From assembly GCA_036273715.1 (NCBI GenBank), contig DASUHB010000044.1, forward strand, positions 1 through 39,917: 39,917 nt of DNA, written 5' to 3'. Origin of the DNA: Gemmatimonadaceae bacterium (GTDB lineage: Bacteria > Gemmatimonadota > Gemmatimonadetes > Gemmatimonadales > Gemmatimonadaceae). Of this stretch, positions 1 through 39,917 are shown piece after piece. The notes beneath the pieces were generated by a model, which worked only from the letters and a program-made list of their open reading frames with translations, was not told the origin of the DNA and searched no databases. A program made the translations under genes and the position numbers. Positions within the stretch are counted from its first letter, which is position 1; each line of letters opens with the position of its first letter.

Positions 1-1
1 C

Positions 2-498
<497 letters not shown>

Positions 499-502
<4 letters not shown>

Positions 503-894
503 CGGCCTAACGCTGTTGGTGCTGGTGCTTTTCGAGGGCCAGCGGTCGTTTGCCGGCGGGCATCCCGCGCGCGCACGACGAGCGCCACCTCGGCGCCGCC
601 CCACGCGAGGCCGAAGGCGATGGCGACGCTGAGCGCCATGAGCACGCCGCCGGGCACGTGAAAGATGCCGCCGACCTCGGCGGCCAGGGTGCCTAACGGA
701 GCGTACAGCCACGTCCAGCCGAGGATCCCGGCCCATGCCGCGGCGGCCGCAGAGGCGAGCATCACCGGGCTGAACGCGCGCGGCATGAGGAGAAGCAGCA
801 GCGCACTCACGGCCGCGACCGCGGGCCACGGTGCAAGCCACGTCGCGAGCGCGAAGACCAGCGCCGTCCACACGAATCGGATCGTCGCTCTCAT
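499..894 (-). CDS. Small integral membrane protein of unknown function
   Basis: This 131-residue protein is mostly hydrophobic, with about three to four likely membrane segments: one beginning [13 protein letters not shown] near residue 7, one in [14 protein letters not shown], one in [18 protein letters not shown], and one in [17 protein letters not shown], followed by a basic tail rich in Arg and Pro. I chose the ATG at 894 because it overlaps the stop of the upstream acylase gene as ATGA (891-894), which implies translational coupling. A longer open frame to 1239 exists but would run through the acylase coding sequence. I do not recognise the family. Its stop codon lies in the GCCTAACG-type word shared with the convergent phosphorylase gene. 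Confidence 0.7.
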
Positions 895-3392
895 CGGTGT
901 CCGGCCGGCGACAATGTGAGCGACGGACTCACCGGCGGCTGCGACAGCACCATCGAGTCCGGCGGGAAATAGAGCGCGTCCAGCGTCCCCGTCCGCCAGG
1001 AGCGCAGCATGTTGTCGTAGCGGGAGCTTGCGGGATTGCCCGACTCGCCGCCGGGCAGCGTTCCCCACCCGTGCACGTCGGGTCCCATCTCGACGACCAT
1101 GCGCCAGCTCGGGCCCGCGCGTCCCTGGCCGCTCGACGGAGCGAGCGTGCCCGGACCGCCCTGCACCTCGATGTTCAACCGCGAGAGGGACGGCAGCTCG
1201 AGCAGATGGTAGATGTTCGCGTGCTGCACGCGGCTCCATCGCCAGTCGTCGTTGCCCGGGGGGCCGTAGCGGCGCTCGGCGTCGCCTAACGCAACCCGCA
1301 GGCTCGCCGCCAGAATGTCGTCGCGCGTCTCGATGGTCCCCGTGGTGCGCCGGTCATCCCACCACGGGCTCTTCGGCTGCTGGAGCAGCGCCGCGATCAC
1401 GCTTTCCGGCGGACGCGCCGCCGGCGTCGAATCGCCGGGCGGGATCAGCTCGTCCCACAGCCGGCGCGCCAATTCGCGCATCGCCATCTCGAACAACACC
1501 GCCCGGTCGTTGTCCTCGGTGTAGGTGCGGTTCCATTCGCCTAACAGACTGTCCGCGCGCTGCAGCGTCGAATCGTTAGGCGCCCGGGACGCCACCGCGC
1601 GGGCCGCCGCCTCGAACGCCGGCACGAACAGATCCGCGCGCGCACTGCCGGGGTCCGTCTGGTCGTTGCGCATGTCTTCCACCGTCGCCTGCGAATCGGC
1701 GCGCAATAGCGCGTTGATCCGCATCGCCCGCCACGGATCCGGCCAGTCGGCGCCCAGGTACGTCGAATCCATGCGCGGATCGGTCGGTTGCTGATTCGCC
1801 GACGCGAGATACCCCTGCGCAGGATTGCGCGCGAACGGATAACGCGACACCGGCCACACACCCGTCCAATCGCTGGCCGACGATGTGCCGTCGCGCACGA
1901 TGTCGCCGCGGCCATCGCCCGGCCGGATCGGGAACGTGCCCGTCGATCGAATCGCAATCGTTCCCGCGCGGTCGGCCACAAGCATGTTCTGCGCCGGCCA
2001 CGAATACGAATCCATGTCGCTCAACCATGCATCCACGGTTCGAGCGTGCGCGATCTGCATGAACGGCGCAATCACCATCGGCCGTTCGAGCACGGTCCAC
2101 CGCATGGAGAGCCAGCGGCCGCCCGCGCGCTGCATGGGACCGCGATGTGTGTACAACACCGTGTCGGTGGCCAGGACACGCCCATCGCCGTCGCGATATC
2201 GTTCGACTCGCTTCTCGAGCGGCCGCCATGTCCCGTCCAACAAGTACTTCGTCGGGTGCTGCGCCACATCCACCGACTCGGCGTAGAAGTCCATCACGTC
2301 CGCGCCCGTGTTGGTGAACGTCCACGCCACATCGCGGTTGAAGCCGATGATCACCGATGGAGCGCCGGGCAGCGTCACGCCGTATACATCGAGCGAGGCC
2401 GGCACCGAGAGATGCGCCACGTACCAGATCGACGGCAGCGAGAGATCGAGATGCGGATCGCCGGCGAGGAGCGCGAATTTGTCGCGCGTGCGCGAGGGCG
2501 ACACCGCCCAGTTGTTGCTGCCGACGCTCACGTCGCCCGAGCCGTCGTGCGCGGCGCCGGCCGCCGCGCGCATCGCCCCGCCTAACGCAAGCGCCAGCGC
2601 GCCCGCCGCGGTATCGGGCGCGCCCGGAGGAGGCAGCGGCGTCGAGTCGATGCGCGTCGCCGTCTGTCCGTTGGGCACGATGGGCTCCTGGATCGCGGCG
2701 CGCGCCGAGAACAGCGCATCGGCCGCGCGGTCGCCCACTAGCGCCGCCGCGCGCAGACGCCGCATCTCTTCCGGATCGTACGCCAGCGTGAGCCCCATCC
2801 GCGCCAGCAAGTACAGCGTGTTCACCGCCTTCCAGCGGGCGGGCCGCGCGTCGAGCAGCCGGTATTCGAGCGGCAGATCGGCCGCGCGCATGCCGTCGAT
2901 GTACGCATTGATGCCGTCGCCGTAGGCCTCCACGGCGCGCCACGCGGCGCTCGTCGTGTCCATCGCCAGCAGCTGCCGCTCCACCGCGCGCGGCAAGCCC
3001 AACGCGCGCGTCTCCCGGTCCGCGCCTAACGCAACCGGACCGACGAGCTCCGTCAGCGTCCCGGCCGCCGCGCGCGTCTGCAGCTCGAGCTGGAACAGAC
3101 GGTCGCGCGCCGTCACGTACCCCAGCGCCCGATATGCGTCCCGCTCCGTCGACGCAAAGATGTGCGGCACCCCGCGCAGATCGTAGAACACCCGCACCCG
3201 TGCCGCGAGTCCCGGCACGATCGCGTCAGCGGTTTTGGGAAGCACCGCATCCCGCGCCACGGCCCACACTCCGCGCACGGGATCGAAGAACGGCGCCAAT
3301 CGCGGCAGCGGTTTCGGCGGCGCAATCGACAGATAGCTGATCACGCCGAGCGTGACGAGCGCGAGAACGAACCGCGGCTTGGAGGGAATCAT
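891..3392 (-). CDS. Penicillin acylase family protein (Ntn hydrolase)
   Basis: The 833-residue protein has the layout of the penicillin/cephalosporin/AHL acylase family, which is made as a precursor and cleaves itself to expose an N-terminal serine. A hydrophobic segment (residues 8-23) gives an export signal or anchor. The alpha-chain motif RDRLFQLELQTRAAAGTL lies at residues 96-113. The autocleavage site is G291-S292-N-N-W, so Ser292 should be the nucleophile of the beta chain, and the precursor length is normal. The C-terminal block LPGGESGNPASSRYDNM corresponds to the usual GGxSGNP region. The substrate may be a beta-lactam, an acyl-homoserine lactone or another amide, and cannot be read from the sequence. 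The start at 3392 is 28 bases from a palindromic repeat in the divergent intergenic region. Confidence 0.9.
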   Translation of the reverse strand: MIPSKPRFVLALVTLGVISYLSIAPPKPLPRLAPFFDPVRGVWAVARDAVLPKTADAIVPGLAARVRVFYDLRGVPHIFASTERDAYRALGYVTARDRLFQLELQTRAAAGTLTELVGPVALGADRETRALGLPRAVERQLLAMDTTSAAWRAVEAYGDGINAYIDGMRAADLPLEYRLLDARPARWKAVNTLYLLARMGLTLAYDPEEMRRLRAAALVGDRAADALFSARAAIQEPIVPNGQTATRIDSTPLPPPGAPDTAAGALALALGGAMRAAAGAAHDGSGDVSVGSNNWAVSPSRTRDKFALLAGDPHLDLSLPSIWYVAHLSVPASLDVYGVTLPGAPSVIIGFNRDVAWTFTNTGADVMDFYAESVDVAQHPTKYLLDGTWRPLEKRVERYRDGDGRVLATDTVLYTHRGPMQRAGGRWLSMRWTVLERPMVIAPFMQIAHARTVDAWLSDMDSYSWPAQNMLVADRAGTIAIRSTGTFPIRPGDGRGDIVRDGTSSASDWTGVWPVSRYPFARNPAQGYLASANQQPTDPRMDSTYLGADWPDPWRAMRINALLRADSQATVEDMRNDQTDPGSARADLFVPAFEAAARAVASRAPNDSTLQRADSLLGEWNRTYTEDNDRAVLFEMAMRELARRLWDELIPPGDSTPAARPPESVIAALLQQPKSPWWDDRRTTGTIETRDDILAASLRVALGDAERRYGPPGNDDWRWSRVQHANIYHLLELPSLSRLNIEVQGGPGTLAPSSGQGRAGPSWRMVVEMGPDVHGWGTLPGGESGNPASSRYDNMLRSWRTGTLDALYFPPDSMVLSQPPVSPSLTLSPAGHR

Positions 3393-3420
3393 GACGCACG
3401 ATGAATAACGTCGTGTTTCA

Positions 3421-3559
3421 GGCGGACAAGGCCGGACACGAACGGACAGAGCCGGACTTAAAGGCTACAGGCGGACAGGGCCGGACACGACGGACAAAGC
3501 CGGACCGAAGACGGAGAGTCCGGCTTTGTCCGTCGTATCAGGTTTTGTCCGCCTTTAGT
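3421..3559. repeat. Composite palindromic repeat, copy 1 (REP/BIME-like)
   Basis: A 36-37 base unit beginning GGCGGACA and ending GCCGGAC occurs at 3421-3457 and again at 3470-3505, separated by a 12-base spacer. After a 12-base loop (3506-3517) the unit follows in inverted orientation at 3518-3553, so 3470-3553 can form a long imperfect hairpin with 36-base arms. The element fills most of the space between the divergent acylase (start 3392) and lipoprotein (start 3600) genes. A second copy lies at 4320-4428. No transposase or target-site duplication is visible. It is extragenic-palindrome-like in architecture, but I do not recognise the family. Confidence 0.85.
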
Positions 3560-3599
3560 TCGCCTTAACAACTGCCGACGAACAGGCGTCTCATCACAC

Positions 3600-4367
3600 A
3601 TGCGAACACCACTTCTCACTCTCGCCCTGATCTGTTCGGCGGTTGCATGCAGCCGCGCGCAGGCCGGCGACACCAGCCGCGCCGCCAACCGCGCGATGCC
3701 CGATATGCGCGGCATGTCCATGGCCGACGACAGCTCGTCGCGCGCCGAAGCCGGCGTCACCGCCGCGATGAGCAGTGCGATGACCGGCATGTCGCTTCAC
3801 ATGACCATGACCCCCTCGCGGCCGCCGGCGCCCGGCGATTCCGCGCGCGCCGCGCACATCGTGACGACGCTGCGCGGAGCCATCGCCAAGTACCGCGACG
3901 TGAACGTCGCACTGGCCGATGGCTACAAACCGTTCCTGCCCAACGTACCGCAGGACGTCTATCACTTCACCAAGCGCGGCAACGGCATCAAGGCGGCGTT
4001 CGCCTTCGACCCCGCACGCCCAACGTCATTGCTCTACAAGAAAACGGCGACCGGCTACGCGCTCGTCGGCGCGATGTACACGGCGCCGTACCGATCGTCG
4101 CTCGATGACCTCAACGCGCGCGTTCCGCTGAGCATCTATCCGTGGCACCTGCACACGAATCTCTGCATTCCGCCGCGCGGCGAGCCGGGCGAATGGCAGG
4201 CAAAACAAAACGGCAAACCGCTGTTCGGTCCCAAGGGAACGATCGCCACGCGTGCCGCCTGTGATGCCGCTGGCGGAACGTTCTTCCCGCATCTGTTCGG
4301 CTGGATGGTCCACATTACAGGCGGACAAAGCCTGACACCACGGACAAGGCCGGACCGTCCGTCTTAA
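3600..4367 (+). CDS. Methionine-rich putative lipoprotein of unknown function
   Basis: The 255-residue product begins with a hydrophobic signal (LLTLALICSAVAC) in which Cys17 could be a lipidated cysteine. Residues about 33-77 are strikingly methionine-rich with MxM and MxxM spacings (MRGMSMADD, MTGMSLHMTMTP), a pattern seen in copper-handling proteins. The folded part (about 90-245) has the motif WHLHTNLCIPPRG and a conserved-looking end FFPHLFGWMVH, whose His and Cys residues could bind metal. It resembles uncharacterised conserved bacterial proteins I know only by this pattern. The last 15 or so residues are encoded by the palindromic repeat and the stop codon (4365-4367) sits in its loop, so the native C-terminus may have been replaced. 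The metal role is inference. Confidence 0.75.
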   Translation: MRTPLLTLALICSAVACSRAQAGDTSRAANRAMPDMRGMSMADDSSSRAEAGVTAAMSSAMTGMSLHMTMTPSRPPAPGDSARAAHIVTTLRGAIAKYRDVNVALADGYKPFLPNVPQDVYHFTKRGNGIKAAFAFDPARPTSLLYKKTATGYALVGAMYTAPYRSSLDDLNARVPLSIYPWHLHTNLCIPPRGEPGEWQAKQNGKPLFGPKGTIATRAACDAAGGTFFPHLFGWMVHITGGQSLTPRTRPDRPS

Positions 4368-4428
4368 GTCCGGCTTTGTCCGTCGTGTCCGGCCTTGTCC
4401 GCCTGTAGCCTTTTTTGTCCGCCTTTAG
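4320..4428. repeat. Composite palindromic repeat, copy 2, and likely bidirectional terminator
   Basis: Inverted 36-base arms at 4320-4355 and 4368-4403 enclose a 12-base loop (4356-4367), giving the same architecture as 3470-3553. The arm is followed by a spacer with a run of six T (4410-4415) and a partial further unit, TGTCCGCCTTTAG (4416-4428). The spacer here is the reverse complement of the spacer at the left side of copy 1, so each copy is a differently truncated version of one larger palindrome. The element lies between two convergent genes and supplies the stop codon of each: TAA in the loop on the plus strand, and TAA at 4425-4427 read on the minus strand. Hairpin plus T-run suggests transcription termination. 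Confidence 0.8.
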
Positions 4429-4685
4429 TCCAGGGCTGTGACTGTCACGGCGGCCTGCCCATCGCGGCCGTACGTGACGTGCACCTGCCACGGCTGGCAG
4501 CAGACTTCGCAGTCTTCCTCGTAGCGTTGGTCCATGCCGCCGCCGGGATCGATCGCGATGTCCACGGCTTCGCCGCAATAGGGACACACCACCATCGCCT
4601 CGGTGTCGACCGTCCCGTCGCCTAACGGAAACTCGTCGTCGAGATCGTCGGGCAGGTCGTCGTCGTCATCCGAGAAGAGACGCAT
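4425..4685 (-). CDS. CPXCG-motif cysteine-rich small protein
   Basis: This 86-residue acidic protein has an Asp-rich N-terminus (FSDDDDDLPDDLDDEF), then a CPYCGE knuckle and a second pair in EDCEVCCQPWQVHV. The two CxxC-like pairs are spaced as in a small zinc-ribbon and match the CPXCG-motif cysteine-rich protein family, whose function is not known. Its start is one base downstream (in the minus direction) of the JAMM-like gene stop (4687), so the two are probably co-transcribed. The stop codon is at the edge of the palindromic repeat. Zinc binding is inferred from the cysteines. Confidence 0.85.
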   Translation of the reverse strand: MRLFSDDDDDLPDDLDDEFPLGDGTVDTEAMVVCPYCGEAVDIAIDPGGGMDQRYEEDCEVCCQPWQVHVTYGRDGQAAVTVTALD

Positions 4686-4686
4686 T

Positions 4687-6216
4687 TCAGGGCCGCGGGC
4701 ATTTGGAGGCGTCGAACGTGTTGTTCACGTCGCCGATCTGCGATGACAGTTTGCGGAACCGGGCTTCGCGCGCGCTGTCGATGCTGGTGTGCACGGTGCG
4801 ATACGCGCCGGCGAGTGCGATGTATGCATCGTCGGCTCCCTCGTAGCCGACGCCGAGTCCGCGGCAAGTGAGGCGCTTGGTGGTGAAGTCGGCGGCGCGA
4901 TCCTGGAAGTTCCGGATGGCCTGCTCGAGCGAATCGGCGAGCGCGTCGAACTTCTGCATTCGCGGATCTGACGACGGCGCGATTGCGTTAGGCGCGGGCG
5001 TGGCTGCCGGCGGCGCCGCGGCGGTCACCGAGGGTGCCGTCTGCGATGCGGGCGGAGCGGTGGTCATCGCATTCGCCGTTCCGCCGCTCGTCGGCGGCCG
5101 CACCGTGGGAGTCGACACCGCCGTGCTGTTGGCGGGCACCATGGCGGGGGGTGCGCTGCTCATCGACCCACCGGCGGGGAGACTGGACGTATCGCGCGGC
5201 GGCGTGTAGACGGCGCTGTCGCCGGCGCGGGTGTTGGGCGCGGGTGCGGGTGTCGATGGAGACGACGAGAAGAGCCCGCTCGCCAATCCGGCTGGCGGCT
5301 CGATGGTCCCTCGGTGGTTCCACCACCAGAGCCCTGCGGCCCCGGCGCCGATGACTAACAGAAGCATGGCGACGGCGCCGAAGCGGAAACGGCGCGGCTC
5401 CGGAATCGGGGGCAGTGGCAGGTCGTCCTCGAAGAGCGCGGCTTCGGGCAGCATGACTGGCAGTGTCGGCTGCGCCGTGACGCCGGCCAGCGCCGGATCG
5501 ACGGTGTCCGGCGATTGGCGTCGAGGGGGTGGGGGTGGCATGTGGGGGCGACGTTCGGACCGGTCGCCTTCGACGGGCTGTTCGGTGCGGTAGTTCGCCC
5601 AATCAATAAGAGTGCGTTTTCGTCCGCCTGGGAGGAGGGCGTCGTCGTCGACGATTTCGTCGAACGGGATGAGCAGGCCGCTCAAGGCGCCGCCCGGGTT
5701 CATCCTGAAGAATCCGCCGGTTGGTTCCGGACCTGTGGTGGCGATGACGAGTCCGGACTGCCACGGTTCGCGGAAGCGTTCGCGGTGGGTTTCGAGGTCG
5801 AGTCGGGCGGGCGAGCTGCCGACGAACGGCGCGCTGTGGTACCATCCCATCAGCCCGGCACGCCGTCGGCGCAGCTCGAGCTGCATGCCGAGCCATTCTT
5901 CTTCCGGGATCTGGACCGGTTCGGTTTCTCCGATAACGTGACCTGTCCGCATGGCGCTCGTAATGACCACGTAGCGCGACCCGGTATCAGGACACTCGAA
6001 GAGGTTGCCGAGTAGGAAGCCCATGAGCTCCTGCTCGGGATCGGACCGGAGATGGCGCATTGCTTCGCGCAGGGCGCCCTGCGTAATGAATAGCGGCACA
6101 TCTGCACCCGACGCGGAGTCGGCGCCGTTCGATCCTGCTGGTATCCAGTGGATCGACCGCGCGACCGGCATCGGTTTGCGCAACATCATGAAGCCGCTTT
6201 GCATCGGTGTACTCAA
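4687..6216 (-). CDS. Membrane-anchored protein with degenerate JAMM/MPN (Mov34-like) domain
   Basis: The 509-residue protein has three parts. Residues 42-175 look like a JAMM/MPN metalloprotease fold: Glu63 in ELMGFLLG, then GWYHSAPFVGSSPARLD with His127 and Asp140. The usual HSHP of active JAMM enzymes is HSAP here, so the second metal-ligand histidine is replaced by Ala129. A single membrane helix is at about 278-299 (AVAMLLLVIGAGAAGLWWW). It is followed by a Pro/Ser/Thr/Ala-rich linker (about 305-425) and a helical C-terminal domain with two cysteines (Cys461 region and near the end). With the helix in between, the JAMM part would be cytoplasmic and the C-terminal domain periplasmic, a type II arrangement. 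The domain may bind rather than cut. Function is unknown. Confidence 0.7.
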   Translation of the reverse strand: MSTPMQSGFMMLRKPMPVARSIHWIPAGSNGADSASGADVPLFITQGALREAMRHLRSDPEQELMGFLLGNLFECPDTGSRYVVITSAMRTGHVIGETEPVQIPEEEWLGMQLELRRRRAGLMGWYHSAPFVGSSPARLDLETHRERFREPWQSGLVIATTGPEPTGGFFRMNPGGALSGLLIPFDEIVDDDALLPGGRKRTLIDWANYRTEQPVEGDRSERRPHMPPPPPRRQSPDTVDPALAGVTAQPTLPVMLPEAALFEDDLPLPPIPEPRRFRFGAVAMLLLVIGAGAAGLWWWNHRGTIEPPAGLASGLFSSSPSTPAPAPNTRAGDSAVYTPPRDTSSLPAGGSMSSAPPAMVPANSTAVSTPTVRPPTSGGTANAMTTAPPASQTAPSVTAAAPPAATPAPNAIAPSSDPRMQKFDALADSLEQAIRNFQDRAADFTTKRLTCRGLGVGYEGADDAYIALAGAYRTVHTSIDSAREARFRKLSSQIGDVNNTFDASKCPRP

Positions 6217-6533
6217 TGCAACGGCACCTCTAAGAAGCCAGCCTGGCTAATCATATAATCCCGACTGAGACTGGAAAGAGCAGAAAATTGGCCGTCGGAC
6301 CGATTTCTTGCGTACTGATGGGCTCGGTATTTCCGCTCGCCCGAGGTTTGCTACCCAGCAGACTCGTATTTGTGCTTGGATGACTCATCCATGGTAGCAT
6401 CGGGTTTCCACTGCTCACATTGTTTTCTTTCTCCGACATCACGTTTTGTGATCGACTACCATCTTTTTGTGACCGGAATGCACTTTAGGGACACGCGCTG
6501 CCCGAGGGTCTCGAGCAACCAGCGCTCCGTAAG
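6217..6533. promoter_or_regulatory. Intergenic region upstream of polysaccharide cluster, probable divergent promoters
   Basis: This 317-base gap lies between the divergent JAMM-like gene and the first cluster gene, and is visibly richer in A and T than its surroundings. It should contain the promoter of the minus-strand gene and the main promoter of the plus-strand polysaccharide operon. I see no convincing -35/-10 pair. There is a direct repeat TTTTGTGAYCG at 6444-6454 and 6465-6475, exactly 21 bases apart (two helical turns), which could be an operator. A 63-codon minus-strand frame (6251-6442) has no recognisable features and I do not call it a gene. Confidence 0.5.
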
Positions 6534-7592
6534 ATGAAGCTCCTGCACGTCGTCGGGGCTCGCCCCAATTTCCCGAAGCTTGCTCCGGTGCATCGCGCGG
6601 CGGCCCGGGCAGGTTTGGTGCAAACCGTCGTCCACACCGGGCAACACTACGATGATGCGATGTCGGGCGCGTTCTTCCGCGACTTGGGGATTCCGCAGCC
6701 CGATGTCGACCTGGGAGTCGGGTCCGCGTCGCACGCGGTGCAAACGGCTCGAATCATCGAGCGGATCGAGCCGGTGCTCGATCGAGAGCGCCCGGATTGG
6801 GTGGTGGTCTACGGCGACGTCAACTCCACCATGGCTGCGGCGATCGTCGCGGTCAAACTTGGCCTTCGGGTCGCGCACGTCGAAGCGGGGTTGCGGAGCC
6901 GCGACTGGACGATGCCGGAAGAAATCAACCGCATCGTGACCGACCGGCTGGCGTCGCTTCTCCTGACACCGTCGCGCGACGCGGACAAAACCTTGCGCGC
7001 CGAAGGCGAGCCGGACAGCGAGATCGTGTTCGTGGGCAACGTGATGATCGACTCGCTGCTCCACGCGTTGCCGAACGCACGCGCCTCGGGTTTCCGCAAA
7101 AAGGTAGGCATCGACGGCCGCTCCGTCATCGTGACGCTCCACCGCCCATCCAACGTGGACGAGCTGCACCGGCTTGCCGGCATCGCGGAGGCGCTGCGCG
7201 ATCTCTCGCGCGACCATGCAGTCATCTTCCCGGCGCACCCGCGCACGCAGCAGCGCCTGCGCGAGTTCGGGCTGGACCTGGGTTCCGTTAGGCTGCTCGA
7301 GCCCGTCGCCTACGCCGAGATGCTCGACCTGGTCCAGGGCGCGCACGTCGTCGTCACCGACTCCGGGGGACTCCAGGAAGAAACCACCGCGCTCGGCGTT
7401 CCCTGCATCACGGTGCGGGAGAATACCGAGCGGCCGATCACGATCACCGAGGGCACCAACCGCCTGGTGCCGGATCCCGCCGAGATCGCCTCGGCCGTGC
7501 GCTCCGTTAGGCGTGCGGAGGGCGCGCGCCGTCCCGAAGGCTGGGACGGAAAGGCGGGCGAGCGCGTCGCGCGGGCGCTCGCCGCGCACTGA
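6534..7592 (+). CDS. wecB: UDP-N-acetylglucosamine 2-epimerase (non-hydrolysing)
   Basis: The 352-residue enzyme interconverts UDP-GlcNAc and UDP-ManNAc in the cytoplasm, supplying ManNAc-type sugars for glycan assembly. Length is normal. Visible motifs are GARPNFPKLAPVHRA (8-22), the GDVNST block with Asp95, VEAGLRSRDWTMPEEINR with Glu117 and Glu130/131, LHRPSNVDE with His203, and the C-terminal DSGGLQEETTALGVPC and RENTERPIT substrate-binding blocks. Asp95, Glu117 and Glu131 fall at the same numbers as the known catalytic residues of the E. coli enzyme, and His203 corresponds to its His213. It is the first gene of the plus-strand cluster and ends four bases before the flippase start. No dehydrogenase to ManNAcA follows in this window. 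Confidence 0.93.
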   Translation: MKLLHVVGARPNFPKLAPVHRAAARAGLVQTVVHTGQHYDDAMSGAFFRDLGIPQPDVDLGVGSASHAVQTARIIERIEPVLDRERPDWVVVYGDVNSTMAAAIVAVKLGLRVAHVEAGLRSRDWTMPEEINRIVTDRLASLLLTPSRDADKTLRAEGEPDSEIVFVGNVMIDSLLHALPNARASGFRKKVGIDGRSVIVTLHRPSNVDELHRLAGIAEALRDLSRDHAVIFPAHPRTQQRLREFGLDLGSVRLLEPVAYAEMLDLVQGAHVVVTDSGGLQEETTALGVPCITVRENTERPITITEGTNRLVPDPAEIASAVRSVRRAEGARRPEGWDGKAGERVARALAAH

Positions 7593-7596
7593 GTTC

Positions 7597-9150
7597 GTGA
7601 CCCAACCGCCGCTCTCGGCCAAGGTCGCGGCGCCACCACCCGGACCGCCAAACGCGAACCGCCGCGAGCAGCTCTTCCGCACCGACGACCTGCGCCAAGG
7701 CGTCGCTGGCCGCGCCATCCGCGGCGGCGCCTTCACCGTCGGGTCGCAGGCGTCCCAGTTCATCATCGGACTCCTCGCGACGATGGTCATGGCGCGGCTC
7801 CTCACCCCGCGCGACTACGGCCTCATCGGCATGGTCACCGTCGTCACCGGATTCCTGACCATCTTCAAGGACATCGGCCTCTCGCGCGCCACGATCCAGC
7901 GCAACGTGCTCACGCACGAGGAGGCCAGCAGCCTGTTCTGGATCAACGGCGGCGTCGGCGTGTGCATCGCCATCCTCACCATGGCCATCGCGCCGGTGCT
8001 GGCGCGATTCTACGGCGAGCCACGCCTAACGAATATCACCATCGTGCTCGCGTGCGGATTCCTGGTCAGCGGTTTCAGCGTCCAGCACCAGGCGCTGCTC
8101 CGGCGCCGCATGCGCTTCGCCATCATCGCCGCCAACGACATCTTCTCGATGACGCTCGCCAGCATCGTCGGCATCACGATGGCGTACGAGCAGATGTCGT
8201 ACTGGGCCATCGTCGGCAACCAGCTCGCGTTCACGATCAGCAGCGCGCTCCTCGCGTGGATCGTGTGCCGCTGGCGGCCGAGTCTGCCCAAACGCAGCAC
8301 GCGTGTGCGCGAGATGCTCGCATTCGGCGGCAACGTCACCGGCTTCACGGTGCTCAATTATTTCTCGCGCAACAGCGACGACCTCCTCATCGGCCGCTTC
8401 TGGGGATCGCAGCAACTTGGCTTGTACGCGAAGGCGTACCAGCTGCTGCTCTTCCCGCTCAACCAGATCAATTTGCCGGTGGGTGGTGTCGCCGTGCCGA
8501 CGCTCAGTCGGTTAGCCGACGAGCCCGAGCGCTACCGCGCCGCGTTCGCGCGCACTCTCGACAAGATCGTGCTGGTCACGATGCCGCTCGTCGCTTTCCT
8601 CATGGTCTGCTCCGACTGGCTCATCGCCGTCGTACTCGGCGATCAATGGCTGGGCGCCGCCAGAATTTTCATGTGGCTTGCCATCGCCGGATTCGTTCAG
8701 CCCATCGGCTACACAACCGGCTGGCTGTTCACAAGTCAGAACCGAACCGGTGAGCTGTTGCGTTGGGGCGTGATCAGCTCCGCGCTCGCCGTCGCCTCGA
8801 TTGTGGCCGGTGTGCACTGGGGCGCCGAGGGCGTCGCCAAATCCTACGGCCTCACCTCCGCGCTCATCACGACGCCCATCAATCTCTGGTATGTGGGACG
8901 TCGCGGGCCTGTGCATACGTCTGACTTTTACAGGATCAGTGCGCCAAGTGCGATTGCGGCCATTCTCGCCGGCGGAGCCGTTTATCTATTTCATCACCTC
9001 GCACACCCGGCGCACGAGATCGTCGGCCTGATCATCGGCTTCGGGATCACCGCAGTCGTTTTTCTCGCCGTGCTGTCGACGATGGCCGGCGGTCGCGCCG
9101 GATTGCGCGACATCAAGCTATCGCTTGATCATCTCCGCGGACGAGCGTGA
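7597..9150 (+). CDS. Wzx-type polysaccharide flippase (MOP superfamily)
   Basis: This 517-residue protein is predicted to flip lipid-linked oligosaccharide units across the inner membrane. After a Pro-rich cytoplasmic start, the segment RGGAFTVGSQASQFIIGLLA begins the first of about 12-14 hydrophobic helices. The block LLTPRDYGLIGMVTVVTGFL followed by KDIGLSRATIQR is typical of the Polysacc_synt/WzxC group. The GTG at 7597 is chosen because it lies just after the epimerase stop; the open frame extends back to 7174 but only through the epimerase gene. The stop overlaps the next start as GTGA. Substrate and partner polymerase (perhaps the gene at 26155) are inferred from context. Confidence 0.88.
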   Translation: MTQPPLSAKVAAPPPGPPNANRREQLFRTDDLRQGVAGRAIRGGAFTVGSQASQFIIGLLATMVMARLLTPRDYGLIGMVTVVTGFLTIFKDIGLSRATIQRNVLTHEEASSLFWINGGVGVCIAILTMAIAPVLARFYGEPRLTNITIVLACGFLVSGFSVQHQALLRRRMRFAIIAANDIFSMTLASIVGITMAYEQMSYWAIVGNQLAFTISSALLAWIVCRWRPSLPKRSTRVREMLAFGGNVTGFTVLNYFSRNSDDLLIGRFWGSQQLGLYAKAYQLLLFPLNQINLPVGGVAVPTLSRLADEPERYRAAFARTLDKIVLVTMPLVAFLMVCSDWLIAVVLGDQWLGAARIFMWLAIAGFVQPIGYTTGWLFTSQNRTGELLRWGVISSALAVASIVAGVHWGAEGVAKSYGLTSALITTPINLWYVGRRGPVHTSDFYRISAPSAIAAILAGGAVYLFHHLAHPAHEIVGLIIGFGITAVVFLAVLSTMAGGRAGLRDIKLSLDHLRGRA

Positions 9151-10388
9151 GCGAATCGGGTTCGACCACATACGGCATCACGCCGGCGACGACCGACAAG
9201 CGCGTGCCCGCGCTCGACGGTGTGCGCGGGCTGGCCATCGTGCTCGTCCTCATCAACAACGTCTATCCCAATCGCCCGCCGCTCTCGGCGTTCGATTATA
9301 ACGTTGCCCATCTCGCCAACTGCGGATGGATCGGCGTCGATCTGTTTTTCGTGTTGTCCGGATTTCTGATCACCGGAATTCTCTATGACACGAAAGGTGG
9401 TACGCACTTTTTCCGCACGTTCTACCTCCGACGCATCCTCCGGATCTTTCCGCTCTACTACGGCACGCTGTTCTGCGTGTACTTCGTGTTCCCGCATTTC
9501 ATGCATCAGGAGCAACAGACGAAGTACCTGCTCAGCCGGCAGGCGCCGTTCGAGTGGACGTACTTCGCAAATCTGGGGTACGTGCTGCGAGGCTATCCGC
9601 CCTTCTCAACGGTCCAGTTCTGGTCGCTGGCAGTTGAAGAGCAGTTCTACTTCGTGTGGCCGTTCCTCGTGTTTTTCCTCACGCGCAAACGGCTGATGAC
9701 CGTGTGCTGCGCGGGTCTCGTGTTGGCGCTCGCTTTGCGAATCGCGTGGCTTACCAACGGTGGAACCGCGAGTGCCATGTACATGCTGACGCCGTTCCAC
9801 GCCGACGGCCTCGCGGTCGGCGCGCTCATCGCGCTGGTGATGCGCGGTCCTGACGGACTCAAGCCGCTCGAGCGGTGGGTCGGACCCGTCGCCGCGATGT
9901 GCACGCCCATCGCCGCGGTCGCGCTCTACTTCGACCAGTTCACGTTGAACCCCGTTAGGCACGGGCCGCTCTATGCCGTTTGCTTCACCTGCGTCGACCT
10001 CGGCTTCGGCGCGCTCATGGTCGCCACGCTTGCGCGACCGCACGGCATGCTTGACCGCGTGTTCTCATCGCGCACGCTCGGATTCCTCGGTCGCTACAGC
10101 TACGCGATGTACGTGTTTCACGGGTTCGTGTTATGGGTATTCCAGCGGTACGTGCCGTGGATGGCCTCGCCTCCATCGGTATTCGGCACACGCATTCCCG
10201 CGAGCATCGCCGTGCTGCTGATCGTCGTGATCTGTACGGTCGGCCTGGCCTTCGCCAGCTGGCACCTGTACGAGAAGCAGTTCCTCAAGCTCAAGCGGTT
10301 CGTGCGGTACTCGCGAAAAGTCGACCCGACCCGCGGCGCTCCCGGCGACACGATGGACGTTCCGCGCGCGTCGCTCTCAGCGCCCTGA
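9147..10388 (+). CDS. Acyltransferase 3 family membrane protein (OafA-like)
   Basis: The 413-residue protein belongs to the acyltransferase 3 family of multi-helix membrane O-acyltransferases that modify glycans, often with acetyl groups. Family hallmarks are PALDGVRGLAIVLVLI near the N-terminus, DLFFVLSGFLITGIL, the basic loop FYLRRILRIFPLYY, and FWSLAVEEQFYFVWPF, where the glutamates are part of the conserved core. About ten membrane segments are visible. The GTG start overlaps the flippase stop (GTGA). The C-terminal tail after about residue 390 is polar. Acetylation of the cluster's polysaccharide is the likely role; the acyl group and sugar cannot be read. Confidence 0.9.
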   Translation: MSESGSTTYGITPATTDKRVPALDGVRGLAIVLVLINNVYPNRPPLSAFDYNVAHLANCGWIGVDLFFVLSGFLITGILYDTKGGTHFFRTFYLRRILRIFPLYYGTLFCVYFVFPHFMHQEQQTKYLLSRQAPFEWTYFANLGYVLRGYPPFSTVQFWSLAVEEQFYFVWPFLVFFLTRKRLMTVCCAGLVLALALRIAWLTNGGTASAMYMLTPFHADGLAVGALIALVMRGPDGLKPLERWVGPVAAMCTPIAAVALYFDQFTLNPVRHGPLYAVCFTCVDLGFGALMVATLARPHGMLDRVFSSRTLGFLGRYSYAMYVFHGFVLWVFQRYVPWMASPPSVFGTRIPASIAVLLIVVICTVGLAFASWHLYEKQFLKLKRFVRYSRKVDPTRGAPGDTMDVPRASLSAP

Positions 10389-10514
10389 GCCGCGACTGCG
10401 ACGAATTCATCGTCAGGAATGTTTCTCGACGACATGAAGATTTTTTAGGGATGCAAGTCTCGGTGTCGCGCCGCCGCCGCCGCTGCGGTCCAGGTTCTGC
10501 TACCATGCGGAGGT

Positions 10515-11840
10515 ATGCGGGTCGCAGTTGTCAGCACGTATTTCCCCTCGGTGTCGCAGACTTTCGTGCTGGACCAGATCAGCGGTCTCATAGCGCGCGA
10601 ACATGATGTCGACATTTATGCTTTGGCGCCGGAGCCGAACTCTGCCGGCGTGGTAGCGCAGCGCGAGATCGATCCGCTCGCCGAACGCACCTATTATCAG
10701 CCCCGCACCCCGCGGCGCACCCTCGGCCGTGCGTTAGGCATTACCGGTTTGCTGCGTGGCCCGTGGCGCGGACGCGCCCGCGAGGCCCTGCGGATGGTGC
10801 GGCGAAGTCCCGGCGCCCTCGGCGTGCTGTACGAGAGCGCCCCGTTCCTCGGGCGCGGTCCGTACGACGCGATACTGTGCCACTTCGGAACCAACGCGCA
10901 GCGCGCGCTCCGTGTGCGCGACGCCGGCCTGGTGCAGGGACCGATCGTCGCGGCGTTTCACGGCGCCGACATGAGCCGGTACCTGCGCATGCACGGAGTG
11001 GCGATATACAGCGACCTGTTCGCGCGCGGCGATCTCTTCTTGCCGGTGAGCGCGTTCTGGGCCGCGCGTCTCGCGCAGCTCAGCTGTCCGCCCGAGAAGA
11101 TTGCCGTGCACCACATGGGCATCGATCTCGCGCGTTTCCGCTTCACCGTGCCCCGGATGCCCACGGTGGATCAGCCGCTGCGTGTCGTGTGCGTCGCGCG
11201 GCTGGTGGAGAAGAAGGGCTTGCCCTATGCCGTGCGTGCCATATCCGCCCTGCGCCGCGACGGCGTCGACATAGCGCTCGACATCGTCGGCGACGGCCCC
11301 ATGCGTTCATCGCTTCAAGCGCTCATCGCGGAGCTCGGCATGAACAACACGGTGCGGATCATCGGAGCGCGGTCGCGAGATGAGGTGGCGCGCGCGATGA
11401 GCGCCGCCCACCTGTTCGCCGCGCCGAGCGTGACGGCGGCCGACGGAGACATGGAGGGAATTCCGGTCGCGCTGATGGAGGCCATGGCGAGCGGCGTGCC
11501 GGTGGTGGCGACCAGGCACAGCGGCATTCCCGAGCTGGTGGAAGACAAGGTGAGCGGGCTCCTGGTGCCAGAGCGGGATACGGATGCGCTCGCCGACGCC
11601 CTGCGGTGGCTGGTGGACCATCCCGAGCGGTGGTTGTTGATGGCGCTGGCCGCGCACGACGCGATCGAGCGCGATTTCAACAACGCTCGTCTCAATGATG
11701 AGCTCGTGACGCTGCTCGAGCGGGCGCGCGGCACCAAGGCGCCGGTGGTTGAAGGCGCGACCGGTCCCCGTATCGTTCCGTCGCCGCCGGTTGGCGAGGG
11801 TGGTCGGACGACATCGCGTCCGAGTGCACCAACCGCTTGA
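10515..11840 (+). CDS. Glycosyltransferase family 4 (WcaL/colanic-acid-type)
   Basis: This 441-residue protein starts MRVAVVSTYFPSVSQTF, close to the opening of WcaL-like transferases, and has a GT-B fold. The middle contains FHGADMSRYLR and the linker RLVEKKGLPYAVRA with the nucleotide-binding half following. The donor-site E-x7-E motif lies at about residues 313-340 (MEGIPVALMEAMASGVPVV). It transfers a sugar from a nucleotide donor to a growing lipid-linked glycan on the cytoplasmic side. A purine-rich GCGGAGGT lies right before the ATG, unusually close. The last 30 residues are low-complexity. A hairpin with a T-run follows the gene, so the first transcription unit may end here. Confidence 0.88.
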   Translation: MRVAVVSTYFPSVSQTFVLDQISGLIAREHDVDIYALAPEPNSAGVVAQREIDPLAERTYYQPRTPRRTLGRALGITGLLRGPWRGRAREALRMVRRSPGALGVLYESAPFLGRGPYDAILCHFGTNAQRALRVRDAGLVQGPIVAAFHGADMSRYLRMHGVAIYSDLFARGDLFLPVSAFWAARLAQLSCPPEKIAVHHMGIDLARFRFTVPRMPTVDQPLRVVCVARLVEKKGLPYAVRAISALRRDGVDIALDIVGDGPMRSSLQALIAELGMNNTVRIIGARSRDEVARAMSAAHLFAAPSVTAADGDMEGIPVALMEAMASGVPVVATRHSGIPELVEDKVSGLLVPERDTDALADALRWLVDHPERWLLMALAAHDAIERDFNNARLNDELVTLLERARGTKAPVVEGATGPRIVPSPPVGEGGRTTSRPSAPTA

Positions 11841-11857
11841 CCCACAGGCCTTTGTCT

Positions 11858-11892
11858 CGTCATAGTTGAGAGCCGACTGATGACGATTTTTT
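11858..11892 (+). terminator. Probable intrinsic terminator or leader attenuator
   Basis: The stem CGTCATAGT (11858-11866) pairs with ACT-g-ATGACG (11876-11885, one bulged G) around a nine-base loop, followed directly by A and six T (11887-11892). It begins 17 bases after the stop of the glycosyltransferase gene. It lies 94 bases before the NusG-like gene, so it could end the first unit or act as a conditional stop in the leader of the second. Confidence 0.6.
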
Positions 11893-11985
11893 ACACACCG
11901 CCGGTTTGCGCAGCCCGTGCAAATCCTGCGGTAGCTGTGTCCGCTACTGGCAGCGGCGCGCCGACGCTGTACCCGAGAGAACGCG

Positions 11986-12402
11986 ATGTCGAGCAGTGCA
12001 GAAATCTGTTGGGAGTTGTTGTACACGAAGTCCCGCGCCGAAGAGTGGGTGGATGTGAATCTGCGGAGGCAGGGCTACTCGACGTTGTTGCCGCGGGTGC
12101 GGGCGCGATCGGGATATCGGCCTTTGTTTCCGCGATACATTTTCGCCGGTTTCGAACTGGGACGTTCCGCGCGCGAGTTGCGGAGCACGCGTGGCGTCTC
12201 GTATGTGGTGCAGTGCGGTGAGCATGCGGCGCGGGTGCCTGGCGAAGTGATCACGGAGATTCGCGGGCGGATGGATGAGTGGGGGGTGGTGGCGGTGGAT
12301 GTCGCGGCGCCGCGAGATTCGATGTTCGGTAAGGCAGAGCGAGAGCGGGTGCGGGCGTTAGTCAGGTTTGCGGAGGCGGGGTGGCGGGTAAGGGTGGCAT
12401 AG
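11986..12402 (+). CDS. NusG/RfaH/UpxY-like transcription antiterminator, NGN domain only
   Basis: The 138-residue protein starts with CWELLYTKSRAEEWVDVNLRRQG and contains RPLFPRYIFAGFELG, the core of the NusG N-terminal (NGN) domain as found in RfaH, UpxY and LoaP paralogues. Such specialised paralogues bind RNA polymerase and keep it going through long polysaccharide operons. The usual C-terminal KOW domain is missing: the frame stops at 12402, and the 74 bases before the next gene encode no continuation in any frame. About 25 kb of co-directional glycan genes follow, and a terminator-like hairpin lies upstream, which fits an antitermination role. The domain call is good; the regulatory target is inferred. 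Confidence 0.8.
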   Translation: MSSSAEICWELLYTKSRAEEWVDVNLRRQGYSTLLPRVRARSGYRPLFPRYIFAGFELGRSARELRSTRGVSYVVQCGEHAARVPGEVITEIRGRMDEWGVVAVDVAAPRDSMFGKAERERVRALVRFAEAGWRVRVA

Positions 12403-12476
12403 CAGCACGAGCGCATGCGCGGTGACGCGAGCGCGGGGTTCCTTCCTCGAGCGGGTTTCCAATTACAACTGCTGAT

Positions 12477-13366
12477 GTGACGACAGGCGTGTCCGCCGCG
12501 GAGCAATCCGCCGGTGAAACGTCCCGCTTGGTGGACGGACGCGCCGACGACGGCGTTCCCATCATCGTCATCGACGGCCAGCCGTCGTGGCGGCGATGGT
12601 TCGCCGACCTGTACATCTATCGTGGGGCGCTGAAGAGTCTCGCGTGGCGTAACGTCCGCTCGCGCTACAAACAGGCCGCGTTAGGCATGACGTGGGCCAT
12701 TGTCCAACCCGCAGTGCAGGTGCTCGTTTTCACCGTGCTGTTCGGCCGCGTAGTGAAGGTGCCTAGCGGGGGTGTTCCGTACGCAGTGTTCGCGCTCGTC
12801 GGCCTTCTCGCATGGAATCTCTTCAATAAGGTCGTGTCGGAAGGCGCGGTGTCACTGGTGGTAAATCAGAGCATCATCACGAAGCTTTTTTTCCCGCGCA
12901 TTTATCTCGTGGTGGCGGCGGGCGCCTCGGCGCTGCTCGATGCGCTGGTCACGACCGTGCTTCTGGTGATCCTGCTGACTTTCTATCATATCGCGCCCAC
13001 AGTTAGGATCTGGCTCGCGCTGCCCGCACTTGCGGGCCTGCTCCTGTTCTCGTTCGGCTTCGCCGCCCTCTTGGCAGCGATTAATGCGAGGTGGCGTGAC
13101 GTGCAGCACATAGTGCCGTTCATGCTGCAGGTCGGGCTCTTCGCCACGCCCGTGATCTACGCAAACTCGTTTGTGCCGGTCCGGTGGCGATGGGTGCTCG
13201 CTCTCAACCCGCTCACGGGACTGATTGGCATCTTCCGCGCTGCGGTGCTGAACGGGCCGCTGCCAACAGGTTGGATCGTAAACCTGTCCCTCGCAATGAG
13301 TGCCGCCATGACTCTCGTCGGCGTGTGGTGCTTCCGCCGATCCGAAGCGACGATCGTGGATGTCGT

Positions 13367-13370
<4 letters not shown>
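12477..13370 (+). CDS. wzm: ABC-2 type polysaccharide export permease (Wzm-like)
   Basis: The 297-residue membrane protein has about six helices after a 45-residue cytoplasmic N-terminus. The block LAWRNVRSRYKQAALGMTWA followed by VQPAVQVLVFTVLFG is characteristic of ABC-2 permeases that export O-antigen or capsule, as are LVGLLAWNLF and the late LNPLTGLIGIFRAAVL. It would pair with the next gene's ATPase to move undecaprenyl-linked glycan out across the inner membrane. The GTG start follows the NusG-like gene by 74 bases, and the stop overlaps the ATPase start (ATGA at 13367-13370), typical of this pair. Confidence 0.92.
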
Positions 13371-14599
<1,229 letters not shown>

Positions 14600-14608
14600 G
14601 CGGATACA

Positions 14609-15928
14609 GTGACAACGACGGAGGCGTCTCGCCGGCAGACGCTTGCCAGCTTCGACTGGCAGTGGTCGCATCTTCCATCAGGCGACTTCATGCCCGGGGA
14701 CCCCTGGTTCGACGCAAACGCGACTCGCGTGCTAACGAACGAGTTGTGCGCGATCGATCCGCGGTGGTTCGTCGGCAAGCGCGCCCTCGATGCCGGGTGT
14801 GGTCGCGGGCGGTGGACCCGGTCTCTGTTGGAGCTGGGTGCGGAAGTGACCGCGATTGACTTCAGCGAAGCAGCGCTCGAGCGAACCGCTGAGATCTGTG
14901 ACAACAATCCACGCCTACGGACGCGTCGCGTCGACCTGCTCGACATTCCCTCTGATATCGGTGAGTTCGACCTCGTCTTTTCATTTGGCGTACTGCACCA
15001 TACCGGTGATACTTGGAGAGCGCTCGAGAACGTCGCACGACTCGTAAGTCCATCTGGGGCGTTCGTGCTTTATCTGTACGGTGCACAGTCGTGGTCGCCG
15101 AGTGAAACAGGTCGCATCGAGCGCCTTCGTCTCGAGCTCGCCATGCTGCCCTTCGAGGAAAAGATTGTCGAGTTGCGCCGCCGTTTCCCCGGCGATGACC
15201 CGCACCAACTCTTCGATCTGTTGAGCCCTGTCATCAACGATCGGGTCACCCTCACTGAGGTGACCCGACGACTATCGGGTCTCGGATTCGCGTCGGTCGA
15301 TCCGACAATTGCGCACAGCGAAGTATACGTTCGGGCGAGTCGAGGTTTGTTCGCGCCGTCGCATATGCTGCCGGTAATTGGTTCGAAGAGCACGTTTCTG
15401 GAGGAATCTGGCGAACGGTGGAACGTTAGGCGCGGCGCGGCGTTCGAGAGCGGGCTGCGCGCTGCGCTTGGAGACGTGCTGCCGCGCTCGCCGTCGCCAG
15501 CTGTGCTGCGCACGATCCGTGATTCGGCGCCTAACGGCGTGCTCGTGGACTTGAGTCTTCCCCCCGACCGCGTGCCGGCCGAGTTGATCGGGCACGGCAG
15601 ACCGCACCACTTGTTCGATCACTGTCCAATCGATCCGAACGCGCAACCGGAAGTGCGGGGGGATTGCGTCGTCTTCTTAGGCGCGGCTGTCGGCGCGTGT
15701 CGATTCCCGGAACGGATGCTTCGCCGAGCGTGGGCCATGGTCAAGCCGGGTGGTATGCTCGCCATCGAGCTGTCGACTTCGGTCATCCCGTCAGCACGGC
15801 GCACCTATCTGGATCGGGCGCGGATCGAACACGTGATTTGCCCGGGAAGGCGAACGCGTTACTTAAGCGCCGACGCCAATGGTCCACGGGGCATGCGCTA
15901 TCGGCGCTCGGCGGCGCCGGTCTGCTGA
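14609..15928 (+). CDS. SAM-dependent methyltransferase, apparently frameshifted near the end
   Basis: The frame encodes 439 residues from a GTG start. Residues about 50-160 form a class I methyltransferase: LDAGCGRGRWTRSLLELGAE (motif I), TAIDFSEAALE, and LVFSFGVLHHTG (motif IV region). A second alpha/beta segment follows near 345-405 (CVVFLGAAVGACRFP, MVKPGGMLAIEL). From about residue 410 the frame becomes Arg-rich and loses plausibility. The frame one base back continues as a believable protein end at about 15829-16044 (LLNPFSAEQARNLLLSLGAR). A one-base deletion or sequencing error around 15830-15860 is therefore likely, and the intact protein would be about 478 residues. Its position next to Wzt suggests methylation of the chain end. 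A self-contained 439-residue protein remains possible. Confidence 0.8.
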   Translation: MTTTEASRRQTLASFDWQWSHLPSGDFMPGDPWFDANATRVLTNELCAIDPRWFVGKRALDAGCGRGRWTRSLLELGAEVTAIDFSEAALERTAEICDNNPRLRTRRVDLLDIPSDIGEFDLVFSFGVLHHTGDTWRALENVARLVSPSGAFVLYLYGAQSWSPSETGRIERLRLELAMLPFEEKIVELRRRFPGDDPHQLFDLLSPVINDRVTLTEVTRRLSGLGFASVDPTIAHSEVYVRASRGLFAPSHMLPVIGSKSTFLEESGERWNVRRGAAFESGLRAALGDVLPRSPSPAVLRTIRDSAPNGVLVDLSLPPDRVPAELIGHGRPHHLFDHCPIDPNAQPEVRGDCVVFLGAAVGACRFPERMLRRAWAMVKPGGMLAIELSTSVIPSARRTYLDRARIEHVICPGRRTRYLSADANGPRGMRYRRSAAPVC

Positions 15929-16044
15929 ATCCGTTCTCTGCCGAGCAGGCACGAAACCTTCTGCTGTCGCTTGGTGCTCGAAATATCGAGGTCTCGTCTT
16001 CGCAGCCTCATATCGACTTCCTGACCGCGGTGGGTCCAAGCTGA
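15829..16044 (+). other. Out-of-frame C-terminal tail of the preceding methyltransferase
   Basis: Read in the frame one base behind the methyltransferase gene, this stretch gives a normal-looking protein end, including GHALSALGGAGLLNPFSAEQ and ending in DFLTAVGPS with a TGA at 16042-16044. It has no convincing start of its own and joins naturally to the upstream frame. With the shift corrected, the methyltransferase would end 23 bases before the likely next start. Confidence 0.6.
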
Positions 16045-16067
16045 GCAACTCGGACGCGTCTCGCTCG

Positions 16068-17372
16068 GTGTGGTTAGTGAGCGAGTGTTATCCGCATCCT
16101 AGCGCACGTCTGCGGTGTGCGTTCGTGCATCGACAGATGATAGGATTGGTCGCGACCGGCTGGGAAGTGCGGGCGTTGATTCCCAACGGGTGGTTTCCGC
16201 CCATGGCGTGGCGATTGGCACCGGCGTGGCGTGCCGCGTGCGCGCGCGCTCTCCCGGCCAACTGGTCCCTTGACGGTATTTCGATCGGCGACCTGCGCTT
16301 TCAAAATCGTGTTCCCAGCCGGCTGTCGAAGCCACTGTCACTCGTCGGACGTGTCGAGTTGGCCCTGCGTAAAGAGCTGGCAAGTGCCGCGCACCGGCCC
16401 GGAATTCTTCTTGTACAGTTCGCGTTGCCGCATGGGAGTGCCGTTCGAGCATCTGCAATCTCCCACGGAATTCCTTACGCCGTTCATTTGCGTGGCGACG
16501 ACGTATGGATCTGGCCGCACGAACGCGCCGATCGGATGCTGGCGTTCCAGGAGGTCGTTCGGGATGCAGCCTTGGTCATCGGCGTTTCGCGAAACATTCT
16601 CGTGGAAGCCCAGCGACTGGTAGGCCCGCAGCCGATTCGCGGCGCAGTCGTGCCTAACGGTATCGACACGCGGGCGTTTTCGCCCGTCGAGGAGTCGGAG
16701 CGCCAACGGTTGCGTGAGACGGCAGGCATTCGCGCTGAACAGCTAGTTGTGCTGTGCGTGGCGCCGCAGCTAGTCGCCAAAGGATGGCCCGAATTGTTGA
16801 ACGCGCTCGGGGAGCTACCATACGACCGCGGTCGCATCGTTCTCCACTGCGTGTCGTCCTCGTTACGAGATGAGATAGACGTACCTGCGGAAGCCGCACG
16901 TCGGGCTCCGAACGTGCAGGTCCTGTTCGAGCGCGATGTGCCTCGGCACCGCATGCCGGATTTGTTCAGAATGGCTGACGTCTTCGCATTGCCCTCACGA
17001 AGCGAAGGCATGTCTAACGCAGTGTTGGAAGCGATGGCATCCGGCGTGGCAGTACTGACGACTCGCGTCGGCGGCCATGCAGAAGTGATCGAAGACGGCT
17101 CGAACGGGCGATTAGTCCCGCCAGGCGACGTGCGAGCGCTGCGCGAAGCGTTAGAGACTTTGTTGATCTCACCGTCCGACCGTGAATCGTTGGGGTCCGC
17201 CGCGCGATCGCGAGCCGAACGAATTGGCGATTCCCTCGCGTCAGGACGCACGCTCGCGCGACTCTTGGAGGCTGTGTTCCGACGCGACTTGAACCCGGAC
17301 TTGCTCGACGAGGATCCGTATTCAGTGTCCACGGACCTCACTTGCGGTCGCAGTCAAGCAACCATCCTCTAG
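16068..17372 (+). CDS. Glycosyltransferase family 4
   Basis: The product is about 434 residues if the GTG at 16068 is used, giving VWLVSECYPHPSARLRCAFV as the usual N-terminal Rossmann strand. The open frame extends back to 15879 but overlaps the methyltransferase tail, and a CTG at 16041 is a less likely start. The second domain has VVPNGIDTRAFSPVEE, the strand ending VLCVAPQLVAKGWPELL, and the E-x7-E donor motif from about residue 312 (SEGMSNAVLEAMASGV). The fold and motif indicate a retaining sugar transferase; donor and acceptor are unknown. It ends one base before the first asparagine-synthase-like gene. Confidence 0.88.
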   Translation: MWLVSECYPHPSARLRCAFVHRQMIGLVATGWEVRALIPNGWFPPMAWRLAPAWRAACARALPANWSLDGISIGDLRFQNRVPSRLSKPLSLVGRVELALRKELASAAHRPGILLVQFALPHGSAVRASAISHGIPYAVHLRGDDVWIWPHERADRMLAFQEVVRDAALVIGVSRNILVEAQRLVGPQPIRGAVVPNGIDTRAFSPVEESERQRLRETAGIRAEQLVVLCVAPQLVAKGWPELLNALGELPYDRGRIVLHCVSSSLRDEIDVPAEAARRAPNVQVLFERDVPRHRMPDLFRMADVFALPSRSEGMSNAVLEAMASGVAVLTTRVGGHAEVIEDGSNGRLVPPGDVRALREALETLLISPSDRESLGSAARSRAERIGDSLASGRTLARLLEAVFRRDLNPDLLDEDPYSVSTDLTCGRSQATIL

Positions 17373-17373
17373 T

Positions 17374-19227
17374 ATGTGTGGCATCGCCGGTCGCTATGGA
17401 GTCGCTCCCCTCGAGGTAGCAGAAGCAGATGAACTTGCGAATTCCTTTCAAACAGCCTTGAGGGCACGGGGGCCTAACGGCTGGCAGCACCACCACGACT
17501 CTGATCTCGTGCTCGTCCACCGTCGCCTCGCGATCATCGATCTCTCGGCGGCTGCAGCGCAGCCCTTGTGGAACGAAGATCAAACGATCTGCGTCATCGC
17601 GAACGGGGAAGTTTACAATCACCGGGAGCTGCGCGAGCAATTGACCAGGCAGGGGCACCGCTTCAGGAGCCGGTCTGACTCCGAGATTATTGTGCACCTG
17701 TACGAGCAGCATGGGATCGATGCGTGCTGCGCAGCTCTAGAAGGCATGTTCGCGTTTGCGCTCTGGGATTCGCGAAGCCGAGACTTGTATCTCGTGCGCG
17801 ACCGCCTCGGCATCAAACCGCTGGTGCTCGCCGAGCACGATCACGGGGTCAGCTTCGCATCCACACTTCCCGCGTTGCTCTGTGACGCGGACGTGCCGCG
17901 AGTTCTGCGAGAGGAGGCATTTGTCGCACTATTGAAGTGGGGCTTTGTTCCGTCGCCATGGTCGGCCGTTCGCGCGGCGCGCCGACTCGATCCGGGATCT
18001 TGGATTCGAATCAGAGCCGGTCGTGTGCGTGAAGAACACGCCTGGTGGAGCGATTTGCCAACCGATCGCGACGCGACCGAGGCGGATGTACGACGCGCAA
18101 TCGAGCGGGCAGTCGATGGGCACCTGGTCTCCGATGTTCCGATCGGAGTTCTGCTCAGCGCTGGCATCGATTCCGGTATTGTTGCCGGTTTGGCTCGGCG
18201 TCTTCAGGCTGAACCGACGCTCCAAGCGTGGACCGTTCGACACGCAGGCTTCGTCGACGATGAATATCCCGGCGCAATGCAGGCGGCCGCGTGCTTCGGC
18301 CTTCCGTGCACCGCCGTGGATGTCGGCGACGCGGGGCTAACGGAAGAACGATTTGATAACATAATTGCAGCAATGGACGAACCGCTTGCCGTCAGCAGCC
18401 TGGTCGGCCTGCACGGGCTCTTCCGAGAGATCGCACCATCGAGGCGGGTGATCCTGACCGGCGATGGCGGCGACGAGTTGTTCGCTGGTTACAGCTGGCA
18501 CGCGGGTATGCCGGCGGTTCCTTCTTGGGCGAGGGGCGCGCGGTTCGCACGAGTCGCGCCGGTCCTGGCCGGTCTCTCTAACCTGCCTGGTCGAGCAGGT
18601 TCGTTCGGGAAGGTCGCGGCGCGCGTTCGTCGAGAGCCTTCCATGGTGTATCTCGATAAGCTGCGCACGACCCGGGATGATGTTCTCGAGCATCTCGGTA
18701 TCGCTGCGATTCAAAATGACCCGATGGAACTGCGGGCTGCCGCAGCTTGGAACCGCTTCGCGGCCAATGGAACGCTGGAACAGATGCTCGCTGTGGATCG
18801 CGGGACTGCGTTAGTCGACGAAATGTTAGCGAAGTTGGACACGGCCGCGATGGCGTACGGCATCGAGGCGCGCGTTCCGCTCTTGGCGGATCAGGTCGTG
18901 CAGGTGGCCAAGCGTACGCGTGAGGATCTGAAATGGGCGGGGGATCGGGGGAAGATCGTGCTCCGAAACTGGTACGCTCGCCTAGGGCCTAAAGGTTTGT
19001 CGGCCCGTCGCAAGACCGGCTTCAATTCGCCCGTGGGAAAGTGGTTTGAAGGGGAGCGCGGCGAGTTTCTTCGCGAGCACGTGCGCGCCAGCCTCGGTTT
19101 CTTCGATGCATCGGCAGACGGGAGCAATCTCACTCCTGGCACCCACATGGCCCTCGCCGTTGCGGATGCTTGGAGAATAAGGGTCAGTGCGATACCGCCG
19201 GTGCGTGCACAATTGATGCAGCGTTAG
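17374..19227 (+). CDS. asnB: Asparagine synthase-like glutamine amidotransferase, copy 1
   Basis: The 617-residue protein has the class II glutaminase domain starting MCGIAG, where Cys2 is the nucleophile after Met removal. It also shows VHRRLAIIDLS (48-58), NGEVYNHRELREQL (77-90) and RDRLGIKPL (142-150). The synthetase domain has the PP-loop S262-AGIDS-267, where the common SGGxDS has Ala at the second position, then LTGDGGDELFAGY (361-373) and EARVPLLADQVV. Family members make asparagine from aspartate with ATP and glutamine, but many in polysaccharide clusters are thought to amidate sugar acids. A second family member lies at 21918. No copy of the octamer occurs between 17480 and 23391. 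The family call is secure; the substrate is not. Confidence 0.9.
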   Translation: MCGIAGRYGVAPLEVAEADELANSFQTALRARGPNGWQHHHDSDLVLVHRRLAIIDLSAAAAQPLWNEDQTICVIANGEVYNHRELREQLTRQGHRFRSRSDSEIIVHLYEQHGIDACCAALEGMFAFALWDSRSRDLYLVRDRLGIKPLVLAEHDHGVSFASTLPALLCDADVPRVLREEAFVALLKWGFVPSPWSAVRAARRLDPGSWIRIRAGRVREEHAWWSDLPTDRDATEADVRRAIERAVDGHLVSDVPIGVLLSAGIDSGIVAGLARRLQAEPTLQAWTVRHAGFVDDEYPGAMQAAACFGLPCTAVDVGDAGLTEERFDNIIAAMDEPLAVSSLVGLHGLFREIAPSRRVILTGDGGDELFAGYSWHAGMPAVPSWARGARFARVAPVLAGLSNLPGRAGSFGKVAARVRREPSMVYLDKLRTTRDDVLEHLGIAAIQNDPMELRAAAAWNRFAANGTLEQMLAVDRGTALVDEMLAKLDTAAMAYGIEARVPLLADQVVQVAKRTREDLKWAGDRGKIVLRNWYARLGPKGLSARRKTGFNSPVGKWFEGERGEFLREHVRASLGFFDASADGSNLTPGTHMALAVADAWRIRVSAIPPVRAQLMQR

Positions 19228-19261
19228 TCGGCTATTTCGAGTCATCGCAACGTTCGCTGAC

Positions 19262-20632
19262 GTGGACTCGGTCGAGTCACCGGTTCGAATAAACGCTGGC
19301 CGCCCTGCGAAGGATGGCGAGTATATCGTCGTTCATGTCGTCGTGCAGGAAACGACGAAGCCCCTCGTCGGTCCGCAGGTCCTCGATCACATGCAGTCGC
19401 AGGCTACGACGCCCGGCTCATCGCGCCCCACGCGCGTCATCGTCCTTCTCTTGGAACCGCTGCGTCGGGTGTTCAAGCCAGAAGTGAAGAGGGCTGTCCG
19501 CTCGCTCAAAGCGCGCGCTCCTGGCGTTACGGTTGTGTTGCTACCCTACGTTAGTCGATTGACTGTCGCAAAGAACGCTTCGTTTCTCGCGCGATTGGTG
19601 AAACGCTGGGCAAACGGCCGTCCCGTGGTGTTTCACTGTCGCGGTGAGCGGGCGGTTGGATGGGCGCACGCCCTGTCTCAACACTTTGGACACACAGGCA
19701 TCATCGCGGACGTTCGAGGACCGTGGCCAGAAGAGCTGCTATTTGCACGTAGTCGTCAAGCGTTCCATTCCGCACAAGCGGCGAACAACCGCGACTACGA
19801 GCACGCAACGCGCAACCTTCTCGCGGCACTTTCCTTGTCGCAGCGCGCCGCTACCGTGTCTGACGGAATGTGCGAGTGGCTTGCCGCCTTGGGGGTCGCA
19901 CCGACAAAACTGGACTGCGTTCCCTGCTGCGTTCGGAATGTGGTTTACGATGAGGATGCGCGCGAGCAAATGCGCGACCGTCTCGGTATTTCGCGTGATC
20001 TGGTCCTGGCGTACGTCGGAGTCGTTAACCGGTTTCAGTATCTGACGGAGGGGCTCGGCGAGTTCGTGGCGCTCGCGATGCAAGGAAACCCGACGGTTCG
20101 TTTCATGGCGATCACCCCGGACCAACGGGACATGTCCACCCTGCTCAGGGATGCCGGAGTGGACTTGACCAGAATCTTTATTTTTCACCTTCCACAAGAA
20201 TTGGTCGCGAGTCATCTGATGGCCGCTGACGCTGGTCTCATCCTCGGAAAACCGGGCGTTCTCAAGTCCGTCGTGCAGCCGGTGAAGTTCGGCGAGTATC
20301 TCGCTGCCGGGTTGCCTGTCATTGCCTCTCGGGGGTCGCTCGGGATCGACCGGCTCGTCACTGCATATCAGGCTGGAATCCTCGTGGACTACACAAAAGA
20401 GAATTGGTCGAACGATGAGGTTCAACGTGCGTTAGACACTGTTAGCGCAACGCGCAATACTCTTCGAATGGGAGCGCTGGCACTCTGTCGTGACCACCTC
20501 TTGTGGGAGCGATATGCGAGCGCCCAGCGCGAGGCATACGTCGATGCACTCACGATGGCGAAGACACGTGCCACGTGCATGCGCGCTAGCGGTGCCGCGC
20601 CAGCCGACACGCTGCGTTGTGTAATGCGATGA
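19262..20632 (+). CDS. Glycosyltransferase family 4-like protein
   Basis: The 456-residue protein shows two Rossmann-like halves. The first ends with a block DVRGPWPEELLFAR and the VSDGMCEWLAALGV segment. The second begins DLVLAYVGVVNRFQYLTEGL. The donor-site region (about 332-365) reads PVKFGEYLAAGLPVIAS, the short form used by GT4 relatives lacking a full E-x7-E motif. The GTG at 19262 is the first in-frame start after the previous gene (34-base gap); the recognisable protein starts by about residue 20. The stop overlaps the next start (ATGA). A role in adding one sugar of the repeat unit is inferred from context. Confidence 0.82.
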   Translation: MDSVESPVRINAGRPAKDGEYIVVHVVVQETTKPLVGPQVLDHMQSQATTPGSSRPTRVIVLLLEPLRRVFKPEVKRAVRSLKARAPGVTVVLLPYVSRLTVAKNASFLARLVKRWANGRPVVFHCRGERAVGWAHALSQHFGHTGIIADVRGPWPEELLFARSRQAFHSAQAANNRDYEHATRNLLAALSLSQRAATVSDGMCEWLAALGVAPTKLDCVPCCVRNVVYDEDAREQMRDRLGISRDLVLAYVGVVNRFQYLTEGLGEFVALAMQGNPTVRFMAITPDQRDMSTLLRDAGVDLTRIFIFHLPQELVASHLMAADAGLILGKPGVLKSVVQPVKFGEYLAAGLPVIASRGSLGIDRLVTAYQAGILVDYTKENWSNDEVQRALDTVSATRNTLRMGALALCRDHLLWERYASAQREAYVDALTMAKTRATCMRASGAAPADTLRCVMR

Positions 20633-21915
20633 ATCTCGCATTCCTTTGTTATCCCTACCATCGCGGTGGCGTAACCCGTTGGATGGCGGATTTGGCCATC
20701 GAAATACAGCGATGCGGTGGCAAGAGCTGGTTTGTAGCACCGCGGCCGCGGTCGCCCTTCGTCAGTGGCCGTGGGCGTCCAACCATGGTGGATCTCTTCG
20801 CGGAACTGTCTCCCGAAGAGCGGCCAACCATCGTCGCGCCAGTTGTTGGCTCAATGTTCGAGTTTGGTACCGCTGCGTATCGGTCATCGGTCTACGCCGC
20901 CGCGCTTCAAGAGGGTGTACCGGCGAGTGTCCCGGTCGTCGTCTCCAACGATGCTGAAACCTGGTCGGCGGCAGCATATTTGTCACCGCGAAACCCGATG
21001 ATCGCCGTCTTGCACGGCAATCACGTCATCAATGACAGGCTCGTCCTCCGATACGACCGTGCCGCTGCCGCGATCGCGTGCGTGTCGACGCGCGTCAACC
21101 GCCGCACGAACGCACTCGGCCGATCCGGCTACGCTCCGTTAGTCACCATTCCCTGCGGCATCCCGTTGCACCCTCTCCGCAACCGCCCCACCGGTTCGGA
21201 CAAAGCGATGCATTTGGCGTGGGTCGGCCGTATGGACGAAGCCGAAAAACGCGTGAGCGATTTGCCCAAGATCGCCGCGCAACTCTGCGACGCCGGCATA
21301 TCCTTCACGTTCGATCTCATGGGTGATGGTCCGGCGCGCGAATCGCTCTCCCGCGCGTTCCTTACCCTCGACCTCGGCAATCGCGTACGACTTCATCCAT
21401 GGTCGGCCACCAGCGACGTGCTAGATCTCCTCGCGCGCTCCGACGTCCTCCTCATGTCGTCGAATTCGGAAGGCATGTCAATTACGGTCATGGAGGCGCT
21501 GAGTATGGGCTGCGCCATCGTCTCGAGTCGCGTGAGCGGCGTCGAGGACTACGAAACGCATGCAGCCGCGCGTTCGTGCCTCTGGCTCTATGACATTGGC
21601 GACGTGTCAGCAGCTGCCGAAAAGATTCGCGCCGCTTTCAATATTCCGTCGTCGGCGCGCGAGGTGGCAGCGCGAGCCCTCGCCGAGTCGGAGTTCTCGA
21701 TCGGTGTGTGCGCCCAACGCTACGGGCAGCTTCTGTCGCAATTGGCGGCGACGGACTCTGTTGGACGTGTAGCGGTCGATGCAACGCGCACCATCACCGC
21801 GCTCGTATCACTGCCCGTGGCTGCCCAACGGCTGGTGAGGCTGTATGCGACTGGACGCCATGGGCGCTCGGCACCGGCAACGTCGGCGTTCCGATCGGTC
21901 TCGCACGTAGCATAG
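20629..21915 (+). CDS. Glycosyltransferase family 4
   Basis: The protein has 428 residues from the ATG at 20629, which overlaps the previous stop as ATGA; an upstream in-frame ATG at 20617 would add four residues. It opens with MNLAFLCYPYHRGGVTRWM, a standard GT4 first strand and glycine-rich turn. The segment LAWVGRMDEAEKRVSDLPKI starts the donor half. The E-x7-E motif is at about residue 280 (SEGMSITVMEALSMGCAIV). Substrates are unknown. It is followed after two bases by the second asparagine-synthase-like gene. Confidence 0.88.
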   Translation: MNLAFLCYPYHRGGVTRWMADLAIEIQRCGGKSWFVAPRPRSPFVSGRGRPTMVDLFAELSPEERPTIVAPVVGSMFEFGTAAYRSSVYAAALQEGVPASVPVVVSNDAETWSAAAYLSPRNPMIAVLHGNHVINDRLVLRYDRAAAAIACVSTRVNRRTNALGRSGYAPLVTIPCGIPLHPLRNRPTGSDKAMHLAWVGRMDEAEKRVSDLPKIAAQLCDAGISFTFDLMGDGPARESLSRAFLTLDLGNRVRLHPWSATSDVLDLLARSDVLLMSSNSEGMSITVMEALSMGCAIVSSRVSGVEDYETHAAARSCLWLYDIGDVSAAAEKIRAAFNIPSSAREVAARALAESEFSIGVCAQRYGQLLSQLAATDSVGRVAVDATRTITALVSLPVAAQRLVRLYATGRHGRSAPATSAFRSVSHVA

Positions 21916-21917
21916 CG

Positions 21918-23948
21918 ATGTGCGGCATCCTCGGCTTGATCCGTCGCGATGCGGCGCTGGAGGAGCCGACTCTTCCGTTAGTCATGGCGACGCGTCGCGT
22001 GCGGCATCGCGGCCCGGACGACGAAGGCTACCTCCTATGGAATCCGGATGAGCTAACCCGCGTGTATGCAGGAGACGAAACGTCGCCTCAAACGCGCGAT
22101 ACGAAGCGACTCGTGCTCCTTCCGTCGCGCACTCGCTGGCGCGTCGGACTTGGCCACCGTCGGCTGTCGATCGTCGATCTTTCGCCGGGCGGCCATCAGC
22201 CGATGCTGCACCACGAAACCGGACTCGCCATCGTCCTAAACGGCGAGATCTACAACCACGTCGAGCTGCGCGCCGACCTCGAGCGGATGGGCCATCGGTT
22301 CGCGTCCCGCTCCGACACGGAAGTGCTCCTCGCCGCGTGGGCAGAGTGGGGGCCAGGGTGTCTCGATCGGTTGAATGGAATGTTCGCGTTTCTTCTGCTC
22401 GATCCACGGAATGGCGGGACGCTGCACGCCGTTCGCGATCGGTTCGGCGTCAAGCCGCTGTATTGGGCCGTCGTCGGCGGTTTCATCGCGCTCGCATCCG
22501 AGATTAAGCAGATCCGCACGCTGCCCGGGTACAAGTTCGCGCCTGACGAAACAGGTGTTCGCCGCTACCTGGTGGATGCGCGCCTCGACGCGTCGTCCGA
22601 TACGATGCACGACGGCGTGCACCAGCTGCGTGGTGGCGAGCGAGTTGCCATCGACTTGCGGAGCCGCGATGCCCCCGTGAAGGTCACCAGGTGGTATCGG
22701 TTCGCTCCGGCCACGACGACGCGCAACCTCCGAGACGCCGCCGCACGTGTGCGCGAACTCCTAACTGACAGTATTGCGCTGCGCTTACGTGCCGACGTCC
22801 CAGTCGGATCGTGCCTGTCCGGCGGCCTTGACTCCTCCGCCATCGTCTGCCTCGCACATCGCCAGCTCGCCGCGTACGACGCGGATGCGGGGCAGGTGAC
22901 CGTCACGGCGCGGCACTCGGACGCCGCCTTCGATGAATGGCAGTACGCGGAGGGAGTGATTCGCGCGACCCATGCCAAGTCCGTCGGTGTCTGGCCGAAG
23001 TCCGCCGAGCTCGTTTCCGACCTCGACGAATTGCTGTGGCACATGGACGAGCCTTTTGGCTCGACCAGCATGTACAGTCAGTGGTGCGTGTTTCAAGCGG
23101 CGGCCGATGCGGGGCTGAAAGTGATGTTGGATGGCCAAGGTAGCGATGAACAGCTCGCTGGATACGGCGGTAACGACACGGCCTTGTATACCGGGATGCT
23201 GCGCCGCGGGAGAATGCTCCGATTGGCTGGCGAGATCAATGCGTACCGTCGGCGCCAGGGCACGCTGCCGATCGCCCAATTGATCCTCGCGATGCGCAAT
23301 GTGATGCCTGCGGTCGATACCTTGCTCCCGGCACGCGTCCGTATTACGCGCAGCATGCCGACCTGGCTGCGCGCCGTAGCGCCTAACGGCCACGATGATA
23401 CGCCACCCATCGACTTACGGGACAGCCTGCGCCGGCAAACTTTCGACACGTCGCTGCCCGTGCTCCTGCGCTACGAGGATCGAAACTCGATGGCGTGGTC
23501 GATCGAATCGCGCGTCCCTTTCCTCGACTACAGGTTGGTAGAGTTTCTCGCGGGGCTGCCCGATGAGATGAAGCTGCATCGCGGCGTCACGAAAGTCGTT
23601 CTGCGACGTGCCGTTGCCGATGTGCTCCCTCCAACCGTACGCGACCGGCGCGACAAGATGGGCTTCGTCACGCCCGAGCGGACATGGTTAAGCGAGATTC
23701 CACGGGAGTGGACCCGCGAGCAGCTGCGCGTCGCGATCGACTGCTCGCCGAACGTGCTGCATGCGGATGCGGCGCTGAAGGAGGTCGAGGACATCCTCGC
23801 GGGCCGGGCACCGTTCTCATTCCTGCCGTGGCGATTCATCTGCTTGGGCCGATGGCTGCGCAACAATTCCGAGGGTGACGATCGGTCGGGAGACGTTTCG
23901 TCCGACAACGCATCGCGCCAGAGGACCGTGCAGTCCGCACCGGTATGA
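21918..23948 (+). CDS. asnB: Asparagine synthase-like glutamine amidotransferase, copy 2
   Basis: The protein has 676 residues from the ATG at 21918, which gives the required MCGILG with nucleophile Cys2; the frame extends further upstream only through the previous gene. Glutaminase motifs are RHRGPDDEGY (29-38), GHRRLSIVDLSPGGHQPM (79-96), LNGEIYNHVELR (107-118) and RDRFGVKPLYW (173-183). The synthetase PP-loop is canonical, S301-GGLDS-306, followed by LDGQGSDEQLAGY and SRVPFLDYRLVEFLAG. It is longer than copy 1 and only distantly similar in the second half, so the two are not a recent duplication. The likely role is ATP-dependent amidation of a glycan or precursor, or asparagine synthesis. 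Confidence 0.9.
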   Translation: MCGILGLIRRDAALEEPTLPLVMATRRVRHRGPDDEGYLLWNPDELTRVYAGDETSPQTRDTKRLVLLPSRTRWRVGLGHRRLSIVDLSPGGHQPMLHHETGLAIVLNGEIYNHVELRADLERMGHRFASRSDTEVLLAAWAEWGPGCLDRLNGMFAFLLLDPRNGGTLHAVRDRFGVKPLYWAVVGGFIALASEIKQIRTLPGYKFAPDETGVRRYLVDARLDASSDTMHDGVHQLRGGERVAIDLRSRDAPVKVTRWYRFAPATTTRNLRDAAARVRELLTDSIALRLRADVPVGSCLSGGLDSSAIVCLAHRQLAAYDADAGQVTVTARHSDAAFDEWQYAEGVIRATHAKSVGVWPKSAELVSDLDELLWHMDEPFGSTSMYSQWCVFQAAADAGLKVMLDGQGSDEQLAGYGGNDTALYTGMLRRGRMLRLAGEINAYRRRQGTLPIAQLILAMRNVMPAVDTLLPARVRITRSMPTWLRAVAPNGHDDTPPIDLRDSLRRQTFDTSLPVLLRYEDRNSMAWSIESRVPFLDYRLVEFLAGLPDEMKLHRGVTKVVLRRAVADVLPPTVRDRRDKMGFVTPERTWLSEIPREWTREQLRVAIDCSPNVLHADAALKEVEDILAGRAPFSFLPWRFICLGRWLRNNSEGDDRSGDVSSDNASRQRTVQSAPV

Positions 23949-25312
23949 AGCAACCGTTGCGCACGGTGCTGATCTTCGCGCATGAATGCGCGCCGTATCA
24001 CGCGCCAACATCGACAATCGGTGCGCAGCGGGTCGCGCAGTTCGCCAAGCATCTGCCGAGCTTCGGCTGGCGAGCGATAGTCATTTGTTGCGACGCGCGC
24101 GAACGAGGCATAGGCTTCTCGACTGATGTCGCGGCGCGCATCGAACGCCAGGTCGAGGAAGCCAGCCCCGATGCGTCCTTGATCATTCCGACTCCTTCGC
24201 TGCCGTGGGATGGACTGTTGGATAGGTGGTGGCGCGTGAGCGCGCGGCGAGCGTCTAACGCGTGGCAGCGAGTTCTATGGCGAAAGCCACTGACTGCGCT
24301 CAAGCAACTCACCAATGGCGACTACAGCTCTGCATGGCAGCCGTGCGCACGTCGCGTGGCAGAGATCGTCGCACGGTCGGTGCGAGTCGACGCGTGCATT
24401 GGTGAGCACACGCCCGATGCCGGCTTGCTGCTCGCGCGATGGTTCGCTCGGGAGACAGGCGTGCCGTGGGTAGCAGATTTCCGTGATCCTGTGCTACGAC
24501 CGTTTCCGACAACCTTGCGGGCGCTGTACCTGCCCCGTATTCGATCACTACTTTCGACCGCTGCGCACCTGATCAACGTCAATGATCATTTGGCTGATCT
24601 CGATAGGGTGTTGTTAGGCCGCCCGGCTATGAGCATTCCTAACGGATTCGATCCGGAAGAATTCGGGCACGTCGAGATGCCGCCGCGAACCGCGCCCTTT
24701 ACGATCGCGTATTGCGGCAACCTCAATCCCGATATTCAAACGATGCGCCCGTTCTTCGAGGCGCTTCGCATCGTGGCGGCAACGTTGCCTAACGACGACG
24801 CAGGCGGCGTTCGTTTTGTGTACCGCGGTAGCGCCACATCCTATGTGAGAGAGCTTGCGCGCACGGTGGGCGTTAGCCGAATGGTCGATGCCGATGCCCA
24901 CGTTCCACGGGAGCAGGCGCTGCGGATCTTGCAGTCGTCCGATGCCTTATTGCTGCTGTCGATCACTGGGCGTGTACAGGAAGATAAGTACCTCGCACGG
25001 GGACTCTATCCGGCCAAGACGTTCGAGTATTTCGGTGCGAAGCGGCCGATCCTCTGTGTTCCGGGCGATGGCGGGATGCTCGACGATCTGATCCGAGCTA
25101 CGCGAACCGGAGTCGTGCTCAGCGATCCCGTTAGAATTGCAGAGTACATACTAGCATCGCAGCGCGAGCGTCAGAGTGGCCAGTTCGCGACGTATGCGCC
25201 AAACGAAGAGCTCGTCAACCAGTTCACCAGGCAGCGTCTCGCGGGAACTTTGGCAGTGTTGTTGGACAGGCTTGTGTCAGGCCAGCCCATGAGACTGCCT
25301 AACGCCAGCTGA
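23945..25312 (+). CDS. Glycosyltransferase family 4-like protein
   Basis: The 455-residue product begins RTVLIFAHECAPYHAPTSTI and then GAQRVAQFAKHLPSFGW, a pattern of GT4-like enzymes in which a family-specific insertion precedes the first helix. DFRDPVLRPFPTTLR closes the acceptor half. The donor half includes SIPNGFDPEEF and, near residues 350-375, YPAKTFEYFGAKRPILCVPG. The start overlaps the previous stop (ATGA). Two octamer copies lie within this gene and one overlaps its last codons at 25298. Donor and acceptor sugars cannot be read. Confidence 0.87.
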   Translation: MKQPLRTVLIFAHECAPYHAPTSTIGAQRVAQFAKHLPSFGWRAIVICCDARERGIGFSTDVAARIERQVEEASPDASLIIPTPSLPWDGLLDRWWRVSARRASNAWQRVLWRKPLTALKQLTNGDYSSAWQPCARRVAEIVARSVRVDACIGEHTPDAGLLLARWFARETGVPWVADFRDPVLRPFPTTLRALYLPRIRSLLSTAAHLINVNDHLADLDRVLLGRPAMSIPNGFDPEEFGHVEMPPRTAPFTIAYCGNLNPDIQTMRPFFEALRIVAATLPNDDAGGVRFVYRGSATSYVRELARTVGVSRMVDADAHVPREQALRILQSSDALLLLSITGRVQEDKYLARGLYPAKTFEYFGAKRPILCVPGDGGMLDDLIRATRTGVVLSDPVRIAEYILASQRERQSGQFATYAPNEELVNQFTRQRLAGTLAVLLDRLVSGQPMRLPNAS

Positions 25313-25315
25313 GTA

Positions 25316-26113
25316 ATGCTGCGTTCTCTTTTGCGCCGCCTGCCGCACGGGCGCGCGCGCGCCGCGCGTTGGGCACGTCATCTGTATCGGCACCCATTCG
25401 TCGATACTGTCGAGCCGGCCGAACTCGACATCCGGCTCTGGATCAACCCGCGCGATTGCTTCCAAGCGGAGATATGGGTCGGCGCATACCAACCGCACGT
25501 TGTCCGCTGGATCCGGAATAACGTACAGACGGGTGACACCGTGCTTTGCCTGGGTCTCCACGTCGGCTACGTGGCCGCGCTCTGCCGCCGACTCGCTGGC
25601 CCAACCGGCCACGTCTTCTCCGCCGAGCCGGACGCGCATGCCCGCGAGTTCGCGACGCGCAACCTAGGGCTCGGCGACGAACGCGATGCGCCGATCGATG
25701 TGTTCCCAGGCGGATTCGGCTCTGCCGAATCAAGCATACTACTCTACCAGTCGCGCGTGGCCGGTCACTCGTCGTTCGCGGCGCCGCATCAGCCAGATCG
25801 CACGGTCGAGGTCCAGGTCCAACGCGCGGATATTTTTCTCGGCGCGCGCGGCGTGACAGCGATTGATGTCCTCGTGCTCGATGTCGAGGGCTGGGAACTC
25901 GAGGTGTTACGCGGCCTTGAAGGTACGCTCGGTCGATCAAAGCGACTACGCGGATGCGTAGAACTCTCGCGCTGGGCGCTCGCGGACGCGAGTACGACGG
26001 CGCCGGAGGTGCTGAGCTGGCTCGCGAAACGCGGTGTGAGTCTACACCATTTGGCGGGTGACGATTGGGCGACCACTCCGGTCGCCTCCGCGAAACAGCA
26101 CCTCGACGCGTAA
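25316..26113 (+). CDS. FkbM family methyltransferase, copy 1
   Basis: The 265-residue protein shows the FkbM core: the SAM-binding strand GDTVLCLGLHVGYVAALCRR, the acidic end of strand 2 in GHVFSAEPDAHAREF, and the late hallmark VLVLDVEGWELEVLRGLEG. In most family members motif I reads DvGANvG; here it is LGLHVG, a deviation. Such enzymes methylate hydroxyl groups, and copies in polysaccharide clusters usually decorate the glycan. It starts three bases after the preceding stop. Confidence 0.85.
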   Translation: MLRSLLRRLPHGRARAARWARHLYRHPFVDTVEPAELDIRLWINPRDCFQAEIWVGAYQPHVVRWIRNNVQTGDTVLCLGLHVGYVAALCRRLAGPTGHVFSAEPDAHAREFATRNLGLGDERDAPIDVFPGGFGSAESSILLYQSRVAGHSSFAAPHQPDRTVEVQVQRADIFLGARGVTAIDVLVLDVEGWELEVLRGLEGTLGRSKRLRGCVELSRWALADASTTAPEVLSWLAKRGVSLHHLAGDDWATTPVASAKQHLDA

Positions 26114-26154
26114 GGCGCTAGCGTGCTTTGTCGCTACCGTCTTGACCTCACTCC

Positions 26155-27609
26155 TTGATCGCGCAGAAAAAGCTCCCCGCGCAACGGGTGCTTCTGTGGC
26201 TAGCGCTCATTGCCACCGTGCTTGGGATTCTCGAGCCGTCCGCCATGCTACTGTCGATCGCGGCTGCAGGCGTCGGCATCGCTGTGGTCGTGCGCGACAT
26301 CGCAGGTTTGAGGCGTGGTGCGCTCACACCGATGACATTTTTCTCGCTGGCATTCGCCATAACCGGCGTCGCCAACGCCGTGGCCGTCCACTCACTTATC
26401 GAACGCGGCAACCAATCGCCGTTCGATCTCTACACTGCGCCGGATTACGTCTACTTCGCTTGCGAACTAATGCTGGTCGGCGGAACGGCGATCCTCGTCG
26501 GCTTCTATACTGCGCAACGTTGGCGGCCATGGCGTACTGTTGGGAAACTCCTGCCAAAGATCAAGGCGCGCGTAAACGACCGAGACCTGATCGTTGGCGG
26601 CGCTGCAATCGCCGTCTTGAGCATACTTATCACCAACGCGCTCGGCGCGAACCGCTTCGGCGCGGTCAGCGGGCTGATCGCACGCCTGCCTGACCTGACG
26701 ATCTTCACGCTCAGCCGTCTTGGCGCCGTGCGCCGGTCGCGCCGCGTGATGATGGTCGCGTTAGGCCTGATGCTGGTCGTGGCCGTGCAAGCGGCGCTAT
26801 TCGCGTACCTGCGAGCCGAGATCTTGCTGCCGATTCTTGCCCTGCTCACGGGGCTCGTCGTCGGAAGCCGCTCACTGGCCATCCTGCGCCGCCGCGCCTT
26901 GATTCCCGTCTATCTCCTAATCGCGCTGTTCGGTGTCAACTTCGCGACGTTAGGACGCATCCGATCCGAAGCAGGCGGAGGCGAAGCTCGTGTCGCAGCC
27001 TTCCGCGCCGCGTCGACAGCGAACGCCTCCGATTCCACGAGCGATGCGTCGGCCATTGTGGTCCGTCTGTCGACGATTAATCAACTGTCGCAAGTCGGAC
27101 TACTCGCCGTCCAAGGGGGCTTTCTCCATGGCGCGACACTCGAATACTTGGCTTTCGCCTTCGTGCCTCGCTTCCTGTGGGCCGCCAAGCCGAAGATCGC
27201 GAAGGGAGCGTGGTTCGCTAACCGAATCGGCCAAGCGATCTTGCGCCCGGATGGCACGTACAACAACTCGATCAATATGACGGTCCCCGGCGAGCTTTAT
27301 CTGAACTTTGGATGGGGCGGCGTCGTGGTCGGATCATACTTGTTCGGCGCGCTACTCGCGCTTTTCTGGTCGACCGCGATGTTCTGGGCAGACGATAGCA
27401 ATCCGCTCGGGACTGCATTCGGATTCTATCTCCTTTTGATTGGCATCGGGCTCGTCGCCGACCTGCAGATAATCGTCACGCTCGTCGCGATGTACTTGCT
27501 GTTCCTCGCCGGATCTCTGGTCATATCCGGCGTGCGAAGGAGTAAGCCGCTTGCGCCGATGCAACTGGCCACAGCTGACGTGCCAGCAGCCGCACGATTG
27601 CGAACCTGA
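26155..27609 (+). CDS. wzy: Wzy-like oligosaccharide repeat-unit polymerase
   Basis: The 484-residue integral membrane protein has about 10-12 hydrophobic helices, starting AQRVLLWLALIATVLGI. A large loop (about 275-345) precedes the block NNSINMTVPGELYLNFGWGG followed by VVVGSYLFGALLALFW, which is typical of Wzy-type O-antigen polymerases. It would join repeat units on the periplasmic side after Wzx flipping. The assigned start is TTG at 26155, 41 bases after the previous gene; the first helix begins soon after, which supports a start near there. Wzy proteins vary widely in sequence, so the call rests on topology, that late motif and context. Confidence 0.78.
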   Translation: MIAQKKLPAQRVLLWLALIATVLGILEPSAMLLSIAAAGVGIAVVVRDIAGLRRGALTPMTFFSLAFAITGVANAVAVHSLIERGNQSPFDLYTAPDYVYFACELMLVGGTAILVGFYTAQRWRPWRTVGKLLPKIKARVNDRDLIVGGAAIAVLSILITNALGANRFGAVSGLIARLPDLTIFTLSRLGAVRRSRRVMMVALGLMLVVAVQAALFAYLRAEILLPILALLTGLVVGSRSLAILRRRALIPVYLLIALFGVNFATLGRIRSEAGGGEARVAAFRAASTANASDSTSDASAIVVRLSTINQLSQVGLLAVQGGFLHGATLEYLAFAFVPRFLWAAKPKIAKGAWFANRIGQAILRPDGTYNNSINMTVPGELYLNFGWGGVVVGSYLFGALLALFWSTAMFWADDSNPLGTAFGFYLLLIGIGLVADLQIIVTLVAMYLLFLAGSLVISGVRRSKPLAPMQLATADVPAAARLRT

Positions 27610-27612
27610 GTG

Positions 27613-28728
27613 ATGTCGCTGCCCCCCACGCGGATCCCCTCATACGAGTCTGCAGCGGACGACGCGCTGACGCCTAACGCCAATGGGCGGCGAGCCATCG
27701 TGGTCTGCGACCAGTGGCTCGGGAGCAATGGCTACGCCGGGATGAAAGCGCTACGTCGCGCAGGCTGGAGCGTTGAGGTCGCCGCCGAGTGGGAGTTCGT
27801 TCCGGTTCGCTGGCGTACAACGGGGATGCGCGTCGTTGGACGCATGGTCCGAGCCTCCGCAGTACGCGAGTTCAACGCGCACATAGCGGCCGTCGCTCGA
27901 GACTTGCGCCCGGAAATGTTCCTCGCGTTCAAGGGGATGTTCGTACAATCGAGAACAATCGATGCCATGCGCCAACTCGGCACTCGATCGTACTGTTTCT
28001 ACCCCGACGTCTCCTTTCGCACGCACGGGCCTTATCTTGCTGGCGCGCTCCCACGATACGACTGGGTGTTCACGACCAAATCGTTCGGCCTGCACGACCT
28101 GCGCGACCAGCTTGGTATGCCCCGCGCGAGCAAGCTCGATCACGCATTCGACCCGGACCTGCATCGCCCCGTTTGTCTAACGAAGGACGACATCGATCGC
28201 TATCAGTGCGACGTCTCATTCATCGGCACGTGGTCAGCAAAGAAAGAAAAGGTCCTGTCATCTCTCGTAGCCGCGCGGCCGAACCTACGGCTCCGCGTCT
28301 GGGGCCACCAATGGAACCGGGCGAGCGCAGCCGGCCCATTGGCCAAGTGCATTGAGCATCGTGCGGTCGTCGGTGGCGAGTACGTCCGCGCGATCGCCGG
28401 CTCGGCGATCAACCTCGGGATACTGAGTGAACAACGCACCGGCTCATCGGCTGGCGATCAGATTACTAGCCGAACGTTTCACACGCCGGCGTGCGGTGGC
28501 TTTCTGCTGCATGAACGAACGCACGAGGTGCTTCAGATCTTTGACGACGGATCGAGCATCGTCTGCTTCGGCGATGACGCCGAGATGATCGAGCGCGTCG
28601 ACGAGTATCTGGCTGCACCCGTCCGCCGGCGGGAGATCGCGGAACGCGGTCGACGCGTGGTCGAATCCACGCACAGCTGGGACGCGCGGATTCAGGAAAT
28701 TCTCGCGCTTCACGACGCGCAACGATGA
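27613..28728 (+). CDS. CgeB-like glycosyltransferase
   Basis: The 371-residue protein resembles the CgeB/spore-protein-like glycosyltransferase group. The N-terminal half has RDLRPEMFLAFKGMFVQS and the YCFYPDVSFRTHGPYL segment. The C-terminal half has CDVSFIGTWSAKKEKVLSSL, followed by RLRVWGHQW and the nucleotide-binding region RTFHTPACGGFLLHERTHEV. I use ATG 27613; a GTG one codon earlier directly after the preceding stop is equally possible. The stop overlaps the next start (ATGA). The role in glycan assembly is inferred from position. Confidence 0.82.
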   Translation: MSLPPTRIPSYESAADDALTPNANGRRAIVVCDQWLGSNGYAGMKALRRAGWSVEVAAEWEFVPVRWRTTGMRVVGRMVRASAVREFNAHIAAVARDLRPEMFLAFKGMFVQSRTIDAMRQLGTRSYCFYPDVSFRTHGPYLAGALPRYDWVFTTKSFGLHDLRDQLGMPRASKLDHAFDPDLHRPVCLTKDDIDRYQCDVSFIGTWSAKKEKVLSSLVAARPNLRLRVWGHQWNRASAAGPLAKCIEHRAVVGGEYVRAIAGSAINLGILSEQRTGSSAGDQITSRTFHTPACGGFLLHERTHEVLQIFDDGSSIVCFGDDAEMIERVDEYLAAPVRRREIAERGRRVVESTHSWDARIQEILALHDAQR

Positions 28729-29957
28729 GCGACGCTGGCTCGTGTCGTCTCGCCATTCTAGCATCGCACCCGATTCAGTATTTCACGCCCGTGTATCGCC
28801 GGCTCGCAAGCGTGCCTGGCTTGGAGGTCGAAGTCTGGTACTGCAGAGATTTCGGTGCGCGTCCGAGGTACGATCAGCAGTTCGATCGCGTCGTCAAGTG
28901 GGATGTCGATCAGCTCGATGGATACAGCCACCGGTTCTTGTTCAACGCGAGTCCAATCAGCAACACCTTCAATCCGCTACACGCGATCAACCCCGGCGCA
29001 TTCTGGCGTATGTTTGGCAGATTCGATGCGCTGTGGGTGAACGGCTATTTGTATCCCAGCAACTATCTCGCGGCAATCGCCGCGAAGGCGTCGCGCGCGC
29101 GCGTCCTAATGCGAAGTGAGCTGCGCGCCGATATGCGTCGGGATTCGAAGGTGCCGCAATCGCTTCGCGACGCGATCATCCGTCGGTGGATCGCGATGAG
29201 CGATGCCTTGCTCTACATCGGCTGCCGCAATCGCGAGGCATACCTCGCGTACGGTGCGGATGACAGCAAATTGTTCTTCACACCCTATAGCGTCGATGTC
29301 GACGAGCTCGCGGCAGCGGGCGCGAGACGCGCCGATTGCGGCACGTTGCGTCGGCAATGGGGCGTCCCCGAGGATCGCATAGTACTCTTGTTCGTTGGGA
29401 AGCTCACGCCACGCAAACACCCCGAAGCAATGCTGCATCTCGCCGCCGAGTGTGGCAGAAATGTACAGATCGTGCTGGTCGGCAGCGGCCCGCTCGAGCA
29501 GCAGCTCCATGCCGAAGTCGCGCGCATTGGTTTGACCAACGTATCGTTTCTCGGATTCGTCAACCAGCGCCGCCTGCCCGAGGTCTACGCTCTCGCCGAT
29601 GTCTTCGTAATGCCATCGGAAAACGAACCATGGGGACTCGTGCTCAATGAGGCGATGGCCGCTGGCCTGCCGCCGGTCGTGTGCGCGGATGTGGGCGCTT
29701 CGGCAGATCTGATTCGCGAAGGCGAGACCGGCTTCACGTTCGCGAATGGCGATTGGAGCGCAATGACGGCGCTCGTCCGGCAGCTCGTAACTAATCCTAA
29801 GGCTCGAGCGATCGTCGGCGCAGCGGCGCGCACGGTGTCCCACCGCTATAGCTATCGCGCGACGGCGAGTGGAGTGGTCGACGCGCTCACATCGTTAGGC
29901 GTATACGCCACACCATCCGCGGTGACCGCTATGAGACCTGCGCACGACCGCGCGTGA
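28725..29957 (+). CDS. Glycosyltransferase family 4
   Basis: The 410-residue GT-B protein opens CRLAILASHPIQYFTPVYRR, a common GT4 beginning. The interdomain strand is VLLFVGKLTPRKHPEAMLHL. The donor motif from residue 298 reads SENEPWGLVLNEAMAAGLPP, with the two glutamates seven apart. It is coupled to both neighbours (ATGA before, GTGA after). It would add one sugar to the lipid-linked intermediate at the cytoplasmic face. Confidence 0.9.
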   Translation: MSDAGSCRLAILASHPIQYFTPVYRRLASVPGLEVEVWYCRDFGARPRYDQQFDRVVKWDVDQLDGYSHRFLFNASPISNTFNPLHAINPGAFWRMFGRFDALWVNGYLYPSNYLAAIAAKASRARVLMRSELRADMRRDSKVPQSLRDAIIRRWIAMSDALLYIGCRNREAYLAYGADDSKLFFTPYSVDVDELAAAGARRADCGTLRRQWGVPEDRIVLLFVGKLTPRKHPEAMLHLAAECGRNVQIVLVGSGPLEQQLHAEVARIGLTNVSFLGFVNQRRLPEVYALADVFVMPSENEPWGLVLNEAMAAGLPPVVCADVGASADLIREGETGFTFANGDWSAMTALVRQLVTNPKARAIVGAAARTVSHRYSYRATASGVVDALTSLGVYATPSAVTAMRPAHDRA

Positions 29958-31177
29958 CGGGTCGCTTTCTCGTCTGTGGGGCGGCGCCGGGTGCAGCCGC
30001 AGGCAACGCGACCAGCACACAAGTGCTGTGCGATGCGTTGGAGACTTTCGGCACGGTCGACGTGCTGACGCATGCCATTCGGCCGATCCCGACTTGGCAC
30101 GAGGCACAGACAGCGGCGCACCGAACGATCATGGTCGGCGTCCAGCCGGCTCTCGTGCACGGAGAGGCCCTGATCCCGGGGCGATTGTTTCGTCGCCGCC
30201 TGCGGGCCGCGCGCTACGATCTAATCTGGGCGGTGAATTCCCGCTACGCCGGAGTTCCAAGCGGCGCGGGTGTTCCATATCTCGTCTGGGAAGCAACGCC
30301 GATCCGCGACGAGCTGCGCGCGATATCCGTGCGCGAAGTTAGGCGGGCGGGTCGCGGCTCTGGCGCCGGTCTCATCGCGCATCGGGCGAGTCTCGCGTTG
30401 GGCGAACGCCTCGAGCGTCGGGTTCTCGTGGGCGCCACCAAGCTGTACGCGATGAGCGAGTACACCCGCGAACGCCTGTTGGACATTCACCGGTTGCGAA
30501 CGTCACACGTGGATGTTTTGCCGCATCCCCCGTCCCGCGCCTTTCTCGATACGCTGCGCAGGCACGGCGGCGCGGCCGCACGTGCGCCGCGAAGGATCGA
30601 TGCTGTACCTCGCCTCCTGTTCGTTGGGCGAGCGGATGATCCGAGGAAGAACGTCGCGCTGCTCTTCGACACGTGCCGCCTGCTCGAGGCCGCGGGGATC
30701 CCCGCTCGTCTCACCGTAGTCGGTCCTCGAACGGAACGATGGGCGCAAGCGCAGGATCTCTCTCCGAACATCGAGCTGGTCGGTCCGGTCGAACTCGATC
30801 GGTTGGTTGCGTTGTATCTCTCGCACGACGCGCTGGTACTTCCGTCGAGACAAGAAGGATTCGGCATCGTTGTAGCCGAAGCGCTCCATACTGGACTGCC
30901 CGTCATATCAACGCCCTGTGGTGGTCCCGAGGATGTCTTGCGCCAGAGTAAGGGCGGTATGATCGCGGGCTTCACGACCCAGGAGCTCGGCGATGCGATT
31001 CAGGCGGTCGTCACTAGCTTCGACGCCTGGAATCATGCGTCACGCTGTGGCGCGCAGTTCGCTGCGAGGGTGTTGTCGTTCGAGAGCCTAACGGACAACG
31101 TGCGCCGAATCTTGACCACCGTCATCGAAGGCGAGAGCCCGACGAGGGCTTCCGCCGTTGTCGCGACTGCTCGATGA
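29954..31177 (+). CDS. Glycosyltransferase family 4
   Basis: The 407-residue protein starts FLVCGAAPGAAAGNATSTQV, a glycine/alanine-rich first turn. The middle has AMSEYTRERLLDIHRL and the donor half starts RLLFVGRADDPRKNVALLFD. The E-x7-E motif from about residue 298 reads RQEGFGIVVAEALHTGLPV. The start is GTG overlapping the previous stop (GTGA), and the stop overlaps the next ATG (ATGA). Substrates unknown. Confidence 0.9.
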   Translation: MTGRFLVCGAAPGAAAGNATSTQVLCDALETFGTVDVLTHAIRPIPTWHEAQTAAHRTIMVGVQPALVHGEALIPGRLFRRRLRAARYDLIWAVNSRYAGVPSGAGVPYLVWEATPIRDELRAISVREVRRAGRGSGAGLIAHRASLALGERLERRVLVGATKLYAMSEYTRERLLDIHRLRTSHVDVLPHPPSRAFLDTLRRHGGAAARAPRRIDAVPRLLFVGRADDPRKNVALLFDTCRLLEAAGIPARLTVVGPRTERWAQAQDLSPNIELVGPVELDRLVALYLSHDALVLPSRQEGFGIVVAEALHTGLPVISTPCGGPEDVLRQSKGGMIAGFTTQELGDAIQAVVTSFDAWNHASRCGAQFAARVLSFESLTDNVRRILTTVIEGESPTRASAVVATAR

Positions 31178-32355
31178 GCGTTGCTGACAAGCTGCTTCCC
31201 CATCTGTCGCGACGAACGACGTCGGGCCAATTCATCGCCGAGATCGACGGGCTCCGGTTCGCGTCCATAGCTCTCGTTGTGGTGTTCCATCTGAGCGGCT
31301 ATACCGTGGGCAAATCATCGGCAATCCAAAGCGGGACACTCAATGACAATCTGTTGGCCCGCATTGCCGCGACAGGCCACTACGGTGTTCAGCTCTTCTT
31401 TGTGATCAGCGGGTTTGTGCTCGCGCTGCCCTTCGCTCGGCATTACTTCGATGCCGCACCCGCTCCTCGGCTGCGCGCGTACTATCTCCGTCGAGTCACG
31501 CGTCTCGAGCCGCCGTACATCCTCGCCATGCTACTTGTGTTCGTGGTCGCCTCTGCATTTTTTGGCGCGTCGTCGAGATATCTCTGGCCGCACTTACTTG
31601 CCAGTCTGGTATACCTACACAATCTCATGTACGGCGTGCCGAGCGTCGTCAACGTCGTCGCTTGGTCGCTCGAAGTCGAGGTACAGTTTTATCTGCTTGC
31701 GCCGCTTCTGGCGTGTGTCTTCGCCATTCGTCTTAAGTTAGGCCGCCGCCTCGTCGTCTTCGCCGGAGTTGCAGGCGCAATCCTATTGCAGCGCTACGAG
31801 ATTCAAGTCGATTCGCGGCTGTCGCTCACGCTTCTCAACTACCTTCAATATTTTCTGCTCGGATTTCTCCTCGCGGACTTTTATCTGTCGGAGTGGCGTG
31901 CTCCATCTCCCAATCAGCGCGTGTGGGATGCCGTTGGGGTGTTGTCATGGATCGCCATGGTCGCTGTGTGGGTGAACGTTCCACGACCCTTAGTGCTCTT
32001 TCCTCTTCTGGCGCTCATTGTCGTGTGTGCGACGTTTCGAGGTCGCCGGCTGCGTGCCGTATTCCGCAATCCCTGGGTCACGACAATTGGCGGCATGTGC
32101 TACACCATTTACCTGTTGCACTATCCTATCATCTCTGCAATCGGCCGACGCACTATTCGCATCGCGGCGAATGACGGCTTTGCACTGCACCTTCTCGTCC
32201 AAGCTGCGATTGTACTTCCGCTTCTCCTCTTCGTTTCCATCGTGTTCTTTGTAGCGATAGAGAGACCGTGCATGCAGAAGGATTGGCCGCAGCGTTTCGC
32301 CGCCGCCATTCGCTCGGCGTCCTGGGCGCGAACGCGGCAGTGGTATCGAGCGTGA
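31174..32355 (+). CDS. Acyltransferase 3 family membrane protein, copy 2
   Basis: This 393-residue multi-helix protein carries the acyltransferase 3 hallmarks: EIDGLRFASIALVVVFHLSG with the conserved Arg and His, QLFFVISGFVLALPFA, the basic loop YYLRRVTRLEPPYI, and VAWSLEVEVQFYLLAPLL. About ten membrane segments are visible. It is shorter and divergent from the gene at 9147, so the two probably acylate different positions. The stop precedes the next gene by 22 bases. Confidence 0.88.
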   Translation: MSVADKLLPHLSRRTTSGQFIAEIDGLRFASIALVVVFHLSGYTVGKSSAIQSGTLNDNLLARIAATGHYGVQLFFVISGFVLALPFARHYFDAAPAPRLRAYYLRRVTRLEPPYILAMLLVFVVASAFFGASSRYLWPHLLASLVYLHNLMYGVPSVVNVVAWSLEVEVQFYLLAPLLACVFAIRLKLGRRLVVFAGVAGAILLQRYEIQVDSRLSLTLLNYLQYFLLGFLLADFYLSEWRAPSPNQRVWDAVGVLSWIAMVAVWVNVPRPLVLFPLLALIVVCATFRGRRLRAVFRNPWVTTIGGMCYTIYLLHYPIISAIGRRTIRIAANDGFALHLLVQAAIVLPLLLFVSIVFFVAIERPCMQKDWPQRFAAAIRSASWARTRQWYRA

Positions 32356-32377
32356 TGCGCTTGGGGCGGGGCGCCTG

Positions 32378-33481
32378 ATGCGTATCCTCATCGACGCCCG
32401 ATCGGTGCGGACCCCCGCGGGGTCCCAGATCTTCCGAGGTCTTTGCCGTGGCTGGCTTCACGACCCGCGCGTTGATGCAGTCATCGCAGCCATTCCGAGA
32501 GGTTTTACCGAATCGGAAGTTCCGCATGACGTTGAGCCATTACGCGTGGCATCGAACAATTGGGCGAGCCACCTGCTCACCGACTTGCCACGCGCGGCTG
32601 ATCGGACCCGCGCTGACATCATCTTCTGCCCGAATGGAGTCGGACCGGCGGACACACGTGCTGTCGTGTACCTCCAAGACATGTTTCACTTTGTCTTCAA
32701 GGCGGCGTCAAACTCTGCAGCGCGGATCGCCGTCCAACGTGCGGTCCGCGCAGGCATCCGTGCGCTCTCGCATCCGTATCATCGCGTCGCTATCGCGGTT
32801 TCTCCTGCCATCGCGCTGGCAGCAGAAAGTCGCTTCCGGGTGCCCATCGAGATAGTCCCGAACGGCGTCGACGTCAGTGATCTGCTCTGGCACGGCGGGG
32901 GGGCATCCGTTCTCGTGTTAGGCGGCATAGGTGCGCGCAAGGACGAAGGGACGGCGCTGAATGCATGGGCGGCAATTGAGCGGCCGGACGGTATAATGCT
33001 CACGTTGGTCGGAGTCGAACCAAAACAACGCCGCGCGAGGCTGCGCCTCATGGCCCGAGATTTAGGCATCGGCAAATCGGTCGTGATACGCGGAATGCTG
33101 TCTCGTGGCCCCTATCTCAAAGAGCTGGCGCGGTGTGTCGTCTCGATTTCTTGTAGTCGGCTGGAAGCCTTTAGCTTGCCGGTGGCCGAAGCATTGATGA
33201 TGAACGCACCGATCGTCTGCAGCGATATTCCGGCGCACCTTGATCTGATCGCCCGAGCCGGCGCAGGTCGCATCTTTCCCCAACGCGACTCTGCTGCGTT
33301 GGGCGCCATCATCTCGGAGGCACTGCACGGTGTGCTCCCCCCACGCACGGGTGGACCGGTGCCGGGTTGGGACTGGCACAGCCGCGCCGCGCAGCAGATC
33401 GACATCTTCGAGCGCTACGTGCTCGACCCGCTGGTCGCAAAGGATCATCGGAAGGCTTCAATGCGCCGCAGCGGCTCCTAA
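32378..33481 (+). CDS. Glycosyltransferase family 4
   Basis: The 367-residue protein opens MRILIDARSVRTPAGSQIFR. It has VVYLQDMFHFVFKAAS in the acceptor half and IVPNGVDVSDLLW before the donor half. The donor motif at about residue 260 reads SRLEAFSLPVAEALMMNAPI, with Glu residues seven or more apart. It is short for the family because loops in the acceptor domain are reduced. The role in sugar addition is inferred from the motif and the cluster. Confidence 0.86.
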   Translation: MRILIDARSVRTPAGSQIFRGLCRGWLHDPRVDAVIAAIPRGFTESEVPHDVEPLRVASNNWASHLLTDLPRAADRTRADIIFCPNGVGPADTRAVVYLQDMFHFVFKAASNSAARIAVQRAVRAGIRALSHPYHRVAIAVSPAIALAAESRFRVPIEIVPNGVDVSDLLWHGGGASVLVLGGIGARKDEGTALNAWAAIERPDGIMLTLVGVEPKQRRARLRLMARDLGIGKSVVIRGMLSRGPYLKELARCVVSISCSRLEAFSLPVAEALMMNAPIVCSDIPAHLDLIARAGAGRIFPQRDSAALGAIISEALHGVLPPRTGGPVPGWDWHSRAAQQIDIFERYVLDPLVAKDHRKASMRRSGS

Positions 33482-33529
33482 CCGAATCACTCGCGTGTCG
33501 CATTTTCGGCCAGAACGGCCGGCTCGCTC

Positions 33530-34276
33530 GTGAACCTCTCCGGCATATCCAATCGGTCCGTCGCTGGCCGGTTGCTGCGCCTGCCGCTGCGGCTCATTCC
33601 GTCTGAGATGCCGCTGCGAATTCTACAAGGGCCGCTGCGCGGATATCGCTGGATCGCCGCCTCGAGCAACCACGGATGCTGGCTCGGATCCTACGAGTAT
33701 GCCAAGCAACGACTCTTCGCCCGCAGGGTGCACGTCGGCGACGTCGTGTTCGATGTGGGAGCGAACGTCGGGTTCTACACGCTGCTCGCAGCAGCAAGAG
33801 TTGGCGAGACTGGTCGGGTCATCGCGTTTGAGCCGCTGCCGAAAAACGTGCAGCGTATCCATCAACATCTTCGGCTCAATCGCCTTGAAAATGTGCAGGT
33901 GATGGAGGCGGCGGTGGGCGCACGGAGTGGAACCGCACGCTTCCAACCGCACGCCAGTAATGCCATGGGGAAGGTGTCAGCCAATGGAATTGTCGGCGTG
34001 GAGCTCGTCTCACTCGATGTCCTCACCGATTCGAAGTCGATTCCCGATCCGACCCTCATCAAAATCGATGTCGAGGGCGCCGAGCTGGATGTGCTCAAGG
34101 GCGCCGCACGCACGCTCGATCGGGCGCGTCCGGCCATTCTGCTCGCAACGCACGGATCCGTCGTTCATCGAGCGTGCTGCGACTTTCTTCGAGCTGCTGG
34201 CTATTCGCTCGCTCCGAGTGATACGTCCGTCGCGTCGATCGATGACACAGACGAAATCCTCGCCACGCCAGTATAA
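33530..34276 (+). CDS. FkbM family methyltransferase, copy 2
   Basis: The 248-residue protein has a canonical FkbM core: GDVVFDVGANVGFYTLLAAA (motif I), GRVIAFEPLPKNVQRI, and TLIKIDVEGAELDVLKGAAR. Unlike copy 1 at 25316 its SAM-binding motif is intact. The GTG at 33530 is used; an internal ATG (33608) is a weaker alternative because the stretch LLRLPLRLIPSEMPLRIL before it reads as a normal N-terminus. The likely role is O-methylation of the polysaccharide. Confidence 0.87.
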   Translation: MNLSGISNRSVAGRLLRLPLRLIPSEMPLRILQGPLRGYRWIAASSNHGCWLGSYEYAKQRLFARRVHVGDVVFDVGANVGFYTLLAAARVGETGRVIAFEPLPKNVQRIHQHLRLNRLENVQVMEAAVGARSGTARFQPHASNAMGKVSANGIVGVELVSLDVLTDSKSIPDPTLIKIDVEGAELDVLKGAARTLDRARPAILLATHGSVVHRACCDFLRAAGYSLAPSDTSVASIDDTDEILATPV

Positions 34277-34291
34277 CGAGTAGGTGAGAGC

Positions 34292-35560
34292 GTGACAGCC
34301 GTTCGATACGATCCGACGGGCGACGCTCGAACGATCCTCGCTCCGGCGAGCGCGCACTTCCGCCTCCTCTGGGTCAACCACTTCGCCGTCGCCCCCTCCG
34401 ATGGCGGCGGCACGCGCCACTTCGACCTCGCCCACGGCCTACGCCCCCACGGCTGGCACGTCACGATCGCCGCCTCCGACTTCCACCTCCACTCGCGGGG
34501 CTATACCCGACGCACGGCGCCCGAAGAAAATTCCGCGATCGCCGAACGCGTCGATGACGTCGACTTCCTCTGGCTCTACGCCCCGCCCTACAAACGCAAC
34601 GACTGGCGACGCGCCCGCAACTGGCTCTCGTTCTCGCGCTCCCTCGGCCGCCTTTCGCCTAACGCAACACGGCCCGACGTGATCATCGGATCCTCGCCGC
34701 ACCTCTTCGCCGCCCACGCCGCGTACCGCATGGCCCGCCGACTTTGCGTACCCTTCGTCCTCGAGATCCGAGACCTCTGGCCCGAAAGCATCGTCGCCGC
34801 CGGCGGCCGCCGCGGTCCTGCCTACCACACCCTCGGCGCCCTCGCCAAACACCTCTACGCCCGAGCCGACCGCATCATCATCCTCGCCCGAGGCACCGGC
34901 GACCACCTCGCCGCCCGCGGCGTCGACTGCCGCAAGATGGTCTACGTGCCTAACGGAGCTGATCCCGCGCCAAACCCGCACCCGTGGCCGGCGCCCGACG
35001 CACCATTCACGCTCGTCTACGCCGGCGCCCACGGCCCCGCCAACGGCCTCGACACGGTGCTCGACGCCGCCGCGCTTGTCAAAGACCGGCCGATCCGCAT
35101 TCTCCTCGTCGGCGACGGACCCGCCAAAGCCGCTCTCGCCGCTCGCGCCGCGCGCGAGCAACTGCCTAACGTCGAGTTCCGCGACCCCGTCCCCAAGACG
35201 GCCATGCCGGACCTCCTCGCCTCGGCCCACGCGGGCCTCATGGTCCTCCGCGACGCGCCACTCTTCGCCTTCGGCGTGAGCCCGAATAAACTCTTCGACT
35301 ACCTCGCCGCGGGACTGCCCGTCGTCTGCAACGTCCCCGGCGAAGTTGCCGGCATGCTCCGCGATGCGGCCGCCGGAGAACAGGCCGCGGACTCGTCGGC
35401 GCGCGCACTCGCCGACGCCATCGTCCGCCTCGCCAAACGCCCGCCGGACACGCTCCGCACCATGGGCGACGCCGCACGCGACTGGATCTCCCGCGAACAC
35501 AGCCGCCCCGTCCTCGCCCAACGACTCGACGCGGCCCTCCGCCCGCTCGTCGCCACGTGA
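34292..35560 (+). CDS. Glycosyltransferase family 4 (WbuB/WcaI-like)
   Basis: The 422-residue GT-B protein has LLWVNHFAVAPSDGGGTRHF at the N-terminus, FVLEIRDLWPESIVAAGG in the acceptor half, YVPNGADPAP before the donor half, and SPNKLFDYLAAGLPVVCNVP at the donor site (about 328-347). This set matches WbuB/WcaI-type transferases, several of which use amino sugars such as L-FucNAc; that donor is only a suggestion. From this gene onward codons end in C or G far more strictly than in the genes just upstream, and the octamer reappears (34668, 34949, 35165). GTG start; the stop is 19 bases before the next ATG. Confidence 0.88.
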   Translation: MTAVRYDPTGDARTILAPASAHFRLLWVNHFAVAPSDGGGTRHFDLAHGLRPHGWHVTIAASDFHLHSRGYTRRTAPEENSAIAERVDDVDFLWLYAPPYKRNDWRRARNWLSFSRSLGRLSPNATRPDVIIGSSPHLFAAHAAYRMARRLCVPFVLEIRDLWPESIVAAGGRRGPAYHTLGALAKHLYARADRIIILARGTGDHLAARGVDCRKMVYVPNGADPAPNPHPWPAPDAPFTLVYAGAHGPANGLDTVLDAAALVKDRPIRILLVGDGPAKAALAARAAREQLPNVEFRDPVPKTAMPDLLASAHAGLMVLRDAPLFAFGVSPNKLFDYLAAGLPVVCNVPGEVAGMLRDAAAGEQAADSSARALADAIVRLAKRPPDTLRTMGDAARDWISREHSRPVLAQRLDAALRPLVAT

Positions 35561-35579
35561 TCGTCGCACGCCCCGCCCG

Positions 35580-37505
35580 ATGCCCGTGACGCCCACGCCC
35601 CGCGACTGGCCCGCCATCGCCGCCACCATCGCGCGCACCTACGGCCTCCGCGGCCTCGCCCAACGCGCCACCCACGAAACCCGCCGCGCGTTAGGCGCGT
35701 TCCGCGCCACACCCCGCCGTGTCATCGACTTCGCCCCGGCGCCCATGCGCCACCCATTCGCCGTCGATGCCGCCGCCCTCACCCATGCCACCAACCCCGC
35801 GCAAGCCCTGGCCCGCGCCGACCGCGTCCTCGCCGGCGACTACCAGGCCTATCGCACCGTCTGGCGCCCCATCCCCGCCGGCCCGGCGGCCTGGCACCGC
35901 GCGCCTAACGAAATCGAAGTCGAAGCCGACCTGCCCTGGTGGCGCGCGTTCCCGCGCGAGGACGCCGGCGTCGACGTCAAAGACATCTGGGAACCGGCAC
36001 GCTTCGGCTGGACCTACGACCTCGTCCGCGCGTGGATCGTCACCCGCGACGACCGCTACGCCCAAGCCTTCCACCACCGCCTCGCCGATTGGATCGAAAG
36101 CAGCCCGCCCTTCCGCGGCGTCCACTGGGCCTGCGGACAGGAATCCACCATCCGCGCCATCGCGCTCCTCTACGCCGAGGCGAACCTCGTCGGCGCGCCG
36201 TCGAGCGATGAACACGCCATGGCGCGCATCACCTCCGTCCTCGCGGCAACGGGCGAACGGGTGAACGACGCCATCGGCCACGCCCTCTCGCAGCGCAACA
36301 ACCACGGCATCTCCGAAGCGGTCGGCTTGCTTGCGTTAGGCGCACGCTTCCGCGGCACGCACCCCGCCGCCGTCGCCTGGGCCAGCCGCGGCCGCCGCCT
36401 CCTCGAACGCCTCATCCTCGCCCAGTTCGCCGAGGACGGCTGGTACATCCAGCACTCGTTCAACTACCTCCGCCTGGCGCTCGACATGTGCATCGTCGCG
36501 CGGCGCCTGCTCCTCGCGTCAAGCATCGACTTCTCCCTCGATGCCACCGAGCGCCTTCGCGCGGCCACCGAGCTGCTCCTCGCGGTCATCGACCCCGACA
36601 CGGGATCCGTGCCCAACCACGGCCACAACGATGGCGCCTTCGTCCATCCGATCACGCTCCGCGCCTACCGCGATTACCGCCCGGTCGTCACCGCTGCCTG
36701 CGCGTCGTTCGACGTCCCGCTCCCATCCAACGTCGCGCCCGACGGCGAGACGCTCGCGTGGTTAGGCCTCCCAAGCCCGCGGCAAGGCGAACCCTTGGGC
36801 GACGGCGTCCACTCCGGCGTCTCGGGTTGGGCATCGGCGCGCGCGGGCAGCACCGCGGTGTTCCTCCGCGCCGGCTCGTATACGTCGCGCCCCGGACACC
36901 TCGACGCACTCCACGTCGACGTCCGCCTCGCCGGACGCGACACCATCGTCGACGGCGGCACCTTCGCCTACTTGGGCCCGCTCCCGTGGCGCAACGCGCT
37001 GGCCGCCGCCCGTATCCACAACGGCCCGCTCGTCGACAACCAGGAACCCGGGCTCCGCGGACCGCGCTTCCTCTGGCTCCGCTGGCCTAACGCAAAGCTG
37101 CTCCGCGCCGCCCGCGAAGGCGACACCATGGTGCTGTCCGCCGAGGTCCCCGAGCGCGTCCGCCGAACGGTCCGCGTCGAACGCGAGCTCGTCCGAGTCG
37201 ACGACCTCATCCTCACATCCACAGCCTCGACAGTCGCCGTTCGCTGGCTGCTGCACCCGTCTGCTGACCCCGCTATCCTCCACGTCGATGGCGACTCCAC
37301 TACCCACGAGGCACGCGAATCCGAGGTGATGGGCTGGTATTCTCCGGCCTACGGAGTAAGACTTCCCGCCAATTGGATCGAAGTCCAACGCCCCGCAGTT
37401 CTTGGCCTCCACATTTCCTGCGACATCGGAACGCGCCATTCCTCGACGCCGAAACGAGGCCTCGGTCTGGAAGTCATGGACTCCGCTCTGCCCACCGTCG
37501 ACTGA
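35580..37505 (+). CDS. Heparinase II/III family polysaccharide lyase-like protein
   Basis: From the ATG at 35580 the protein has 641 residues; the open frame runs upstream to 35346 only through the previous gene. The N-terminal half is an alpha/alpha-toroid with QESTIRAIALLYAEANL, QRNNHGISEAVGL (Asn241-His242) and YIQHSFNYLRLALDM (His292, Tyr296), positions that correspond to the family's catalytic His/Tyr region. PNHGHNDGA (345-353) starts the beta-sandwich, which continues with LHVDVRLAGRDTIVDGGTFA. No signal peptide is seen, so it may act in the cytoplasm or leave by another route. Homologues often sit in glycan clusters beside a WbuB-like transferase and a two-domain oxidoreductase, as here. 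Whether it cuts uronic-acid linkages is unknown. Confidence 0.88.
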   Translation: MPVTPTPRDWPAIAATIARTYGLRGLAQRATHETRRALGAFRATPRRVIDFAPAPMRHPFAVDAAALTHATNPAQALARADRVLAGDYQAYRTVWRPIPAGPAAWHRAPNEIEVEADLPWWRAFPREDAGVDVKDIWEPARFGWTYDLVRAWIVTRDDRYAQAFHHRLADWIESSPPFRGVHWACGQESTIRAIALLYAEANLVGAPSSDEHAMARITSVLAATGERVNDAIGHALSQRNNHGISEAVGLLALGARFRGTHPAAVAWASRGRRLLERLILAQFAEDGWYIQHSFNYLRLALDMCIVARRLLLASSIDFSLDATERLRAATELLLAVIDPDTGSVPNHGHNDGAFVHPITLRAYRDYRPVVTAACASFDVPLPSNVAPDGETLAWLGLPSPRQGEPLGDGVHSGVSGWASARAGSTAVFLRAGSYTSRPGHLDALHVDVRLAGRDTIVDGGTFAYLGPLPWRNALAAARIHNGPLVDNQEPGLRGPRFLWLRWPNAKLLRAAREGDTMVLSAEVPERVRRTVRVERELVRVDDLILTSTASTVAVRWLLHPSADPAILHVDGDSTTHEARESEVMGWYSPAYGVRLPANWIEVQRPAVLGLHISCDIGTRHSSTPKRGLGLEVMDSALPTVD

Positions 37506-37536
37506 ACTCCCCGTCCTCCCTGCCGAGGTGACACCC

Positions 37537-38355
37537 ATGTTCGCGCGCGCTAGTCTCGCCGTGGCTGCACTGCTCGCTCTCACCGGTGCAGGAAAGCCAA
37601 CAGCACCACCGGTCCTAACGATCGTCGCAACCGACTACGCCTTCACCGTGCCCGGCGGCGCGAATGCGACACTCCCGGCCGGACCCGTCACGTTACGCCT
37701 GATCAATCACGGCAAGGAAATTCACATGATGGGCGTGGTGCTCTTGGGCGACACCACCGCGGCGCAGTTCATCGCGGCGGTCAATCACCATGGATTCGTC
37801 GGAACCGAAGTCGGCGGCGTGAACGGCGTCGCGCCCGGCGATACCGGTACCTCGACGGTGATACTCAAGCCGGGCAACGCGGTCATTGCCTGCTACATCG
37901 AGAGCGCCGACCACAAGGAGCACGTCCTCAAGGGCATGTTCGCGCCGATTCGCGTCACGCCTAACGCTGGAGTCGTGGCCGCGGAGCCGCACACCACGTA
38001 CGATATCTCACTGCGCGACTTTGCGATCACAGTGCCTGAAGGACTGCGCGCCGGCCCGCACGTGTTCCGAGTCGACAACCAGGGGCCGGCCACGCACGAC
38101 CTCATGCTCTTCCGCATGTCGCCCGGCGCCGACACGGCCGATGCGATGGCATGGCTCGAAAAATCCGCCGTCGGCAGTACACGCGCCCACCCGCTCGGCG
38201 GCATCGTCGGCGAAGAGCATGGGCTGCACTCGTACTTCTTCGCCAATCTCACACCCGGCGACTACATGCTGCTCTGCTGGATGCCCGACGCGAAAACAGG
38301 AATCCCGCACTTCTACGGTCACCACATGTGGACCAGGTTCCACGTGTCGTCGTGA
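37537..38355 (+). CDS. Secreted protein with two cupredoxin-like domains
   Basis: The 272-residue protein starts at an ATG preceded by GAGGTG six bases away, and has a signal sequence (about 1-22). Residues 27-140 and 152-270 look like two copies of a cupredoxin beta-sandwich. In the first, His63 (EIHMM) and C119YIES with His126/129 and Met134 (LKGMFAPI) have the order of type-1 copper ligands His, Cys, His, Met. In the second, His187 (THDLM), Cys247 (LLCWMP), His258/262/263 and Met264 repeat the order. Copper binding is inferred. It lies between the heparinase-like gene and the oxidoreductase, and its stop overlaps the oxidoreductase start (GTGA). An electron-transfer or copper-storage role is possible. 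Confidence 0.75.
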   Translation: MFARASLAVAALLALTGAGKPTAPPVLTIVATDYAFTVPGGANATLPAGPVTLRLINHGKEIHMMGVVLLGDTTAAQFIAAVNHHGFVGTEVGGVNGVAPGDTGTSTVILKPGNAVIACYIESADHKEHVLKGMFAPIRVTPNAGVVAAEPHTTYDISLRDFAITVPEGLRAGPHVFRVDNQGPATHDLMLFRMSPGADTADAMAWLEKSAVGSTRAHPLGGIVGEEHGLHSYFFANLTPGDYMLLCWMPDAKTGIPHFYGHHMWTRFHVSS

Positions 38356-39917
38356 AAACACTGACGCATTCGTTCTCGACCGGCGCGCTCTCGCTCCTCG
38401 ACGCGCCGCTCCCCGGCGCGTCGCCGCGCACGATCGTGGTCGAGTCGCGCGCCAGCGTGATCTCGGCCGGCACAGAGCGAATGCTGGTCGAGTTCGGCCG
38501 CGCCGGGTTGCTCGAGAAGGCGCGCCGCCAACCCGACAAAGTGAAGCAGGTGTTGGACAAGGTTCGCACCGACGGCCTCTCCACCACGCTCGCCGCCGTC
38601 CGGGCGAAGCTCGATCAACCCATCCCACTCGGCTACTGCAACGCCGGCGTCGTGGTGGACGCCGGCGCCGCGTCGGGATTCCTAACGGGCGACCGCGTCG
38701 TGACCAACGGAGCGCACGCCGAGTACGTGCGCGTGGCGCGCACGATGGCCGCGCGCATCCCGAATGGTGTCACGTTCGAGCAGGCGGCGTTCACACCGGT
38801 CGCGGCCATCGGCCTCCAGGGCATCCGCCTCGCCGCGCCCACGTTAGGCGAAACGGTGGTCGTCTATGGCCTCGGTCTCATCGGCCTGCTCACCGTACAG
38901 TTGCTGCGCGCCAACGGATGCAGAGTGTTGGGCATCGACCGCGATGCCGGCCGCCTCGCACTGGCCGAACGCTTCGGCGCTACGCCCATCAACGGGAGCG
39001 ACGGCGACACCGTCGCTCGAGTTCTTGCCCTCACGAACGATGCCGGCGCCGACGCCGTTTTGCTCACCCTGGCTTCCGATTCGGATGAGCCGGTCCACGA
39101 AGCCGCGCAGTTCGCGCGGCAACGCGGCCGGCTCGTCCTCGTCGGCGTCACTGGCCTCGCCCTCCGCCGCGATGATTTCTACAAGAAGGAGCTCTCGTTC
39201 GCCGTCTCGTGCAGCTACGGCCCCGGCCGATACGACGCGTCCTACGAGGAACAGGGCGTCGACTATCCGTTAGGCCACGTGCGCTGGACCGAGCAGCGCA
39301 ACTTCGACGCCGTCCTGGCACTCATGGCCGACGGCCGCCTCGATCCATCGCCGCTCGTCACGCACCGCTTCCCATTCGAGCGGGTGCAGGATGCGTACGA
39401 TGTCGTCACCGGTGGGACTGGCAGCCTCGGCGTCGTCCTGGCCTATTCCGACCGCGCCGTGGATGCGCCGGCGCCGCGCACGATCGTTCGAGCGCCGCGC
39501 GGTGCGCCGACAGGCGCGACATCGGTTGCGCTCATCGGCGCCGGCAACTTCGCCACGCGCACCCTGCTCCCCGCGCTCCGATCGGCCGGCGTTAGGCTGC
39601 ATACGATCGCGTCCGGCAACGGCACGTCCGCCGCCATCGCCGCCGAGCAGTTCGGATTCGAGCGCGCCACCACGGATCTCGATGCGGTGTTCGACGACCG
39701 AGACATCGCCGCCGTGTTCGTGCTCACCCGCCACGACACGCACGCCGACCTCGCGGTCCGCGCGCTGCGCTCCGGTAAGCACGTCTTCGTCGAGAAACCG
39801 ATCGGCCTAACGGAAGAAGAGGTCGAGCGGGTGGCCGAGGCCGCGCGCGAATCCGGACGGATGCTCATGGTCGGCTTCAACCGCCGGTTCGCGCCGCTCA
39901 CGCGCGAGCTCGAGTCG
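38352..39917 (+). CDS. Two-domain oxidoreductase (zinc-type alcohol dehydrogenase + Gfo/Idh/MocA), 3' end missing
   Basis: The frame is open from the GTG at 38352 to the end of the window (522 codons). The first domain (about 1-365) is a medium-chain dehydrogenase: SVISAGTERMLVEFGRAGLL, PLGYCNAGVVVDAG, NGAHAEYVRVA and the NAD-binding VVVYGLGLIGLLTVQLL. The second domain starts VALIGAGNFATRTLLPAL (about 391) and has the Gfo/Idh/MocA hallmark EKP at 481-483 (KHVFVEKPIGLTEEE). This fusion is a known partner of heparinase-like and WbuB-like proteins in glycan clusters. It probably oxidises or reduces a sugar or sugar nucleotide. The start overlaps the cupredoxin stop. Confidence 0.9.
   Translation, partial: MKTLTHSFSTGALSLLDAPLPGASPRTIVVESRASVISAGTERMLVEFGRAGLLEKARRQPDKVKQVLDKVRTDGLSTTLAAVRAKLDQPIPLGYCNAGVVVDAGAASGFLTGDRVVTNGAHAEYVRVARTMAARIPNGVTFEQAAFTPVAAIGLQGIRLAAPTLGETVVVYGLGLIGLLTVQLLRANGCRVLGIDRDAGRLALAERFGATPINGSDGDTVARVLALTNDAGADAVLLTLASDSDEPVHEAAQFARQRGRLVLVGVTGLALRRDDFYKKELSFAVSCSYGPGRYDASYEEQGVDYPLGHVRWTEQRNFDAVLALMADGRLDPSPLVTHRFPFERVQDAYDVVTGGTGSLGVVLAYSDRAVDAPAPRTIVRAPRGAPTGATSVALIGAGNFATRTLLPALRSAGVRLHTIASGNGTSAAIAAEQFGFERATTDLDAVFDDRDIAAVFVLTRHDTHADLAVRALRSGKHVFVEKPIGLTEEEVERVAEAARESGRMLMVGFNRRFAPLTRELES

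Follow-up and report, generated by a model that had tools for sequence, protein, structure and literature searches.

Paired composite palindromes beside a lipoprotein gene in a Gemmatimonadaceae genome: probable members of a dispersed gene-end repeat family with a candidate GxxExxY nuclease partner

A methionine-rich lipoprotein gene of a Gemmatimonadaceae bacterium lies between two large composite palindromes, which raises the question of whether gene and palindromes form one mobile unit or whether the palindromes belong to a repeat family of their own. The window (the whole stretch analysed, 39,917 nucleotides) is contig C44 of genome G000, which measures 4.34 Mb and is 98.7% complete. Copy 1 (3421–3558) consists of a direct unit (3421–3456) followed by two arms of 41 nt (3465–3505 and 3518–3558) that are 85% complementary and enclose a 12-nt loop (3506–3517); judged from its sequence, a degenerate extra unit head, TTAAGGCGAAC on the minus strand, lies at its right end (3559–3567). 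Copy 2 (4316–4428) has 40-nt arms (4316–4355 and 4368–4407), 90% complementary, around a 12-nt loop (4356–4367), plus an extra head at 4409–4428. The unit of about 36 nt is built from four GGACA words of about 10 nt, GGCGGACAAG-GCCGGACAC-GACGGACAAA-GCCGGAC, and a 27-nt unit pattern matches four times in the window versus no match in 100 shuffles. The preliminary description had recognised the units, their direct and inverted order and the 12-nt loops correctly; its 12-base spacers do not hold, as the spacer between the direct units of copy 1 is 13 nt. When folded as RNA, copy 1 reaches z = -8.9 and copy 2 z = -10.3 and -11.0 on its two strands, both far beyond shuffled sequences, whereas a single unit has no fold (z = -0.95); it is thus the inverted order of the arrays that makes the palindrome.

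Copies 1 and 2 are inverted repeats of each other (90% over 98 nt, 3460–3557 and 4316–4413), with an exact reverse-complementary match between 3419–3441 and 4383–4405; the latter segment had been placed at the right end of copy 2 and in fact lies inside it. A penicillin amidase family gene (PF01804; 891–3392, minus strand) starts about 28 nt from copy 1, which therefore sits between divergent genes. The lipoprotein ORF (3600–4367, plus strand) extends 52 nt into copy 2, so the two copies do not, as had been stated, simply flank one gene. Nearly all homologues that were read continue for another 15–35 residues after WM(V/A/I)H, often including a Trp, and one of them is a far longer fusion; in the lipoprotein of the window, 17 residues follow this motif. 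Copy 2 encodes almost all of these 17 (those beyond WMVHI, from about 4315) and has overwritten the 3' end of the gene and truncated it. On its other side, copy 2 meets a convergent gene for a Cys-rich CPXCG protein (PF14255; 4425–4685, minus strand), whose TAA stop (4427–4425) is flush with AGGCGGACA of the palindrome. The adjoining gene encodes a JAB-domain protein (4687–6216, minus strand), a pairing conserved in the congeners G004 and G005. Gene order around CPXCG differs in G002, G003, and G005, and the junction between CPXCG and copy 2 is common to G004.

In favour of reading the lipoprotein gene and its two palindromes as a mobile cassette, the two copies are far closer to each other than either is to the other family copies in G000. 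The gene also has no close homologue in the congeners G001–G005 and, one Treponema gene aside, is the only control gene with inverted flanks (z = 24.7) like those of the GxxExxY genes described below. Against a cassette stands the CPXCG side of copy 2: the array there is shared with G004 and thus predates any cassette insertion in G000 alone. Copy 2 has moreover destroyed the end of the supposed cargo, and the gene was not seen a second time with flanks of this kind. We consider the cassette unlikely and the lipoprotein gene probably a bystander. The closest relative of the left half of copy 1 is the CPXCG-side array of G004 (92% over 85 nt), so a single longer array was probably duplicated locally, in inverted orientation, to give the pair. 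This comes near the earlier guess that both copies are truncated forms of one longer palindrome.

The two copies are part of a family with 115 matches at about 40 places in G000, where the stretches around the repeats were read and genes were called by ORF length and GC3. At many loci, a plus-strand array is followed some 50–250 nt later by a minus-strand array, producing large palindromes; others hold direct-only arrays of up to five units (e.g., L044 and the cmk locus). Among 60 genomes compared, matches occur in the congeners G004 (27), G005 (17), and G001 (1), with none in G002 or G003, and outside the genus one other genus (G025) has some copies. A GTDB-wide pattern scan returned five stretches from two Gemmatimonadota metagenome-assembled genomes, plus a spirochaete match consisting of one unit in what appears to be coding sequence, and a plasmid search for the same repeat found none. 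The family has spread recently and is lineage-specific. This species-specific distribution, the roughly 40 places, and the empty orthologous sites described below bear out the earlier suggestion of a BIME-like dispersed family and exclude an arrangement confined to one locus and fixed in all relatives.

The arrays are tied to gene ends. At nineteen array ends, the stop of a good ORF is no more than 2 nt away, against about one expected by chance; array orientation is fixed relative to the gene, and many arrays lie between convergent genes. Unit starts read TAAAGG, TGAAGG, TACAGG, and CGAAAGG. For 20 genes chosen because an array adjoins them, C-terminal pieces were searched in five congeners; their stops are TAA in 13, TGA in 6, and TAG in 1, versus TAA in 13 of 84 other G000 genes (P = 2.4e-5). 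This enrichment of TAA at the junctions is why the array seems to supply part of the gene's stop codon. At several of these genes (yajQ, mcm, hpr, L044, L041, L036, and others) the site is occupied in G000 and G004, and in some cases G005, and empty in G001–G003, and the native last residue is kept at most occupied sites. The yajQ protein, for example, ends in FGNYR* in all species; the stop is followed by the array in G000 and G004 (TAA-GGCGGACA), and elsewhere it is TAG or TGA with unrelated sequence after it. The same pattern holds for mcm (EPVFF*), L044 (FMLFF*), L041, L036, L060, and hpr, and at L068 the array is present in G000 with the site empty in G004. Between hpr and ptsI, the overlap TAGTG of G002 and G003 is split by an array in G000 (L034, about 2650–3135) and G005, and the new ptsI start in G000 is likely a GTG inside the repeat. 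A possible target-site duplication (TARTG), the mark expected of a MITE derived from a DDE transposon, appears at one site only, the hpr–ptsI junction of G005; across the sites compared, no consistent target-site duplication and no transposition event was seen.

Such a placement could also mark a selected gene-end element, a bidirectional terminator or a stabiliser of mRNA 3' ends, that evolved in place and never moved. The very stable hairpins, the fixed orientation, the many convergent positions, and L036, where the array stands in place of a 27-nt native intergenic region resembling a hairpin, all fit this reading. Yet the orthologous genes of G001–G003 do without an array, L044 retains its native terminator-like hairpin downstream of the array, copy 1 lies between divergent starts, some arrays (L044, cmk) are direct-only, and insertions truncate proteins and split the overlapping hpr–ptsI stop and start. 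We regard in-place evolution as improbable. The niche itself is occupied by other palindromes in other species: at the convergent L041 site, another array, of GGGGAAGCGCTTGCGC words, stands in G001 and another palindrome, of GGGAAGAGGTAAGAG words, in G002, and in G005 only about 14 nt separate the stops. The GGGGAAGCGCTTGCGC-word family has 27 matches in G001 and 53 in G005 and is nearly absent from G000; the GGGAAGAGGTAAGAG-word palindrome matches three times in G002 and nowhere in the others. Palindrome families therefore turn over between species, and the niche stays. A second dispersed palindrome family, CTACGCTCATGAAGAC-GCGGACA, was seen at L054, L062, L049, L057, L059, L067, and L242. 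Large palindromes (260–466 bp) also adjoin unrelated genes in other Gemmatimonadaceae genera (L087, L189, and L096), which indicates that large gene-adjacent palindromes are common in this bacterial family.

Established arrays evidently change in place. Genome-wide, half of the units are most similar to a unit at their own locus, where 3.9% would be expected, and for 17% this match is inverted; the orthologous loci L044, cmk, and CPXCG hold different numbers of units in G000 and G004, and the mcm locus contains duplications that include flanking sequence. These observations, above all the strong local homogenisation in both orientations, are what minisatellite-like growth would produce, that is, slippage, template switching, and ectopic gene conversion with no dedicated enzyme. 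On its own, this process leaves unexplained the dispersal to about 40 unrelated sites, the junctions inside stop codons, and the bracketing of GxxExxY genes in several phyla; as the whole explanation we think it doubtful, although it deserves to be taken seriously.

Integron attC sites are long imperfect palindromes just after stop codons. The arrays are alike in this respect, and the genome has a full-length integron integrase (G000:C62:115917–116858, L200; 375.7 bits, cut-off 265). The arrays are, however, dispersed and not clustered at intI, the attC-like sites near the integrase (L203, about 6889 and 7754) look different, and neither an RYYYAAC nor a GTTRRRY core occurs in 3401–3600 or 4301–4440, which makes attC sites an extremely remote explanation. 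Separately, the octamer CGTTAGGC/GCCTAACG, which contains the attC core GTTRRRY, has 38 sites in the window (e.g., 3024, 4620, and 4986) versus 0.86 expected from dinucleotides, a 44-fold excess. It also occurs inside genes and could be an uptake-like or HIP1-like word.

A candidate for a dedicated enzyme comes from the GxxExxY family (PF13366, TIGR04256; PD-(D/E)XK). In an alignment, D...ExK and QxxxY are conserved, and these motifs fit the expectation for a PD-(D/E)XK nuclease. The literature searched describes no function for GxxExxY, a sequence search of the PDB returned no relative, PADLOC gave no match, and no GxxExxY was found in phages and viral contigs. G000 has three GxxExxY genes beside three different palindrome families. 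One, at C52 next to cmk, lies between two GGCGGACA arrays, the repeat of the window; the other two adjoin the CTACGCTCATGAAGAC-GCGGACA and AAAGGATGCAAGGAATGGGG families. The protein encoded next to the CTACGCTCATGAAGAC-GCGGACA family is identical in sequence in G000 and G004, and a palindrome of about 500 bp (80% identity; L231, 1957–2456) was seen just downstream of a G000 GxxExxY gene. In G025 (L233), the GGACAAAGCC words of the G000 family lie on both sides of a GxxExxY gene, and at L239 of G004 the array is upstream of the gene only. The GGCGGACA arrays bracket a GxxExxY gene at just one locus per genome. The main counter-example is G005, with many arrays and no GxxExxY gene found in an assembly that is 74% complete.

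The pairing extends to other repeats and hosts. In G002, a GxxExxY gene upstream of penicillin amidase lies between 46-nt inverted repeats. In Gemmatirosa kalamazoonensis, composite palindromes of (GGACTGAAGAA)n and (CGCAGAGGA)n bracket two GxxExxY genes, with two palindromes to each gene; each of these families is present in at least 40 pieces on plasmid 1 and 28–39 on plasmid 2, and a scan of 72,556 plasmid records showed neither outside these two plasmids. The Gemmatirosa palindromes are located 15–50 nt downstream of stops and are not flush with them, so stop-flush junctions may be specific to the genus studied here. GxxExxY genes of Bernardetia and Bacteroides have inverted flanks of CACAGAG words, and that of Sphingomonas, between fabD and fabG, has CGCGAAGG-word flanks (L250, 1974–2402). 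GxxExxY genes are associated with inverted flanks: flanks with z of at least 5 occur at 11 of 24 GxxExxY genes versus 2 of 111 control genes (P = 3.6e-8; 6e-8 without the G004 orthologues), the controls being few and from a handful of genomes and the test having been made after the pattern was seen at some of the same loci. The two positive controls are the window lipoprotein gene and the Treponema gene. A looser palindrome test gave 12 of 15 GxxExxY genes versus 8 of 35, and three of those eight are genes around the window site.

We thus favour, with some confidence, an account in which copies 1 and 2 belong, as non-autonomous members, to a lineage-specific family of dispersed composite palindromes that enters gene ends by insertion or recombination, grows locally, and is mobilised in trans by a GxxExxY protein. 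Each arm is an array of GGACA words, and a short loop separates it from the inverted array. The family would insert or recombine at gene 3' ends, often with the junction within the stop codon (T/AA-AGGCGGACA or T/GA-AGGCGG, the slash marking the junction), such that the element supplies the stop and is tolerated there; established arrays would then expand and become locally homogeneous, in both orientations. In transcripts, the paired arms would fold into a long 3'-UTR hairpin; this would be a by-product, with a possible effect on termination or stability. Mobilisation by the PD-(D/E)XK protein, whose gene has these palindromes on both sides, is suggested by analogy with RAYTs and REPs: our proposal is that GxxExxY cassettes play for these palindromes the part that RAYTs play for REPs, though GxxExxY itself could be a passenger. 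More broadly and more tentatively, GxxExxY proteins may be the mobilising nucleases of a widespread, previously unrecognised class of mobile palindromes made of inverted short-word arrays, in parallel to RAYT/REP, present in Gemmatimonadota, Bacteroidota, Pseudomonadota, and others, and with its own repeat word in each host lineage; we rate this generalisation as possible rather than probable. A consistent pairing of a palindrome class with an uncharacterised nuclease would give GxxExxY a testable function and many orphan repeats a candidate engine, and the stop-codon junction would illustrate how elements land in dense genomes with little harm while trimming or extending proteins.

How, then, does the family compare with known systems? 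Ordinary REP/BIME elements, mobilised by a RAYT (an HUH tyrosine transposase), share with it the dispersed, high-copy extragenic repeats, the preference for gene 3' ends and for the space between convergent genes, the mosaic of direct and inverted units, and the species-specificity (PMC3733652, PMC2817692). REPs usually exceed 100 copies (PMC2817692), and the family here has about 40 places. Unlike REPs, whose units are each imperfect palindromes of 20–40 nt, the units here form palindromes only as paired arrays, and they have no constant GTAG or CGTC head at one end. The RAYT that the preliminary description had proposed to look for did not turn up: no intact Y1_Tnp gene is present in G000 or in six relatives (G001–G005 and G025), and the sole PF01797 match in G000 is the remnant of an IS200-like Y1 transposase, interrupted by an internal stop (L069, about 2830–3040) and not near arrays. 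The family is therefore REP/BIME-like but not REP, and membership in the ordinary RAYT-driven class is quite unlikely. Bacterial genomes commonly carry short palindromic repeats, but a mobilising protein has been proposed for GTAG-type REPs only, CGTC REPs having been described without a dedicated one (PMC3733652).

Both systems include a nuclease or transposase gene bracketed by its own palindromes, the candidate partner here being a PD-(D/E)XK protein; genes of the GxxExxY family lie between word-array palindromes that are identical or similar in kind to those described here, as at C52 of G000 and L233 of G025. As with E. coli REPs, a stable hairpin directly follows the stop codon, and those within 15 nt of stop codons constitute a translation-stalling class (PMC12306157 and its references); the junction here is at 0 nt, and the element appears, from its sequence, to provide the stop codon itself. 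Mycobacterial MIRUs are likewise short tandem repeats inserted at gene junctions (compare hpr–ptsI), but an ORF within the MIRU preserves translational coupling (PMC12548453), whereas the element described here is a long inverted array, and coupling appears to be broken or a start codon to come from the repeat.
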